Shown: positions 1 to 64,000 of the stretch, piece by piece | How positions within the stretch are numbered: the stretch's first letter is position 1 | Layout: every line of letters begins with the position of its first letter | Assembly (NCBI RefSeq): GCF_040438885.1 | Contig: NZ_CP159218.1 | Span: forward strand, 4,526,001-4,590,000 | Length of the DNA stretch: 64,000 bases | Direction of reading: 5' to 3' | Source: Nakamurella sp. A5-74 | GTDB taxonomy: Bacteria; Actinomycetota; Actinomycetes; Mycobacteriales; Nakamurellaceae | Translations under genes and position numbers: made by a program | The notes under the pieces: model-generated | Database searches by the model: none | The model's input: the letters and a program-made list of their open reading frames with translations, nothing else | Told to the model about the DNA's origin: nothing

Positions 1-1893
1 GACGCTGCCGTGGAAGACAACGTCGAGGGCCCCGGCGTACTCGTGGGCGCCGAACAGCCAGGGCAGCCCCAACGAGGTGAGGCCGACCGACATTCGATCG
101 GGGTTGTCGGCGACCGCGGCGCCGTCAACGTACAACTTCGTGAGGCGACCGTCGTTGACCACCGCCAGGTGCCACCACCTGAGCTCGACCATGCCCTGAC
201 CCCAGTTGGTCGTCGGGTAGGTGTTGTTCAGCGGGTAGTGGTTGAACTGCGCCTCGCGGCCGTTGTTGGTGATGTTCAGTTGAGCCAGCGGCTCGTTCGG
301 GTCGGTGTTCTTGCCGTGCTTGCCGGCTGCCCCGGCCGAACCTCGGCGGCTCAAGATCGATGCATTGCCGTTATTGCCGGCGTCCCAGTCCAGCGGCAGC
401 ATCACGAACGTCTCAATTGTGTATCCGCTGGTGAAGGTTTCGCGGTTCAGTGGGGCCTTCGACCCGGTGGTCAGATACGAGCCGTGAACCGGATTGCGGC
501 CACCGACGAACTTCAGGCTGGCGTGCCCGGGCTGGTCGGGGTGGTGCTCGGTGGATGTGGTCAGCGCACCGTCGGCGGTGCCCGGCACGCTCACCACCGT
601 CAGATCGTTTCCCTTGCCCGACAGGTCCGGGACCATCTGGCCGGCGCGGAGCGAGGTTCCGGAGGCGCCGAGCCCGTCGAAGCGCCAATACGCCTGGGTG
701 CCCGGCACCAGCTCCTGGCCGGCCGGCCGGGCGGGCCGGACCGGAACCGGGAGGAAGCTGGAGAACCGCTGCTCGAAGTCGATCGGGATGGAGAAATTGT
801 CGACCGGGCCGGTGATCCGGGCGAGCTCGGCTTGCAGCTCGTTGCGCGTCTGGGGTGCCTGGGCCAGGATCCACGGGTTGATCGTCTCGACGTCGATGGT
901 CTTGCGGATCAGGTCGAAGTGGTACAGCCGGATCATGGCGCCGCCGCCGAAGTAGCGGTTCTGGTAGTTGGTGATGTGCATGTACACGTCATTGCCGGCG
1001 GCGTTCTTCTTGGTCATCCGCCCCGGCGGCCAGTAGTGGCCATTGATGGTCAGGAAGATCTGGTCGTTACCAGTGACCAGTTTGTCCCAGACCGTCTGAC
1101 CGTAACCGGAAAGAACCGCGTCGTTGTCCGGGTCGCCGGAGGGGTAGGGAAAGACGTTGTCGTCGTAGACAGAACCGACGATGTCGTGCGCGGTGAGGAC
1201 CACCGGCATCTTCGGGTGCGCCTTGATCACCTTGTTGGCCCACGCGAAGCCCTGATCGGTGGTCCGCCAGTCCATCGCCAGCAGCAACCAAGAACGGCCG
1301 GCTGCCTGGAAGATGTGCGCGGTGTTGTATCCGGTCGCGTCGGACCCGGCGAACGTCTTCGACTTCTTGAACCGCTGAGGTCCCATGGTCTGCAGGTAGG
1401 GCGTGTCACCGCGGCTGTCGTCGCCCCTCACGTCGTGGTTGCCGGCCAGCACACTGTAGGCGGCGCCGTGCGAGTCCATCAGCGCGAACGCCTTGTCGAC
1501 CTGGGCGAACGAGATCGGGTCAGCGTCCTGCGTCAGGTCGCCGAGGTGGGCCATGAACACGATGTTGTTGTTGGCGTCCCGGCTGTTGTTGATGATGTAC
1601 CGGAAGGACTCCTCCTGCGGCGTGCGGCTGATGCTGTCCTGGCTGCCCCAGTACAGAAACTGGGTGTCCGGCATGACCGCGAGGGTGAATTGCAGCGCCT
1701 GCGGATCCGGATTCCAGGTGCCGACCTTACCGCTGGATTGCACGCCCGCCGCGGACGCCGTCGATTCGCCGAGCACGGGCCCACCGATGCCTACAAGCGC
1801 CGCGCCGGCACCGGCCAGCGCCGTACTGCGCAGGAAACCTCGGCGGCTCTGACCACTTCGCTCGTATGAGGCGGTGTCATCGTGATTGGACAT
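1..1893 (-). CDS. Tat-exported calcineurin-like metallophosphoesterase with LamG domain (3' end beyond window)
   Basis: The reading frame starts at an ATG at 1893, behind a GGAAGG ribosome binding site, and stays open to base 1, so the C-terminus lies outside the window (631 codons seen). A twin-arginine signal (SRRGFLRST, residues 17-25) and an Ala-rich hydrophobic stretch predict export by Tat. The metallophosphoesterase core follows, with PDTQ near 76, GDLTQD near 118, GNHD near 151 and a later NGH, which are the usual metal ligands. From about residue 400 the sequence reads like a concanavalin/LamG jelly roll (AYWRFDG, TIETFVML, WWHLAVVNDG). It probably hydrolyses a phosphoester outside the cell; the substrate is unknown. 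Only about 50 bp of native upstream DNA remain before an IS insertion, so its promoter may have been replaced. Confidence 0.85.
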   Translation of the reverse strand, partial: MSNHDDTASYERSGQSRRGFLRSTALAGAGAALVGIGGPVLGESTASAAGVQSSGKVGTWNPDPQALQFTLAVMPDTQFLYWGSQDSISRTPQEESFRYIINNSRDANNNIVFMAHLGDLTQDADPISFAQVDKAFALMDSHGAAYSVLAGNHDVRGDDSRGDTPYLQTMGPQRFKKSKTFAGSDATGYNTAHIFQAAGRSWLLLAMDWRTTDQGFAWANKVIKAHPKMPVVLTAHDIVGSVYDDNVFPYPSGDPDNDAVLSGYGQTVWDKLVTGNDQIFLTINGHYWPPGRMTKKNAAGNDVYMHITNYQNRYFGGGAMIRLYHFDLIRKTIDVETINPWILAQAPQTRNELQAELARITGPVDNFSIPIDFEQRFSSFLPVPVRPARPAGQELVPGTQAYWRFDGLGASGTSLRAGQMVPDLSGKGNDLTVVSVPGTADGALTTSTEHHPDQPGHASLKFVGGRNPVHGSYLTTGSKAPLNRETFTSGYTIETFVMLPLDWDAGNNGNASILSRRGSAGAAGKHGKNTDPNEPLAQLNITNNGREAQFNHYPLNNTYPTTNWGQGMVELRWWHLAVVNDGRLTKLYVDGAAVADNPDRMSVGLTSLGLPWLFGAHEYAGALDVVFHGSV

Positions 1894-2016
1894 AAGAACC
1901 TTCCCATTCATTTCTTGAGTCAATTTCCCTTGAACGGCAAGGACGCTAGCCCGGACCGTTCACGGGTTGCCTGTCTGATCGGCGTGTGAAAGCGCGAAAG
2001 TGCCTGTCCAGCAAGG

Positions 2017-3130
2017 GATGGCAGTGTCAACCCGTGGAAGCAACGTTGGCTAGGAGTAGGCGTTCGAAGGCTTCTCGTGGGGTGAGGTATCCGAGGACGG
2101 CTCGGGGTCGTTCGTTGAGTTCAGCGGCGATGGCGTCGAGGTAGGGCTGGTGGCTGGTGATGTGATCGCCCTTGGGTAGGTAGTCGCGGATCAGGCCGTT
2201 GGTGTTCTCGTTGGTGGGTCGTTCCCATGGACTGTGGGGGTGTGCGAAGTAGATCGGCAGGTCCGCGGCGATGGTCACCGACGCGTGGCGGGCCATCTCG
2301 GTGCCCTGGTCCCAGGTCAAGCCCTGCCGCATGAAGTTCGGCAGGCCCTGCAGGTGATCGATCAAAGCGTCGGCCAGGCCATCAGCTTTTTTCCCCTGCG
2401 GCAGGCCGAGGATCAGGGTGTATCGGGTGGTGCGTTCGACAAGCGTTGCAGCGGCCGACTTCCCGCCCTTACCGACGATCAGGTCACCCTCCCACCAACC
2501 GGGTACCTTACGGTCGGCGACGTGTTCGGGACGGTCGTCGATGGACACCATTCCGACGATTCGATCCCAGCTGCGTTCCCCGACCGGGCGGCGCCGCTGC
2601 CGGGCAGATCGTTTGCTGCGCAACATGATCCCCTGCCGGGCCAACTCACCCTTGGGCAGCGCATAGATCCACCGGTAGATCGCTTCGTGCGACACCAGCC
2701 GGCCCTGCGCGTCCGGGGAAGAACCCATGAGCCCCACCGTTGCGTCGCCGGCCTCCAGATGCAACCGGCCGGCGATCTGCCGCGGCGTCCGGGAGTGCCG
2801 CAGATCAGCCCTCACCCGTGCCGCCAGGACAGGATCCGCATCGATCTTGCGCTGCTGTGGCCGGGAACGTGCAAGCCGTGCGGTCGAGTCCGCGGACACA
2901 GGGCCGTAGCCGGCCGGGCCGACCCGATGCCGGCGGATGTCCCTGCTGATCACAGACACCGACCGGTCCAGCTCAGCAGCGATCGCCGTCAACGTGAGCT
3001 TCGCCTTCAACCCAGCTGCGATCACCACCCGATCCTCGATCGTCACCATCCGCCGTGCCATCCGCGCCCGCCCCCGCCAGTCACCACCCCCTGACCAGGG
3101 ACGTTGCTACGACGCTATGACACTGCCGAT
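2017..3130 (-). mobile_element. Complete IS30-family element with GAT target duplication
   Basis: The element proper is 2020-3127 (1108 bp). Its 27-bp ends, 2020-2046 and 3101-3127, are imperfect inverted repeats sharing GGCAGTGTCA at the outside and AGCAACGT at the inside. GAT flanks both sides (2017-2019 and 3128-3130), matching the 2-3 bp duplications known for IS30. One intact transposase gene fills the element. It appears recent and potentially active, and it interrupts the left end of the IS1380 element. Confidence 0.9.
2027..3061 (-). CDS. IS30-family transposase
   Basis: This 344-aa protein has the expected length for the family and catalyses cut-and-paste movement of its own element. 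Residues 1-48 form the helix-turn-helix that binds the terminal repeats (TAIAAELDRSVSVISRDIRR). The DDE catalytic core shows the first Asp in WWEGDLIVG (about 192), the second in TWDQGTEM (about 249) and the Glu in PTNENTNGL (about 283). All three are present and no frameshift is seen, so the enzyme should be functional. The start is the ATG of MARRMVTIEDR, 40 bp inside the right terminal repeat. Confidence 0.95.
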   Translation of the reverse strand: MARRMVTIEDRVVIAAGLKAKLTLTAIAAELDRSVSVISRDIRRHRVGPAGYGPVSADSTARLARSRPQQRKIDADPVLAARVRADLRHSRTPRQIAGRLHLEAGDATVGLMGSSPDAQGRLVSHEAIYRWIYALPKGELARQGIMLRSKRSARQRRRPVGERSWDRIVGMVSIDDRPEHVADRKVPGWWEGDLIVGKGGKSAAATLVERTTRYTLILGLPQGKKADGLADALIDHLQGLPNFMRQGLTWDQGTEMARHASVTIAADLPIYFAHPHSPWERPTNENTNGLIRDYLPKGDHITSHQPYLDAIAAELNERPRAVLGYLTPREAFERLLLANVASTG

Positions 3131-3180
3131 ACTTGGACTTATCTAGGGTCCATATCGTCTCGCTGGAAGGCACTCCGCAG

Positions 3181-4590
3181 GTGAAGCGTACTTCGTGGTC
3201 GACTGGTCTGTCTGTTTCTGCTGGCAGTGTCGGCGTCGTCGGGCACGCGGGTGGTGTCGCGGTCCGGTTGCTGGCCGACCGGGTGGGACTGACCTCCGAG
3301 TTGTCGAAAGCCCAGATCAGACGTGGTTTCACCCCACGCCATGACCGCGGCCGGGTCCTCATCGATGTCGCGGTGATGATCGCCGGCGGCGGGGAGGCGA
3401 TCGCCGACATCGACGTGCTGCGCCACCAGAGCGGCGTGCTCGGTGCGGTCGCATCGCCGGCAACGGTGTGGCGATGCCTGGATGAGCTGACCGCCTCCCG
3501 GCTCAAGAAGGTGCAGGCGGCGCGTGCCCGGACCCGCCGCGCTGTGTGGACCCAGCTCGCTGCCAGGCCGGGCGGGATCCCGGTCAGCAAGGTGGCCGGG
3601 ACCGACCTCGGTTCGGTGATCGTGCTGGATGTCGATGCCACGATCGTCATCGCGCACAGCGAGAAGGACCAGGCCACACCCACGTTCAAGAAGACGTTCG
3701 GGTTCCATCCGATCGGCGTCTGGTGCGACAACACCGGCGAGTTCCTGGCCGCGACCCTCCGCCCTGGCAAAGCCGGGTCGAACACCGCCGCCGACCACAT
3801 CCAGGTGTTGGGCGAAGCGATCCAGCAGATCCCCGCCGCGCACCGCAAAGCTCTGCTGGTCCGCTCCGACGGTGCCGGCGCCTCCCACAAACTGGTCGCG
3901 TGGCTGGACCAGCAGGATCAGATCCGGGGTCGCCGGGTCGAGTACAGCGTCGGATTCCCCGTCACCGAACACGTCCGGACCGCGATCACACAGGTCCCCA
4001 GATCGGTGTGGACCGAGGCCTCCGACGCCGACGGCGAGGTCCGGGTCGGTGGTGATGTCGCCGACCTGACCGGGCTGATCGACCCGGCCGTGTTGGCCAA
4101 GTGGCCGGCGGGGATGCGGGTCATCGTGCGCCGCGAACGACCCCACCCCGGTGCCCAACTGTCCCTGTTCGAGGAACGTGACGGGTGGCGCTACCAGGCG
4201 TTCGCGACGAACACCCAGGCCGGGCAACTCGCATTCCTGGAAGCCCGGCAGCGCGCGCACGCCCGCGTCGAAGACCGGATCCGGCACGCCAAAGACTCGG
4301 GACTGCGCCGCTTCCCGTCCCGCGAGTTCCCGATCAACCAAGCCTGGCTGGCCGCGGTCCAGATCGCCGCCGACCTGATCGCCTGGACCCGACTGCTGGG
4401 CTGCACCGGCACCGCAACCTCGCTGGCCGGGTGTGAGCCGAAAGCGCTCCGCTACCGGTTCCTGCACGTCCCCGCCCGACTGGCTCACACCGGCCGCCGC
4501 CGACACTTGCGGATCCCTGACACCTGGCCCTGGGCCGCGGCGATCGTCGCAGTGTTCGCGAACATCGGCGCCATTCCGATCACCACCTGA
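3181..4590 (+). CDS. IS1380-family transposase
   Basis: The product is about 469 aa, typical of IS1380 transposases. The chosen start is the GTG of VKRTSW at 3181, where similarity to the family begins; the frame is open further upstream to a TTG at 3133, just outside the IS30 element. Family features include IVLDVDATIVIAHSEK, with the first catalytic Asp, KTFGFHPIGVW, and VRSDGAGAS with the second Asp. The frame is intact. The promoter region has been cut by the IS30 insertion 53 bp upstream, so expression may now depend on that element. Confidence 0.9.
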   Translation: MKRTSWSTGLSVSAGSVGVVGHAGGVAVRLLADRVGLTSELSKAQIRRGFTPRHDRGRVLIDVAVMIAGGGEAIADIDVLRHQSGVLGAVASPATVWRCLDELTASRLKKVQAARARTRRAVWTQLAARPGGIPVSKVAGTDLGSVIVLDVDATIVIAHSEKDQATPTFKKTFGFHPIGVWCDNTGEFLAATLRPGKAGSNTAADHIQVLGEAIQQIPAAHRKALLVRSDGAGASHKLVAWLDQQDQIRGRRVEYSVGFPVTEHVRTAITQVPRSVWTEASDADGEVRVGGDVADLTGLIDPAVLAKWPAGMRVIVRRERPHPGAQLSLFEERDGWRYQAFATNTQAGQLAFLEARQRAHARVEDRIRHAKDSGLRRFPSREFPINQAWLAAVQIAADLIAWTRLLGCTGTATSLAGCEPKALRYRFLHVPARLAHTGRRRHLRIPDTWPWAAAIVAVFANIGAIPITT

Positions 4591-4729
4591 CAACCCCGAC
4601 CACCTGCAACAGCACCACCGGAGACCCGACCACCGGCACCGCCAGCCGGACCACAGTCATACCCGAACCTGAACATCAAGCCGCGCAACACCTTTCACAA
4701 CCCATCAGCAGAGCTATGAAAGACCGGGG

Positions 4730-6148
4730 CTAGTACTACAGCCGTAGTTGGGGTTGGAGGTCTTCTGACCTGCGGTGATAGTGGCATTCGCGGGCGGTGG
4801 CTTGGTGTTTTCGGCGCCAGGTGGACCAGTGGATGATGTGTTCGCGGGTGGCGACGGCGCCGGCGACAAGGGCGTCGAAGAGCCTGCGGAGCTCGTTGAT
4901 GGTCAGGGGGATGAGGCCGGCTGGTGTGGGGTGTCGGTGTTTCTCGGCGGCGGTAGTGACGGCCAGGAATGCCATCGCCAGCATCGCCAGAGTGGACCAG
5001 CGGTGCCAGGAACACCAGCGGCGGACTTGGTGTTCATCCAGTCCTGCCTGGCCTTTCGCGGTCTGGAAAGACTCTTCGATCTTCCACCGCTGGCCGGCGA
5101 CCCGGACCAGGGCGGCCAGCGGGACGGGCCGCGGGCTGTAGCAGCGGTAGTAGGCCATCTCGCCGGTGGAGATGTTGCGGCGCAGCAACAGCCAGTGACG
5201 GCCCGGCTCGTCCGGACGGATCCGGATCAGTGCCCACGAGTAGTACCGCGGCCCCTTGGTACCGGCACCTGCGGACAACGTCTGCCACGACTTGGCTGGC
5301 AGGGTGTCGGCCAGCAGATCGGCCCGGACCGGTACGTCCGGGCTGGGTGTCCGGTGGTCACACGAGACGGCCAGCACGTAGCCGACGCGCCGGTCGACCA
5401 GCGCCGAGCGGAGTTTGGAGTCATTGCCGTACACCTCGTCACCGGCCACGAATCGGGCTGGGACGCCGGCATCCAATGCCGCACCGATCATCTTGGCCGC
5501 GAGCGCCGTTTTGGTGGCGAACTCGACCCCGGCCGGCACCCCGGCGTCAGCGAGGCGGACCGGGTCATCGGTCCAGGACCTGGGCAGATACAGCGCCCGG
5601 TCGATCAACGCGTGTCCCCTCGGCGCCGCGTACGTCAGATACACCGCGACCTGCGCGTTCTCGATCCGGCCGGCGGTGCCGGTGTACTGGCGTTGCGTGC
5701 CGACGGTGTGCTCGCCCTTTTTCACATCACCAGTCTCATCGACCACCAGGATCCCGGCTGGATCACCGAACGCATCCACCACGTAGTCCCGCAGATCATC
5801 ACGAACCGAGTCGGCATCCCACTTCGCCCGAGACAGCAAGTGCTGCAACCCATCCGGGCTCACCTCGCCCCGATGCTCAGCGATGGTCCAACAGTTCTTC
5901 CGATCCAACCCGGACAGCAAACCCAACATCAACGCGCTGGCATGCCGAGCTGGTTCGTAACGCGCAAAGCGGGGCCGGATCCGGTCCAACAGCGCGCCGA
6001 ACCCATCCCACCAGCGGTCAGGATCTATCCTGTGGGCTGCGGCCAGCGCAGCGATTCTTGTTGTCTTCACAACCACCAATGATCATGCGCTGGCCGCTCT
6101 GACCTGCGACAACACGCCCAAGACCACCATCTACGGCTGTAGTACTAG
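4730..6148 (-). mobile_element. Complete IS701-family element in a CTAG site
   Basis: The ends CTAGTACTACAGCCGTAG (4730-4747) and CTACGGCTGTAGTACTAG (6131-6148) are exact reverse complements. IS701 elements duplicate a 4-bp YTAG target, so the outer CTAG at 4730-4733 and 6145-6148 is most likely the target duplication, leaving an element of 4734-6144 (1411 bp) with 14-bp perfect ends. CTAG is palindromic, so the sequence alone cannot tell the two readings apart. The target CTAG is also the terminal tetranucleotide of the IS1380 element. Confidence 0.9.
4736..6079 (-). CDS. IS701-family transposase
   Basis: This is a 447-aa DDE transposase of normal family length with no frameshift. It opens with an ATG at 6079 and its stop codon lies inside the left terminal repeat. 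The core carries ILVVDETGDVKKG (first Asp region, about residue 110), FVAGDEVYGND (second, about 213) and WKIEESFQTAKGQAGLDEHQ (Glu region, about 335), the order expected for IS701 enzymes. It moves only its own element. Intact ends and an intact gene indicate potential activity. Confidence 0.93.
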   Translation of the reverse strand: MVVVKTTRIAALAAAHRIDPDRWWDGFGALLDRIRPRFARYEPARHASALMLGLLSGLDRKNCWTIAEHRGEVSPDGLQHLLSRAKWDADSVRDDLRDYVVDAFGDPAGILVVDETGDVKKGEHTVGTQRQYTGTAGRIENAQVAVYLTYAAPRGHALIDRALYLPRSWTDDPVRLADAGVPAGVEFATKTALAAKMIGAALDAGVPARFVAGDEVYGNDSKLRSALVDRRVGYVLAVSCDHRTPSPDVPVRADLLADTLPAKSWQTLSAGAGTKGPRYYSWALIRIRPDEPGRHWLLLRRNISTGEMAYYRCYSPRPVPLAALVRVAGQRWKIEESFQTAKGQAGLDEHQVRRWCSWHRWSTLAMLAMAFLAVTTAAEKHRHPTPAGLIPLTINELRRLFDALVAGAVATREHIIHWSTWRRKHQATARECHYHRRSEDLQPQLRL

Positions 6149-6157
6149 GCAACGACG

Positions 6158-6611
6158 GCCTCAGCCCTGCAGACGCGAGATGGACCTCGAGGAACATCGA
6201 AACCACAAGCCCACCAACAAGGACGGCACACGGACTACCCGGCTGGGCCGCCCGCGTCGACTTGCGCGCTCACGCTCGACCTGCCTCGAGGAGTTGAGGA
6301 GCGCCGCCCGGTCGAGGGCGATCGACGCGTGGGCGAAGAACGCGGTGATCAGGGCCCGGTTGAGATGGTGGCAATGACTCGGTGAACATGAACCGCAGGT
6401 AACCACGGTGCTTGTCCGACCAGCCGTGCGCAGACCGTGGCTGCGGGCGACCTCGAACACGGTCGGTGTTGACCGGCAGGTGCTGCGACGGATAGACGGG
6501 AAGACACGTCGCCGAGACGACCGGCAATCCGACCGGGTCCAGCAGTGACTGCGGGGTGGGCGTCCCGTGTCGTAGTGCCACCGCAGCGAGAGGTCAAGGC
6601 ACCATTTTCCA
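6158..6611. other. Non-coding stretch with a degraded GAF-like gene remnant
   Basis: No intact gene is found here. On the minus strand around 6260-6375 one frame reads ITAFFAHASIALDRAALL, which resembles the last helix of a GAF domain. Upstream of it the frame is broken and no start is visible. It is best read as the tail of a decayed sensory gene next to the IS cluster. The assignment rests on a short stretch and is uncertain. Confidence 0.3.
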
Positions 6612-7214
6612 TCAGGCCGAGGGCGATTGCCGTAATCCTGCGATGAGCAGGCCGACCATGCGGTGGGCGTCGTAGCCCGTCGTTCCCCCGACCTCGACCC
6701 CGATGCACAGGTTGCCGGCTGCGTGCATGAGGGTGAGGGCATCGACATCTTGCCGGATCTGGCCGGCCTCGATCGCGGCTTCGAGCAGCGAGGCGCATGC
6801 CGGGACGAGTCGGTCCAGAAAATACGCGTGCAGGGTCTGGAACCCGGAGTCGTCGGACCGGAGCGCGCCGGCAAGTCCGTGTTTGGTGACCAGGAAGTTC
6901 ACGAACTGGTCCATCCACTTCGCCAGCGCCTCACGGGCGGTTTCGACGCCGGCCAGGTAGCGCGGGGCGGCATCTGCGAGCGCCTCCACCTGGTGGCGGT
7001 AGACAGCGACGATGAGGTCGGCCCGGGTCGGGAAGTGGCGGTAGATGGTGCCGATACCCATCTCAGCTTTCGCGGCGATCATCCGGACCGGTGCGTCGAC
7101 TCCGTGGGTGATGAAGACCGCGGCGGCGGCGTCGAGCAGCACCTGTTGATTGCGGCGGGCGTCCGCGCGCTTGCGTACCGACGACGGCGTCGCTCCTTGT
7201 TCCACTTGCGACAC
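6612..7214 (-). CDS. TetR-family repressor, divergent from the aldo-keto reductase gene
   Basis: The 200-aa product starts at the GTG at 7214, placed 3 bases after a GAGAGGATCC segment. The frame is open further upstream but would run into the intergenic operator. Residues 20-65 are the TetR helix-turn-helix (IAAKAEMGIGTIYRHFPTRADLIVAVY), and the rest is a ligand-binding domain of usual size. It is transcribed away from the oxidoreductase genes at 7309-9203 and shares with them a 94-bp intergenic region containing a clear dyad. It therefore probably represses both directions until a small molecule is sensed. Confidence 0.9.
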   Translation of the reverse strand: MSQVEQGATPSSVRKRADARRNQQVLLDAAAAVFITHGVDAPVRMIAAKAEMGIGTIYRHFPTRADLIVAVYRHQVEALADAAPRYLAGVETAREALAKWMDQFVNFLVTKHGLAGALRSDDSGFQTLHAYFLDRLVPACASLLEAAIEAGQIRQDVDALTLMHAAGNLCIGVEVGGTTGYDAHRMVGLLIAGLRQSPSA

Positions 7215-7243
7215 GTCGGATCCTCTCGTCTCCTTGCATAAAC

Positions 7244-7280
7244 GGAACACCGCTCCATATAGTAACCGGAGCAACGTTCC
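7244..7280. promoter_or_regulatory. Operator dyad between TetR and aldo-keto reductase genes
   Basis: GGAACACCGCTCC (7244-7256) and GGAGCAACGTTCC (7268-7280) form an inverted repeat with arms GGAAC-N3-GCTCC separated by 11 bp. It lies in the middle of the divergent intergenic region, where a repressor would block both promoters. The natural ligand of this site is the TetR protein encoded at 6612-7214 (inference). Confidence 0.7.
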
Positions 7281-7308
7281 ACTCAGATCATCACATGAGG
7301 AGACCTGA

Positions 7309-8328
7309 ATGCAGTACCGCACGCTCGGCCGGACCGGGGTCCAGGTCAGCGCACTGTCGCTCGGCGCTATGAACTTCGGTGCGATCGGCCAGACGACACA
7401 GCAGGACGCGACGGAAATCATCGACGCCGCGCTGGAGGCAGGTGTGAACTTCGTTGACACCGCGGACTTCTACAGCCAGGGAGAGTCCGAGGAGATGGTC
7501 GGTCGGGCCCTCGCCGGTCGGCATCAGGACGTGGTCCTGGCGACCAAGGCGTTCCTGCCGATGGGTGCCGAACGCAACCACCGCGGTTCCTCCCGCCGGT
7601 GGTTGATCAGTGCGCTGGATGCCAGCCTGAGCCGGCTGGGCGTCGATCACATTGACCTGTATCAGGTGCATCGCTGGGACCCGAGCACCACCGACGAGGA
7701 GACGCTGTCAGCGCTGACCGATCTGCAACGGGCGGGCAAGATCCGCTACTTCGGGTCCTCGACTTTCCCGGCGTACCGGATCGTGCAGGGCCAATGGGCC
7801 GCTCGTGAGCACCACCTGGGTCGGTACGTGACCGAACAGTTGAACTATTCGATCCTCAACCGCGGCGCGGAGACCGACGTGCTCCCGGTGACCGAGCAGT
7901 ACGGACTCGGGGTGCTGGTGTGGAGCCCGCTGTCCTCGGGGTGGCTCTCCGGTGCAGTACGCGCGGGCCGACAGATCGCCACCCACCGGTCGAACGTCAT
8001 GCCGCAGCGTTTCGACCTCGATGTCCCAGCGAACCGCGCGAAGCTCGACGCCGTCGAACAGATCGCTACGGTCGCAGCCGATGCCGGGTTGACGATGATC
8101 CAACTCGCCCTGGGATTCGTGACCGCCCACCCCGGCGTCACGAGCTCGATCATCGGCCCCCGCACGATGGAGCACCTCCAGTCCCAACTCGCGGCCGCCG
8201 ACACCGTGCTGTCCGCGGACGTCCTGGACGCCATCGACAAGATCGTCGCTCCCGGAGTGGATCTGTCGCCGGAGGAGAAGATGGACACCCGCCCGTCCAT
8301 CACCGACGCCTCACTCCGGCGGCGCTGA
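7309..8328 (+). CDS. Aldo-keto reductase
   Basis: This 339-aa NADPH-dependent oxidoreductase folds as a TIM barrel. The catalytic residues can be followed: Asp and Tyr in NFVDTADFYSQG (about residues 47-58), Lys in VVLATKAFLP (about 78) and His in IDLYQVHRWD (about 120). GLGVLVWSPL and the C-terminal SSIIGPRTMEHL belong to the cofactor site. The start follows GAGGAGACCTGA. It overlaps the next gene by one base (TGATG), so the two are translationally coupled. The substrate is unknown; divergence from a TetR gene suggests induction by a toxic aldehyde, ketone or xenobiotic. Confidence 0.92.
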   Translation: MQYRTLGRTGVQVSALSLGAMNFGAIGQTTQQDATEIIDAALEAGVNFVDTADFYSQGESEEMVGRALAGRHQDVVLATKAFLPMGAERNHRGSSRRWLISALDASLSRLGVDHIDLYQVHRWDPSTTDEETLSALTDLQRAGKIRYFGSSTFPAYRIVQGQWAAREHHLGRYVTEQLNYSILNRGAETDVLPVTEQYGLGVLVWSPLSSGWLSGAVRAGRQIATHRSNVMPQRFDLDVPANRAKLDAVEQIATVAADAGLTMIQLALGFVTAHPGVTSSIIGPRTMEHLQSQLAAADTVLSADVLDAIDKIVAPGVDLSPEEKMDTRPSITDASLRRR

Positions 8329-9203
8329 TGCCCACCACCGCGCGCCCGAGCTTCGGGATCATGACGCCACCGATGAACGTCGCCTATGAGGACCTGATCC
8401 GGGTCTGGCGTGGGGCCGACGAGATTCCGGCGATCGAGCACGCCTGGTTGTTCGATCACCTGATGCCCATCGGTGGCGATCCGAACGGCCCGGCCTTCGA
8501 GGGCTGGACCTTGCTTTCAGCGTTGGCCGCGCAGACCCAGCGGCTCCGCATCGGACTGCTCGTGACCAGCAATCGGTTCCGCCCACCCGCGATGCTGGCC
8601 AAGATCGCAGCGACCGTCGACGTCGTCTCCGGCGGTCGGCTCGATTTCGGCATCGGCGCCGGGTCCCGTCCGAGCGCTCCGATCGCCCGACGCGAATACG
8701 AGGCGCACGGCCTGCCGTTCCACGACGCCGAGCACGCCGTCGGCGCGCTGGGCGAGGCGCTCACAGTCATCACGCGGCTCTGGAGTGCGGACGAACCCTT
8801 CGACTTCGACGGCGACCATGTGCATCTGACCGGCGCCTTCGGCAACCCCAAGCCCGTACAGCAACCGCACCCGCCCATCGTGATCGGCGGTGGCGCGACC
8901 CCCACACTCCGGGTGGTCGCCCGGTACGCCGATGTATGGAACTTCCAAGGCGGCGACATGGCCGACGGCATTCGTCGAAGCGCTATTCTGGACCGCTTGT
9001 GCACCGAGATCGGACGCGACCCCGCCGCCATCGTCCGCTCGACCAACGTGCCGGTCTCCTACGACCGCCCCAGCGACACGCGCGCCGGAATCGAGCAGGT
9101 CATGGAGGCCGGATTCGGACACATCGTGCTCATGCTGCCAGCTCCCTATCTCGACAACGTCGCTCAATGGGTCACTGACCAATTCATCACCCCGGCATGC
9201 TGA
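8328..9203 (+). CDS. LLM-class F420-type flavin oxidoreductase
   Basis: This 291-aa protein belongs to the luciferase-like monooxygenase superfamily. Diagnostic parts are AWLFDHLMPIGG near the N-terminus, LRIGLLVTSNRFRPPAMLAKIAATVDVVS, GGRLDFGIGAGS, PPIVIGGGATPTLRVVARYADVWN and the C-terminal GFGHIVLMLPAP. Actinobacterial members of this type usually use coenzyme F420. Its ATG shares a base with the stop of the aldo-keto reductase gene, so both enzymes are probably made together under the TetR repressor and may act in sequence on one compound. The substrate cannot be read from the sequence. Confidence 0.88.
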   Translation: MPTTARPSFGIMTPPMNVAYEDLIRVWRGADEIPAIEHAWLFDHLMPIGGDPNGPAFEGWTLLSALAAQTQRLRIGLLVTSNRFRPPAMLAKIAATVDVVSGGRLDFGIGAGSRPSAPIARREYEAHGLPFHDAEHAVGALGEALTVITRLWSADEPFDFDGDHVHLTGAFGNPKPVQQPHPPIVIGGGATPTLRVVARYADVWNFQGGDMADGIRRSAILDRLCTEIGRDPAAIVRSTNVPVSYDRPSDTRAGIEQVMEAGFGHIVLMLPAPYLDNVAQWVTDQFITPAC

Positions 9204-9320
9204 TCCCTGACCCTGCATCGCGGTACTGATCGGCAGCGGACAACGACCCCACCGCTGATCCGAATCCCCCGGTCATCTCGGGGGGACGAACCTGCGGCAA
9301 GCGTCGTCACCGCCCGGGGC

Positions 9321-9387
9321 GGCTCATCGCCGCTGCGCGCTCATCGCCGTCCGCGCACATCGCCGCTCCGCGCTCATCCGCGCTGCG
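9321..9387. repeat. Four imperfect 16-17 bp tandem repeats
   Basis: Four units of the form CGCTCATCGCCGCTGCG follow each other at 9321-9337, 9338-9353, 9354-9370 and 9371-9387. They lie between the luciferase-like gene and the converging NmrA gene and run into the last codons of the latter. The first three units lie outside any gene. No function can be assigned. Confidence 0.7.
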
Positions 9388-10227
9388 CGAGCCAACCGGC
9401 GAAGTCGAGCACATCGGGATCCACGGTCCTGGTGCGGGCGAGGTCGGCCTGGTAGGCGTCGGTGTCGACGAACCAGCGGAACATGGCCTTGAGGTCCTCG
9501 TCGGGCAGGACGTCGACGGGCAGCTGCTCGAAGCGGGCCGGCCCGCCGAGATGCTCGCCGATGCGGCTCGCCATCTGCTCCCCGGTCAGCTCGTCCCCGG
9601 CGATCTCGAGGGTCGACCCGCCGAGAGCATCGGGGCGACCAGTGCGGCTGCGGCGATCACCCCGATGTCGCGCACAGCGATCATCTGCAGCGGTACGTCA
9701 CCCGGCATCGGCTGGCGCAGCACGAACTCTCCGTCGCCGGCCGCGTCGAGTTGGCCCACGAAGTTGTCCATGAAGAATGCGGGCCGCACGACCACCGACG
9801 GCAGCAGCGACTCGAGGTGCTGCTCCACCCGGTACTTGCTCTCGAAGTGCGGCACACCGCTGTCGCGCTCGGCGCCGCCCACCGAGGAGTAGACGACCCG
9901 TGGCACGCCGACCTGCGCCGCGACATCGGCGGTGGCGATCCCGCGCCGCACCTCGCCCTCAGTGCCTGAATCATCGGTGAAGGTGGTCATCAGGAACAGC
10001 GCGGCAACGCCGGTCAGCGGACCGCGGAGGCTGTCCGGGTCATCCTGGTCGCCGGCGACGACCTCGACCCCGCGGGCCGAGAGGGCCTGTGCCTTTGCCG
10101 AGTCCGGCGTGCGGACGATCGCCCGTACGGTCTGTCCGGCGGCGAGCAACGCGTCGACGACTGCGCTGCCCTGCTGGCCGGTGGCGCCGAGGATCGCGAT
10201 CGGTGCGGTGGTGGTGGGTGTGCTCAT
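9374..10227 (-). pseudogene. NmrA/NAD(P)-binding family protein, one frameshift
   Basis: The first part (from the ATG at 10227) reads as an NmrA-like atypical short-chain dehydrogenase: IAILGATGQQGSAVVDAL is the Rossmann motif, followed by DQDDPDSLRGPL and VVYSSVGGAER. The frame fails near 9635, in a CCCCG run. The C-terminal part continues one frame over (DALGGSTLEIAGDELTGEQ, then a standard NmrA tail ending WLAQRG at 9374). The combined length of 854 bp is not a multiple of three, so a single-base change explains it. It may be a true pseudogene or a sequencing error. The gene is divergent from the FAD oxidoreductase and shares its operator. Confidence 0.85.
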
Positions 10228-10276
10228 GTCATGTCCTTCGTATGGCGAGAGAATGGGATGCTTGACGTCCGATCAA

Positions 10277-10294
10277 ACGGAGGAAATACTCCGC
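10277..10294. promoter_or_regulatory. Operator ACGGAGGAAATACTCCGC between NmrA and FAD genes
   Basis: This dyad (CGGAG-N6-CTCCG) sits in the 95-bp divergent region between the NmrA-like and FAD-oxidoreductase genes. Nearly the same 18 bp occur at 19321-19338 upstream of the TetR gene at 18699-19280, matching at 16 positions. The pairing suggests that this TetR controls both loci. Confidence 0.65.
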
Positions 10295-10322
10295 TTATTC
10301 CCGCCCGCAGTCAGGAGACACC

Positions 10323-11012
10323 ATGGCCGTTCCGACCTTCCACGAACCCGGCAGCGACATCTACGTCGCCGCCACCGCGCCCCGCAATTCCTCCGGAACC
10401 CAGCGGCCGGCGTGGGTGGCGCGAGCGACCGACGCAGCGCAGGTCGGCGACATCGTCCGCGAGGCGGCCCGACGCGGGCTCCGGATCCTGCCGCAGGCGA
10501 CCGGACACGGAGCGGGCGGAACCGTCGGCGAGGACACGGTCCTGCTCGACACCTCCGGGCTCAGCTCGCTCACCATCGACGCAGGCGGGCACTTCGCCAC
10601 CGCCGGTGCTGGGCTCACCTGGGGTCGGGTCAACGCGGCCGCGCAGGAGCACGGCCTGCTCGGCCTGGCCGGGTCAGCTGCGAGTGTGAGCATCGCCGGC
10701 TACACCTTCGGTGGTGGTATCGGCTGGCTGTCGCGCCCGCACGGGATGGCATCGGCCGCCCTGCGGAGCGTCGACTACGTCGACGGATCCGGTGCACTGC
10801 GCAACGCCAGCGACGACGCGGCGGACGCCCTCGACCGCGCGGCGATGTTCGCCGTCCGGGGAGGCGGCGGGGTGGGGATAGCGACGGCGCTGGAGTTCGA
10901 CCTTGTGGCTGTACCCGAGCTGCACGCGGGTTACCTGCTCTGGCCGGTGGAGGACCTCGACGCGGTCGTGACCGCGTGGTCCGCAGCGATGACCGAGGTC
11001 GGGGAAGACGTG
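10323..11012 (+). pseudogene. FAD-linked oxidase, N-terminal half of a split gene
   Basis: The ATG follows a GGAGACACC ribosome binding site. About 230 codons encode the PCMH-type FAD-binding domain: PQATGHGAGG, LDTSGLSSLTID, TAGAGLTWGRVNAAAQEHGL and FGGGIGWLSRPHGM. Family homology stops after TEVGEDV at about 11012, where the frame enters unrelated DNA. The rest of the protein (TSIAVLHAPPAPPFPD onward) is found at 18055-18687 in the same orientation. Joined, the halves give about 440 aa, the usual family length. The enzyme is therefore disrupted by the intervening 7 kb. Confidence 0.9.
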
Positions 11013-11367
11013 GTCCGGCGTCGCGCGGGACGTGGCCGACCGGGCCGGCCAGACCGCCGTCGTGCGGGCCACCCGCACCGGCGAGCTCGGCCGCGGGTCG
11101 GAGCAGTTGCAGATGCTCGACACGTTCACCGTCGGAGACCAGCAACGCCTCGCTGACGGCGAATCGGTGATCATCGGCCGCGGACTTGCCCCGTTCGTCG
11201 CATACACCCGCGCCACCTACGAACAGCGCGGTTTGCGTCGCCGGATCGGGCAGGAACTTGCCACCGTCAACCGGGACCTCGCCCTCGCCCGGGCGAAGGT
11301 CGTCGACGACGCCGACTACGAACGGATGATCTCGGTGTCCGGCGGACCGATGGAGATGCAGAAATGA
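11013..11367 (+). pseudogene. C-terminal fragment of an unidentified mobile-element protein
   Basis: From the junction with the FAD gene, an open frame reads SGVARDVADRAGQTAVV and ends GGPMEMQK at 11367. It has no native start and looks like the tail of a larger protein. A GTG at 11032 could serve as a start for 111 aa. Its composition, and its ATGA overlap with the next gene, recall conjugation modules of actinobacterial integrative elements (coupling-protein type). That assignment is a weak impression, not a domain match. Confidence 0.4.
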
Positions 11368-11877
11368 GCGACCCAGATCCGCGCGGCATGCCAGTCCCCA
11401 ACCGGGGAGAGGACACCGCAACGCCGCTGGCCAACCTGGCGAAGGATGGCCGGCCGCCGTGGGCCTGGTCGAACTTGACCGACGATGAGGCCGACGAGCT
11501 GCACACGTCCCTGCTGTGGTTCGTGGCCACCTGCAACGGCGAGTACGCCGTCGAGCTGAACCACGTGATCCCTGCGTGCTGGTCTGAGCACTCTCGGCTG
11601 CGCCACGAGCTACCTGCCCTCTACTGGGCGTGGTGGGCCGCGCACCGCGACCCGACGGGATCCGCGACTGCGGCCCGACGGGTTCTACCGAGAAGTCCTC
11701 CCGGCGTTCCAGGGCCGCCTCGACCAGCTCCTCGGCGCGGGCGCGGTGGCGTGCCGCAAGGGCGACCACTTTGGCTTGGCGCCGGACGTCGCCGCCGCGA
11801 TCCGAGCCGCCGCAGACGGCACCGCCCGGCGCCTGGTCCGACCCGGTGACTGGCGGCGGGCAACGCTCGGCGCTTGA
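11364..11877 (+). pseudogene. DUF4913-like small protein, frameshifted
   Basis: The ATG overlaps the previous stop (ATGA). The first part carries a Trp-rich helical pattern (WAWSNLTDDEADELHTSLLW, ALYWAWWAAHRDP) reminiscent of DUF4913-like proteins found on actinobacterial plasmids and integrative elements. Near 11655 the frame shifts, and the natural C-terminus continues in another frame (PDGFYREVLPAFQGRLDQLL to WRRATLGA, stop at 11875-11877). The combined length of 514 bp confirms an indel. It marks the insertion as derived from conjugative DNA, with moderate confidence. Confidence 0.5.
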
Positions 11878-11956
11878 CGTCAGACGAAGCGTCGGCGAAA
11901 CATACTGTCGCTCTGCCGGTCTTCGGCGTAGCATCTGAACAACTTGGGGGTGAGTG

Positions 11957-12634
11957 ATGAAGTTCATTCGGGGGCTTGCCGCAGTTGCGCTGATCGTGGT
12001 TGCTGGTTGTTCGAACTCCGGTGCTCAACCGAGCGGTACTGCGTCTGGGTTGCAGAGCAAACCGGTAGTCACCGTCGGCACCGCCTCGACACCTTCGGCT
12101 GACGCACCGTTGTCATCGGTCAGCGTGACGGGCACCTCGGCAGCATTCACAACCGGTGGCTCCCCCTCCGCCCGAACAGACTCTGGCGACGGGGTGACCA
12201 GCGTTGTCGACGACGCTGATCTGAAGACTTTCGCGGGCACGCAGCGCGAGTACATCGACGCCTATGCAGGCTGCATGCGGGGCAAGGGTGTCCCGGTCGA
12301 CATTGCCGAGGACGGCACGATGACTTACCCCGGTCTGCCCGCCGATCAGAACACCACTCTGGAACAGGTGCAGCAGCAGTGTCTGGCGGAGGTTGGTGTC
12401 ATCCAGACCAAGGACTTCACGGACAAGCAGCTGCAGGCTTACTACGACCTGCAGCACGCACAGTGGAAGTGCCTGAGCGACAACGGTTTCTCGGTGCAAT
12501 CGGCGCAGACGTTCCAGACGTACCGAGACAGGGCACAACAGACAGGCGCTCCGGACTGGAACGTCTTCAACGGCGTCCCCGAGACGGAGGTCGGCGCCGG
12601 CCTCTCGAAGTGTCCCAACAAGATCGCTGGATGA
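11957..12634 (+). CDS. Lipoprotein of the secreted-protein/exporter island
   Basis: The start is the ATG at 11957 (a GTG lies one codon upstream), behind GGGGGTGAG. The 225-aa product has a short signal peptide with lipobox VVAGC, so it is anchored outside the membrane by a lipidated Cys. A Ser/Thr-rich linker of about 70 residues follows. The globular part contains YIDAYAGCMRGKGV, EQVQQQCLAE, WKCLSDNGF and a final KCPNKIAG, giving four Cys that may form two disulfides. Proteins with a CMRxxG motif often accompany FtsX-type ABC exporters in actinobacteria (recollection). It could be an immunity or substrate-binding component. The function is unproven. Confidence 0.8.
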   Translation: MKFIRGLAAVALIVVAGCSNSGAQPSGTASGLQSKPVVTVGTASTPSADAPLSSVSVTGTSAAFTTGGSPSARTDSGDGVTSVVDDADLKTFAGTQREYIDAYAGCMRGKGVPVDIAEDGTMTYPGLPADQNTTLEQVQQQCLAEVGVIQTKDFTDKQLQAYYDLQHAQWKCLSDNGFSVQSAQTFQTYRDRAQQTGAPDWNVFNGVPETEVGAGLSKCPNKIAG

Positions 12635-12729
12635 CGAGGACTGCACCAGGAAGGACGGTCGCCTATCAGACGCAGCTACAGGTGAGCACCAAGTCCATCA
12701 TCAGTTGCCCACAAAAGGAGTAAACAAAC

Positions 12730-13053
12730 GTGAAGAAAGCATTGCGGTCCATGGCGGTTGTCGTAGCAACCGGCGGTCTCATCCTGGCGGGGTCAGGTAT
12801 TGCCTCTGCCGCGGTGTCGAAGTCGGGGAGCAAGCTTTGTCCCGGTTCGACGACACCTCAGTCATACCTCCTGTCGCGCACGTCGGGTTCGTCGAACGGT
12901 TTCGCCCCGGGTGGTGGAAACTTCACACACAGTGACGGGGTCACCACGAATCACAAGGACTACGGTGCCCTCGGTGGCGGCGCGTGGAAGGTGACCGTGA
13001 CCGGCGGCATCCTGGACGACGCGGGAACCTACGCGGGTTGCGAACGAGCCTGA
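12730..13053 (+). CDS. Small secreted protein, bacteriocin-like candidate
   Basis: This 107-aa product begins MKKALRSMAVVVATGG and has a clear Sec signal ending GIASA-AV, leaving about 80 residues. The mature part is Gly/Ser/Thr-rich, has only two Cys (KLCPG near its start and AGCERA at the end) and contains the patterns FAPGGGNFTHSDG and GALGGGAWKVTVTGG. A ribosome binding site AAGGAG precedes the ATG. It recalls lactococcin-972-type peptides in size and in its GGG-W patch, but the family signature is not clearly there, so no family is claimed. A strong hairpin follows the gene, and the exporter genes lie immediately downstream. Confidence 0.75.
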   Translation: MKKALRSMAVVVATGGLILAGSGIASAAVSKSGSKLCPGSTTPQSYLLSRTSGSSNGFAPGGGNFTHSDGVTTNHKDYGALGGGAWKVTVTGGILDDAGTYAGCERA

Positions 13054-13069
13054 TCTTCAGACTAACCGA

Positions 13070-14203
13070 GTGAACGGGGCGGCGCCGGGAGGCGTCGCCC
13101 CGTCCCATTGCGCAGAGAGGAAACCCGTCATCGCCGCGGATCAGTCGGGACCACGTCGCTATCGAGCCGTCATCGGCTGGCTAGCGCTCACGCTGGCGGT
13201 GGGTGGTGCCGCGTTCTGGGCCGGGACCACGGTCAGCCGGCCGGAAGTCGACCCCCTCGATCAGCCGACCGCGTCGCTGTACACGGTGGTAGCCGGTCAG
13301 GTCGGACGCGCCGTGGACGTCTCGGTGACGGTGTCCTGGCCGTCCGGGCGACCGGTGGTATCAGCTGCGACGGGAACAGTCACCACCGTCAATGTGCGGT
13401 CAGGGGAGATGGTGAAGGCGGGGGATCAGCTGGTCTCCGTCGATCTGCAGCCATCCTTCGCTGCGGTCGGCACCGTGCCCGCGTTCCGCGACATCGGCCC
13501 GGGAGTTCGAGGTGCCGACGTCGAGCAGTTGCAGCAGATGCTGAACACCCTCGGCTATCCGGTCACGGTCACCGGAGTGCACGACGCTCCGTCCATGGCG
13601 GCCGCGCGCCGCTGGCAGAAAGCCGTCGGCATCCCAGGGAACGGGATCGTGCGTCGAGGTCAGGTGACCTTCACGCCGACCTTGCCGGTGCGGATAGTAG
13701 TACCCGAAGACCTCACTGTCGGCTCGCAGGTGTCCGCGGGCTCACCGGTGGCCACGATCGTCACCGGCGAGCCGAAGTTCACCATTGCGCTGGCCAGCCA
13801 GCAGACCGCGCTCATCCCGCAGGACGGGCAGGTGCTGATCAAGCACGGAGCCACGACCTGGGAAGGGGTGGTTTCCAGTTCCGCGGAGGACCGAGAGAAC
13901 GGCGGGGTGCTCTGGACGGTCACCGACAAGGCCGGGAAGCCGGTGTGCGGATCGGACTGTGACAGCTTGCCGGTGCCCGGACCCACGACGGTGCAGGGCT
14001 CGGTGGTGGTTGTTCCGCCCACGCAGGGACCGGTGGTGCCGGTCGCGAGCATCCTCGGTGGCCCGGCCGGATCAGCTGCCGTGGTCCTGGCCGACGGCAC
14101 CCAGCGCGCCGTCACCGTGCTCGCCACCAGCGGCGGACTGTCGGTCGTCACCGGTATCAACCCGGGGCAGCAGATCCAGCTGTTCGGCGACACCGGATCA
14201 TGA
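13070..14203 (+). CDS. Membrane-fusion adaptor with peptidoglycan-binding domain (MacA-like)
   Basis: The protein has one N-terminal membrane helix (VIGWLALTLAVGGAAFWAG), then a biotinyl-lipoyl-like segment (TGTVTTVNVRSGEMVKAGDQL). A peptidoglycan-binding type 1 repeat follows (GVRGADVEQLQQMLNTLGY to AARRWQKAVGIPGNG), then a beta-barrel region ending GINPGQQIQLFGDTGS. This is the adaptor of an adaptor/ATPase/FtsX export machine facing the cell wall. The only standard start that keeps the membrane helix is a GTG at 13070, which lies at the foot of a hairpin. A good GAGAGGAAA site at 13115-13123 instead points to GTC 13127 or ATC 13130, so the start is uncertain. The next gene begins 47 bp later. 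Confidence 0.85.
   Translation: MNGAAPGGVAPSHCAERKPVIAADQSGPRRYRAVIGWLALTLAVGGAAFWAGTTVSRPEVDPLDQPTASLYTVVAGQVGRAVDVSVTVSWPSGRPVVSAATGTVTTVNVRSGEMVKAGDQLVSVDLQPSFAAVGTVPAFRDIGPGVRGADVEQLQQMLNTLGYPVTVTGVHDAPSMAAARRWQKAVGIPGNGIVRRGQVTFTPTLPVRIVVPEDLTVGSQVSAGSPVATIVTGEPKFTIALASQQTALIPQDGQVLIKHGATTWEGVVSSSAEDRENGGVLWTVTDKAGKPVCGSDCDSLPVPGPTTVQGSVVVVPPTQGPVVPVASILGGPAGSAAVVLADGTQRAVTVLATSGGLSVVTGINPGQQIQLFGDTGS
13074..13103 (+). terminator. Hairpin between secreted protein and exporter operon
   Basis: ACGGGGCGGCGCC (13074-13086) pairs with GGCGTCGCCCCGT (13091-13103) across a GGGA loop, 12 of 13 positions as Watson-Crick pairs. There is no T-run. It lies 20 bp after the stop of the secreted protein, where it would terminate or attenuate transcription into the exporter genes and give a high peptide-to-exporter ratio. 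Confidence 0.6.
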
Positions 14204-14249
14204 CCTGCCCGAGCATCAGCAGGATCGATCCCACCGTCCGGGCGGCGCC

Positions 14250-14909
14250 GTGATCGAGCAGACGCCCGTCGAAGTCCGCGGTCTCACCTTCCGCTACCGA
14301 CGCCGCCAGGCGCCGACGCTCACCGACGTCCAGCACGCGTTCGAACCCGGATGCGTCACCGCGATCACCGGCCCATCCGGCGGCGGCAAGTCGACCCTGT
14401 TGTATCTGATCGGGTTGCTCCTCGCGCCGGAGAGCGGCGCCATCGTCGTCGGTGGCGCCGCAGTGGTCGGATCCGATCGCGAACGCAGCCGGATCCGTTC
14501 CAGGACCATGGGTTTCGTGTTCCAGGACGCCATGCTGGACCCGTCCCGGACTGTGCTGGCGAACGTGATGGAGGGCGCCGTCTACACGGGCATGGCCGCC
14601 GATATCCGCGCCTCACGCTCCCGTGCCTTGCTGGACGAACTCGGTATCGCACATCGAGCCGACCACCGGCCCGGAGAGATCTCCGGCGGGCAGGCGCAAC
14701 GGGTTGCGCTGTGCCGGGCACTGGTCAAATCACCGCCGGTGATCCTGGCTGACGAACCGACCGGCAACCTTGATCCCGACGCAGCCGACCTCGTGTGGCG
14801 CCTCCTGGTCGCGCAGGCACGAGCAGGGTGCACCGTGATCGTCGCGACCCACGATCGCGGCCGCGCCCTTGCCTGCGATCGCCACCTGGACCTGGCAATG
14901 ACATCGTGA
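14250..14909 (+). CDS. ABC transporter ATP-binding protein (MacB/LolD type)
   Basis: This 219-aa nucleotide-binding subunit starts at the GTG at 14250. All motifs are present: Walker [11 protein letters not shown]-loop GFVFQDAML, signature [15 protein letters not shown], Walker [15 protein letters not shown] and the switch His in VIVATHD. It powers the permease encoded next, whose GTG start overlaps the stop (GTGA). With the adaptor upstream it forms a three-gene exporter of the MacAB layout. The substrate is most simply the secreted protein or related peptides (inference from adjacency). Confidence 0.93.
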
Positions 14910-16069
14910 GCACCCACCGGCAACTCGCCGGCGAGCCCCGCCCCACGACTCTGCTTCGTGAGGGCATCGCGGTGACCAGATCCGCGCTCGGAGCCAGCAT
15001 CACCCTCGCTGTCATCGTGGCTGGGCTATGCGTCGCGGTGTTCGCCACCGCCGGCCGCGCAGCAGCAGCCGAACGCCAGGTCGCCGACCGCATCGAACAG
15101 ACCGGCACCCGGCTGATCACCGTGCAGTACACCGCGCCGACCGGCACCTTCGATCCCCAGCTGGTCGACCGCGCGGCAGCGCTGACCCAGGTGTCCTGGG
15201 CCTTCGGCCTCGGACCGGCCAGCGACGCCGGCCTGGCACTGATGGACGGCCAGGGACGCGCCGTGCCCGCCCGCAGCGTCCACGGATCCCCGCCGCCGGA
15301 CCTACCGGTGACCGTGGGCCGCTGGCCCGCACCGGGGGAGGCTGTCGTGACCCCCACCAGCCAGCTCAGCACCGGACTCATCAACCCCGCCGGCGCCATC
15401 CTCTACCGGGACCAGCCAGTGGCCGTCGTCGGCCAGGTCGACCCCATCGGCACCCTGACCGCCCTCGCGCCGTACATCCTCGTCAACCCCGCCCGCATCG
15501 GGCCGCCGGGCACCACAGACGGCACCATCGCAGGCGACGACACCACCGGCATCACCACCCTCTACGTCCTGGCAGACCGAGCCGCCAACGTGCTCGCCGT
15601 CCAGGACAGCCTCCAACAGCTCACCGGCACCGACGACACCACCACGTTCACGATCACGGCCTCCCAGACACTGGCAGACCTCGGCATCGCCATCAGCGGA
15701 GAGCTCGGCACAGCCGGTCGAGCACAAGCGATCGGCGTTCTCGGCGCGGGTGTTCTCATCATTGCCCTGTCTACCTACGCAGCTGTCTCGAGCCGCAAAC
15801 GAGACTTCGGTAGGCGCCGGGCCCTCGGCGCCAGCAGAGGCGCCATCATCGGCCTTGTCCTCACCCAGGTAGCGATACCCGCGTTGGCCGGCGCCGTCCT
15901 CGGCACTGGAGCTGGGTGGCTCGTCACCCGCGTCATCGGCGCAACTCCCGGCTGGCAATTCGCGCTCGCCGTCGCCGTCCTCGCCGTCACCGCTGCCCTC
16001 GCCGCCGCCGTCCCCGTCTCCTGGGCTGCAGCACGCCGGGATCCAGTCCGAATTCTCCGAATCCCTTGA
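14906..16069 (+). CDS. FtsX-like ABC transporter permease
   Basis: This 387-aa membrane protein has the FtsX/MacB topology. One helix lies near residues 27-49 ([21 protein letters not shown]), a large extracellular domain of about 220 residues follows, then three C-terminal helices ([59 protein letters not shown]). [14 protein letters not shown] is the conserved cytoplasmic coupling segment. The start codon overlaps the ATPase stop. It completes the adaptor/ATPase/permease exporter. No second permease is encoded, so it would work as a homodimer. Confidence 0.9.
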
Positions 16070-16300
16070 CCCACACGGTCTACTGGGACGTCTTGATGAC
16101 ATTCCAACGTCGCTCAACGGGGGTCACCTCGGCGGTGAGCGTCAACCTAGAGAACAGCTCCCTGCTCAATCGCGGTCGCCATATGACACCACCCGAAGAT
16201 GACCGCGTCCCGGCATCCGAGGATCCTGAGGCAGGACGGTCCATACCTCGCTGCTGGTCTCAATCGGCTGCTCGGAGGCAGGAAGCTGGTCTGTAAAGAG
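16070..16300. other. Intergenic DNA between permease gene and IS3 end
   Basis: No gene, terminator or repeat can be supported in these 231 bp. The stretch separates the exporter operon from the left end of the IS3-type remnant. Confidence 0.5.
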
Positions 16301-16342
16301 TGAACCGTCCTGAGTCTCCTGGCGGGTGCTGATTCAGCAAGG

Positions 16343-16676
16343 GTGACTGATCCGATGGCGGCACTGAGGAAGTTCAACGATGAGATGGTAGACAGGGCGG
16401 TCCGCATGTATCGGGACCGGCTCGAGCAGGCCGGGCGTCCAAGCTGGCGGCCAGGAAGCACGTCGGGTCGCTGCTGGACATCAACCCGGCGACGATCCGC
16501 AACTGGATCGAGGCACAGGAGCGCGCTGTTGGTACGCGTGCTGATGATGCGAGAGTGGTCGAGTCGCAGGAGATCCGGGACCTGAAGCGTGAGAACGCGG
16601 AGTTACGTCGCGCGAATGAGATCCTGAAGACAGAATCAGCGTTTTTCGCCGCGGCGGAGCTCGACCGCCGACTCAA

Positions 16677-16680
<4 letters not shown>
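16343..16680 (+). pseudogene. IS3 orfA, frameshifted
   Basis: The ATG at 16355, or a GTG at 16343, opens MAALRKFNDEMVDRAVRMY. After LEQAG the frame shifts, and the true sequence continues KLAARKHVGSLLDINPATIR and RDLKRENAELRRANEILK to a TGA at 16678-16680. This is the helix-turn-helix and leucine-zipper protein of an IS3 element. It cannot be made intact without frameshifting. Confidence 0.85.
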
Positions 16681-17895
<1,215 letters not shown>

Positions 17896-18052
17896 TGCCG
17901 TCGGTGTCGACGGCGCCGGCCAGCCGTCCGGCGACGCGGGCTTCCTCGACCTCGTCATCCTGGATGTGCGCCGACCAGGGCACGTGCGTCTCGGTGATCA
18001 GGTCGAGTCCTTCGGCCTGGATCGGCGGCGGCGCGTTGCTGCTGCTCGTGCT
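17896..18052 (-). other. Unidentified gene fragment, minus strand
   Basis: Between the truncated IS30 and the second half of the FAD gene, one minus-strand frame has protein-like composition: IQAEGLDLITETHVPWSAHI, then EEARVAGRLAGAVDTDGRFW. It has neither start nor stop of its own and is cut at both ends. It probably belongs to the same foreign element as the fragment at 11013-11367. No family is recognised. Confidence 0.35.
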
Positions 18053-18054
18053 CC

Positions 18055-18687
18055 ACCAGCATCGCGGTGCTGCACGCCCCGCCTGCACCGCCGTTCCCGG
18101 ATTCGCTGCGCGGCACGACGGTCCTGCACCTGGCGGTCGCCGCAAGCCGCGGCGCCGCCGGCGCGCGGCCGTTGCTCGACGCAGTCCGCGCTGCCGCTGT
18201 TCCGGCCGTCGACACGTGGGGAGCGTCGGATGCGGCTCGGCTCGCGCAGATCCATCTGGATCCCCCGAGCGCCACTCCGGCACTCGGTGACGCCCGCTGG
18301 CTCACCGCCGGCACGCCCGGGCGTGCGGGCGACATCCTGTCCACGGCAGTGGCCGACGATTCACCCGTGGTGATGCTGGAGATCCGCGGTGTCGGCAGCG
18401 ACGCCGCTGCGCGACCCGGCGCACAGACCACCGGTGCGGGCCCGTTCATCGTGCACGGCGTCGCCCCGCTGCGGGCACCCGAGGCGCGGCCGGGTATCGC
18501 GCACGCCTTCGACGAACTACGCCGCATCGTCGAACCGGTCGATGCGGGGTACAGCGTCGGATCCTGGGTGGAGGGGGCGACCTCGGTCCCTGACGCCCTG
18601 CCCGTTCCGATCCGGCGACAGGTCGCGGCCACCGCCGACGCGGTGGACCCGACCGGCATCATCCACCGGTATCGCTTCCTGACCTGA
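18055..18687 (+). pseudogene. FAD-linked oxidase, C-terminal half of a split gene
   Basis: From ACC at 18055 the frame reads TSIAVLHAPPAPPFPDSLRG and continues as the substrate-binding and C-terminal part of PCMH-type FAD oxidases, ending [16 protein letters not shown]. The final HRYRF-type ending is typical of these enzymes. It fits residue-for-residue after TEVGEDV at 11012, so both halves belong to one interrupted gene. A GTG at 18067 could express a fragment, but without the FAD domain it would be inactive. Confidence 0.9.
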
Positions 18688-18698
18688 TCCGGTCGCGG

Positions 18699-19280
18699 CT
18701 ACCGGGGGGCGAGACCGTCGAGGTAGTGGCCGAGCAGGCGGCGGCAGACGGTGTCCCAGGCGCGGTCCGGCTCCCGCGGCTGGGCCAGCATCGCTCCGAA
18801 CACCACGATGTCCCGCGCGGTCAGGTCGGCCTTGAGCGTGCCGTCCTTCCGTCCTCGCTCCAGCACCCGCTCGAGGACCTTCTCGACCTCCGACCGCAGC
18901 GCACCCGTGGCAGGTGCGGTGACCGGGGGGCCACCATGCAGCGGCAGCACCAACTCGTTGCGCTGGGAGATGGCCGCGTCCACGAACCGGCGCAGCACCT
19001 CGACCGGCGAGCTTCCGAGCCGTTCGGCCTCACGGGCATTGGCCAGCACCCGCTCGAACGAGTCGTGGGTCAGCCGGCGCAGCAGGTCCTCCCGCGTCGG
19101 GAAGTGCCGGTAGAACGTGCCGATACCGACTCCGGCGTCGGCGGCGATGGTGCTGAGCGGAACCTTGAGGCCGTCGCGGTGGATCGCCGCCGTCGCCGCC
19201 TGCAACAGGACCGCTTCGTTGCGCTGGGCGTCGCTGCGCCTCACGACGACAGCGACAGGAGTACTGCGTCGGCCGGCCAC
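18699..19280 (-). CDS. TetR-family repressor of the NmrA/FAD locus (inferred)
   Basis: This 193-aa regulator has the helix-turn-helix at about residues 40-65 (LSTIAADAGVGIGTFYRHFP) and a C-terminal domain of the type seen in small TetR proteins with a GALRSEVEKVLERVLERG helix. It ends 11 bp from the converging FAD-gene tail. Upstream, at 19321-19338, is a copy of the operator found between the NmrA and FAD genes. It was therefore probably the adjacent repressor of that locus before the insertion, and may still control the NmrA promoter. Confidence 0.88.
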   Translation of the reverse strand: MAGRRSTPVAVVVRRSDAQRNEAVLLQAATAAIHRDGLKVPLSTIAADAGVGIGTFYRHFPTREDLLRRLTHDSFERVLANAREAERLGSSPVEVLRRFVDAAISQRNELVLPLHGGPPVTAPATGALRSEVEKVLERVLERGRKDGTLKADLTARDIVVFGAMLAQPREPDRAWDTVCRRLLGHYLDGLAPR

Positions 19281-19320
19281 GACCCCATTGAACCGCCCCG
19301 AGTGCGGTCATGCCAGAAAT

Positions 19321-19338
19321 ACGGACGAAATCCTCCGC
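19321..19338. promoter_or_regulatory. Operator ACGGACGAAATCCTCCGC upstream of TetR gene
   Basis: This 18-bp site, 41 bp before the TetR start, differs from the site at 10277-10294 at only two positions. It is the expected autoregulatory operator of the TetR protein. Confidence 0.6.
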
Positions 19339-19453
19339 ACCGAGGACGGCCGATGACCGGTGGTCACCGCCGCGGACGCCACCACGATGCATGCTGCTCG
19401 CACTCCTGCGTGGCACCGTCGAAGGCTCCCGCAGGTCCATTCCGCAGCTGCGC

Positions 19454-19870
19454 TCATCCTCGCGCCACACCGATCGGCGGTTCGGTGCCAGTGGCCAGCT
19501 GGTCGCGATGGAAGGCGGCCGCAGCGTCGATCAGATGGGACAGCTCGTCGCGGGTGGCGATGAGTTCGGCGATCTGGCCGCTGATGCGGGTGAACTCGCG
19601 GTCCATCAGGTCCACGGTGTGGCGGGTGATCTCCCGCGAAGGGGCGTCCACGCAGGGCAACAACGAGGCGATCGTCGAGCTGGACAGTCCCGCGCTGTAG
19701 AACTGGCGGAGCAGCCGTACCCGCGCCGGGGCATCGGTGCTGTAGGTCCGCTGGTCACCGGCGGTCCGCTGGGCGTGCAACAGGCCCTGCTCTTCGTAGT
19801 AGCGCAGAGAACGCACGCTCGCGCCGGTCTGCCGTGCCAACTCGCCGATGCGCACCGTGACTCCGATCAT
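19454..19870 (-). CDS. MerR-family regulator, divergent from SDR gene
   Basis: The 138-aa protein begins MIGVTVRIGELARQTG after AGGAGTAGGAACT. The winged-helix MerR domain occupies residues 6-75 (SVRSLRYYEEQGLL, RVRLLRQFYSAGLS), followed by a long dimerisation helix (DLMDREFTRISGQIAELIAT). No metal-binding Cys pair is seen, so it likely senses an organic ligand. It is divergent from the short-chain dehydrogenase gene, with a perfect dyad between them, which is the normal MerR arrangement for activating its target. Confidence 0.9.
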   Translation of the reverse strand: MIGVTVRIGELARQTGASVRSLRYYEEQGLLHAQRTAGDQRTYSTDAPARVRLLRQFYSAGLSSSTIASLLPCVDAPSREITRHTVDLMDREFTRISGQIAELIATRDELSHLIDAAAAFHRDQLATGTEPPIGVARG

Positions 19871-19880
19871 AGTTCCTACT

Positions 19881-19898
19881 CCTGACGTCAGTGTCAGG
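19881..19898. promoter_or_regulatory. MerR-type dyad CCTGAC-N6-GTCAGG
   Basis: A perfect 18-bp inverted repeat lies 10 bp upstream of the MerR start and 58 bp upstream of the SDR start. MerR proteins bind such dyads in overlong promoter spacers. The -35 and -10 boxes are not certain. Confidence 0.6.
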
Positions 19899-19956
19899 TC
19901 CTAGCGTCGAGGGTAGCGCCAACTGACGCCGACACTCGTACCGGTAGGAGAAATTG

Positions 19957-20670
19957 ATGAACATCGAAGGATCAGTGGCACTGGTCACCGGAGCCAACCG
20001 CGGATTGGGTCGCCACTTCGCCGAGCAGTTGCTCGAACGTGGAGCGGCGAAGGTTTACGCGACCGCCCGCAAGCCGGAGTCGATCACCACCCCTGGGATC
20101 GAGTTCCTCACGGTGGATCTGCTCGACCAGGCCACCATTGACGCGGCCGCAGCCGCAGCGGGTGATGTGACCTTGCTGATCAACAATGCCGGTGTCTCGA
20201 CCGGCGAGAACCTCATCCGTGGTGAGCTGTCCGAAATTCGCCGGGAGATGGACACCCACTTCTTCGGCACCCTCGCCATGACGCGTGCCTTCGCCGACAT
20301 CCTCGCCCGCAACGGCGGCGGCGCGGTCATCAACGTCCTCTCAGCGTTGTCCTGGTTCTCCTGGAACGGAGCGACCTCGTATTCCGCGGCCAAGGCCGCC
20401 GAATGGGGCCTGACCAATGGCACCCGGGTGGAGCTCACCGAGCAGGGCACCCAGGTGCTCGGAGTGCATCTGGGTGCAGCGGACACCGACATGATGTCCG
20501 GCTACGAGGGCCCGCTGCTGGCTCCGGCCGATGTGGTCCGCGCTGCTCTGGACGGGCTGGCAGCCGGGTCGGTCGAGGTCGTCGTGGACGAGTGGAGCCG
20601 CACGGTGAAGGCGTCCCTGGCCGAAGATCCCGCAGCGTTCTACGCCCAGGTCGCCGCCATGAACACCTGA
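19957..20670 (+). CDS. Short-chain dehydrogenase/reductase
   Basis: This 237-aa SDR starts at the ATG at 19957 behind GGTAGGAGAAATTG. It has the cofactor motif TGANRGLGRHFAEQL, LLINNAGVS, the catalytic Ser region INVLSALSWFSW and YSAAKAA with the catalytic Tyr and Lys. An acidic residue, not a basic pocket, follows the second strand (VDLLDQATIDA), so cofactor preference is unclear. It is the only gene downstream of the MerR-type dyad and is likely activated by that regulator. The substrate is unknown. Confidence 0.92.
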   Translation: MNIEGSVALVTGANRGLGRHFAEQLLERGAAKVYATARKPESITTPGIEFLTVDLLDQATIDAAAAAAGDVTLLINNAGVSTGENLIRGELSEIRREMDTHFFGTLAMTRAFADILARNGGGAVINVLSALSWFSWNGATSYSAAKAAEWGLTNGTRVELTEQGTQVLGVHLGAADTDMMSGYEGPLLAPADVVRAALDGLAAGSVEVVVDEWSRTVKASLAEDPAAFYAQVAAMNT

Positions 20671-20752
20671 GGATCATCACGCTGATCCCGACCGCTCCGC
20701 CCACCACGTGGCCTCGCCTGGTTGCCCAGCCCGGTCGAGGCCCGCCGCTGGC

Positions 20753-23140
<2,388 letters not shown>

Positions 23141-23207
23141 TGGGACTCCCTGGGCAGGCGCCCCCGGACGTCGGCGCTGCTCAACGCTAACGGATGCCTG
23201 CGTGAGC

Positions 23208-23615
23208 TCAGCGGTGTTCCTGCAGCCGGATGAGGTTCCCGGCCGGATCGCGCAGCGCACAGTCCCGGATGCCGTAGGGCTGGTCGATCGGTTCCTGCAC
23301 GATCTCGACGCCGGCGGCCTCGAGCTGCGCGAACGTCGCGTCCAGATCGGTGGTGCCGAACACGATGGCGGCGAACGACCCCTTGGCCATCATTTCCTCG
23401 ATGGTGCCTTTCTCGGTGTCCGTCAGCCCGGGGTCGACTGCGGGCGGAGTCAGCACGATGGCGGTGTTCTGGCCGGGCGGGCCGACGGTGATCCAGCGCA
23501 TGGTGCCCTGGCCGACGTCGAGCCGGACCTCGAATCCGAGGGCGTCCCGGTAGAAGCGCAGTGACGCATCGGGATCGGTGTGCGGGAGGAAGCTGGAGGC
23601 GATGGTGATGTCCAT
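23208..23615 (-). CDS. VOC/glyoxalase-family protein
   Basis: This 135-aa product has the paired beta-alpha-beta-beta-beta modules of the vicinal oxygen chelate fold: ASLRFYRDALGFEVRLDVGQG at the front, TDLDATFAQLEAAGVEIVQEP in the middle, and ALRDPAGNLIRLQEHR at the end with the usual terminal Glu. The ATG at 23615 is chosen; a GTG 9 bases upstream is possible. It lies 5 bp after the AraC-family gene and is co-transcribed with it, so the two probably form a small detoxification unit. Confidence 0.85.
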   Translation of the reverse strand: MDITIASSFLPHTDPDASLRFYRDALGFEVRLDVGQGTMRWITVGPPGQNTAIVLTPPAVDPGLTDTEKGTIEEMMAKGSFAAIVFGTTDLDATFAQLEAAGVEIVQEPIDQPYGIRDCALRDPAGNLIRLQEHR

Positions 23616-23620
23616 GCCGC

Positions 23621-24070
23621 TCACGCTAGTTCCGACGACAGCGCTGGGCCTTCTTGATTCCTGACCGGTCTCGTGACCTGCTTCGTGATGCAGGACGGCG
23701 CCTCGGCGCTCCCGCCCACCGAAGCAGCACGGTAGGCGCTCGGCGACATCCCGACCAATTCGGAGAACCGGGTGCTGAAGGTGCCGAGTGAGTTGCAGCC
23801 CACCGAGAAACAGATCTCGGTGACGCTCATCGTGGTGCCGCGGAGCAGGGACATCGCACGTTCGATCCGGCGGGTCATCAGGTAGGAGTAGGGCGACTCC
23901 CCGTAGGCGAGTTTGAACTGTCTGCTCAGGTGCCCCGCCGACAGGTGGACGCCCCTGGCCAGCGCCTCCACGTCCAGTGGCTGGGCATAGTCCCGATCCA
24001 TCCGGTCGCGCACCTTGCGCAGCAGCACGAGCTCGCGCAGCTGCTGCGCGCGTGCCGCATCGGTGGCCAT
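23621..24070 (-). CDS. AraC-family transcriptional regulator (DNA-binding domain only)
   Basis: At 149 aa this is little more than the double helix-turn-helix of AraC proteins: LDVEALARGVHLSAGHLSRQ, SPYSYLMTRRIERAMSLLRG, and SVTEICFSVGCNSLGTFSTR followed by FSELVGMSPSAYR. No separate ligand domain is present. It precedes the VOC gene on the same strand. Its 5' end faces the cydA promoter about 165 bp away, so it could also act on the cyd operon, though nothing proves this. Confidence 0.9.
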   Translation of the reverse strand: MATDAARAQQLRELVLLRKVRDRMDRDYAQPLDVEALARGVHLSAGHLSRQFKLAYGESPYSYLMTRRIERAMSLLRGTTMSVTEICFSVGCNSLGTFSTRFSELVGMSPSAYRAASVGGSAEAPSCITKQVTRPVRNQEGPALSSELA

Positions 24071-24164
24071 GGGTCCGACTCTGCCACGTGACCCCAGCCG
24101 GAGTTCGAGGGTGCGCCGTGGACCGGGGCGGCCGCCAGTCCTCAGCAACTGTCTTCGACATCAC

Positions 24165-24194
24165 GTAGAACATCACCTTCTACAACCTGTAGAA
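24165..24194. promoter_or_regulatory. Alternating GTAGAA/TTCTAC half-sites upstream of cydA
   Basis: GTAGAA (24165-24170), TTCTAC (24178-24183) and GTAGAA (24189-24194) form two overlapping inverted repeats, 43-72 bp before the cydA start. The position fits an operator controlling the cytochrome bd operon. The regulator is unknown. Confidence 0.5.
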
Positions 24195-24236
24195 CTGGAG
24201 GGACAACACGGCCGGACCGGCAGCGAGGGGTCAACG

Positions 24237-25835
24237 ATGGACGTTCTCGACATCGCACGGTGGCAGTTCGGGATCACCACCGTCTACCACTTCCTGATGG
24301 TGCCGCTGACGATCGGCCTGGGCCTGCTGGTCGCTGTCATGCACACCCTCTGGGTCCGCACGGGGCGAGCCGAATGGCTGCGGATGACCCGCTTCTGGGG
24401 CCGCATCTACCTGATCAACTTCGTCCTGGGAGTGGCCACCGGCCTCGTCCAGGAGTTCCAGTTCGGACTCGCCTGGAGCGCGTACTCACGGTTCGTCGGA
24501 GACGTGTTCGGATCAGTGCTCGCGCTGGAGGCACTGCTGGCCTTCTTCCTGGAGTCGACCTTCCTCGGACTCTGGATCTTCGGCTGGGGCCGGATCCCCA
24601 AGAAGCTGCACCTGGCCGCACTGTGGGCCGCCGTCGTCGGCTCGATCGTCAGCGCGTACTTCATCATCGCCGCCAATTCCTGGATGCAGCACCCGGTCGG
24701 CGTCGTGCTGGACACCAGCAGCGGCGAGCCCCGCGCCCGCCAGGTGGACTTCCTGGCGGTGCTCACCAACAACACCGCAGTCGCCGCCTTCAGCCACGCG
24801 ATCGTCGCATCGTTGCTGGTGGCGGGCTCGCTGCTGGTCGGCGTCGGCCTGTGGCACCTGCGCCGCCGGGCTCGGGCCGGCCGTCCGGTCGAGGAGGTCG
24901 ACCACCAGGTGTGGCGGCGCTCCGTCCGGCTGGGCGGATGGGTCTGCGTGGCTGCGTTCGCGCTGACGGCGGTGACCGGCGACTGGCAGGGCAAGCTGAT
25001 GTACCACCAGCAGCCGCTCAAGATGAGCTCGGCCGAGGCGCTGTGCACCACCGAGGCGCCGGCATCCTTCTCGCTGTTCGCCTTCGGCAAGCTGGGCAGC
25101 AACGAATGCGACGACGTGCACTCCTTCACCATCCCGTACGTGCTGTCGTTCCTGGCCCACGGCGATTTCTCCACCGCCGTCCCCGGCGTCAACGAGCTGC
25201 AGCAGCAGTACGCGCGGACCTACGGGGCCACCTACCCGGACGATGAGTCCTTCGGCGACCGGGCGGGGAAGCCGATCGACTACGCACCGGTACTGGCGGT
25301 CACCTACTGGGGATTCCGGCTGATGATCGGCATGGGCCTGATCGCCGCCCTGATGGCCGCGTATGCGCTGTGGTCGACCCGCCGTGGACGGGTGCCGATC
25401 TCGCGGATCGGGGTGTACGGCTCGCTGTTCGCCGTCGCCACCCCGTTCATCGGCAACGCCGCCGGCTGGATCTTCACCGAGATGGGCCGCCAACCCTTCG
25501 TCGTCCATCCGAACCCCGACGTGCCGGCGGCCGACCAGGTGTACTTCTTCACCGCCCAGGCCGTGTCGCCCGGGATCACCGCGGGGGAGGTGTGGACCTC
25601 GCTGATCTCTCTCGCGGTGGTCTACGGGCTGCTCGCGGTCATCGAGTTCGGGCTGATCCTGCGATTCGCGCGGCGCGGGATCACCGACGGCGACACCACC
25701 CCCAGCCCCGGGATCGGCGGCGGCAGCTCACGTCCGGACGACACCGACCAGGCGAACGACACCGGCACCGGCACCGATACCCCGCGGGACAACGACGCCG
25801 ACGCGTCGGACGACGTCCTGCAGTTCGCCTACTGA
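24237..25835 (+). CDS. cydA: Cytochrome bd ubiquinol/menaquinol oxidase subunit I
   Basis: This 532-aa integral membrane protein starts at the ATG at 24237 behind GCGAGGGG. Subunit I oxidises quinol and carries the hemes. The heme b595 ligand His lies in TTVYHFLMVPL (about 18), the heme b558 His in AAFSHAIVAS (about 184), and the Met in GWIFTEMGRQPFVVHP. The quinol-loop segment GDWQGKLMYHQQPLKMSSAEAL is present. The hydrophilic Asp/Thr-rich tail after about residue 475 is unusual and probably cytoplasmic. It heads the cydA-cydB-cydDC operon, which supports respiration at low oxygen and under oxidative or nitrosative stress. Confidence 0.97.
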   Translation: MDVLDIARWQFGITTVYHFLMVPLTIGLGLLVAVMHTLWVRTGRAEWLRMTRFWGRIYLINFVLGVATGLVQEFQFGLAWSAYSRFVGDVFGSVLALEALLAFFLESTFLGLWIFGWGRIPKKLHLAALWAAVVGSIVSAYFIIAANSWMQHPVGVVLDTSSGEPRARQVDFLAVLTNNTAVAAFSHAIVASLLVAGSLLVGVGLWHLRRRARAGRPVEEVDHQVWRRSVRLGGWVCVAAFALTAVTGDWQGKLMYHQQPLKMSSAEALCTTEAPASFSLFAFGKLGSNECDDVHSFTIPYVLSFLAHGDFSTAVPGVNELQQQYARTYGATYPDDESFGDRAGKPIDYAPVLAVTYWGFRLMIGMGLIAALMAAYALWSTRRGRVPISRIGVYGSLFAVATPFIGNAAGWIFTEMGRQPFVVHPNPDVPAADQVYFFTAQAVSPGITAGEVWTSLISLAVVYGLLAVIEFGLILRFARRGITDGDTTPSPGIGGGSSRPDDTDQANDTGTGTDTPRDNDADASDDVLQFAY

Positions 25836-25849
25836 TTCAGGAGATCACC

Positions 25850-26863
25850 ATGGAACTGACGACCCTGTGGTTCGTCGCCGTCGCCGTGCTGTGGACGGGG
25901 TTCCTGCTGCTGGAGGGGTTCGACTTCGGGGTGGCGATCCTGCTCCCCGTGCTCGGCCGTACCCGCGCGGACCGGCACCTGATGTTGCGCACCATCGGCC
26001 CGGTGTGGGACGGCAACGAGGTCTGGTTGGTGACGGCCGTCGGCGCCGTCTTCGCGGCGTTCCCCGGCTGGTATGCCACCTGGCTGCCGTCGATGTATCT
26101 GCCGTTCGTCATCGTCCTGCTGGGGTTGATCGTCCGCGCCGTCGCCTTCGAGTGGCGGCACTCCAGCCACGACCCCCGCTGGGACGACGCCTGGACCCGC
26201 GTCATCACCACGGGCTCGCTGGTCGCCGCCGCCGGCATCGGGGCGGCCCTGGGCGCGACCACCCTCGGCCTGCCCGTCGGGGCGAACGGGGTGCGGGTCG
26301 GCGGGGCGTTCTCCGGCTGGTCGTGGCCGGCGCTGCTGGGAGCAATCGCCGTGACGGCCTATTCCGCAGTGCACGGCGCGATCTTCCTGGCACTCAAGAC
26401 CGACGGTGAGTTGCGGCTGCGGGCGCGGACGTTCGCCCGCCGCTGGGTGCTGGTGGCGTCGGTCCCGCTGCTGGCCTGGGCCGGGTTCGTCCAGCTGCGC
26501 TCGGGCACGATGCTGACCGGGATCATCGCTCTGGTTGCCGCGGCTTCGGTGGTGGTGGCCTGGACCCGACTGCGGTCCGGTCGGGAGGGGCAGGCGTTCG
26601 CTGCCTGGGCGACGGTCCTGATCGCCTGTGCCGCAACGATCTTCGCGGCCGCGTTCCCCGTCCTGCTGCCCTCGACCATTGATCCGGCCTTCGACGTGCT
26701 GGTCGGTGACGCGGCGGTCAGCCACTACACGCTCACGGTGATGACCTGGGTCGCCGGATTCGGATTGCCCGTGGTGATCGGTTACCAGGCGTGGACCTAC
26801 TGGGTGTTCCGCCGACGCTTGGTCGCCGAGCCGGTGCACGCTGCGGAGCCGGCCGCGGCATGA
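25850..26863 (+). CDS. cydB: Cytochrome bd oxidase subunit II
   Basis: The 337-aa polytopic membrane protein starts at the ATG at 25850 with an AGGAG site, 14 bp after cydA. Conserved features are LEGFDFGVAILLPVLGR in the first helix region, GPVWDGNEVWLV and FEWRH. CydB stabilises the heme-bearing subunit. Its stop overlaps the start of cydDC by ATGA, giving tight coupling. Confidence 0.96.
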   Translation: MELTTLWFVAVAVLWTGFLLLEGFDFGVAILLPVLGRTRADRHLMLRTIGPVWDGNEVWLVTAVGAVFAAFPGWYATWLPSMYLPFVIVLLGLIVRAVAFEWRHSSHDPRWDDAWTRVITTGSLVAAAGIGAALGATTLGLPVGANGVRVGGAFSGWSWPALLGAIAVTAYSAVHGAIFLALKTDGELRLRARTFARRWVLVASVPLLAWAGFVQLRSGTMLTGIIALVAAASVVVAWTRLRSGREGQAFAAWATVLIACAATIFAAAFPVLLPSTIDPAFDVLVGDAAVSHYTLTVMTWVAGFGLPVVIGYQAWTYWVFRRRLVAEPVHAAEPAAA

Positions 26864-29800
26864 GCGACGGCACGGCCCGGGGTCCGCTCGCCCCGCTCGA
26901 CGGGGTCCCCGGGGTCCGAGCGATGCTGGTCCGCGGGGCCGTCGTCGCGCTCGTCCAGACGATCGGGGTCGTCGCGCTCGCAGCCGGTCTCGCGTCCGCG
27001 ATCGCCCGGATCGTGCACGGCTCGTCGCCGCTGACACCACTGCTGTTGGCCGCCGCCGGCGCCCTGCTGCGGGCAGCGGCCGGCACGCTCGGCGAGATCG
27101 TCGCCGCCCGCGATGCCCGCCGCGCGGAGGACGCGCTCCGCCGCCACCTGCTGCAGCACTTCGCCGGATCCCCGGCGGCGGTGACCGCGGCCGGTGGCTC
27201 CGGACCGGCGGCAGTGCTGGTCACCACCCGGCTGTACGAGCTGGGCCCGGCGCTGGCCGGCTACCTGCCGGCCTTGGCCCAGACTCTCGTCGTACCCCCG
27301 GTCTTGCTGCTCGTGCTGGCCAGCGCCGATCTGCTGTCCGCGGCGCTCGTCGCCGTGACCCTGCCCATGGTGCCGCTGTTCATGGTGCTGGTCGGGAAGT
27401 TCACCGCCGACCGGACCGCGGCTGCGGCCCGCACGCTGGACCGGATCGCCGGGTACGTCGCCGAACTGGTGCGCGGGCTCCCGGTGCTGACCGGGCTGGG
27501 GCGGGCGGCCGATCAGGCCGCGGCGCTGGGCACGTTGGGTGAGCGGTACCGGCGGACGACGATGGCGACGCTCCGGCTGGCGTTCCTGTCGGCCCTGGTG
27601 CTCGAACTGATCGCCACGTTGTCGGTGGCGCTGGTCGCGGTCACGGTCGGGCTCCGGCTGCTGGAAGGACACCTCACGCTGGCGGTCGGGTTGACCGTGC
27701 TGCTGCTGGCTCCCGAGGCCTTCGCACCACTGCGGGCTCTCGGGGCGGCCTTCCATGCAAGCGCCGACGCCGGCCAGGCCGCTGCCGATGCCCGCGCAGT
27801 GCTGGCTGTCCCGATCACGCCGACGCTCGGGGGGACACCCCCCGAGTTCCCCCCGAGAAGGACAATTGCGACCGGACACCCTCGGGGCCACGACCCGTTG
27901 AGCGCGGAGGGTGGAGCTGCTGGGTCCTTGAAGCTGCTCACCGTCTCGGAGCTCGCGGTGTCCTACCCCGGCCGGCGTAGGGCAGCACTGCCCAGCACCT
28001 CCTTCCAGGTCCGACCCGGCGAGGTGGTCGCCCTGACCGGGCCGTCCGGCTGCGGGAAGTCCACCGTGCTGAGCGCCCTGGCCGGCGTGCTCCCTGCCGA
28101 CGCGGTCGTCGATGGCACGGTCTCCGGGATACCCGCCCTGGTGGCCGCGGCACCGCAGCACCCGCGCACCACCGGGGACACCGTCACCCGGGAGTTGCTC
28201 CGCCACTCGGCTCCTTCGACTGAAATACCTCGTGCTGCAGGCACTTCTATCCGCAGCGCGGTCGCAACGTCGCTCGTCCGGGTGGGGGCGGCCCACCTGG
28301 CCGATCGCCGCTGCAGCTCCCTGTCGCCGGGTGAGCTGCAGCGGGTCGCGGTGGCCCGAGCACTGCTCCGGGTGGAGCTGGGTGCCACCCTCGTGCTGCT
28401 CGACGAACCCACCGCACACCTGGACGCCGCGTCGGCCGACCGGCTGGTCCGGGTGGTGGACCGGATGCGGGCACACGCCGCCGTCGTACTCGTCACCCAC
28501 GATCCGGGTCTGCTGCGGTTGGCCGATCGGGTGATCGACGTACCCGGTGCGCTGCCAGGACCCGGCGCCGACGCAGCAGTTGCTTCGAACGGTGACGGAA
28601 CCCGCTCCGACCGCGCAGGATCCGTAGGCCGATCGACCCCGACCGCTGCGTCAGCCGACGATTCCGAGGATGCACGCGCAGTCGACACCCCGCCCAGGGT
28701 CCGGGTGGTGCGCACGGAAGGCCTGGGACTGCCGCGTCGCGCACTGGTACTCGCCGTGACCGCGGGCACCCTGACCAGCCTGGCCGGGGTGGCACTCACT
28801 GCGTTGTCGGGCTGGTTGGTGGTGCGCGCCGCCGAACTGCCACCCGTCCTGACCCTGCTCTTGGCCATCGTCGGGGTGCGCGCCTGCGGGTTGGGTCGGG
28901 CCGTCCTGCGCTGGTGGGAACGACTGGCGGTGCACGAGGCGGCCCTGACGCTGGCCGAACGCACCCGGGTCCGGGTGTGGTCCGCCCTGGCCGAACAGGG
29001 GATCGCCGCCGAACGGACGCCGGGGCGAGCCCTGGGCCGGATCGTCGGCGACGTCGGCCTGCTGCAGGACCTGTCGGTACGGGTGCTGACACCACCGCTG
29101 GTGGCGGCCGCGACGGTCGGAATCAGTACCGGCGCCCTGGCGCTGCTGGCCCCGCCGGTGGCCGGAGCGGTCCTGGCGATGGTGCTGTGCGGCATCGGAG
29201 CGATCGCCCTGCTGTACCGCCGGGTCGACGCGGGCGCCGAACGCGCAGCAGCCACCCAGCGGGTGCGCACCCTCCGAGAGTGCGCCGCGGTGCTGGACGG
29301 CGCCGGCGATCTGCGCGTGCACGGGGTCGCGAGCGCCGCCTTCGATGAGCTGCGCACACTCGTCGACGAGCAGGGTGCTGCCCGGCGCATCGGGGTACGG
29401 GCGGGCGCGCTCAGCTCCGGGGTGATCTCCCTGGTCACCGGGCTGGCTGCGGTGGTGGCCGCAACGCTGGCCTGGTCGGGAGGACTGACCGGCCCGGTGG
29501 TCGCCGTCCTGACGCTCACCCCGCTGGCGCTGCTCGAGCCGCTCACCGGGCTGGCTGGTGCCCTGCACCGCCGGGGCTCCTGGCGCGACGTCCGGTCCCG
29601 GATCGACGCGGTGCTCACCGCACCGGTGGCAGCCGAGCCGGCGCATCCCGTTCCGGCTCCGGAGCCGGTGACCGCGCTGACGGCGCACGAGCTGTCGGCG
29701 GGTTGGCCGATGGGACCCGACGTGCTGCGCCGCGTCGATCTCGACGCCTCCGTGGATGGCTGGCTGCTGGTCAGGGGTCCGTCGGGGAGCGGTAAGTCGA

Positions 29801-30342
29801 CGCTGTTGGCCGTGCTGCTGGCCTCGCTGCGGCCGAGCGCGGGTGACTACCGACTGTGCGGGGCGCGCGGCCCGGTGTCCGCCGACCGGATCCGGGGTGA
29901 CGACGTGCGCGCGGCGATGGCCTGGCTACCCCAGGAGTCGCATGTCTTCGCCTCCTCGCTGCGGTCCAATCTGGCCGTTGCCCGGCCCCGGGGCGAGGTC
30001 TGCGATGCGGACATCACCGCGGCCATGGCCGCCGCCGGACTGGGGCGGTTCCTGGCCGACCTGCCGGCCGGACTCGACACCCCGGTGGGCTCCGGCGGGT
30101 CGTCCCTCTCGGGTGGCGAGCGTCGCCGCGTGGCTGCCGCCAGGGCTTTGCTGGCGGACCGGGACGTCGTCCTGCTGGACGAGCCGACGGCTCACCTGGA
30201 CGCACCGACCGCCCGGGCCCTGGTGCGTGATCTGCGGACAGCGCTGGCCGGCCGGGTCGTGGTCTGCGTGACGCACGACGACGAACTCGCGGCTCCCGGA
30301 GACACCACACTGCACCTGCAGCAGGTGGCGCTCACGGTGTGA
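26860..30342 (+). CDS. cydDC: Fused CydD-CydC ABC exporter for cytochrome bd assembly
   Basis: At 1160 aa this single chain combines both halves of the heterodimeric CydDC transporter, which is needed for heme insertion into cytochrome bd and exports thiols such as cysteine and glutathione in other bacteria. Order: membrane domain 1 (about residues 20-330), ATPase 1 with Walker A GPSGCGKST, signature LSPGELQRV and LLDEPTAHLD. Membrane domain 2 (about 630-920) follows, then ATPase 2 with GPSGSGKST, LSGGERRRV and LLDEPTAHLD. The first signature has Pro for Gly at position three. A long disordered linker precedes the second membrane domain. Fused versions are known in actinobacteria. Confidence 0.93.
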   Translation: MSDGTARGPLAPLDGVPGVRAMLVRGAVVALVQTIGVVALAAGLASAIARIVHGSSPLTPLLLAAAGALLRAAAGTLGEIVAARDARRAEDALRRHLLQHFAGSPAAVTAAGGSGPAAVLVTTRLYELGPALAGYLPALAQTLVVPPVLLLVLASADLLSAALVAVTLPMVPLFMVLVGKFTADRTAAAARTLDRIAGYVAELVRGLPVLTGLGRAADQAAALGTLGERYRRTTMATLRLAFLSALVLELIATLSVALVAVTVGLRLLEGHLTLAVGLTVLLLAPEAFAPLRALGAAFHASADAGQAAADARAVLAVPITPTLGGTPPEFPPRRTIATGHPRGHDPLSAEGGAAGSLKLLTVSELAVSYPGRRRAALPSTSFQVRPGEVVALTGPSGCGKSTVLSALAGVLPADAVVDGTVSGIPALVAAAPQHPRTTGDTVTRELLRHSAPSTEIPRAAGTSIRSAVATSLVRVGAAHLADRRCSSLSPGELQRVAVARALLRVELGATLVLLDEPTAHLDAASADRLVRVVDRMRAHAAVVLVTHDPGLLRLADRVIDVPGALPGPGADAAVASNGDGTRSDRAGSVGRSTPTAASADDSEDARAVDTPPRVRVVRTEGLGLPRRALVLAVTAGTLTSLAGVALTALSGWLVVRAAELPPVLTLLLAIVGVRACGLGRAVLRWWERLAVHEAALTLAERTRVRVWSALAEQGIAAERTPGRALGRIVGDVGLLQDLSVRVLTPPLVAAATVGISTGALALLAPPVAGAVLAMVLCGIGAIALLYRRVDAGAERAAATQRVRTLRECAAVLDGAGDLRVHGVASAAFDELRTLVDEQGAARRIGVRAGALSSGVISLVTGLAAVVAATLAWSGGLTGPVVAVLTLTPLALLEPLTGLAGALHRRGSWRDVRSRIDAVLTAPVAAEPAHPVPAPEPVTALTAHELSAGWPMGPDVLRRVDLDASVDGWLLVRGPSGSGKSTLLAVLLASLRPSAGDYRLCGARGPVSADRIRGDDVRAAMAWLPQESHVFASSLRSNLAVARPRGEVCDADITAAMAAAGLGRFLADLPAGLDTPVGSGGSSLSGGERRRVAAARALLADRDVVLLDEPTAHLDAPTARALVRDLRTALAGRVVVCVTHDDELAAPGDTTLHLQQVALTV

Positions 30343-30502
30343 TCTGTCGTTGTGTCCGAACAGTTTTCAGGGTGTACTGCGCCGGCGGCCTGAGCCTGGT
30401 CGAGGGACAACTCCCCGGGGCCGGCTCAGCTCGGTGCGATCGGATCCCCAGAACGTCGACACTCGGCAGTGATGCCAGAGCGCCGGGGTGGGGCAGTCCC
30501 GA

Positions 30503-31132
30503 TCAGGTGACCCGGTACGCCCGCAGGAACGTCTCGAGACCCGTGAGCACGGACGAACGCACCACCGAATCGGCCACTGGCTGGGTGCCCAGTGCGGTCA
30601 GGTCGGGAAGATCCACGTGGATGAGCGCGCAGAACTGCTTGGCGGCCAGTACGGGGTCTGAGACCTTGAGCAGACCGGCGTTGCCCAACATGGCCAGCCG
30701 CCCCGCCAGTGCCTGGATGATGGGTTCGTAGCCTGCTGCCCTGACTGTTCTGAAGACGCTCGGGTCACGGCCCACCTCGGCATTGACCAGGCGATTGAGA
30801 GCGCTCGCGCATTCACTGCGCTGGCAGCCCGAGAGTTCGAGGGCCAGCTTCTCCAGGCCGGAACGCCAGGTGGCCGGCCGCATGTCGAGCGCATGCACCG
30901 CCGTCAACGAGTCGGCGTTGAGCGTCCGGGCCGAGTCGGCGACGGATTCCCTGAACAGCTGTTCCTTACTTCCGAAGTGGCTGTAGATCGTCGGCTTGGA
31001 CACCCCCGCCGCGGCAGCGATCGCGTCGATGCTGGAGCGCTCGTACCCGAACTCGCCGAACACCGGAGCCGCCGCGGCGAGAATGCTGCGGCGCTTGTCG
31101 ATGCTCACCCGGCGCGCGCTCACTGTGACCAT
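30503..31132 (-). CDS. TetR-family repressor, divergent from MFS gene
   Basis: The 209-aa protein has a standard TetR helix-turn-helix (SSIDAIAAAAGVSKPTIYSHFGSKEQLF, about residues 34-61) and an AcrR-like C-terminal domain. It faces the MFS transporter gene across 54 bp containing a 17-bp dyad. The arrangement is the classic efflux-pump repressor pair. The 160 bp between it and cydDC hold no gene. Confidence 0.9.
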   Translation of the reverse strand: MVTVSARRVSIDKRRSILAAAAPVFGEFGYERSSIDAIAAAAGVSKPTIYSHFGSKEQLFRESVADSARTLNADSLTAVHALDMRPATWRSGLEKLALELSGCQRSECASALNRLVNAEVGRDPSVFRTVRAAGYEPIIQALAGRLAMLGNAGLLKVSDPVLAAKQFCALIHVDLPDLTALGTQPVADSVVRSSVLTGLETFLRAYRVT

Positions 31133-31157
31133 GGTTGAATCATACGGGACTTGATCA

Positions 31158-31174
31158 AACTACACCGTACAGTT
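31158..31174. promoter_or_regulatory. Dyad AACT-N2-AC-N-GT-N2-AGTT between TetR and MFS
   Basis: The 17-bp site AACTACACCGTACAGTT is a near-palindrome centred in the short divergent region. It lies 13 bp before the MFS start and 26 bp before the TetR start, so binding would block both genes. Confidence 0.6.
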
Positions 31175-31186
31175 AAGTTCACTCTC

Positions 31187-32578
31187 ATGAGAGTCAACGA
31201 ACAGGATCTGCGTCGAGCCGACAGCCTGGATCGGAGCACCAAGGTGCTCATCTCAGTGCTGGGGGCGGCTGCATTCGTCGCCGTGCTCGACGGAACTGCA
31301 GTCACCGCTTCCCTCGAGGTGCTCCGCGAATCCTTCGCCACGGACATCGCCACCATCGTGTGGGTCACCTCCGGGTATCTGGTGGCCGCGGGCGCCGCAC
31401 TGCCTCTCGTGGGTTGGGCGAGTGATCGATACGGTGGCCGGACCGTGTTCCTCGTCGGTCTCGGGATGTTCGTCGCAGGATCACTGCTCACCGGTGCGGC
31501 CTGGGATGTCGCCAGCCTGGTCGCCTTCCGGGTGATCCAGGGATTCGGCGGCGGCTTGCTGGAGCCGGCCGCGCTTGCTGTGGCCGCTGCCCTGGCACCG
31601 CGGAGCCAGGTGGGTCGGGTGATGGGTCGGTTCTCCCTGATCATCAACATCGCCCCGGTGGTGGGTCCGTTGCTGGGAACCCTGTTGGCGGACAACGGGT
31701 TGTGGCGCCTGACTTTCTTGATCAATCTCCCGCTGGGTGTTCTCATCCTGTTGGCCGCACTCCGATGGGTGCCGGCGCCCGCCCGCGCCGTGGCGGAGGG
31801 TCCTCCGTCCGCGCCGGACATCCGCGGGATGGTGTTGCTGTCCAGCGGGTTCGTCGCTGTGCTGTGGGTCGTCAACCGATCGGCGGACGGATCCGCAGCT
31901 GCTCAGGTCATCGTCGGTGCCTTCGGTGCGATGGTGCTCGTCGGGTACGTGGTCCACGCCTTGACGACCACCCGGTCTCCGGTGCTCGATCTACGACTGT
32001 TGAGCACGCCGTCCTTCGCGGCTGCGCTGGTCGGGATGGCCGGCGTCGGCTTCCTCATGTACTCGCAGCTGACGATCTACCCCCTGCTCGCCGAGAGTCG
32101 TTTCCAGCTCACCGGACTCGGTCGCGGGTTGCTCACGGCAGCGCTCGGGCTCGGTCTCATCGTCTCGATGTCGAACGCCGGGAGCTGGAGCGACCGGATC
32201 GGGCCCCGGCGCATCGTGACCGTCGGCGGGTTGATCACGACGGTCGGCTTCGGAGTACTTGCGATCACCGCCCACTTGCTCCCGCTGTGGGCGTCGATGA
32301 CCGTCACCCTCGTGGTCGGGCTCGGATTCGGCAGCGTCGCTTCACCCATGTTCGCCAGCGTCTACCGCATTCTTCCGCAGGCCAGGATCGCCCAAGGAAC
32401 AACGGCCCTGTTCATCGTCGTGCAATTGTTCGCGTCGGCGGGCGTCACGGTGATGGGTCTGCTCATCGGTCCGGACGGAGCGCCGCCGTTCGCGACGGTC
32501 TTCGCCATCCTGGCGGCCACCGCACTCGCCATCGCCGTGAACGCCCTGCGCCTACCGGGTCGTCCCTCCACCGAGTGA
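31187..32578 (+). CDS. MFS multidrug efflux transporter (DHA2-like)
   Basis: The ATG at 31187 is chosen; the frame is open to a TTG at 31151, but that would overlap the operator. The 463-aa protein has about 14 hydrophobic segments. The DHA motifs are recognisable: VAVLDGTAVTASLEVL in helix 1, LPLVGWASDRYGGRTVFLVG (motif A) and FRVIQGFGGGLLEPAALA (motif B). It should be a proton-driven drug exporter controlled by the divergent TetR. The substrate is unknown. Confidence 0.9.
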   Translation: MRVNEQDLRRADSLDRSTKVLISVLGAAAFVAVLDGTAVTASLEVLRESFATDIATIVWVTSGYLVAAGAALPLVGWASDRYGGRTVFLVGLGMFVAGSLLTGAAWDVASLVAFRVIQGFGGGLLEPAALAVAAALAPRSQVGRVMGRFSLIINIAPVVGPLLGTLLADNGLWRLTFLINLPLGVLILLAALRWVPAPARAVAEGPPSAPDIRGMVLLSSGFVAVLWVVNRSADGSAAAQVIVGAFGAMVLVGYVVHALTTTRSPVLDLRLLSTPSFAAALVGMAGVGFLMYSQLTIYPLLAESRFQLTGLGRGLLTAALGLGLIVSMSNAGSWSDRIGPRRIVTVGGLITTVGFGVLAITAHLLPLWASMTVTLVVGLGFGSVASPMFASVYRILPQARIAQGTTALFIVVQLFASAGVTVMGLLIGPDGAPPFATVFAILAATALAIAVNALRLPGRPSTE

Positions 32579-32589
32579 GCCTCGTTGCC

Positions 32590-33158
32590 GGCCGGGAGGG
32601 TCGGCGACAACGGCACCCCTCGGACGGACTCTCCGCCGCCCCGGTAGAGCCCGGCCAGACGGCGGAACTGGGCGGGGTCGGAGAGCACGTCGGTGTTGTC
32701 GACGACCTGGTCGATCGAGCCGATGCGGGGCCATTCCTGCAGCGTCGGGTCGGTGACGGACCCGTGCAGCGCTTCGGCCACGGTGTCGGCCATGGCCAGC
32801 AGCCACCGCCAGAGTTGGTCGGGGTACCAGGCGAGTTGCTCCGTACTGCTGTCAGCGGCAGGACGTCGACCCAGGATCGAGGCGCGACACGGTCATGGCC
32901 GAATCGCACGGGGATGCTGCGGAACGTCTCGGGGAGGGGGAGCACGACGTCGAGCTCATCAGTGAAGATCTGCAGTCGCGGGCCCCAGCCGTGGTCGGTC
33001 GAGCGTGAAGTGTCGTACCCCAACACGTCGGATCCCCATCCCAGCAGCGCCGCGCAGTGGACGACACCCGTCAGCTGCGGCGCGACCACCTCTGCGTAGA
33101 ACGCTGCCGACAGTTCGATTGCCGGCACGAAGGTCGCCACGACCGCGAGCCTGGTCAC
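32590..33158 (-). pseudogene. DUF4037-like protein, decayed
   Basis: The first 95 or so residues match the N-terminus of DUF4037 proteins, a nucleotidyltransferase-like group: ATFVPAIELSAAFYAEVV, AALLGWGSDVLGYDTSRSTD and HGWGPRLQIF. After VDVLPLT the frame breaks. A later family block (LAWYPDQLWRWLLA) reappears in another frame and is followed directly by a C-terminal-like piece (GSIDQVVDNTDVLSDPAQF), so internal DNA has been lost. No proper stop remains before the gene runs into the MFS 3' end. It is non-functional. Confidence 0.75.
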
Positions 33159-33175
33159 CCGTCAGCCGTCAGCCG

Positions 33176-34678
33176 TCAGCCGTGTTGTACCTCGACCGGG
33201 TCGACTCCATCGGCGTGCTGGGGGCGGGCGAACCGCGGCAGCAGGAACGTCAGCGCGAAGGCCACGGCGATCAGGCCGGCAGCTGCCCACATCGTCGTCT
33301 GGGCCGCGTGTCCGAACGCGCCGACCCGACCGGCGGCGTCAGCCCCGTCCAGCGCGGAGAAGAAGACCGTCCCCAGGACCGCGACACCGATCGCACCGCC
33401 GACCTGTTGGACGGCGGTGAGCGTCCCGGAGGCCGAGCCGCTCTCGTCGTCGTCGACACCGGCCAGCACGATGTCGAAGAACGGGGCCATGGTCATTCCC
33501 ATCCCGATGCCGACGGCGAACAACGCCGGCGCCAACGACCAGATCCCGATGCCGTCGCCGGCCCAGCCGATGGTTGCGACGAAACCGAGAATGCCGGCGG
33601 CGATGATCGCGGAGCCGATGAGCATCAGGCGCCGACCCAGACGGGAGTTCAATGCCTGGGCGATGCCGAAACCGGCCATCATCCCGAGGGCTTGCGGGAG
33701 AGCCGTCAGACCCGCCTTCAGTGGGGAGAACCCGAGTCCCAGCTGCACGAAGAGGGTTAGCACCAGCGACGTCCCCATCAGGGTGCTGAAGAAGGCGAGG
33801 CCGGTGGCCAGCCCACCGGTGAAGGCGCGCTTGGCGAACAGACTGGGCACCACCAGGGTCGAGCGACCGGTCCGGTCCCGCCGACGCTCGACGAGGCCGA
33901 ACGACACCAGTGCGACGACAGCGGCGCCCAGCATCAGGAAACACCACGCCGGCCAGCCGTGTTCGCGGCCCTGTACCAACGGGTAGACCAACAGGAACAT
34001 CCCGCCGGCAGCCAGCAGCAGACCGGGCACGTCGAGCCGTAGGTCGCGGCGCGGCCGGTTGGCCGGCAGGAAACGCAGAGCGCCGACCAGCGCGAGCAGA
34101 CCGATCGGGATGTTGATGGCGAAGATGGACCGCCAACCCAGCCCGAGCAGATCCGCGCTCACCAGCCAGCCGGCCAGGATCGGTCCTCCCACGGCGGACA
34201 AGCCCATGATCGGGCCGAACAGACCGAAGGCCGCTGCCACCTCACGCGGCGGGAAGACCTCCTTGATCACGCCGAGACCCTGGGGCAGCAGCATCGCGCC
34301 GAGCAGGCCCTGGACCACCCGGAACGCGATCAGCATGCCGGGCGAGGTGGCGGTCGCGCAGAGTCCGGAGGCCAGGGTGAACCCCGCCATGCCGATGAGG
34401 AACATCCGCTTGCGGCCGAACATGTCGCCCAGCCGGCCACCGATCAGCAGACCGGCCGCCATCGCCAGTGTGTAAGCAGCGGACAACCACTGGATGGAGC
34501 TCTCACTGCCGCCGATGTCGGTGATGATCGTCGGCCCGGCGATGGAGGTGACGAGCGCGTCGAGCAGGTCCATCACCTCGGCCGCGAGGACGACGCAGAG
34601 CGCGGCCCATCGCCAGCGGTAGGCGGAGTCGGCGACGGCCGGAATGCCGGGATCGTCGTTGGTGGTGGTCGAGCTCAT
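33176..34678 (-). CDS. MFS drug efflux transporter, DHA2 (14-TMS) family
   Basis: The ATG at 34678 follows GGGAGGACC and gives 500 aa with about 14 membrane helices. Motifs include EVMDLLDALVTSIAGPTI in helix 1, LLIGGRLGDMFGRKRMFLIG (motif A) and FRVVQGLLGAMLLPQG (motif B), close to EmrB/QacA-type exporters. It is divergent from a TetR gene, with four operator dyads between them, so expression is probably tightly repressed until a toxic compound is present. Confidence 0.93.
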   Translation of the reverse strand: MSSTTTNDDPGIPAVADSAYRWRWAALCVVLAAEVMDLLDALVTSIAGPTIITDIGGSESSIQWLSAAYTLAMAAGLLIGGRLGDMFGRKRMFLIGMAGFTLASGLCATATSPGMLIAFRVVQGLLGAMLLPQGLGVIKEVFPPREVAAAFGLFGPIMGLSAVGGPILAGWLVSADLLGLGWRSIFAINIPIGLLALVGALRFLPANRPRRDLRLDVPGLLLAAGGMFLLVYPLVQGREHGWPAWCFLMLGAAVVALVSFGLVERRRDRTGRSTLVVPSLFAKRAFTGGLATGLAFFSTLMGTSLVLTLFVQLGLGFSPLKAGLTALPQALGMMAGFGIAQALNSRLGRRLMLIGSAIIAAGILGFVATIGWAGDGIGIWSLAPALFAVGIGMGMTMAPFFDIVLAGVDDDESGSASGTLTAVQQVGGAIGVAVLGTVFFSALDGADAAGRVGAFGHAAQTTMWAAAGLIAVAFALTFLLPRFARPQHADGVDPVEVQHG

Positions 34679-34695
34679 GGCGGTCCTCCCGATTG

Positions 34696-34763
34696 CGAAC
34701 ACTGTTCGATCGACGAACAATGTTCTACGCGCGAACGCCGTTCGTTGTCAAGAACACTGTTCG
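34696..34763. promoter_or_regulatory. Four regularly spaced CGAAC-N3-GTTCG operators
   Basis: Four 13-bp dyads occur at 34696-34708 (CGAACACTGTTCG), 34714-34726 (CGAACAATGTTCT), 34732-34744 (CGAACGCCGTTCG) and 34751-34763 (AGAACACTGTTCG). Their starts are 18, 18 and 19 bp apart. They fill the divergent region between the MFS and TetR genes and are the obvious binding array for that TetR. Confidence 0.85.
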
Positions 34764-34784
34764 TGACTGGCTAGGATCGATCCC

Positions 34785-35585
34785 ATGAGCCCAGGAAGAA
34801 CCCCGCGACGAGGCTGGGACGTGGCCCCGGGCGAATCCGGGTTCCCCTTTCCGCCGTGGCACAGTCCGACCCCCGTCGCCCGTCCGCGGGCCTCGCTGAG
34901 TCGCGAGCGGATCGTCGCGGTGGCACTGGCGATCGTCGACGCGGAGAGCACGGAGGCGGTGACGATGCGCAGGATCGCCACCGATCTCGACACCGGCGCG
35001 GCCAGCCTGTACGCCTACGTCTCCGGCAAGGACGAGGTGCTCTCCCTGGCGCACGATGCCGTCCTGGCGAACCTCCGGCTCCCTCCCGGTCCGGACGACG
35101 ACTGGCGGCAGCTGGTCCGGGACTGGGCGCGCGCCACCCAGCAGCTGTACTCGGCCCACCAGGATCTGGCCCGGCTCAGTTTCGCGACGATCCCCACCAG
35201 TACTGCAGGGATGGACATCGCGGAGCGCCTGTTCGCGGCGATGGTGCGCGGTGGTGTGCCCAGCGCCCTGGCGGCCCAGTTACTGGATCGATTGGCCCTC
35301 TACATCGGCGCCGACGTCTTCGAGGGCTGGCTCTACGGACAACGTTTCCGGGCGACCGATCCTGCAGACACCCGCACCACCGAGCAACGGGCGCAGGAGT
35401 TCTTCGTATCGCTGGGCGCCTACTTCAAGCAGATGCCGGCGGATCGGTACCCGACGGTCTCTGCGCACGTCGACGACCTGATGGCGGGCGACGGCCAGGA
35501 GCGCTTCGAGTTCGGGATCGAGCTGATGATCGCCGGGGTGGACAAGCTCGCCGAGCGGATGGGCGAACCGCCACCCGAGGGGTGA
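34785..35585 (+). CDS. TetR-family repressor with TetR_C-type ligand domain
   Basis: The 266-aa protein has a 38-residue N-terminal extension, then the helix-turn-helix (RIVAVALAIVDAEST, TMRRIATDLDTGAASLYAYVSGKDEVL, about 40-85). Its long C-terminal domain matches regulators with a TetR_C-like ligand pocket. It is transcribed away from the DHA2 transporter and probably binds the four dyads between them. The ATG at 34785 lacks an obvious Shine-Dalgarno, and a later start is possible because similarity begins near residue 35. Confidence 0.88.
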   Translation: MSPGRTPRRGWDVAPGESGFPFPPWHSPTPVARPRASLSRERIVAVALAIVDAESTEAVTMRRIATDLDTGAASLYAYVSGKDEVLSLAHDAVLANLRLPPGPDDDWRQLVRDWARATQQLYSAHQDLARLSFATIPTSTAGMDIAERLFAAMVRGGVPSALAAQLLDRLALYIGADVFEGWLYGQRFRATDPADTRTTEQRAQEFFVSLGAYFKQMPADRYPTVSAHVDDLMAGDGQERFEFGIELMIAGVDKLAERMGEPPPEG

Positions 35586-35589
35586 TCCG

Positions 35590-35750
35590 GTTGCGTCGCA
35601 ACACTTCTCGGTGAAGCAGACCGATGACCGTCACCACGCCCTGAACACCAGGCCCCGCAAGGCCCTTGGATGGAAGACCCCAGCAGAGGCGTTCAACGAG
35701 CATCTGTTGTCACTTCAACAAGCCGGTGTTGCATCGACTGGTTGAACCCG
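35590..35750 (+). mobile_element. IS30-family right end with transposase tail
   Basis: A frame at 35616-35745 reads ALNTRPRKALGWKTPAEAF then NEHLLSLQQAGVASTG, the standard C-terminus of IS30 transposases. The right terminal repeat GGTGTTGCATCGACTGGTTG extends to ACCCG at 35750 and pairs with the left repeat at 17308-17333. At 35593-35607 the string GCGTCGCAACAC also resembles the inner part of the left repeat, so this could instead be an internally deleted copy. Confidence 0.8.
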
Positions 35751-35752
35751 TT

Positions 35753-35803
35753 CAGTTCACATCTGTGCGGTACGGCGAGCGACTCGCAGAGATCGGCGCG
35801 GTC
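35753..35803 (+). pseudogene. IS3 orfB fragment (QFTSVRYGERLAEIGAV)
   Basis: Directly after the IS30 right end, 17 codons match the part of IS3 orfB transposases that follows the DAGSQ block. That block is the last piece of the IS3 gene at 16677-17307. Similarity ends at about 35803, before the catalytic Glu. No gene is seen from here to 35892. Confidence 0.78.
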
Positions 35804-35892
35804 GTCTCGGCAGGCGATCCCGTTGCGGTGACCAAGTTGATGTTGATCTTCGTCACCGCCGGCCGCCGCAACCGTCACCGCAGACCGTTCCC

Positions 35893-36417
35893 TCACCGGT
35901 CGTCGCCCCAGGTGCGCGGTTTTCTGGTCGGGTGTTCTGCAAGCCGTTTCAGGTTGAGCAGTTGCCGGCGCGCCATGATGAGGTCGCCGACGGATAGAAG
36001 TGGGGCCAGCCAACGGTCGCACGTGACAACGACTTTGAGTAGCAGACGGGTCGCCTCGCCGGATGGTGCGAGCACGTAGGACATCGTGGCGCCCCCGATC
36101 TGGCCGGTCAGCTGTGTCGTGGGATCAACGGTCAGGATACGCCCGGAGGGGCGACCGCAGGCGATGGTGAAGCATTGGCCGGGGGCGGGGTCGGCCAGAT
36201 CGCGTAGTTCCTGCGGTGATCGGCGTCCGAGGTTGTCGATCAGATCGTAGGAATACGGGGCGAGCCTGATCTGACTGACCCACGGCCAGATGTCGTCAGG
36301 TGTGGCATGGACGGTGACGCCGCGCCAGGCCTGCAGAACGGGGGCCGAGACGACGTCGTCGCACGGATAGTGGCGGATGACCTCATCGTTGGTCACGCCC
36401 CACCGATCACCAATCAC
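35893..36417 (-). CDS. SRPBCC/polyketide cyclase-like protein
   Basis: This 174-aa protein starts at a GTG at 36417, with GAGGAG 6 bases upstream. The motif HATPDDIWPWVSQIRLAPYS is the N-terminal SRPBCC element, where a helix-grip fold forms a hydrophobic ligand cavity. TRLLLKVVVTCDRW and a C-terminal helix (RRQLLNLKRLAEH) follow. It lies 17 bp after the carboxymuconolactone decarboxylase gene on the same strand and is likely part of the same sigma-controlled transcript. The ligand is unknown. Confidence 0.75.
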   Translation of the reverse strand: MIGDRWGVTNDEVIRHYPCDDVVSAPVLQAWRGVTVHATPDDIWPWVSQIRLAPYSYDLIDNLGRRSPQELRDLADPAPGQCFTIACGRPSGRILTVDPTTQLTGQIGGATMSYVLAPSGEATRLLLKVVVTCDRWLAPLLSVGDLIMARRQLLNLKRLAEHPTRKPRTWGDDR

Positions 36418-36434
36418 ATGCTCTCCTCGTGTCG

Positions 36435-37085
36435 TTACTGTCCGGGGCGGATGCCGTCCGTGGTCAGGCCATGGAGTTCCGACAGACACTCGGCCGAGCG
36501 CTCAGGGGGCACGCAGACCATGCCCTGGCTGAACCCGGCTGAGCCGATCCCGAACGCCGCGTTGAAACGGTCGAGGTTGACCACTGTCAGCAGCCCGGCG
36601 ATCTCGACCAGCTGCTGGTTGGAGAAGTGCTGCCGGGCGGTGGCGAAGACCAGGTCGCTGATCTGCACCGGGGTGCGCATGAAACCGACAGTGAAGTCGA
36701 GCGCGGCCTTCTCCTGGGCGGTAAACAGTTTGCTCGTGCTGTAGTGGGTTATGGCCAGCAGTTCCTCGTCGCTGAACCCGGAGTTGCGGCAGATCTGCGA
36801 GCCGAGATCGGTGCAGTACTCACAGCCGATCATCGCTGCGCCCTTGAGCTCGACCAGGTGCTGCAGGCGTTGCGGGACCGAGCTGCCCTTGCGCATTGGG
36901 CCGTTGAACTTGCCCATCGCCATCATCATCTTCGGGGAGTGAGCCCAGATCGTCATCGGCTCGAGTCCGGTGCCGGTCTGCGGTGCGCGGCCGGTGAGCT
37001 TTTCCATCATCTTCGGCCCGAACCGGTACGCCAGCTTCGTCATCAGGCTGGCCTGGCCTGCGGGGACTCCTTCGATTCGTGCCAT
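36435..37085 (-). CDS. Carboxymuconolactone decarboxylase/AhpD-family protein
   Basis: The 216-aa protein has the all-helical AhpD fold with the redox motif ELKGAAMIGCEYCTDLGSQ: CxxC with a nearby Glu, giving peroxidase-like chemistry in AhpD relatives. Later segments FTAQEKAALDFTVGFMRTP and LTVVNLDRFNAAFGI are typical. It is divergent from the ECF41-type sigma gene. Carboxymuconolactone decarboxylases are the classical partners and targets of ECF41 sigma factors, and a matching promoter lies upstream (37136-37162). Confidence 0.9.
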   Translation of the reverse strand: MARIEGVPAGQASLMTKLAYRFGPKMMEKLTGRAPQTGTGLEPMTIWAHSPKMMMAMGKFNGPMRKGSSVPQRLQHLVELKGAAMIGCEYCTDLGSQICRNSGFSDEELLAITHYSTSKLFTAQEKAALDFTVGFMRTPVQISDLVFATARQHFSNQQLVEIAGLLTVVNLDRFNAAFGIGSAGFSQGMVCVPPERSAECLSELHGLTTDGIRPGQ

Positions 37086-37098
37086 CTGCTCTGCTCCT

Positions 37099-37125
37099 TG
37101 TCACATACGGTGGTTGTGTCGGGTC
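37099..37125 (+). promoter_or_regulatory. ECF41-type promoter reading toward the sigma gene
   Basis: TGTCACA (37099-37105), 16 bp, then GGTC (37122-37125). The published ECF41 consensus is TGTCACA-N16-CGTC, so only one base differs. It would autoregulate the sigma gene, giving a short leader of about 30 nt. Confidence 0.65.
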
Positions 37126-37135
37126 TACTGGACAT

Positions 37136-37162
37136 GACCCCCGACAAGACCAAGATGTGACA
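37136..37162 (-). promoter_or_regulatory. ECF41-type promoter reading toward the decarboxylase gene
   Basis: On the minus strand, TGTCACA (37162-37156), 16 bp, then GGTC (37139-37136). It is an exact mirror of the opposite promoter at 37099-37125 and is placed to drive the AhpD-like and SRPBCC genes. Confidence 0.72.
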
Positions 37163-37163
37163 G

Positions 37164-38012
37164 ATGCGTTCGTTCGAACTTGCCCAGGGCTTCGATGGGC
37201 AGCGCTCCCGACTCACCGGCGTCGCCTTCCGGATGCTCGGCTCGCTCAGCGAGGCCGAGGACGCCGTTCAGGAGACCTGGCTTCGGCTGCAGCGCGCCGA
37301 CGCCGAGTCGGTCGAGAACCTTGACGGCTGGCTGACGACCGTGATTTCCCGGATCTGCCTGAACATGCTCCGGGGTCGACGTCGCCACGACCCGCTGGAT
37401 CCGGCGGGCGAGCCAATCGTGTCACTGGACACCACCGGCGACCCAGAACATCAGGCGTTGCTGGCCGACGCGGTCGGCGTTGCCCTCCAGGTTGTCTTGG
37501 CGACATTGTCCCCGGCCCAACGCTTGGCCTTTGTGCTCCATGACATGTTCTCGGTGCCGTTCGAGGTGATCGCGCCGCTGGTGGAACGCTCACCGCAGGC
37601 GACCCGGCAGCTGGCCAGCCGCGCCCGGCGCCAGGTGCACGACGCCGCACCACTGGCAGACCCGGACCCGGCGATCCAGCGGGCCGCGGTGCAGGCATAC
37701 TTCGCCGCCGCCCGGCAGGGGGACATCGCCGCACTGGTCGCGGTGCTCGACCCGAGCGTCATACTGCGCGCCCACGGCCGGGATGGCGTGACCGAGCTGC
37801 GCGGCGCCGACCGCGTCGCCCGGGGCGCGGTCGCGGCACGCGCTTGGGCGTCGACGGTCCGTCCAGCCCTGATCAACGGCGCGGCCGGCGTGGTCGCGTT
37901 CGACGGGGACATCCCGTTCGCGGTCCTGGCGTTCACCGTTACCGACGGCAGGATCGTCAACGTCGACGTCTTCAACGACCGCGACCGCGTTCAGCGGCTG
38001 ATCCGAACATGA
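37164..38012 (+). CDS. ECF41-type RNA polymerase sigma factor with SnoaL-like C-terminal domain
   Basis: This 282-aa protein has sigma region 2 (SRLTGVAFRMLGSLSEAEDAV and WLRLQRADAESVENLDGWL, residues 14-70) and region 4 (LSPAQRLAFVLHDMFSVPFE and ATRQLASRARRQV, about 110-155). A NTF2/SnoaL-like domain follows from about 170 (AAVQAYFAAARQGDIAALVAVLDP). ECF41 factors lack an anti-sigma factor and use this extension to control their own activity. Its neighbour is the carboxymuconolactone decarboxylase gene, as expected for this group, and mirror-image promoters connect the two. Confidence 0.93.
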   Translation: MRSFELAQGFDGQRSRLTGVAFRMLGSLSEAEDAVQETWLRLQRADAESVENLDGWLTTVISRICLNMLRGRRRHDPLDPAGEPIVSLDTTGDPEHQALLADAVGVALQVVLATLSPAQRLAFVLHDMFSVPFEVIAPLVERSPQATRQLASRARRQVHDAAPLADPDPAIQRAAVQAYFAAARQGDIAALVAVLDPSVILRAHGRDGVTELRGADRVARGAVAARAWASTVRPALINGAAGVVAFDGDIPFAVLAFTVTDGRIVNVDVFNDRDRVQRLIRT

Positions 38013-38068
38013 AGGCGAGCCGCTCCTGATCCCTCAACCCGGCAACGGATGAGACCCGGTGGTCGCGG

Positions 38069-39472
38069 TCACCCCGCGTGAAGCCGGACGACCGCGGTTG
38101 CAGCCAAGAGGACGTCTTGCTCGACACCGACCGGCATTCCGGACAGGTTCACCGTCCAGCCACCGGCCGGCAGCGGCGTCAGGTCCCGCCGACCGAACAG
38201 CGCGGCACCCCAACCGGCGGCCACCCGGACCTTGCGGCCCCAAGTGGGCACCATCATCAGGTGGTAGCAGCGGTGCAACAACCAGGCGATGATGCCGCGC
38301 ATCGGGATGCCGTAGATCCGGGCGACCCCTCGGTGCAGTCCGAGGCTGGCCACCGAACCGGCGTCCGGATGCCGGTAGTCGCCTGTCGACCGATTGCGGA
38401 TGATGGCAAGAATGTTGCGCGCCAACCGTTTTGCCTGCCGCACCGCGTGTTGCGCGGTCGGCCCGCAGAGCGGCATGGTGGCCCCGTTGTCCCGCACCTT
38501 GGCCGCGGCAGCGAGATCCGGTACCGCGGCACCATCACCAGCCGACCAGATCCCCGGCGCACCCTGCACCTGCAGCAACGGGTTGCACTGCAGCCGACCC
38601 CTGGCATCGACCGGCACCCCGAGGGTGGCCAGCAGCGGGTTGGCCCGCACGCCCGCGGTCCAGACCACCGTGTCGGCGGCGAACTGCTTCCCATCGGACA
38701 GCGTCACCATCCCGTCCTCGAGCGAGGTCACCTGGGTGGTCAGCCGCACGGTGATGCCGGACTTGGTCAGCCGGCGCCGGGTGTATTCGCCGAGCCTCGG
38801 CGGCAGCTCGGGCATGATTTCCTCGCCGGCCTCGATCAGTTCCCAGCGCATGTCCCGCGGCTTCAGGTTGGGGTAGCGCTTGATTGCCGCCGTGGCCAGG
38901 TTCTGCAATTCGGCCACCGCCTCCACCCCGGAGTAGCCGCCGCCGATCACCACGAAGGAGAGGGCTCGCCGGAAGGTCGGCAGATTGTCGGTGTCGGCAG
39001 CCAGCGCGATCCGGGTCAGCACCCGATCCCGCAGATAGCTGGCATCGGCGAGAGTACCGAAGCCAACGGCGCTCTCAGCCAACCCGGGGATCGGCCGGGT
39101 CCGCGGCACCGCACCAGGCGCCATCACCAGCTGGTCGTACTCCTCCGAGTAGCCGGTGCCATCCGGCAGCGTCACCAGCACCGTCTTGGCCTGCCGATCG
39201 ACGGTGGTCACCCGACCGGTCACCACCCTGGCGTGCGGCAGCACCTGCCGCAGCGGGATCGCCAGGTGCCGGGGCTCGACGAGACCGCCGGCCACTTCGG
39301 CCAGAAACGGTTGGTAGGTCATCACTCCGGTGGCATCGATCAGCACCACGTCCGCCTCGTCCGGCCGCAGCTTCCTGCCCAGGGTGCGGGCCACGGTGTA
39401 GCCGACGAATCCGCCGCCGACGATCACGATCCGCGGTCGGATGTGCACGGTGTGCTCATTCATTTCAGTCAT
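38069..39472 (-). CDS. ndh: Type II NADH dehydrogenase (NDH-2-like)
   Basis: The 467-aa flavoprotein starts at the ATG at 39472 behind GGAGACCTGAG. FAD motif RIVIVGGGFVGYTVAR (about 13-28), NADH motif SFVVIGGGYSGVEAVAEL (about 168-185), and TVVWTAGVRANPL and GIWSAGDGAAVPD are diagnostic. NDH-2 passes electrons from NADH to menaquinone without pumping protons. The C-terminal region (LHRCYHLMMVPTWGRK) contains the hydrophobic membrane-binding part. It could feed the cytochrome bd oxidase encoded upstream. It is monocistronic and divergent from the two-component operon. Confidence 0.88.
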   Translation of the reverse strand: MTEMNEHTVHIRPRIVIVGGGFVGYTVARTLGRKLRPDEADVVLIDATGVMTYQPFLAEVAGGLVEPRHLAIPLRQVLPHARVVTGRVTTVDRQAKTVLVTLPDGTGYSEEYDQLVMAPGAVPRTRPIPGLAESAVGFGTLADASYLRDRVLTRIALAADTDNLPTFRRALSFVVIGGGYSGVEAVAELQNLATAAIKRYPNLKPRDMRWELIEAGEEIMPELPPRLGEYTRRRLTKSGITVRLTTQVTSLEDGMVTLSDGKQFAADTVVWTAGVRANPLLATLGVPVDARGRLQCNPLLQVQGAPGIWSAGDGAAVPDLAAAAKVRDNGATMPLCGPTAQHAVRQAKRLARNILAIIRNRSTGDYRHPDAGSVASLGLHRGVARIYGIPMRGIIAWLLHRCYHLMMVPTWGRKVRVAAGWGAALFGRRDLTPLPAGGWTVNLSGMPVGVEQDVLLAATAVVRLHAG

Positions 39473-39680
39473 CTCAGGTCTCCTGTCTCGGCGAGCTTCT
39501 CACCGCTTCCCCCCACGTTCGTCCGCCGCCGGGGGCGACGCATCGCCCGCCGGCATCGTCGGCACCGTCCCTATGGATGACGTTTTCGTCACTCCACCGC
39601 GGCGCGCCGACACCTCCGGATCGGCCCACCGATACCTGCGGATGACGGCGCACCGGCTCCGCCGCCCCTAGGGTCGAGAC

Positions 39681-40985
39681 GTGAGTGCAGCGGCGGACGA
39701 CGTGCAGCGGGTCTACCGCTGGGCCCGCGATCGCCCGTACGCGACGGACGTGGCGCTGGCGATCGCGCTGGCCGCCACCGCCGGCACCGTCTCGGTCCTC
39801 ACCGTGACGGCCGACCCGCCGCCCACCGGCTACCTGCTGCTCACCCTGTCTGCCTTCGCCGTCCTGCACCTCGCGGTCTCCGGTCGACGCCGCAGGCCGG
39901 TCCCGGCGTTCGTCCTGGCCGTCGCCGGCGAGGCGGCGCTGTCCATCGTCCCGCTGCAGTCCGGCGGCGAGGGCACCGCCTACCCGGTGACGCTGCTGCC
40001 GGCCGGTCTGGCCTACCTACTCTGTGCCTACTCGGTGAGCGCCAGAGCGCCATCGCCTTGGCCGCGGATGTCGTTGCTGGTCGGGATGATCGGAACCGCT
40101 GCGGTGACGGTGCGGTTCGTCACCGCGCCGACCTTCGCAGACACCGCGCCGGGCGGCCAATGGGGCGGCACCCTGTTCGTGGTCGCTGCCCTGCTGGCGA
40201 CGGTGCTGTCGATGTGGGCGCTGGGAGCATTCCGCAGGTGGCGGCTGGCGCAGATCGAGGGATTGGCAGAACGGGCCAGACGGGCGGAGCAGGACCGGGC
40301 CGACCAGGTGCGACAGGCGGCGGTGGACGAACGGGCCAGAATTGCCCGGGAGATACACGATGTGGTCGCACACTCGCTGTCGGTGATGGTCCGGCAGGCG
40401 GAGGGCGGCCGGTTTGTCGCAGCCACCGATACTGCCAAGGCCGCCGAGGTGATGCGCACCATCGCCGACATCGGCAGAGAAGCGTTGCAGGACATGCGGT
40501 CGCTGATCGGAGTCCTGCGCTCCGACAATCCCCAGGAGATGTCGCAGCCGCAACCGACCATCGACGACATCACCCAGATGGTCGACCGGGTGCGGGAGTC
40601 CGGCCTGCCGGTGTCGCTCGACGTCAGCGGCCGGTCGCGCAATCTGGACCGGGCCGCCCATCTGGCCGCCTATCGGTTGGTCCAGGAGTCGCTGACCAAC
40701 GTGGTGAAACATGCCGGCGCCGGTGCCCGCGCCCAGGTCCGGATTGTTTGGGGCGAGCAGGATCTGACCCTGGAGGTCACCGACACCGGCCAGCCGCCGC
40801 CACCGACGGTCGGCTCGTCCATCCACGGTCGCGGCCATGTCGGAATGTCCGAACGGCTGACCCTGCTGGGCGGATCGCTGAGCGCTGGACCGGCCGCCGA
40901 CGACGGCTACCGGGTGACCGGCCGGATTCCGTTGGTGCGCAGCAATTCGGTCGCTGTGTCCAGCACCCCTAAGACGCAGGAGTGA
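39681..40985 (+). CDS. Sensor histidine kinase (NarL-type partner)
   Basis: This 434-aa kinase has five or so N-terminal membrane helices (residues 20-190) with short loops, then a coiled coil (IEGLAERARRAEQDRADQVR). The HisKA_3 phospho-acceptor is ERARIAREIHDVVAHSLSVM (His about 231) and the HATPase domain is NVVKHAGAGARAQVRI and GHVGMSERL. The start is a GTG at 39681. It overlaps the response-regulator gene by four bases. Kinases with this polytopic sensor often respond to membrane or cell-envelope stress; the signal here is unknown. Confidence 0.93.
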   Translation: MSAAADDVQRVYRWARDRPYATDVALAIALAATAGTVSVLTVTADPPPTGYLLLTLSAFAVLHLAVSGRRRRPVPAFVLAVAGEAALSIVPLQSGGEGTAYPVTLLPAGLAYLLCAYSVSARAPSPWPRMSLLVGMIGTAAVTVRFVTAPTFADTAPGGQWGGTLFVVAALLATVLSMWALGAFRRWRLAQIEGLAERARRAEQDRADQVRQAAVDERARIAREIHDVVAHSLSVMVRQAEGGRFVAATDTAKAAEVMRTIADIGREALQDMRSLIGVLRSDNPQEMSQPQPTIDDITQMVDRVRESGLPVSLDVSGRSRNLDRAAHLAAYRLVQESLTNVVKHAGAGARAQVRIVWGEQDLTLEVTDTGQPPPPTVGSSIHGRGHVGMSERLTLLGGSLSAGPAADDGYRVTGRIPLVRSNSVAVSSTPKTQE

Positions 40986-41680
40986 CGAACGTGCCGAACC
41001 CCGCCGCCGTGCTCCGGGTGGTCCTGGTCGACGACCAGGAACTGGTCCGTACCGGGCTGGCGATGGTGGTGGACAGTCAGGCCGACATGCGAGTGGTCGG
41101 TCAGGCCGGAGATGGTGCGGCAGCGCTGGAATTGCTGGCCGCCACCGGCTGTGATGTGGTGTTGATGGACGTCCGGATGCCGCGGATGGACGGAGTGACG
41201 GCGACCCGGGAGTTGTTGGCCCGCAACCCGTCCGGTCCCCGGGTGGTGGTGCTGACCACCTTCGATCTGGACGAGCACGCCTTCGCAGCGCTGCAGGCCG
41301 GCGCCAGCGGCTTCCTGATCAAGGACGCGCCGGCCGAGGATGTGCTGGATGCGATCCGGGCCGTGCACTCCGGCGACGCGGTGATCGCACCGTCCACCAC
41401 CCGCCGACTGCTCGAACACGTGGTGCCGACGCTCGACCTGGACATGGCCGACCCGACTGAACTGCCCGACATCGCTCAGCTCACCGACCGGGAGCGTGAG
41501 GTGATGCTGCTGATCGCTCGCGGTCTGAGCAACACCGAGATCGGCACCCAGTTGTTCCTGGCCGAGCCGACGATCAAGACGCACGTCGGACGGCTGTTGG
41601 CCAAACTCGGTCTGCGGGACCGAGTTCAGGTCGTCATCCGCGCCTACGAGACTGGCCTGGTACGGCGCGGCCGGGACTGA
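40982..41680 (+). CDS. Response regulator, NarL/LuxR family
   Basis: The 232-aa protein has a receiver domain with VVLVDDQELVRTGL, phospho-acceptor Asp in DVVLMDVRMPRMDG (about 60) and Lys in GFLIKDAPAED (about 110). A LuxR-type helix-turn-helix follows (LTDREREVMLLIARGLSNTE, TIKTHVGRLLAKL, about 165-215). GTG at 40982 overlaps the kinase stop, so the pair is translated together. Its target genes are not evident in the window. Confidence 0.94.
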   Translation: MTNVPNPAAVLRVVLVDDQELVRTGLAMVVDSQADMRVVGQAGDGAAALELLAATGCDVVLMDVRMPRMDGVTATRELLARNPSGPRVVVLTTFDLDEHAFAALQAGASGFLIKDAPAEDVLDAIRAVHSGDAVIAPSTTRRLLEHVVPTLDLDMADPTELPDIAQLTDREREVMLLIARGLSNTEIGTQLFLAEPTIKTHVGRLLAKLGLRDRVQVVIRAYETGLVRRGRD

Positions 41681-42147
41681 CCGGTCCTGCGGCACCACCG
41701 CTTCCAGCATTGTGCGTCGAAAACGCGATTCTTGCCAGCGCGCTGTCGGCCCAGGTCGTCGAAGCGCAGGTCGTACGTCGCGGTCGGGAGCGTGAGCCCC
41801 TTGAGTGGCAGCCGACCCCTCCGGGGTGCCGTCGCATCGTGAGGAACCAGGACAACCATCTCGTCCCGCCCGATGCCGTGCGCGACCACGTGACGGGCAG
41901 CGCCAACTGTTCGGCGATCGAGACCACCGCTGCATCGAGGGTTCCTTCGGCAACGGACGGCGCCCCCCGCCGTGCACTGCTGGCCGGGCAGCTGATGGTT
42001 GTCGAGAGCACGACCGCTGTCGGCATGCTGATCGGCGGGGTCGTCATCGCCGGCCTCGGTGTCCAGCCGACGCTCGTGGCTGCCGGAGTCGTGCTGATGG
42101 TGGCCGCCGTCGTGGGTACGGGATCTCGCGCTCCCGACGCTGACTAG
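41681..42147. other. Remnant region including an MFS transporter tail
   Basis: No intact gene is supported. On the plus strand, 41982-42147 reads LLAGQLMVVESTTAVGMLIG then GVVIAGLGVQPTLVAAGVVL, like the last two helices of an MFS protein without the rest. The minus strand around 41700-41900 has a protein-like frame (GRDEMVVLVPHDATAPRRG) that cannot be assigned. Both look like gene debris. Confidence 0.45.
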
Positions 42148-42156
42148 AGTGCAGGG

Positions 42157-42723
42157 ATGGGGAAGATCCACGAGAGCATCGACGGCCGGCTGCGGGAGTT
42201 CATCGAGCGGCAGCGGATGTTCTTCGTCGCCACCGCACCCACCGGCGACGGGCGGGTCAATGTGTCCCCCAAGGGGATCGGGGGCACCTTCAAGATCCTG
42301 GACGAGCACACGGTCGCCTATCTCGACATCACCGCCAGTGGCGCCGAGACGATCGCCCACCTCCGGCAGAACGGCCGGATCACGCTGATGTTCTGTGCCC
42401 TCGAGGGGCCGCCGAACATCGTCCGGCTGCACGGGCACGGCCGGTTCGTCACGCTCTACGACCCCGAGTTCGCGGAACACGCCAAGTACTTCGACGACGT
42501 CCCCGGCGCCCGGGCCATCGTCGTGGTCGACGTCGAACGGGTCTCGGACTCCTGTGGTTACGGCATCCCGTTGATGGAGTACGCGGGTGAACGGGACCTG
42601 TTGCCGCAGTACATGGAACGCAAGGGCGTCGAGGGCGTGGCCGACTACCGCCGGAAGAAGAACTCCACCAGCATCGACGGCCTGCCCGCTTTCGACTACG
42701 ACCCCGTGCCAGCACCCCACTGA
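42157..42723 (+). CDS. Pyridoxamine 5'-phosphate oxidase-family protein
   Basis: This 188-aa protein has the split-barrel flavin-binding fold: FIERQRMFFVATAPTGDGRV, NVSPKGIGGTFKILDEHT, GAETIAHLRQNGRITLMFCA and IVRLHGHGRFV. Related proteins bind FMN, F420 or heme; true PNPOx residues are not evident, so the substrate is open. It appears to stand alone, converging on the ABC1/UbiB gene. The start is the ATG at 42157, preceded by GTGCAGG. Confidence 0.88.
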   Translation: MGKIHESIDGRLREFIERQRMFFVATAPTGDGRVNVSPKGIGGTFKILDEHTVAYLDITASGAETIAHLRQNGRITLMFCALEGPPNIVRLHGHGRFVTLYDPEFAEHAKYFDDVPGARAIVVVDVERVSDSCGYGIPLMEYAGERDLLPQYMERKGVEGVADYRRKKNSTSIDGLPAFDYDPVPAPH

Positions 42724-42805
42724 GGTTCGCGAGCCGGGTCGAGGCGAGCCGCGTCGTACCGAGCAACTACCGGGGACCGCCGCACCTGCACCGGCCGACC
42801 GTGGG

Positions 42806-44773
42806 TCACCTGCTGCCGGGATCCCGTCGGAAGACCGGCGCCAGCACCCGCAGGCCCAGGATGGCTGCGAGCAGCAGCAACAGATAGCCGATCAGCTCGA
42901 ACAGACCGATGGTCGGTGTCACCATCGGGCCGCCGTCGATGGACAGCAGTACCACCGACATGATCCCGGTGGTCGCCGCGATGAGGGCCAGCAGCACCTG
43001 GTGCACGATCGAGGAGATGAACGCGCGATCGCGTTCGTCCGCCAGCGGCCGCACGGACATGGTGAACCGGCCGTGCTCGGCGGCCGCGACGATCCGCTCC
43101 ACCCGGCGCGGGAGCCGGCGCAGCAGGGGTGTCAGTGCCACCAGCTCCTGCAGCGCGGCGTCCTTGAGGGACTCCGGCTCGAGGCGTGTCGAGGCCAGTT
43201 CCGTTGCCGCGGAACGGGTTTCGGTGACCAGATCGAAGCCGGGGTCCAGGTCCACCAACGTCCCTTCGACGGTGGCCAGCGCCCGGAACACCGCAGCGAT
43301 CTCCACCGGCACTGCCAACCTGTGCGCGGCAACCACCCGGAACAGTTGACCGAACATCTGGGCTCCGCCGGCGCCCGCACCTGCGCTTCCGCCGACCACG
43401 TACCGGGCAAGGAAGCGTCCGAGGTCCCTCTCGAGCGACTCGGTGTCGATGTCCTCGGGTCGCGGCACCAGTTCCAGCAGTGCGTCCGAGACGGCCAGCG
43501 GATCCGCCGCATCGACGCCCCGCAGCAACCGCTGCAGGGTCTCGCGCAGCGTCCTGTCCAGTCGGCCGACGGAACCAAGATCGAGCAGACCGATCCGGCC
43601 GTCGTCGAGTACCAGGATGTTGCCGGGGTGCGGGTCGGCGTGGAACAACCCGTCCACCAGCACCTGGCCGACGAGGAACCGCAGCACTGTCCTGGCCACG
43701 ACCGGTCGGTCGATGTCTGCACCGGCGTCGGCGAGTCGGCGCCCGTCCAGCCGCTGCATCACCAGCACGCTGCGATCGGACAGGTGGGGAACGACCGCCG
43801 GCACCACCACCGACGGTGTCCGGCGGGCGGTCTCCGCAGCAGCCACCGACACCAGGTTCGCGGCCTCCACCCGGAAGTCGAGCTCCTCGCGGAGCGCAGT
43901 GGCCATGCCCTCCGCCAATCGGGCAGCGCCGACCGACGCCGCCCAGCCGGTCCACGCCTCGAGTCTCCCGGCGAACCGGAAGGCGATGTCCAGGTCGCGT
44001 TCGACCGTCGTCGCCACCCCGGGCCGACACACCTTGAGCACCACCCGACTCCCGTCGTGCAACGTGGCGGCGTGCACCTGCCCGACCGAAGCGGCGGCGA
44101 GCGGCTCGACCTCGACCGTGGCTACGCACTCGGACACCGGCGCACCCCAGGACTCGGTGAGCGCCTGCTCGATCTGCGGCCATGGCAGTGGGGTGGCGTG
44201 GTCCTGGAGCACGGCCAGCCGGTCGGCGATCTCGGCGGGCACCAGGTCCCGCCGGGTGGCGAGCAGCTGCCCGAGCTTCACGAACGTCACCCCGGCGTCG
44301 TCCAGTGCTCCGGCCAGCCGTCGGCCGAACTCCGCCCGCCCCTCTGTCGTGGTCAAGACCCGTCTGCGCCCACCACGCAGGTACGGCCACAGACCTCGGC
44401 GCACGACGATCCGGACGATCTGGAAGTACCGCAGGGAGCGCCGGGCCCGGCCGCGCAGACCCCGGCCCCACTCACGGGCCGGCGGGACCCGACCGAACGG
44501 CACGAAGGCCTCGGCGACGGTCAGGAACAACATCGACGCGAACAGGACGGCCAGCGCCGACAACAGCAGGAACCACCACAGCCGGTTGTCGTGGGCGTCC
44601 AGCCCGGTCGCGGCGACCACCCCGCGCAGGATCGGTACGGTGACCGCCACCGCGAAAGCCCCACCGAGCAGCAGCCGGAGGATTCCGAGACGGACGCCGA
44701 GCATCCGCTGCACGAGATAGCCGAACAGCACGGCCAGGGTCAGCGTGAACAGCGAGGTCGTCACCCAGCCCAC
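42806..44773 (-). CDS. ABC1/AarF/UbiB-family atypical kinase
   Basis: This 655-aa membrane-associated protein has three N-terminal helices (residues 1-90), then the UbiB kinase-like fold. The hallmark KxGQ motif is FVKLGQLLATRRDLVP (about 167). The ATP-site Lys lies in SRVVLKVCRPGV and the catalytic core in LFHADPHPGNILVLDD with LLDLGSVG. Two C-terminal helices end the protein. UbiB proteins bind ATP and lipids in quinone or other isoprenoid-lipid pathways; the role in an actinomycete using menaquinone is unsettled. Its start overlaps the upstream oxidoreductase gene by 13 bp, implying co-expression. Confidence 0.9.
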   Translation of the reverse strand: MGWVTTSLFTLTLAVLFGYLVQRMLGVRLGILRLLLGGAFAVAVTVPILRGVVAATGLDAHDNRLWWFLLLSALAVLFASMLFLTVAEAFVPFGRVPPAREWGRGLRGRARRSLRYFQIVRIVVRRGLWPYLRGGRRRVLTTTEGRAEFGRRLAGALDDAGVTFVKLGQLLATRRDLVPAEIADRLAVLQDHATPLPWPQIEQALTESWGAPVSECVATVEVEPLAAASVGQVHAATLHDGSRVVLKVCRPGVATTVERDLDIAFRFAGRLEAWTGWAASVGAARLAEGMATALREELDFRVEAANLVSVAAAETARRTPSVVVPAVVPHLSDRSVLVMQRLDGRRLADAGADIDRPVVARTVLRFLVGQVLVDGLFHADPHPGNILVLDDGRIGLLDLGSVGRLDRTLRETLQRLLRGVDAADPLAVSDALLELVPRPEDIDTESLERDLGRFLARYVVGGSAGAGAGGAQMFGQLFRVVAAHRLAVPVEIAAVFRALATVEGTLVDLDPGFDLVTETRSAATELASTRLEPESLKDAALQELVALTPLLRRLPRRVERIVAAAEHGRFTMSVRPLADERDRAFISSIVHQVLLALIAATTGIMSVVLLSIDGGPMVTPTIGLFELIGYLLLLLAAILGLRVLAPVFRRDPGSR

Positions 44774-46572
44774 AGCGTTCTCCCCCGATCGATCCGAGCA
44801 GCGCGGACGTCCTCCGACCGATGCCGGTCGGATCGACTGCGTCGAGTCGTGGCGGCCGTCTTCCCGACATCATCGTGCACGAGAACTCGCACGGGTCGCC
44901 CCGGATCCCGACGGGCAAGGTGATCGTGCACGAGCGGGACCACGGACGCCCCCTCGCCGGACGCTGACGCCACCCGCTTCATCGACCCGGCCCGGACGTC
45001 ACCGGCGGCGAAGACCCCGGGCACGGTGGTCTCCAGGTTCGCCGGTGGCCGACCGTCGACCCAGTGCTCCTTCGGTACGTCGCGACCGGTCAGCACGAAC
45101 CCGTGCCCGTCGCGGTGGACCGCCGGACCGATCCAATCGCAGCGCGGCTCCGCCCCGAGCAACAGGAACAGACCGCCTGCCGCACAACGGGTTTCGGCAC
45201 CGGTGGCCAGATCACGCAGCACGATCCACTCGAGCAGTCCGGTCCCGCCACCGTCCACCACTGCCGGGCACGGAAGCACCCTGATCACCGGGTTGTACCC
45301 GATCTCCCTGATCAGGTAGTCGGACATGGTGGCTGCCAGTTCCGGTCGGCGGATCACGATGGTCACCGAGCGGGCGAACTTCGCCAGGTGGATCGCGGCC
45401 TGACCGGCCGAATTGCCGCCGCCCACCACGAAGACGTCCCGCCCCTCCATCTCCCGCGAGGCGCTCACCGCCGCGCCGTAGTGCACGCCGAGGCCGACCA
45501 ACTGTTCCGCCGGATCGACCCCGAGCCGGCGGTAGGCGACCCCGGAGGAGATCACCACGGTCCGGGCACGCACCTCGCCGCCGGCGGTGACGAGCCGGTG
45601 CGGGGCGCCGTCGCGGCCAGGCACGAGCTCATCCACCGTCCACCCGGTGAAGAAGCGGGTGCCGAACCGGATCGACTGGTTCCTGGCCCGCTGGGACAGT
45701 CGCATGCCGGAGATCCCCCGGGGAAAGCCGAGATAGTTGCGGATCATCGAGCTGGTGCCGGCCTGACCGCCGATGGCGTCCGCCTCGATGACCACCGTGC
45801 TGAGACCTTCTGACGATCCGTAGACCGCCGCGGCCAGACCGGCCGGTCCGGCGCCGACCACGGCGAGATCGACGACGGTGTCCAGATCGATGTCGGAGGG
45901 ATTGCCGTAGATGCGGGTCGACACGTCCTGGACGGAGGTGGCCACGATCGGCGGCAGACCCAGCGCCGCCACCACCGGGAACCGGCTGTCGTCCGGCAGC
46001 TGGGCGAGCAGGGTCCGGCCGATCTCGGATTCTGGCGGGTAGGTGCGATGGGGCATGCCCATCCGGTCCAGGAAGTCCCGGACGGCCACGGTCAGCGGGT
46101 CGATCCGGGGCGTGACGATCTGGACCGCATCGATCTCCGGCTCGGCCACCGACGAACCCCAGTCGGAGAGCACCTCGGTGATCGCGGAATGGAACTCCTC
46201 GTCGCGGGGACCCCGCGGCATCAGCAGGTAGGCGGCGAACTTGCCACTGGTCATCCCCGCGCGGAGCGCGTCGGCGTCGAGGCGGAACCGTTCCCAGTGC
46301 GCGGCGACCAGGCGCCTGGCGGTCGGGACGAGGGTCCGCCACTCGTGCAGGGCGGCGAAGGTCGCTGCATCCGGCAGCACCGACTCGGTGACCACCAGCG
46401 CCACCGGTGCGCCGTCGGCGACCAGCTCGCGCAGCACCGCTGCCGCTTCGGCTGCCGAGCCGACGCAGCGAACTCGGTAGTCACGCTGGTACCGCTCGAA
46501 CTCCGAGCACAACACCTCGGGGTGGGCAGGCGCGCAGAGCAGGATGACCGGCTGCGGTCGGGCGGTGGTCAT
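44761..46572 (-). CDS. Fused receiver-like/thioredoxin-reductase-like FAD oxidoreductase
   Basis: The 603-aa protein starts at the ATG at 46572 behind GGAGGAAGA. Residues 1-130 are a receiver-like domain ([24 protein letters not shown]) lacking the acidic pocket and phospho-acceptor Asp. Residues 140-210 are a thioredoxin-like segment ([20 protein letters not shown]). The rest is a TrxR-like module: FAD site [42 protein letters not shown](P) site [17 protein letters not shown] and [14 protein letters not shown]. No CxxC is seen, so it is not a standard disulfide reductase. It overlaps the ABC1/UbiB gene and may pass electrons within the same pathway. Confidence 0.88.
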
Positions 46573-46607
46573 GCAGTCGATCTTCCTCCACCCGACTCTG
46601 CCGGACG

Positions 46608-46837
46608 GCGGCGGCATCGTCGCTCTCGGTCTCCACGGCTTCATTGCGACCCTGCAGCCCGATGCCGACTTCGGCCGAATCCTGGCCGCCGACGGCGGCA
46701 TCTTCGTCGCCGGCTCGCTTGCCTGGGGAGTGATCGTCGACAAGTTCGAGCCGGACCGGTCGGACCTGATCGGCGCGGCCGTCTGTCTGATCGGAGTTGT
46801 CGTCATCGTGTACGGGCCGCGAGGTGCGGCGGCCTGA
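46608..46837 (+). pseudogene. YnfA/UPF0060 membrane protein, N-terminus missing
   Basis: The frame reads [40 protein letters not shown] and ending [20 protein letters not shown], the last three helices of UPF0060 proteins. Full members are about 108 aa and start with another helix of roughly 35 residues, absent here. The upstream DNA is the 5' region of the opposite oxidoreductase gene. It is a truncated remnant. After it, 46838-47265 shows no supportable gene. Confidence 0.75.
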
Positions 46838-47265
46838 GTCGCGTCGCCCAGGTCAGCTTCGGTCTGACCGCGGTTCGAGCGGTGCGCAGCAGTCGCGGGG
46901 CCCGGCGCGCCAGCATCGTCCGCCTACCCTGGACCGCCGGGACCTGCCGCCGATGGTGGCCATCAGCAGCAGCCCTGTTCGGAGTCGTTGCAGTGGGCCG
47001 GATCCCACAGGCACCGATCGGCAGTGCGCTGCCGGGTGGGCTGTCGGTGGCGGTCACCCACTGCATTGCCAGACCACAGGCTTGAGTCTGGCGGTTTCAG
47101 ACCTCAAACGAATAGCGGGTCGTGCCGAAGCGCCCGCCGTCATCGACCAGCAACGACAGCGCGGCGCCACCCGCGCGCCGCACTACCCCCTGACTGTTAC
47201 GGGCGCCGGAGGTGGCGCGTCGCACGTGACCTCGCGCCAGCATCACCTCGATGGTGGACCAGGGA
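46838..47265. other. Gap without a recognisable gene
   Basis: Neither strand shows a frame with protein-like composition and a start signal in these 428 bp. No repeat or terminator stands out. Confidence 0.5.
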
Positions 47266-47802
47266 TCAGAATGGCCACCGGCGGCCCCATCGGGCGACGA
47301 GCTTCTCGTCGAGCCCGAAGCAGCGTCCGGCCGGTGCGATCGCCAGCAGGATCAGGGGCAGGAGGTCCTCGGCCGGATACTGCCAGAGGTAGAGATTGGT
47401 GTTCCACAGCATGATCCAGACCGGGCCGATCAGCAGCAGTCCACCGATGGCGGCCAGCCGGCTGGCGACGCCCAGGACGAGTCCGATTCCGACGGCCAAC
47501 TCGGCGAGGGTCAGAAAGACGCCCCAGAAACCCCAGTTCGACAGAACCAGGTTTTGATAGAACGCCCCCAGCGGGCGAATGTCTGTGTGCGACGCCGCAC
47601 CGGTCAAGATGCTGCGGGCCGAACCAGTGTCGACCAGACTGAACGAAAAGAACCCGAGGTCGTAGCTTGCTTTGTTGAATACCTTCGCCAGGGCGTTCGA
47701 CAGCCATACCAGGCCGGTGAAAATGCGCAGAACCGTGAACAGGCGAGCGAACACATCGTGGTCGATGGTTCCTGCCGTGGCGGTCTCAGGGGTGGAACCC
47801 AT
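47266..47802 (-). CDS. DoxX-family membrane protein
   Basis: This 178-aa protein starts at the ATG at 47802 behind GGAAAGGGG. It has four membrane helices: TVLRIFTGLVWLSNALAKVF with the conserved Gly/Leu-rich first helix, LTLAELAVGIGLVLGVASRL, AIGGLLLIGPVWIMLW, and LLPLILLAIAPAGRCFGLDE. DoxX-like proteins take part in redox or thiol homeostasis at the membrane (DoxX/SseA/SodA complexes in mycobacteria), but many are uncharacterised. It stands between truncated genes on both sides. Confidence 0.85.
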   Translation of the reverse strand: MGSTPETATAGTIDHDVFARLFTVLRIFTGLVWLSNALAKVFNKASYDLGFFSFSLVDTGSARSILTGAASHTDIRPLGAFYQNLVLSNWGFWGVFLTLAELAVGIGLVLGVASRLAAIGGLLLIGPVWIMLWNTNLYLWQYPAEDLLPLILLAIAPAGRCFGLDEKLVARWGRRWPF

Positions 47803-47944
47803 GGCGTACCCCTTTCCAGCAGCAGGACGGACCTGGGCTCTCGGTAGCGCTGACTGCAGCGCAGGGTCGGCAGTCGTAATGCCCACCACCGTATCCCGCT
47901 CTGTTGTCCAACCTGGTCGGCCCGCGATCTGTTCCTCGTTTCGG

Positions 47945-48487
47945 GCTCTACTCTCGCTCGGATCGTCGGTCCTCAACAGCGTGCTCGAGGTCCGCAACCA
48001 CCTCGTCGTGGGCGCCGTGCTCGGGGCGTTCTTCGCTGCTGGGGTAGCAGGAGCCCAGGTTCCGACGGCGATGTCACAGCGCCGTTCGCAATGGTTCGGT
48101 CACGGCAATCTCGTCGTCGGCGTCGCCATGACGATTACGGCCACGGTCACGGCCGCGCTTCCCATCTACATGGCGGGGTCAGTCGTTGCAGGTGTCGGGT
48201 TCGGTGCCACGTTCCGGTCGACGATCGGTTCGCTCGCCGAGGCGTCACCCGAAGGGCAGCGGGGCCGGGTGTTCGCCACCATGTACGTCGTCAGCTACAT
48301 CGCGTTCAGCGTCCCGGCTCTCGATGCTGGCCTTGCTGTCTCGCGTTTCGGCCTCACCACCACGACCGTCTGCTACGGCATCGGGGAAATCGCCCTCATC
48401 GTGGTCGCGATGGTCGCATCGCATGACCGCAAACCCACGCCAACGCATGCCCCTGCCGATCGGAGCACGGGCCTGCTGCACGAGTAG
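47945..48487 (+). pseudogene. MFS transporter, C-terminal half only
   Basis: The frame has about five helices typical of the second half of an MFS protein: LGAFFAAGVAGAQVPTAMSQ, NLVVGVAMTITATVTAALPI, IYMAGSVVAGVGFGATFRST, RVFATMYVVSYIAFSVPALD and YGIGEIALIVVAMVAS. The six N-terminal helices and a start are missing. Upstream lies the promoter region of the DoxX gene. It is a truncated pseudogene. Confidence 0.75.
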
Positions 48488-48531
48488 ATGACATCTGAGA
48501 TGGCTTGCCTTGTTGGGGGTCTGGAAGGGAT

Positions 48532-48693
48532 GCCACCATGCCGAAGCCGGCGGTCCGGGGGAAGGTCAAGCGCACGACGATCCCGGACCCGGCGGCACAC
48601 CGGCCGGAGGATCTGGTGCAGCGCCGCTTTGGGACCCAGCAGCCCGCTGAGGTTCCCGTTTGAGGAAGCCTCCGGACTAGCCGGAGCGGTTCA
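48532..48693 (+). mobile_element. IS3-type remnant with right end
   Basis: A short frame from 48539 reads VRGKVKRTTIPDPAAHRPED then LVQRRF, matching the mid part of IS3 orfB transposases just before the WVAD motif. It then passes into GCCTCCGGACTAGCCGGAGC, and GGTTCA ends at 48693, a typical IS3 right terminus in reverse orientation. All catalytic regions are deleted. Confidence 0.6.
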
Positions 48694-48866
48694 CTTCGTT
48701 CGCCCGATCAGCAAAAGATCAACACTGGTCGAGCTTCGTTCGCTCGATCGGCAAGACATCAACGCTGGTCGAGCGAGGAACGAATCGAGACCCATCAGAT
48801 CCGAGACCGGTGTGACACGACGGGATCTCGACTCACTTCGTTCGCTCGATCGGCAAGAGTCGCTGG
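48694..48866. repeat. Three copies of a TTCGTTCGCTCGATCGGCAAGA-like repeat
   Basis: Copies start near 48695, 48733 and 48837. Each contains CTTCGTTCG, then C(T/C)CGATC(G/A)GCAA, and each is near a CTGGTCGAG or CTGGTGCCGAG string. The repeat lies between an IS3 remnant and the ABC exporter genes and partly overlaps neither. It looks like a dispersed palindromic intergenic repeat (TCGAGCGAACGAAG type). Confidence 0.6.
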
Positions 48867-48876
48867 TGCCGAGCGA

Positions 48877-49719
48877 TCAGTCGGTGGTGCGTCGACGGTA
48901 GGCCCGGATGGCCAGCGGCGCGAAGATCGCCACCAACAGCACCGACCAGCCGATGGTCACTGGCACTGCATGCCGCAGCGGCCACGCCGACCCCGCCACC
49001 GGGATGTCGTTGCCCCACAGCAGTCGCATGGCCTGCACCAGCGCCGAGACCGGGTTCCACTCGGCAATGGTCCGCAGCCACGGGGTCATCCGGTCGGTGG
49101 GGGCGAAGGTGTTGGCCAGGAACGTGATCGGGAACATCGTGGTGAACATGACGCCGTTCACCGCCTCGACCGAGCGCATGCTGGAACCGACCAGGATGCC
49201 CAGCCAGATCATCGAGAACCCGAACAGCACCAGCACGAGGAACCCCAACACCGCCTCGCCGATGCTGGAGTGGATGCGCCAGCCGATCAGCAGACCTGTC
49301 ATCGCCATCACCAGGATGCCGATGCTGGAGTGGAACAGCGCGGCGATACTGCGGCCGACCAGCACGGCGTTCGGCGAGATGGGCAGCGACCGGAACCGGT
49401 CGATGATGCCCTTCTCCAGGTCGGCGGTGAGACCGAGGGCCACGATGAACGAGGCGAACGCCATCGTCTGCCCCATGATCCCGGGAAGCAGCCACTCGCG
49501 GTAGTTGCCGGTGTTGGTCTGGATCGACCCACCGAACACGTAGGCGAACAGCAGCACGAACATCACCGGCTGGATGGTGACGTCCATCAGCATCTCGGGC
49601 TGCCGCCGGATGTGACTGAAGTTGCGGCGCACCAACACCCACGACTGCTGCAACAGCGTGGTCTGCCGGGCCTGCGGGCGTTCCACGGCTCCGAAACTCT
49701 TCACCGCTGTGGTCGTCAT
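48877..49719 (-). CDS. ABC-2 type transporter permease (DrrB-like)
   Basis: The 280-aa protein has six membrane helices and the ABC-2 pattern: VLVRRNFSHIRRQPEMLMDV, TIQPVMFVLLFAYVFGGSIQ, EWLLPGIMGQTMAFASFIVA, KGIIDRFRSLPISPNAVLVG (the coupling segment) and FLANTFAPTDRMTPWLRTIA. Its ATG overlaps the ATPase stop (ATGA). With the ATPase it forms a two-gene exporter like daunorubicin resistance DrrAB, moving hydrophobic drugs or lipids. Confidence 0.93.
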   Translation of the reverse strand: MTTTAVKSFGAVERPQARQTTLLQQSWVLVRRNFSHIRRQPEMLMDVTIQPVMFVLLFAYVFGGSIQTNTGNYREWLLPGIMGQTMAFASFIVALGLTADLEKGIIDRFRSLPISPNAVLVGRSIAALFHSSIGILVMAMTGLLIGWRIHSSIGEAVLGFLVLVLFGFSMIWLGILVGSSMRSVEAVNGVMFTTMFPITFLANTFAPTDRMTPWLRTIAEWNPVSALVQAMRLLWGNDIPVAGSAWPLRHAVPVTIGWSVLLVAIFAPLAIRAYRRRTTD

Positions 49720-50708
49720 GTCGTCACCCCTGCGTCGTCGGTGGAGGCCGCATCCTCGGTGATGCGGTCTTCGGCGCGGTGCCCGGTGAGGGCCAGGAAC
49801 ACGTCGTCCAGGCTGGGGCGCTGCAACCCGAGATCGTCGATCTCGATGGTGGAGGCGTCGAAGACGCCGGCGATCCTGGTGATGTCGGACAGCCCGGTTG
49901 CCGGCGCAGTGAGTCGGCGGGCCGAGGAGTCGACGAACACCTCGCTGACGTGCGCCCGCAACAGGTCGGCGGCCTGCGCGAGATCCTCGGCCCGGGACAC
50001 GGTGATCACCAGCGCCGCCTGCCCCGATGAGTCCTTGAGTTGCAGGGGCGTACCGGCGGCGATCACCACCCCGCGGTCGATCACCACGATCTCGTCGGCG
50101 AGCCGATCGGCCTCCTCCAGGTACTGGGTGGTGAGCAGGAGGGTGGTGCCGTCCTTGACCAGTTCCCGCAACACCTCCCACAGCTCGATCCGGCTGCGCG
50201 GGTCGAGACCGGTGGTGGGCTCGTCGAGGAAGAGCACCGGCGGCACCGCGACCAGGCTGGCCGCGAGATCGAGCCGACGACGCATGCCGCCGGAGTACTC
50301 CTTGACGATCTTCCCGGCCGCATCGGTGAGCGAGAACCGCTCCAATAACTCGTCGGCGATCCGCTTCACGTCCCGCCCAGCGAGGCCGTACAGCTGCCCG
50401 ATCATCCGCAGGTTCTGCCGGCCGGTGAGCAACTCGTCGACGGTGGCCGCCTGACCTGTCGATCCCATCGACCGCCGAACCTGATCGGGCTCTGTGATGA
50501 CGTCGTGTCCGGCCACCCGGGCCGTCCCGGACGTCGGCCGGGACAGCGTGGTCATCATCCGGACGACGGTGGTCTTGCCGGCGCCGTTCGGGCCGAGCAG
50601 TCCGAGTACCGTCCCCTGCGGCACGACGAAGCTGACGTCGTCGACCGCCACCCTGTCGCCGAAATGCTTCACCAGGTTGATCGCCTCGATGGCGGGGGGC
50701 TGTGGCAT
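49716..50708 (-). CDS. ABC transporter ATP-binding protein (DrrA-like)
   Basis: This 330-aa ATPase starts at the ATG at 50708. Walker A LGPNGAGKTT, Q-loop GSTGQAATVDELLTGRQNL, signature YSGGMRRRLDLAASL, Walker B VLFLDEPTTGLDP and LLTTQYLEEADRLAD are all as in DrrA-type proteins, including the characteristic TGQ.ATVDELLTGR sequence. The C-terminal extension (about 240-330) is the regulatory domain of this subclass. It energises the permease encoded next. Confidence 0.94.
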   Translation of the reverse strand: MPQPPAIEAINLVKHFGDRVAVDDVSFVVPQGTVLGLLGPNGAGKTTVVRMMTTLSRPTSGTARVAGHDVITEPDQVRRSMGSTGQAATVDELLTGRQNLRMIGQLYGLAGRDVKRIADELLERFSLTDAAGKIVKEYSGGMRRRLDLAASLVAVPPVLFLDEPTTGLDPRSRIELWEVLRELVKDGTTLLLTTQYLEEADRLADEIVVIDRGVVIAAGTPLQLKDSSGQAALVITVSRAEDLAQAADLLRAHVSEVFVDSSARRLTAPATGLSDITRIAGVFDASTIEIDDLGLQRPSLDDVFLALTGHRAEDRITEDAASTDDAGVTT

Positions 50709-50854
50709 GCGATCACCGTAGCCACGGACACCGACACAGTGCGCGGACAATTCGGCGACGATCTCCGCCATCTGAACGTGGGTGTGGCGGGAGATCCTCC
50801 GAAGGGGCGACGCGTTCCAGCGGTCGAACGGTCATGGGACGGAGTGCGGCCAGC

Positions 50855-51256
50855 TCAGACCGGAAGAGTGGCGTACAGGTCGACGGCGGTTCCGTCCGGA
50901 TCCAGGACGGAGGCGTACCGCTGCCCCCAGAACGCGTCGAACGGGGCCAGGTGCTCCGGATGACCCGCCGCGACGATCGCTCGGTGGACCTCATCGACCT
51001 CCGCCGGTGACGAACATCGGAAGGCCAGGGTCAGCCGGCCACCGCGGTCGGGTGGCGCCCAGCCCGCATCCCACGAGGTGATCCCGGACTGGTCGTCGAA
51101 CATGATCCGGAAGCCTCCGCCGAGCACGACCTCGACGTGCGGCTGGGCGTCGGCATCGGCGGGCACCGGGAGGCCACAGAGTCGGTAGAAGGCCATCGAT
51201 GCGGCCATGTCCTGGACGGCGACGGACACACCGTCGAGCTGGGGGGAGGGAGTCAT
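50855..51256 (-). CDS. VOC-family protein
   Basis: This 133-aa product has glyoxalase/bleomycin-resistance-like modules: LDGVSVAVQDMAASMAFYRL at the start, VEVVLGGGFRIMFDD, RGGRLTLAFRCSSPAEVDEV and a C-terminal QRYASVLDPDGTAVDLYATL. Such proteins bind metal or small molecules and can sequester drugs. It is a single gene next to the DrrAB-type exporter but has its own spacing of 146 bp. Confidence 0.82.
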   Translation of the reverse strand: MTPSPQLDGVSVAVQDMAASMAFYRLCGLPVPADADAQPHVEVVLGGGFRIMFDDQSGITSWDAGWAPPDRGGRLTLAFRCSSPAEVDEVHRAIVAAGHPEHLAPFDAFWGQRYASVLDPDGTAVDLYATLPV

Positions 51257-51413
51257 GTGCTCACGCTAGGCGTCCGGGCAAGCGTTGCGCTGAACTGGAT
51301 CACCGCCCGCACAGCGCCCCGATGCCGCGGCGAGCGCCCGCGCGGACGGTGAGCGACGATCCGTGCCGCGGTGGTCGGGTCGACCGGGTCGGTCGGCTTG
51401 TGACCGCCTGGGC

Positions 51414-51764
51414 TCAGCCGCTGACCCTGTCGAGCTGCTGCAGCAGCTCGTGGGCCGCCAACTCGACCTCCTTGTGACGCCACTCCGACGCCCGGTACAC
51501 ACAGGCGATCAGCCCGCTGCGGTGCACCCGGCGGAAGTCACCCGCCACGAAGGCGTACCGCGCCTTGGTGCCATCAGTCGCACCGACCGTCAGGCCGAGG
51601 TGCCAGCCGGCGTAGTCGTCGAACGAATGGTTCTCCAGATACGCGTTCTGGGCTTCGGTCGACGGTTGGACCTCACCCCACTGACTGTCCAGGACGTACT
51701 GCCGGGCATCGATCAACTCCCGGATCCGTCGCTCCGCAGCCTTGTTCAACGTGTATTCGGCCAT
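51414..51764 (-). CDS. Conserved hypothetical protein
   Basis: This 116-aa acidic-basic soluble protein begins MAEYTLNKAAERRIRELIDA and contains RQYVLDSQWGEVQPS, SFDDYAGWHLGLTVGA, KARYAFVAGDFRRVHRSGL and a C-terminal helix (HKEVELAAHELLQQLD). I recall similar unnamed actinobacterial proteins with these same blocks, but no domain name or function. There is no signal peptide or membrane segment. The start is the ATG at 51764. Confidence 0.8.
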   Translation of the reverse strand: MAEYTLNKAAERRIRELIDARQYVLDSQWGEVQPSTEAQNAYLENHSFDDYAGWHLGLTVGATDGTKARYAFVAGDFRRVHRSGLIACVYRASEWRHKEVELAAHELLQQLDRVSG

Positions 51765-51942
51765 CACCGCAGTGTGCTCCCGTACGCCTCGAAACGCTCG
51801 CCGGATCACCGTTCACGTGTGGGGGCGCCTCGACGGCCTCGTTGCGCGGCCACAGAACGGTTCCGGCGGTGTACCACGCCCCGGCACGTGGCGGACCACT
51901 GGAACCGTTCTGCAGCGAGGAGGTCGACGGGACGCGCGCGGC

Positions 51943-54294
51943 TCAGGACGGGATCGGGATGAAAGTCAGACGGTTGCCGGCCACGGACGCGTTCGGGGAG
52001 GTCACGACAGCAGCGAGCAGATCGTCCGGCGCCAGCGGCCGCGACCAGAGAAACCCCTGCCCGTACAGGCACCCGCGGTCCAGCAGCGCCTGCTGCTGTT
52101 CGGCCGTTTCGATGCCCTCGGCGGTGACCACCATCCCCAGGGTGTCCGCCAGGGTCATGATCGCCTCGACGATGCCGCCGACCGCGCGATCACTGGTGAT
52201 GTCGGCGACGAACGACCGGTCGATCTTCAGCAGGTCTGCCGGCAGGTCCTTGAGCTGGGCCAGCGAGGAGAACCCGGTACCGAAGTCGTCGATGGCAATC
52301 CGGACACCTGCCTCCCGGAGGTGTGCGATCGTGGTGCCGGCCAGACTCGGGTCGGGCACGACGGTTCCTTCGGTGATCTCGAGCCACAGCTGCCCCGGCG
52401 GCACCCCGGTCTCGGCGAGGACGGAGTGCACGAGCCGCCCGAACTCGGGGTCGGCGAGCTGCCTGGGCGAGACGTTGACTCCGATGCCGACAGTGCGCCA
52501 CCCCGGGGTGAGCTCCCGCCAGCGAGCCATCTGGGCGCAGGCCTGCCGCAGCACGACTTCGCCCAACTGCAGGATCTGCCCGCTGTCCTCCGCTGCGGCG
52601 ACGAGGAGGTCCGCCGGCACCTCACCCCGGGTGGCGGAGGTCCACCGCACCAGGGCCTCCAGCCCCACCATCCGGCCGTTCCTCATGTCCACGATGGGTT
52701 GGTACGCACAGGTGAGGTCGCCGTCCGAGAGCGCATCTGCGAGGTCGGCCTCCAGGCTCAGCCGGTCGGCGGCCTCCAGGCGGAGCTCCTCGTCGAACAC
52801 GGCGATGGAGTTGCGGCCGGTTCGTTTGGCCGCATACATGGCCAGATCGGCGTTCGCGATCAGATCCTCGGACGCCGGGCCGGTGACCGGCGGGTGCAGC
52901 CCGATGCCGACGCTCACCGACAACGAGATCGACCGCCCGGCGATCGGCATCGGATGGCCGAGTGCCGCCACCACCTCGCCGGCGATGGCCCTGGCCTGCT
53001 GTTCGGAGGTGACGTCCGGACAGATGAGCAGGAACTCGTCACCACCGATCCTGGCCACCGTGTCCTGCGGCCTGGCACAGACCGCGATCCGGTGCGCCAT
53101 CTCGACCAGGAACTCGTCGCCGGCAGCGTGTCCCAGGGTGTCGTTCACGAACTTGAACTGGTCGAGGTCGACGAACAGCACGGCGGCTGCTGTGTCGGGG
53201 GTCTCGGTCAGGTCGTCCAACACCCGGAGCGCCTCGGTGCGATTGCTCAGGCCAGTCAGCGCGTCCTGGGTCGCAGCATCGTGCAGGGCAGCCACGGTCT
53301 CGGCGCGGGTGATCGCCACCTCGGCGAGGTTGACCCACCGGGTCATCTGCTTGAGGTCCTCCTCCTCGGGCTCCCGCACGGTCCGGTAGTAGAGCGCGAA
53401 GCTCCCCAGCACCCGCTGGGTGGAGTCGATGATCGGTACCGACCAGCAGGCCCGCATGCCGATCTGCAGGGCCAGGTCCCGCCAGTCGTCCCACAGCGGG
53501 TCCGTGGCGATGTCGCTGACGATGACGGTCTTCCCGGTGTAAGCCGCGGTCCCGCAGGAGCCGACCGTCGGCCCGATGGCGGCGCCCTCCACCGCGTCCC
53601 GGAACATCGCGGGCATGGTGGGTGCGGCGCCGTGGTGCAGGTGGACGCCGTCCAGCAGCAGCACCGAGCAGACCGTGTCCGGGAGCGCCGCCTCCACCGA
53701 CCTGGCCAGCACGTCCAGCACATCGCTCAGCGGCGCGCCCGAGACGATGAGGTCCAGGACCGCTGTGGTTGCCGTCAGCAGAGCTTCACCGTTGCGCAGT
53801 TGGATGCGGCTGCGGCGCAGCTCCAGCAGCGCCATCGCGTGGCCGGCGAGTTCCTCGAGGGTGGCGATGTCCTCCTCCGTGACCGCGCGGGGTTCCTCGT
53901 CCCAAGCACACAGGGCGCCCAGGACCATGCCGTCCGGCGCGATCAGAGGCGCGCCGAGATAGAAGCGCATGCCACCTGGTACTCCCACCCTGGGATGGTC
54001 GGCGAAGCGCGGGACGGTCAGTGCGTCGTCGATCGCCACCGTCTGACGGTCGGCCGCCACCGACGCGCAGAAGGTCAGGTGGTGGGGGACGCTGCGTCCC
54101 GGACTGTGCGTCGACGACTTCGTCCACACCCGCGTCGGCGTGACGATGTTCAACGAGGAGTGTCTGACGCCCAGCCGCCGGGCAGCGGCGGCAGTGAGTT
54201 CATCGAAGGCGGCCTCCGGCACGGTATCGAGGATCTCGTACCGCGCCAACGCTTCGGGCACCGGCGACGTCGACGGATCCAGGACAGTGGACAC
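51943..54294 (-). CDS. GAF-GAF-GGDEF-EAL cyclic-di-GMP signalling protein
   Basis: The GTG at 54294 is preferred (strong GGGAGG six bases upstream) over an ATG 24 bases earlier, giving 783 aa. Two GAF sensor domains come first (about 20-160, with FYLGAPLIAPDGMVLGALCAW, and about 180-320). Then the diguanylate cyclase domain with an intact active site (VARIGGDEFLLI, about 440) and the phosphodiesterase domain with LEAL, NVSPRQL, LEITEGTVV, DDFGTGFSSL and KIDRSF follow. All catalytic signatures are present, so it may both make and break c-di-GMP. No membrane helix is seen, so it senses a cytosolic cue. Confidence 0.93.
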   Translation of the reverse strand: MSTVLDPSTSPVPEALARYEILDTVPEAAFDELTAAAARRLGVRHSSLNIVTPTRVWTKSSTHSPGRSVPHHLTFCASVAADRQTVAIDDALTVPRFADHPRVGVPGGMRFYLGAPLIAPDGMVLGALCAWDEEPRAVTEEDIATLEELAGHAMALLELRRSRIQLRNGEALLTATTAVLDLIVSGAPLSDVLDVLARSVEAALPDTVCSVLLLDGVHLHHGAAPTMPAMFRDAVEGAAIGPTVGSCGTAAYTGKTVIVSDIATDPLWDDWRDLALQIGMRACWSVPIIDSTQRVLGSFALYYRTVREPEEEDLKQMTRWVNLAEVAITRAETVAALHDAATQDALTGLSNRTEALRVLDDLTETPDTAAAVLFVDLDQFKFVNDTLGHAAGDEFLVEMAHRIAVCARPQDTVARIGGDEFLLICPDVTSEQQARAIAGEVVAALGHPMPIAGRSISLSVSVGIGLHPPVTGPASEDLIANADLAMYAAKRTGRNSIAVFDEELRLEAADRLSLEADLADALSDGDLTCAYQPIVDMRNGRMVGLEALVRWTSATRGEVPADLLVAAAEDSGQILQLGEVVLRQACAQMARWRELTPGWRTVGIGVNVSPRQLADPEFGRLVHSVLAETGVPPGQLWLEITEGTVVPDPSLAGTTIAHLREAGVRIAIDDFGTGFSSLAQLKDLPADLLKIDRSFVADITSDRAVGGIVEAIMTLADTLGMVVTAEGIETAEQQQALLDRGCLYGQGFLWSRPLAPDDLLAAVVTSPNASVAGNRLTFIPIPS

Positions 54295-54472
54295 GCACGC
54301 CTCCCGGACCTTGATCATGGCGGCAGACCAGCTCGCCAGAGGTAAGTACCACGAACCTGTGCGCTCCGGAATGCTCTCGGTCGGTCGTCACCCATATGGG
54401 TAGGATTGCCACTCCTCCGTGATCACAGCAGGAGCCAACGGCAGGTGAAGGCGGCGGGTGACGACATGAGAA

Positions 54473-54516
54473 CGCGACCGCGCCCATTCCCGGTGTCGGG
54501 AACAGACGCGGTCGCG
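54473..54516 (-). terminator. Nested hairpin downstream of manganese catalase
   Basis: CGCGACCGCG (54473-54482) pairs with CGCGGTCGCG (54507-54516), and an inner stem ATTCCCG/CGGGAA closes the loop. It follows the catalase stop by 24 bp on the minus strand. There is no T-run, as is common in high-GC actinobacterial terminators. Confidence 0.7.
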
Positions 54517-54539
54517 CTCGGCGTATCGGCGGAGTCGAT

Positions 54540-55505
54540 TCAGGATGCAGCGGGCGCTGCAAGCGGCCCGTAGGTGTTGCTGACCTCGGCCATCTCGATC
54601 TCTGCGCTGGCCTGGATCAGGGCGAGCAGGTCCTTGTCGAGCCCGGGCGAGAACTCCTCGAAACGCTCTGGGGCGATGGTGGACGGGACACCCGCGGGGG
54701 CCTGCTCGGAGGCATCCAGCACGGTGCCGTCGTTCGACGGGGACATGCCCTGGAAGATCCTGCCCGCCTCCGACTGGGCAGCGAGATCGAAGGTGTACTG
54801 CTTGCTGTGCAGTCCGAGGTCGGTGAGCTTCTTGACCTCGGGGAATCGCTCCGCATTGGTCTTCGGGATCGGCAGCACGGTGTTCCACTGCACACCCAAG
54901 GACTCGAGGGCCCGTGCATATCCGTTCTCGTGGGCCTGGTCGCGGACGATCAGGTAGGCGATCGTCGAGCGGGCCGTCTTGTTGTCCGTCATCTCGTAGA
55001 TCCGGCACTTCTGCAGCCGGCCGGTCGCTTCCAGCATCAGGTTGTAGAGCAGATCGAGCACCAGGTTGCCGGAGTTGTAGACGTAGCTTCCGCTCCACGG
55101 GTTACCCGCGGCATCGACGGGCAGCGCACCCTGGGACGCGACCAGGTAATGGTGGATGTTGGACGTGTCGAGAGCAATGTTGAGGGGGGTGGCACCCTTG
55201 GCGCCCGGCTTGTCCAGCGGATCAGTCTTCCTGCCCTGGTAGGCGGGCGAGCCGTCGAGCAGCCGGGAGATCGTGGTACCGATCAGCTCGACGTGGCTGA
55301 TCTCCTCGGTGCCGATGCCCTGGATCAGGTCGCGGTACGGCTTGCCGGCCGCTCCGCGGAAGTTCATGGACTGGAACAGGTACTGCATCATCGTGCGCAT
55401 CTCACCGAACTGACCCCCCAGCCCCTCCTGCAGAGCGTTGGCAGCGGCCGGATCCGGCTCGTCGGCGACGATGTCGTTGATGAGGCGTTGGACGTGGAAA
55501 TACAC
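54540..55505 (-). CDS. Manganese (non-heme) catalase
   Basis: This 321-aa protein starts at a GTG at 55505 behind CAGGAG. It belongs to the ferritin-like Mn-catalases, which convert hydrogen peroxide to water and oxygen at a dimanganese centre. Ligand segments are LGGQFGEMRTMMQYLFQSMN, GIGTEEISHVELIGTTISRL and IVRDQAHENGYARALESLG. The C-terminal tail is longer than the four-helix core, as usual. It stands alone with a strong terminator. Confidence 0.94.
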   Translation of the reverse strand: MYFHVQRLINDIVADEPDPAAANALQEGLGGQFGEMRTMMQYLFQSMNFRGAAGKPYRDLIQGIGTEEISHVELIGTTISRLLDGSPAYQGRKTDPLDKPGAKGATPLNIALDTSNIHHYLVASQGALPVDAAGNPWSGSYVYNSGNLVLDLLYNLMLEATGRLQKCRIYEMTDNKTARSTIAYLIVRDQAHENGYARALESLGVQWNTVLPIPKTNAERFPEVKKLTDLGLHSKQYTFDLAAQSEAGRIFQGMSPSNDGTVLDASEQAPAGVPSTIAPERFEEFSPGLDKDLLALIQASAEIEMAEVSNTYGPLAAPAAS

Positions 55506-55705
55506 GAGGACTCCTGGGGATCTGTCCGATGTCGGACGGCGGACCCGTCACCACACCGCGGAGCCGATGCGGCGCAGTACGGGATGCGCGCATGAAGAAC
55601 GCGGTTTGTTGAGCGTTCGCGACGAAGTTCCCCGCACCCTCCTGACACCAAACCTCGGGCTCCGACCGTCGGCGCACCCGTCGGTCCGCGACACCGCGTC
55701 GCAGC

Positions 55706-56019
55706 TCAGCCATCCACGCCTGTCGCCGTGTGCGGGGCGCCGACCGGCTTGGATTCAGGTGATCCTCGCTCGCGAAGGTAGATCGAGAGCACAACCATGG
55801 AGGCGACGGCGAGGAATTCTGATTGCCAGTTCTGCAGGGTGCGGTTCCAGAACTCGGCCGAGGTCAGATAGCCGACAAATGAGATACGGTGGCCAGTCCG
55901 TCCTGGACCTGTTGATTGTTGAACTCGGCGTGCCCGGTCAGTAGCTGCCCGAGCAGGGCCAGGGCGAAGATCAGCCCGAAGACCGCCGTCAGGCCGTAGC
56001 GCCGCAGGGTCGCATTCAC
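55706..56019 (-). pseudogene. DUF6766-like membrane protein, frameshifted
   Basis: From a GTG at 56019 the frame reads RRYGLTAVFGLIFALALLGQ, TGHAEFNNQQVQDGLATVS, then stops. Two surplus bases in GTATCTCATTT shift the frame, after which FVGYLTSAEFWNRTLQNWQS and FLAVASMVVLSIYLRERGS continue to a TGA at 55706. Together they match DUF6766 (two membrane helices, about 100 aa). The 314-bp length confirms the indel. It may be a sequencing error. Confidence 0.75.
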
Positions 56020-56032
56020 GGCGTCTGCCCGG

Positions 56033-56125
56033 TCACCATGCGAGGGCAGCGATCACGAACACCGCGCCGAGCACGAGCGCGATGAACAACAGGCAGCCGC
56101 TGAACAACCATCGGTTTCCGGTCAC
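56033..56125 (-). CDS. 30-residue single-helix membrane peptide
   Basis: A GTG at 56125 overlaps the stop of the upstream gene by GTGA and encodes VTGNRWLFSGCLLFIALVLG followed by AVFVIAALAW. It is almost entirely one transmembrane helix with a basic N-terminal side. Size and coupling suggest a real small gene between the lipoprotein-like and DUF6766-like genes. The function is unknown. Confidence 0.55.
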   Translation of the reverse strand: MTGNRWLFSGCLLFIALVLGAVFVIAALAW

Positions 56126-56415
56126 TTCTGCACTTCGCACTTGTAGACACCGGCCGAACCGGGTTCACACCCGGCCGCCCAGACCCGCCAGGTTCCCGCT
56201 TCCACGGTCAGGAACACAACATCACCCTGCATCCGCACCTGGGACTGTCGTCCGTATGCCCGGATCGATGTCACCTGGTCGGCGGCAGGGAGGTTCAGCT
56301 TGTCGATCGCGTCGGCGCACGGCTCGTCGGCAGCGACGCTCTCCTCGGTGGCCCTGGCCAGTAGGCGGCACGCCTCCACACTCGAGCCGGCCGCCACTGC
56401 TCGATGGAAGGCCAC
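56122..56415 (-). CDS. Small extracytoplasmic lipoprotein-like protein, N-terminus decayed
   Basis: From a GTG at 56415, 97 residues read VAFHRAVAAGSSVEACRLLA, EESVAADEPCADAIDKLNLP and ending GTWRVWAAGCEPGSAGVYKC. This matches a common actinobacterial exported family with conserved Cys residues. The natural N-terminus seems to be upstream: removing one G from a GGGG run at 56464-56467 would join LVTG to CASVAVPGEDG, forming a lipobox. As it stands the signal peptide cannot be translated. It is coupled to the 30-residue membrane peptide. Confidence 0.6.
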   Translation of the reverse strand: MAFHRAVAAGSSVEACRLLARATEESVAADEPCADAIDKLNLPAADQVTSIRAYGRQSQVRMQGDVVFLTVEAGTWRVWAAGCEPGSAGVYKCEVQK

Positions 56416-56536
56416 TGCGACCTGCCCCGCACCGTCCTCACCCGGAACTGCAACCGACGCGCACCCCGGTCACCAGTGGCACGCACCGGAGCCGACCCGC
56501 CGGCCGATACCGATCCGGCGACGCCCTCCGGCCTGA

Positions 56537-57619
56537 TCAGCGCAGAACGGACGCGGTGGGGCAGCCGTACAGATCGCGGCCGGCCATGCCCACCCGGTTC
56601 AGGTGTTTCACCACGATGCTCCAGGCCGTGTAGATCGGCACCTCGTGGTACTTCACGTCCTTGGCCGCGCAGTGCTCGCGGATGATCGGCACCGCCTTGC
56701 GCAGGTTGGGGCGCGGCATGCTCGGGAACAGGTGGTGCTCGATCTGGAAGTTCAGGCCGCCCATGAGGCCGCTGGCGATCCGACCACCCAGGACATTGCG
56801 CGAGCTGCGGACCTGACGGTCGAAGAAGCTCATCTTCTCGGTGGCCGGAATGACCGGCATGCCGACGTGGCTGACTGCGAAGGATGCCCCGAGGTAGACA
56901 CCGATGGTGGCGGTGTGGACGAGGAAGAACAGGGTCGCCATCCCGGCGGGCAGGAAGACGAACAGCGCCACCGGCAGTGCGATGATCCGCGCCATCATCA
57001 GGACGAGCTCGACCCGATACTTGCGCACGTCCCGCTTACCGAACAGCCAGATGACGCTCTGCACCTGTAGGTTCAGCGACTCGACGACCAGGATCGGGAA
57101 GAACCACCACCCCTGGTGGGCGTGCATGAACAAGGCGATGCGAGACCGGATCGGCTTCTCGGCGGTGTAGAAGTGCACGATCGACGGCTCGATGTCCGGG
57201 TCCTTGCCGATCTGGTTCGGCGTCGCGTGGTGCTTGGAGTGTTTGGCGTTCCACCACGACAGGCTGATGCCGGCGATGACGGTGCCGAGGACCATCGCGA
57301 CGCGATCATTGGCCTTGCGGGACTTGAAAATCTGTTTGTGGGCGGCGTCGTGCCCCAGGAAGATCACCTGGGTGATGACGATGGCCAGGGCCACGGCGAT
57401 GCCCAGTTGCGCCCAGTTGGTTCCGAGGAACGAGAACGCCACCCAGACACCGGCGAGGGCGAGGAACAACAGCGCGGTCTTGATCGCGTAGTAGCCGTAG
57501 CGGCGCTCCAACAGGCCCTGGCTCTGCACTGCCTGCAAAACCTGCGAGTACTCAGTGGTGGAGGTGGCGGCGCCGGGTTTGCCGGAGCGGCGATCGGTCG
57601 GTTCGATGGTGAGCGTCAT
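56537..57619 (-). CDS. Membrane fatty-acid/acyl-CoA desaturase (DesA3-like)
   Basis: This 360-aa di-iron enzyme introduces a double bond into membrane acyl chains. The three histidine boxes are FLGHDAAHKQIF (about 89), WWNAKHSKHHATPN (about 127) and LNFQIEHHLFPSMP (about 295). Membrane helices lie around residues 47-85, 105-122, 175-190 and 205-255. QIEHH is typical of the linoleoyl-CoA-desaturase group. Electrons would come from a separate ferredoxin or oxidoreductase, not encoded nearby. The start is the ATG at 57619. Confidence 0.93.
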   Translation of the reverse strand: MTLTIEPTDRRSGKPGAATSTTEYSQVLQAVQSQGLLERRYGYYAIKTALLFLALAGVWVAFSFLGTNWAQLGIAVALAIVITQVIFLGHDAAHKQIFKSRKANDRVAMVLGTVIAGISLSWWNAKHSKHHATPNQIGKDPDIEPSIVHFYTAEKPIRSRIALFMHAHQGWWFFPILVVESLNLQVQSVIWLFGKRDVRKYRVELVLMMARIIALPVALFVFLPAGMATLFFLVHTATIGVYLGASFAVSHVGMPVIPATEKMSFFDRQVRSSRNVLGGRIASGLMGGLNFQIEHHLFPSMPRPNLRKAVPIIREHCAAKDVKYHEVPIYTAWSIVVKHLNRVGMAGRDLYGCPTASVLR

Positions 57620-58090
57620 GGACGGCGTCCATCCTCGGCCGGGGATCGACCGCGTCGGGTGTACACCGGGAAATTCAGCGACGGTCTGCCACCTGGGAGT
57701 ATCGCCCGATGCAGTGACCGTACCCAGCCAGTCTGTGAATCATGTGGGTCTGCGGCACTCGTCACCCGACCGAGCGTCGGATCCGATGACGTGTCAGACA
57801 AGCAGGACAACACGGTCCCGACAAAGGGCGACCCGCCCCCCGAACGGCGGTATCGGCGGGCGATGCCGGACCCCGCACCGAGCGCACGGACTCCCCACGC
57901 GCCCAGTCATTCTCCGGCGGCACGCGCCATTATCCTTCGCATCTGGTGGCATCTTGCAACCGGCCGTGCTAGCTTCTCCCACAACCGATCTTGTATTGCA
58001 ACCAGTACGGAGCGGCCGAGGGCCGATGCGAGCGCCTCCGCGAGCGGGCGTACCGCACGCTCCGAGCACGGCGCACGAGAGGAATGACCG
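57620..58090. promoter_or_regulatory. Divergent intergenic region, desaturase / peptidase E-like
   Basis: No gene is supported in these 471 bp between divergent starts. An 8-bp direct repeat TTGCAACC occurs at 57954-57961 and 57994-58001, upstream of the peptidase-like gene. It could be part of a regulator site, but promoter boxes are not clear. Confidence 0.4.
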
Positions 58091-58804
58091 ATGATCAAGA
58101 TGCTGCTCACCTCGGCGGGCGTCAAGAACGCCGCCATCCGCGACCGGCTGGACTCGATGCTGGCAAAGCCTGTGTCACAGAGCCATGCCCTCGCCATTCC
58201 CACCGCCGGGTACGGCCACCCGATGGTCGATCCCACCCGGGCGCACAGTTTCATCAGCGGCCAGGGCTCGGAGACCCCGATGACCGAGTTGGGCTGGGCC
58301 TCTGTCGGCGTCCTGGAGCTGACCGCGCTGCCCAGCATCGACGCCGACCGCTGGAGGACCTGGGTCCGCGCGGCCGATGTGCTGTTGGTCAATGGTGGTG
58401 ACGCGCTCTACCTGGCGCACTGGATGCGCCTGTCCGGACTGGCCGACCTGCTGCCGTCGCTGACGGACATGGTCTGGGTCGGGCTGAGCGCCGGCAGCAT
58501 GGTGATGACGCCCCGGATCGGGGACGACTTCGTTGAGTGGCAGGCGCCCAGCGGTTCCGATGAGGCCTTGGGGCTCGTCGACTTCTCCATCTTCCCGCAC
58601 CTGGAGCACCCGCGACTTGCGTGGAACACCCTCTCCAACGCCCGCCGCTGGGCAACGACCCTCGACGGACCGGCCTACGCGATCGACGACGACACGGCCA
58701 TCTCGGTGATCGACGGGGAGGTCGAGATCGTGTCCGAGGGCCAGTGGGAATTCCTCCCGGCACCGAAACCGACACCGGCATCGGCACCGGCCGAGGACCG
58801 ATGA
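58091..58804 (+). CDS. Peptidase S51 (peptidase E/cyanophycinase-like)
   Basis: This 237-aa protein has a class I glutamine-amidotransferase-like fold: ALAIPTAGYG, DVLLVNGGDALYLAHWMR and the nucleophile elbow VWVGLSAGSMVM, whose Ser (about 137) is the catalytic residue of family S51. Later segments LGLVDFSIFPHLEHPRLAWN and YAIDDDTAISVIDGEVEIVS fit. Peptidase E cleaves Asp-X dipeptides. The Pro/Ala tail (PAPKPTPASAPAEDR) is a disordered extra. The ATG at 58091 follows GAGAGGAATGACC. Confidence 0.85.
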   Translation: MIKMLLTSAGVKNAAIRDRLDSMLAKPVSQSHALAIPTAGYGHPMVDPTRAHSFISGQGSETPMTELGWASVGVLELTALPSIDADRWRTWVRAADVLLVNGGDALYLAHWMRLSGLADLLPSLTDMVWVGLSAGSMVMTPRIGDDFVEWQAPSGSDEALGLVDFSIFPHLEHPRLAWNTLSNARRWATTLDGPAYAIDDDTAISVIDGEVEIVSEGQWEFLPAPKPTPASAPAEDR

Positions 58805-58838
58805 GCACACCTGCGTCGCCACCCTGCACCGGTCACAG

Positions 58839-58877
58839 CGAACGGCCCCGGATCCGTCGAGGATCCGGGGCCGTTCG
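58839..58877. terminator. Perfect 17-bp inverted repeat between converging genes
   Basis: CGAACGGCCCCGGATCC (58839-58855) and its exact complement (58861-58877) are separated by GTCGA. It lies 35 bp after the peptidase gene and 31 bp after the rplI stop, so it can serve as a bidirectional terminator. Confidence 0.85.
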
Positions 58878-58907
58878 ATGGTGCTGAACTGCTGATCTGC
58901 TGAGTGC

Positions 58908-59363
58908 TCAGGCCTCGCCGACGACGGAGACCTGGAAGGACGCCGACACCTCGGGGTGCAGCTTGACCGACACGGCGTGCTTGCCGGTGGTCTTGATGTG
59001 CCCGTCGGTGACGATCGTACGACGGTCCAGGGTCGGGCCGCCGGCCGACTTCACCGCGTCAGCGATGTCCTCGTTGGTGATCGAGCCGAACAGCTTCTTG
59101 GCATCGACGCCGGTGGTGCGGGCGGTGAGGGTGACGACCAGCTTCTCGAGCTTCTGCTTGATCTCGTTGGCGTGCTCGACACCGCGGACCTCGCGGGCCT
59201 TCTGGGCGCGCTTGATCGTCAGGACCTGCTTCTCAGCGCCCTTGGTGGCGATGATGGCCTTGCCCTGCGGCAGGAGGTAGTTGCGGCCGTAGCCGTCCTT
59301 CACCTCGACGATCTCGCCGGGTTCACCGAGGTTCTCGACGTCGGTGGTCAGGATGAGCTTCAT
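58908..59363 (-). CDS. rplI: 50S ribosomal protein L9
   Basis: The 151-aa protein begins MKLILTTDVENLGEPGEIVE and carries the signature VKDGYGRNYLLPQGKA in the N-terminal 23S-binding domain. A long connecting helix and the C-terminal domain with LFGSITNEDIADAV, KHAVSVKLHPEVSA follow. It is the last gene of the rpsF-ssb-rpsR-rplI cluster, 34 bp after rpsR, and ends before a strong terminator. Confidence 0.97.
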   Translation of the reverse strand: MKLILTTDVENLGEPGEIVEVKDGYGRNYLLPQGKAIIATKGAEKQVLTIKRAQKAREVRGVEHANEIKQKLEKLVVTLTARTTGVDAKKLFGSITNEDIADAVKSAGGPTLDRRTIVTDGHIKTTGKHAVSVKLHPEVSASFQVSVVGEA

Positions 59364-59397
59364 GGTGTGTCTCCTCGTCCTAGTCTCGGCGCGCGCG

Positions 59398-59634
59398 TCA
59401 GCGCGCGGTCGAGGTGTAGGGCAGCAGGGCGACCTCACGGGCGTTCTTCACGGCCGTGGCGATGTCGCGCTGGTGCTGGGTGCAGTTGCCGGTGACGCGA
59501 CGGGCGCGGATCTTGCCACGGTCCGAGATGAAACGACGCAGCAGCGTCGTGTCCTTGTAGTCGATGGCCGGTGCCGTTTCCTTGCAGAAGGCACAGACCT
59601 TCTTCTTCGGCTTCCGTACGGGGGGCTTGGGCAT
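59398..59634 (-). CDS. rpsR: 30S ribosomal protein S18
   Basis: This 78-aa basic protein contains [36 protein letters not shown] and [20 protein letters not shown]. The CxxC and the later Cys indicate the zinc-binding (C+) form. Bacteria with a C+ copy often have a C- paralogue expressed under zinc limitation elsewhere. It binds S6 in the small subunit and helps regulate this operon. Confidence 0.97.
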
Positions 59635-59693
59635 GTGATGTCTACTCTCGAATGCTGGAATGTGGTGTGGGGAAAGGAATCTCGACTACCGAA

Positions 59694-60218
59694 TCAGAAC
59701 GGGGGTTCGTCCGAGTAACCGCCGCCGCCGCCGCCGGCAGGCGGAGCCGAGGCCCAGGGGTCGTCGACCGGAGCGCTGCCGCCGCGGGACTGCCCGCCGC
59801 CGCCGCTGTTACCGCCGCCGAAGCCGCCCGAACCCCCGCCGGAGCCTTCCTGACGAGCAGTCTTGTTGACCTTGGCGGTCGCGTACCGCAGCGAGGGGCC
59901 GATCTCGTCGACCTCCAACTCGATGACGGTGCGCTTCTCGCCTTCCTTGGTCTCGAAGCTGCGCTGCTTGAGCCGACCGGTGACGATCACGCGGGAGCCG
60001 CGGGTGAGCGACTCCGTCACGTTCTCGGCAGCCTGCCGCCAGATGTTGCAGCGCAGGAACAAGGCCTCGCCGTCCTTCCACTCGCCGCTGGTGCGGTCGA
60101 GCGTCCGAGGGGTCGATGCGACGGTGAAGTTCGCAACGGCCGCGCCGGAGGCGGTGAAGCGGAGCTCGGGATCGGCGGTCAGATTGCCGACGACCGTGAT
60201 GATCGTGTCGCCCGCCAT
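59694..60218 (-). CDS. ssb: Single-stranded DNA-binding protein
   Basis: The 174-aa protein has the OB fold in residues 1-115 ([53 protein letters not shown]) and a Gly/Ser-rich linker. The conserved acidic tip ends DEPPF, which recruits replication and repair proteins. Its position between rpsF and rpsR is the standard bacterial arrangement. Confidence 0.97.
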
Positions 60219-60221
60219 GGC

Positions 60222-60530
60222 TTACTTCTTGCCCGGTCGGGTGATCTTGGTGCGGAGCACGGACTCGTTCAGGTTGAGCTGACGGTCGAGCTCCTTCACG
60301 ACGTCGGGGGTGCAGTTGACGTCGATCACGGCGTAGATGCCTTCGGGCTGCTTGCGGATCTCGAAGGAGAGCCGCCGCTTGCCCCACACGTCGACCTTCT
60401 CGACGGTGCCGTCTCCCTGACGGATCACGTTGAGGAACGTGTCGATCGACGGAGCGACAGTGCGCTCGTCGAGCGAGGGATCGAGGATGAGCAGAAGCTC
60501 ATAGTGACGCGGAGCAACAAGAGTGCTCAC
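60222..60530 (-). CDS. rpsF: 30S ribosomal protein S6
   Basis: This 102-aa protein starts at the GTG at 60530, directly behind AGGAGGTGTAC, an excellent ribosome binding site. [38 protein letters not shown] and [20 protein letters not shown] are the family pattern. The frame is open to 60617, but the earlier start would pass through the leader structure and lacks a site. The protein forms a heterodimer with S18. The upstream leader is a likely autoregulatory element. Confidence 0.96.
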
Positions 60531-60534
60531 GTAC

Positions 60535-60579
60535 ACCTCCTGTGGACTCATCGGCCACGGTCTTTCCGCGGCAGGAGGT
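60535..60579 (-). ncRNA. S6:S18 ribosomal-protein leader
   Basis: In the rpsF 5' leader, ACCTCCTG pairs with CAGGAGGT, hiding the ribosome binding site, and CCGCGG pairs with CCGTGG across AAAGA. Between them lies CCGATGAGTCCA, which carries the CCG-type element known to bind the S6:S18 complex. The structure fits translational feedback of the operon by its own products. Confidence 0.7.
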
Positions 60580-60790
60580 TCATGCAGGGACCTGGGTCCT
60601 GACAACATGAAGCCCACGTCTGGAGAAGATCGAGTCGATCGTCGCCGGTGGTGGGCTCGATGAGTCTATCAGCGCTGATCGGAGCCGCCGACCGAAGACT
60701 TCGCGCTGCCGTGCGACCCGACTCGTGGCGACTCCCAGCTCACGGATCGCTGTCGCCCGGGTCTGATGGAAGTGCGGTCCACCGGACCGG

Positions 60791-62509
60791 TCAGAAGCAG
60801 ACCGCGCCCCGGGCGGCGGACCCGACGAGCTTGGCGTACTTGCCCAGCACGCCATGATCCAGGTGCTGGGCCCGCGGCCGCCAGGTGGCCCGGCGGCGGG
60901 CCAGTTCGTCGTCGTCCACCACGAGATCCAGTGCCTTGGAACGCATGTCGAGCCGGATCACGTCACCGTCCTGGACCAGCGCGATCGGACCGCCCAGTGC
61001 TGCCTCGGGCGCCACGTGGCCGATGCACAGGCCGGTGGTGCCCCCGGAGAACCGACCATCGGTGAGCAGCAGGACGTCCTTGCCCAGACCGGCTCCCTTG
61101 ATGGCGCCGGTGACCGCGAGCATCTCCCGCATCCCCGGGCCGCCACGGGGGCCCTCCCAGCGGATGACGACGACGTCGCCGGGGGACAGGGTGCCCTCGG
61201 CGACCGCGTCCATCGCTCCTTGTTCTCCGTCGAACACCCGGGCTGGGCCCTCCCACACCTCGGCGTCGAAGCCGGCGCTCTTGACGACGGCACCCTCCGG
61301 CGCGAGGGAACCGGTCAGCACGGCGATCCCACCGGTCCGGTGGATGGGGTCCCGCAGTGTGTGCAGCACGTCGCCGTCGAGGGCGGGTGGGTCGAGTTCC
61401 GCGAGGTTCTCGGCCATGGTCTTGCCGGTGACGGTCATGACGTCGCCGTGCAGCAGCCCGGCGTCCAGCAGTGCCTTCATGACGACCGGGATGCCACCGA
61501 TCCGGTCGATGTCGGTCATCACGTAGCGACCGAACGGCTTGACGTCCGCGAGGTGCGGGGTGCGGTCGCCGATCCGGTTGAAATCCTCCAGGGTCAGCTC
61601 GACGCCGGCCTCGTGGGCGATCGCCAGCAGGTGCAGCACCGCATTGGTCGACCCGCCCAGGGCCATCACCACGGTGATGGCGTTCTCGAAGGCCCGGTGG
61701 GTCAGGATGTCCCGCGCGGTGATGCCCGCGTCGACCAGGGCGACCGCGGCCTCCCCGCTGCGTACGGCGAACGAGTCGCGCCGGGCGTCCGGGGCGGGCG
61801 GTGCCGCGCTGCCGGGCAGCGACATGCCCAGCGCCTCGGCGGCGCTGGCCATGGTGTTCGCGGTGTACATGCCACCGCAGGCGCCCTCACCGGGACAGAT
61901 GGCCTTCTCGATCTCGGTGAGTCGGTCCCGGCTGATCTTCCCGGCCAGGCAGGCCCCGACGCCTTCGAAGGCGTCGATGATCGTCACGGATTCCCCGTCG
62001 AGCTGCCCGGGCAGGGTGGAGCCGGCATAGAGGAACACGGCAGCAACGTCCAGCCGGGCCGCGGCCATCAGCATGCCCGGCAGCGACTTGTCGCACCCGG
62101 CCAGCAGAACGGCCCCGTCCAGCTGCTCGGCCCGGAACACCGTCTCCACCGAGTCGGCGATGACCTCACGGCTGACCAGGGAGTAGTGCATGCCGCCGTG
62201 GCCCATCGAGATTCCGTCGGACACCGAGATGGTGCCGAACTCCATCGGGTAGCCGTCGCCCTCGCGCACGCCCTGCTTCGCTGCCTTGGCCAGCCGGTCG
62301 AGCGACAGGTTGCAGGGAGTGATCTCGTTCCACGAGCTGGCAACACCGATCTGCGGCTTGCGCCAGTCGTCGTCGCCCATCCCGACCGCGCGCAGCATGC
62401 CGCGGGCTGCGGCCCGTTCGATGCCGTCGGTGACGATGTGGCTGTGCGGCTTGCGGTGCGGGCGCGGCGCGGGGGTGTCGAACGTCGCGGGCCGACTGAT
62501 ATCCGTCAT
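60791..62509 (-). CDS. ilvD: Dihydroxy-acid dehydratase
   Basis: This enzyme dehydrates 2,3-dihydroxy acids in valine, leucine and isoleucine synthesis. The ATG of [13 protein letters not shown] at 62509 is chosen (572 aa); a GTG at 62575 would add 22 residues, and neither has a strong ribosome binding site. Iron-sulfur ligands lie in [14 protein letters not shown] and [15 protein letters not shown]. The C-terminal [20 protein letters not shown] is a family signature. It appears monocistronic; the region between it and rpsF (60580-60790) should hold both its terminator and the ribosomal promoter. Confidence 0.96.
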
Positions 62510-62590
62510 GACCGGGACTGTACGGCGCGCGTCCGCAGCTCCCGAGGACGCGTCGTGGGAGTCGTGGCCCGTCACCGTTCGTGCGTCTGA

Positions 62591-63331
62591 TCAGTCGGCG
62601 TCGACGAGGTCTCTGGGGTTCCGGGTGCCGGCGATGATCTCTGCGGCCAGTTCGTCGATGTCCATCTCGGCGGAGAACGCGGCGCCGCGCAGCAGGGCAA
62701 GTGCGTTGCTCATGTCGACATCCAGCGCCAAGCCCGTCATCCCGGTGGCCTGCCACACATGCATCCGATCGTCCCACGGAGCTTTGTAGTCGGGATCAGG
62801 TCTGTTGCCGATGGCTTCGGCGACGGCTGATGTCTCGGTCAGCACTGCGGTGACGCGATTGCCGATCGCCCGGACGGATGGGGCGGCATCGTCGGGGTGT
62901 GAACTGCGGTGGTAGGCATCCAGCATCCCCCACGGGCGAGACATGCCCAGGGGTGTGGCCACGATGGATCGAAAGGGCGTGTGCCGGGTGAGCCCGTCAA
63001 AGAACGTGGGGAACTGCTCGTCCAGGGCGGAGCCGTTGAACAGGGCCGTGTGCCGATCGTCGAAGACCCGGAAGCAGGGGCCGTCCCCGACGGTGAACTG
63101 GAGCCGCTCGGCAGCAGAGGCAACCGGGCCGCTGGCACCGATCGGCACCCGCAACCGGTTTCCGGCCAACACGGTGATGCCCACGCCGTCCGCGTCGAGC
63201 ACCTCGGCCGCAGTTGCGGCGAGCGCATCGGCCAGCAGCACCGCCGGCAGCCGGCCCAGAGTCATCCGTTGTTCCCAGAGCGAGTCGAAGCGCTCCAGCA
63301 CGTCAAGGATCGTGTCCTCGTTCTGCTCCAT
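62591..63331 (-). CDS. GAF and ANTAR domain protein
   Basis: The 246-aa protein starts at the ATG of MEQNEDTILDV at 63331; one other ATG lies 18 bp upstream. Residues 30-160 form a GAF domain (VGITVLAGNRLRVPIGASGP, FTVGDGPCFRVFDDRHTALF, FRSIVATPLGMSRPWGMLDA). The C-terminal 55 residues have an ANTAR-like helical pattern (HVWQATGMTGLALDVDMSNA, ALALLRGAAFSAEMDIDELA). ANTAR domains bind RNA hairpins and prevent termination, so this may be a cytosolic ligand-sensing antiterminator. It is divergent from another GAF gene. Confidence 0.8.
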   Translation of the reverse strand: MEQNEDTILDVLERFDSLWEQRMTLGRLPAVLLADALAATAAEVLDADGVGITVLAGNRLRVPIGASGPVASAAERLQFTVGDGPCFRVFDDRHTALFNGSALDEQFPTFFDGLTRHTPFRSIVATPLGMSRPWGMLDAYHRSSHPDDAAPSVRAIGNRVTAVLTETSAVAEAIGNRPDPDYKAPWDDRMHVWQATGMTGLALDVDMSNALALLRGAAFSAEMDIDELAAEIIAGTRNPRDLVDAD

Positions 63332-63611
63332 GGCCCGAATCTTCCCCATGACGCGGGCAGGCAAACGAAGCAGGTGCCACGCTCTCACCGTCGGCGGCCT
63401 TCGAGGGGAACCTGCACCCACCGAAGGAGCCCTGAACGTCCGCCGTCATCGCAGGTGAGCAGGACCAATCGTCCGTTTCGCCCCCCGCCGAGCGCGGCCC
63501 AGGTCGGTACCGCTCCCGGCACCGCGAGATTGTGCCGAGCACCCTAGAATCGTGCGGGGGTCGGCTGATCCGGTCGCCCCAACCTGAGGTAGCCCCACAA
63601 GGGAGCGCGCC

Positions 63612-64000
63612 GTGTCATCGACCCCGGAGAAGTTGACCGCAAAGCTGTTGTCCCGCACCCGGGACGTGCCCGTCGGAGACATCGAACAACTGCTCAGGAC
63701 TGCCACTGCCGCGATCGTCGAGATGGGCGTGGCGGACACGGTGAGCATCTTGGAACGGGTCGGAGACCATGGGTTCACCACCCGGGCGCCCACGGATCAC
63801 CTCGCCATCGCCGTCGACCGACTGCAGCGCGAGCTGCATGAGGGTCCGTGCGTGGAAGCGTCCTACGACAACGATCTGCTGGCATCCGGCGATGTCGGAG
63901 CCGATTCGCGGTGGCCGCACTGGGGTCCGGCAGCAGTCGCCGAGGGCGTGCAGGCGGTGATCAGCGTGCAGCTCTACAACCACGAGCAGACCATGGGCGC
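63612..64000 (+). CDS. GAF-domain protein (3' end beyond window)
   Basis: A GTG at 63612 follows AGGGAGCGCGCC and the frame stays open to the window end (129 codons). It reads SSTPEKLTAKLLSRTRDVPV, then a GAF domain: ADTVSILERVGDHGFTTRAP, LQRELHEGPCVEASYDND and WGPAAVAEGVQAVISVQLYN. The ELHEGPCVEA block is typical of actinobacterial GAF-ANTAR proteins, so an ANTAR domain probably lies beyond the window. It may be a paralogue of the divergent gene at 62591-63331. Confidence 0.8.
   Translation, partial: MSSTPEKLTAKLLSRTRDVPVGDIEQLLRTATAAIVEMGVADTVSILERVGDHGFTTRAPTDHLAIAVDRLQRELHEGPCVEASYDNDLLASGDVGADSRWPHWGPAAVAEGVQAVISVQLYNHEQTMG

What the first reader, a model, noticed from the sequence alone, without database searches (positions are those of the whole stretch)
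11957..16069. Candidate secreted-protein system: lipoprotein, small two-Cys secreted protein and its own MacAB/FtsX-like exporter
Five plus-strand genes lie together on foreign DNA: a Cys-rich lipoprotein (lipobox VVAGC, CMRGKG motif), an 80-residue mature secreted protein with two Cys, a strong hairpin, then an adaptor with a peptidoglycan-binding domain, an ABC ATPase and an FtsX permease, the last two overlapping. Dedicated exporters beside a small secreted protein are typical of bacteriocin or peptide-toxin loci, with the lipoprotein as a plausible immunity factor. The small protein has a Sec signal, so the exporter may instead protect against or clear the peptide. I recognise no described family for the secreted protein.
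Basis: partly seen in the sequence, partly recalled or inferred. Interest (0 to 1): 0.78.

Follow-up and report, generated by a model that had tools for sequence, protein, structure and literature searches.

The report
Undescribed bacteriocin-like operon in Actinobacteria
A soil actinobacterium carries, on an inserted piece of foreign DNA, a five-gene set that recurs in many other actinobacteria: a small secreted protein with one cysteine near each end, a partner surface lipoprotein and a three-part transporter, which together look like an undescribed bacterial toxin with its own protection system.

Summary
The five genes at 11957-16069 sit on a 7.05-kb insertion that splits an FAD-oxidase gene. 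The same unit (small Sec-type secreted protein, lipoprotein, peptidoglycan-binding adaptor, ATPase, FtsX permease) occurs in at least 19 loci of distant Actinomycetes, in shuffled orders, with no other recurring neighbour. The secreted proteins share only about 20% identity, yet all 19 have 76-88 mature residues and exactly two Cys, one near each end. Among 22 loci found through the adaptor alone, 14 have an intact secreted gene, 2 a broken one, 6 none; all 22 have the lipoprotein (split in one). One locus has two secreted/lipoprotein pairs and a single exporter. Divergence of the secreted protein tracks the lipoprotein beyond the adaptor. Neither protein matches Pfam or NCBIfam; mature-part homology to lactococcin 972 was not found. 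Best reading: a Sec-exported bacteriocin-like toxin with the lipoprotein as cognate immunity protein and the tripartite transporter protecting the producer (works like NisI/NisFEG, or YknWXYZ against SdpC). Toxicity and immunity are inferred, not shown. A broader lipoprotein-exporter cassette is common without the small protein, so a general detoxification module is the main rival.

The parts
10998..18045 (.). Inserted DNA (about 7.05 kb) splitting an FAD-linked oxidase gene; carries the operon and IS remnants
   Evidence: tblastn of intact homologues: blocks 10386-10997 and 18046-18666, adjacent in the homologue
11957..12634 (+). Lipoprotein, proposed cognate immunity protein; lipobox VVAGC, four further invariant Cys in the mature domain
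   Evidence: present beside the adaptor in 22 of 22 close loci found through the adaptor
12730..13053 (+). Small secreted protein, proposed toxin; signal 12730-12810, mature 80 aa with Cys at mature positions 10 and 77
   Evidence: 19 intact homologues with the same two-Cys pattern beside the same genes
13074..13103 (+). GC hairpin (13-bp stem, no T run) between secreted gene and adaptor; possible attenuator or mRNA stabiliser
   Evidence: z -3.8; similar hairpin in N. lactea
13070..14203 (+). HlyD/MacA-like adaptor with PG_binding_1 domain; start codon uncertain
14250..14909 (+). ABC ATPase
   Evidence: best models FtsE, LolD, L_ocin_972_ABC, all below curated cut-offs
14906..16069 (+). FtsX/MacB-type permease, overlapping the ATPase by 4 nt
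16638..17461 (+). IS3-type transposase remnant with ALIL frameshift element (16638-16769)
17356..17997 (+). IS30-like transposase fragment (HTH_38)
   Evidence: IS30 assignment is from general knowledge of HTH_38

Best explanation
A bacteriocin-like toxin operon. The small protein is made with a Sec signal, exported by the general secretory route, and folds into a small domain closed by a disulfide between mature Cys10 and Cys77. It acts on the envelope of related bacteria. The membrane-anchored lipoprotein binds and neutralises its own toxin at the cell surface. The adaptor-ATPase-permease machine, held to the wall through the peptidoglycan-binding domain, removes toxin from the membrane or its target, possibly handed over by the lipoprotein. 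Shown: gene content, recurrence, two-Cys pattern, pairing, gene-loss pattern, insertion. Inferred: disulfide, toxicity, target, neutralisation, direction of transport.
For: Same unit in at least 19 loci with shuffled gene orders and no other recurring gene. 14 of 22 loci found through the adaptor alone have an intact secreted gene. Invariant end-cysteine pattern at 20% identity. Two secreted/lipoprotein pairs sharing one exporter in G541; three tandem secreted genes in G432. Secreted gene lost, truncated or frameshifted while lipoprotein and exporter remain, as expected if immunity outlives the toxin. Partial correlation of secreted with lipoprotein distances given the adaptor r 0.35, p 0.001; with adaptor given lipoprotein r 0.14, p 0.10. 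Fast-evolving pair, conserved pump (20 and 25% against 37%). Mobile DNA context. Working analogues: NisI/NisFEG (PMC8538875), YknWXYZ against SDP (PMC4887032), Sec-exported mediterrocin beside an ABC ATPase (PMC12345188).
Against: No activity, binding or expression data. Between the window and N. lactea the secreted protein is under purifying selection (pN/pS 0.19), with no sign of rapid change. The lipoprotein-exporter cassette is common without the small protein. One secreted/lipoprotein pair lies apart from an exporter. Structure models are too weak to help.
Confidence: 0.6

Rival explanations
1. The lipoprotein-adaptor-ATPase-permease set is a general envelope-stress or antimicrobial-peptide detoxification module, and the small protein is an accessory part (decoy or extracellular sensor feeding the pump), not a toxin.
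For: A related four-gene cassette without a detected small protein is widespread, often beside a two-component system in Streptomyces; 6 of 22 close loci lack the small gene.
Against: Small protein duplicates with its own lipoprotein and decays while the rest stays; a decoy or sensor of a conserved pump would be expected to be less divergent than the pump, but it is the most divergent part.
Confidence: 0.22
2. The small protein is a signal or cell-surface structural protein that the tripartite transporter helps to release through the wall; the lipoprotein is a chaperone.
For: Tight gene linkage in most loci; the peptidoglycan-binding domain on the adaptor would suit passage through the wall.
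Against: Every member has a Sec-like signal; in mediterrocin loci the same Sec-plus-ABC arrangement is read as Sec-dependent secretion (PMC12345188); in G012 the pair lies apart from the exporter. Sequence divergence to 20% is unusual for a shared signal.
Confidence: 0.12
3. The linkage is accidental: unrelated small secreted genes near a common exporter.
For: Low sequence identity among the small proteins.
Against: 9 of 11 independently found close loci against 0 of 11 distant ones, Fisher p 2e-4 (control partly biased because the profile was built from close loci); invariant size and cysteine pattern.
Confidence: 0.03

Closest known systems
Lactococcin 972 family (PF09683; Lcn972, mediterrocin) with DUF1430 protein and ABC ATPase
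   Same: Unmodified, Sec-exported small protein of similar size beside an ABC ATPase; ATPase scores 147 bits with the L_ocin_972_ABC model, below its cut-off
   Different: No PF09683 or other family match, profile comparison aligns signal peptides only; two inspected actinobacterial Lcn972 loci (L050, L051) have a roughly 690-aa membrane protein plus ATPase and no adaptor or lipoprotein; cysteines sit at different places
YknWXYZ of Bacillus (protection against the SDP toxin)
   Same: Adaptor, separate ATPase and FtsX/MacB-type permease in a Gram-positive cell, protecting against a secreted toxin with one disulfide (PMC4887032)
   Different: Here the adaptor has a peptidoglycan-binding domain, a lipoprotein partner is constant, and the proposed toxin is encoded in the same locus; no YknW counterpart was looked for
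NisI plus NisFEG (nisin immunity)
   Same: A toxin-binding lipoprotein working with an ABC transporter (PMC8538875)
   Different: Toxin is not a lanthipeptide here (no modification genes recur); transporter type and lipoprotein sequence differ
Streptomyces-type lipoprotein/peptidoglycan-binding adaptor/ATPase/permease cassettes (unnamed)
   Same: Same four components and usually the same order; lipoprotein detectable by profile in 10 of 11
   Different: Separate adaptor score group (E 1e-37 and weaker against 1e-90 and better), no small two-Cys protein found, a two-component system beside the two plasmid loci whose annotation was read

Membership tests
Lactococcin 972 family | Match to PF09683 or the NCBIfam bacteriocin model | tested here: not met
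   No match for any of 23 members at E 0.1; hhalign with four Lcn972 sequences aligns only the signal peptide
Lactococcin 972 family | Neighbouring DUF1430-type membrane protein | tested here: not met
   Permease is FtsX type; only lipoprotein, adaptor, ATPase, permease recur
Lactococcin 972 family | Sec signal and small unmodified mature protein | tested here: met
   Script and inspection, 19 members; SignalP not available; absence of modification inferred from absence of modification genes
Lactococcin 972 family | Binding to lipid II and septum inhibition | not testable with these tools
   Needs assays
MacAB/YknXYZ-type tripartite exporters | HlyD/MacA-like adaptor, separate ABC ATPase, FtsX/MacB permease | tested here: met
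   (HlyD_3 21.2 bits, just under its 22.2 cut-off; ABC_tran and FtsX well over)
YknWXYZ system | YknW (Yip1-family) fourth component | not tested
   No other gene recurs at the loci, but the genome was not searched for YknW
NisI-type immunity | Homology of the lipoprotein to NisI/SpaI | tested here: inconclusive
   No Pfam or NCBIfam match; fold search uninformative at low model confidence
Bacteriocins in general | Demonstrated killing of related bacteria and specific self-protection | not testable with these tools
   Needs assays

The most novel reading that the evidence does not exclude
A previously undescribed, widespread class of Sec-exported, end-to-end disulfide-closed bacteriocins of Actinomycetes, each with a cognate four-Cys lipoprotein immunity protein and sharing a wall-anchored tripartite protection pump; the same pump and lipoprotein families without toxin would then be a large reservoir of toxin resistance in Streptomyces and relatives.
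Probability: 0.5. Interest if true: 0.78.

Novelty: new variant of a known kind. Interest (0 to 1): 0.62.

Why it matters
It would add a family of unmodified, genetically simple bacteriocin candidates with built-in immunity genes in a phylum known for antibiotics. It also gives a testable role to a common but unnamed lipoprotein/peptidoglycan-binding adaptor/ABC cassette of actinobacteria: protection against secreted proteins of rivals.

Tried and rejected
Lactococcin 972 membership: not supported by family models or profile comparison. Solved-structure search with the secreted profile: nothing below E 0.1. Structure prediction of the small protein: pLDDT 42, not searched further. Lipoprotein model: pLDDT about 60-80 over residues 90-200, whole-model mean 54; no credible fold match (best Foldseek E 0.38, VIA Z 4.7), inconclusive. 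Plasmid and phage tblastn with secreted protein, lipoprotein and adaptor: only the Clavibacter plasmid is a close locus. Anti-phage defence library: only generic ATPase hits. No recognisable sigma-70 promoter; terminator-like sites no more than chance. No direct repeats flank the insertion clearly. Literature: no paper found describing this unit, but only open-access text was searched. Signal peptides were judged by a simple script and by eye, not by SignalP. Secreted-profile hits in L068-L070 and other weak hits were set aside as signal-peptide or unrelated matches; not all weak hits were inspected.

Full report
Observation. The lipoprotein (11957-12634) has a lipobox VVAGC and a CMRGKG motif. 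The secreted protein (12730-13053, GTG start, AAGGAG ribosome-binding site) has a Sec-like signal and an 80-residue mature part with Cys at mature positions 10 and 77. The adaptor has a peptidoglycan-binding domain over the Pfam cut-off; the ATPase and FtsX permease are clear and overlap by 4 nt. A 13-bp GC hairpin lies at 13074-13103, and a similar one is at the same place in Nakamurella lactea. The adaptor start is uncertain, because the N. lactea GTG start corresponds to GTC here.

Foreign DNA. Intact FAD-linked oxidases from genus relatives align to the window in two blocks, 10386-10997 and 18046-18666. These blocks are adjacent in the homologues (residue 249|250 in L072), so about 7.05 kb was inserted. 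The insert carries the operon plus IS3- and IS30-like remnants. In N. lactea the same operon (85% identity for the secreted protein) lies between an IS21-type transposase pair and an unrelated ATPase gene, so the cassette has moved.

The system elsewhere. The secreted protein and the lipoprotein match nothing over threshold in Pfam, NCBIfam or PADLOC. The window genome and N. lactea share the full locus. Profile searches found the small protein beside the same lipoprotein and exporter in G193, G327 and G432. A Clavibacter plasmid found through the adaptor has the same set, with the adaptor, secreted and lipoprotein genes unannotated. An adaptor profile over 395 class genomes gave two separate groups: adaptors at E about 1e-90 or better (12 places including the window) and a broad Streptomyces-like group at 1e-37 and weaker. 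All inspected loci of the close group have the lipoprotein, and many have the small protein.

Independent test. In 120 genomes of one family the adaptor profile found 12 close adaptors. Eleven of these loci had not been seen before: the lipoprotein is in 11 of 11 (split in one) and the small protein in 9 of 11. A separate search with the small-protein profile over the same genomes gave as its clearest hits G471, G733, G713 and G703, all within 4 kb of such adaptors; the other weak hits that were inspected were false. Distant cassettes gave 0 of 11, Fisher p = 2e-4. This control is partly biased, since a very different small protein near distant cassettes would be missed. Counting all 22 close loci found through the adaptor rather than the small protein: 14 intact, 2 broken, 6 absent, lipoprotein in all.

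Anatomy of the family. Nineteen intact secreted proteins average 20% pairwise identity. Every one has 76-88 mature residues and exactly two Cys, one 6-16 residues from the mature start and one 0-7 residues from the end. The adaptor and permease average 37%, the lipoprotein 25%. The lipoprotein has four conserved mature Cys (alignment). Gene order is shuffled among loci, and no other gene recurs.

Pairing and loss. In G541 two secreted proteins each sit beside their own lipoprotein, with one exporter. G432 has three tandem secreted genes. G012 has a pair away from its exporter. In G327 one locus keeps only a C-terminal fragment of a secreted gene between a tRNA-Ser gene and the lipoprotein, and G467 has a frameshifted copy. 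The window genome has a decayed second fragment at 2.81 Mb. Distances among secreted proteins correlate with those of lipoproteins after correction for the adaptor (r 0.35, p 0.001), whereas the reverse correction leaves r 0.14, p 0.10. Nineteen loci is a modest number, and alignment noise at 20% identity limits this test.

Mechanism. The pattern (fast-diverging small secreted protein, cognate lipoprotein, shared pump, loss of the small gene with the rest kept, mobile DNA) is what a toxin with immunity would give. The closest working analogues are NisI plus NisFEG (PMC8538875) for lipoprotein plus pump, YknWXYZ against the SDP toxin (PMC4887032) for a tripartite FtsX-type pump in a Gram-positive cell, and mediterrocin/Lcn972 (PMC12345188) for an unmodified Sec-exported bacteriocin beside an ABC ATPase. 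Sequence and profile tests do not make it a lactococcin 972 member, and the neighbouring genes differ. Toxicity, the target, binding by the lipoprotein and the direction of pumping are inferences.

Main rival. Because the lipoprotein-adaptor-ATPase-permease cassette is common without the small protein, it may be a general detoxification module with the small protein as an accessory. Loss, duplication and divergence patterns favour the toxin reading, but only assays can decide.

Noticed in passing
window 10386-10997 and 18046-18687: Two halves of one FAD-linked oxidase gene, split by the insertion; intact homologues in genus relatives are unbroken.
   Followed up: yes
window genome C1:2811859-2812023 (L026 about 7881-8033): Decayed fragment of a second copy of the secreted protein, 1.7 Mb away, with no exporter of this type nearby.
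   Followed up: partly
L018 (Clavibacter plasmid NZ_CP083440.1) 5767-9901: Full set on a mobilizable plasmid; the adaptor, secreted and lipoprotein genes are missing from the distributed annotation.
   Followed up: yes
L030 7600-7911: A C-terminal remnant of a secreted gene lies directly between a tRNA-Ser gene and the lipoprotein, suggesting an element boundary at the tRNA.
   Followed up: partly
L019 and L020 (Streptomyces plasmids): Related lipoprotein/adaptor/ATPase/permease cassettes beside a two-component system; the lipoprotein is annotated only as hypothetical.
   Followed up: no
window 13127-13129: The codon matching the adaptor's GTG start in N. lactea is GTC, so the adaptor start here has shifted or translation is reduced.
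   Followed up: no
window 16638-16769: ALIL frameshift pseudoknot of an IS3-type element, the only Rfam match in the window.
   Followed up: yes
window 48694-48774: Two copies of a 40-base direct repeat, 87% matching.
   Followed up: no
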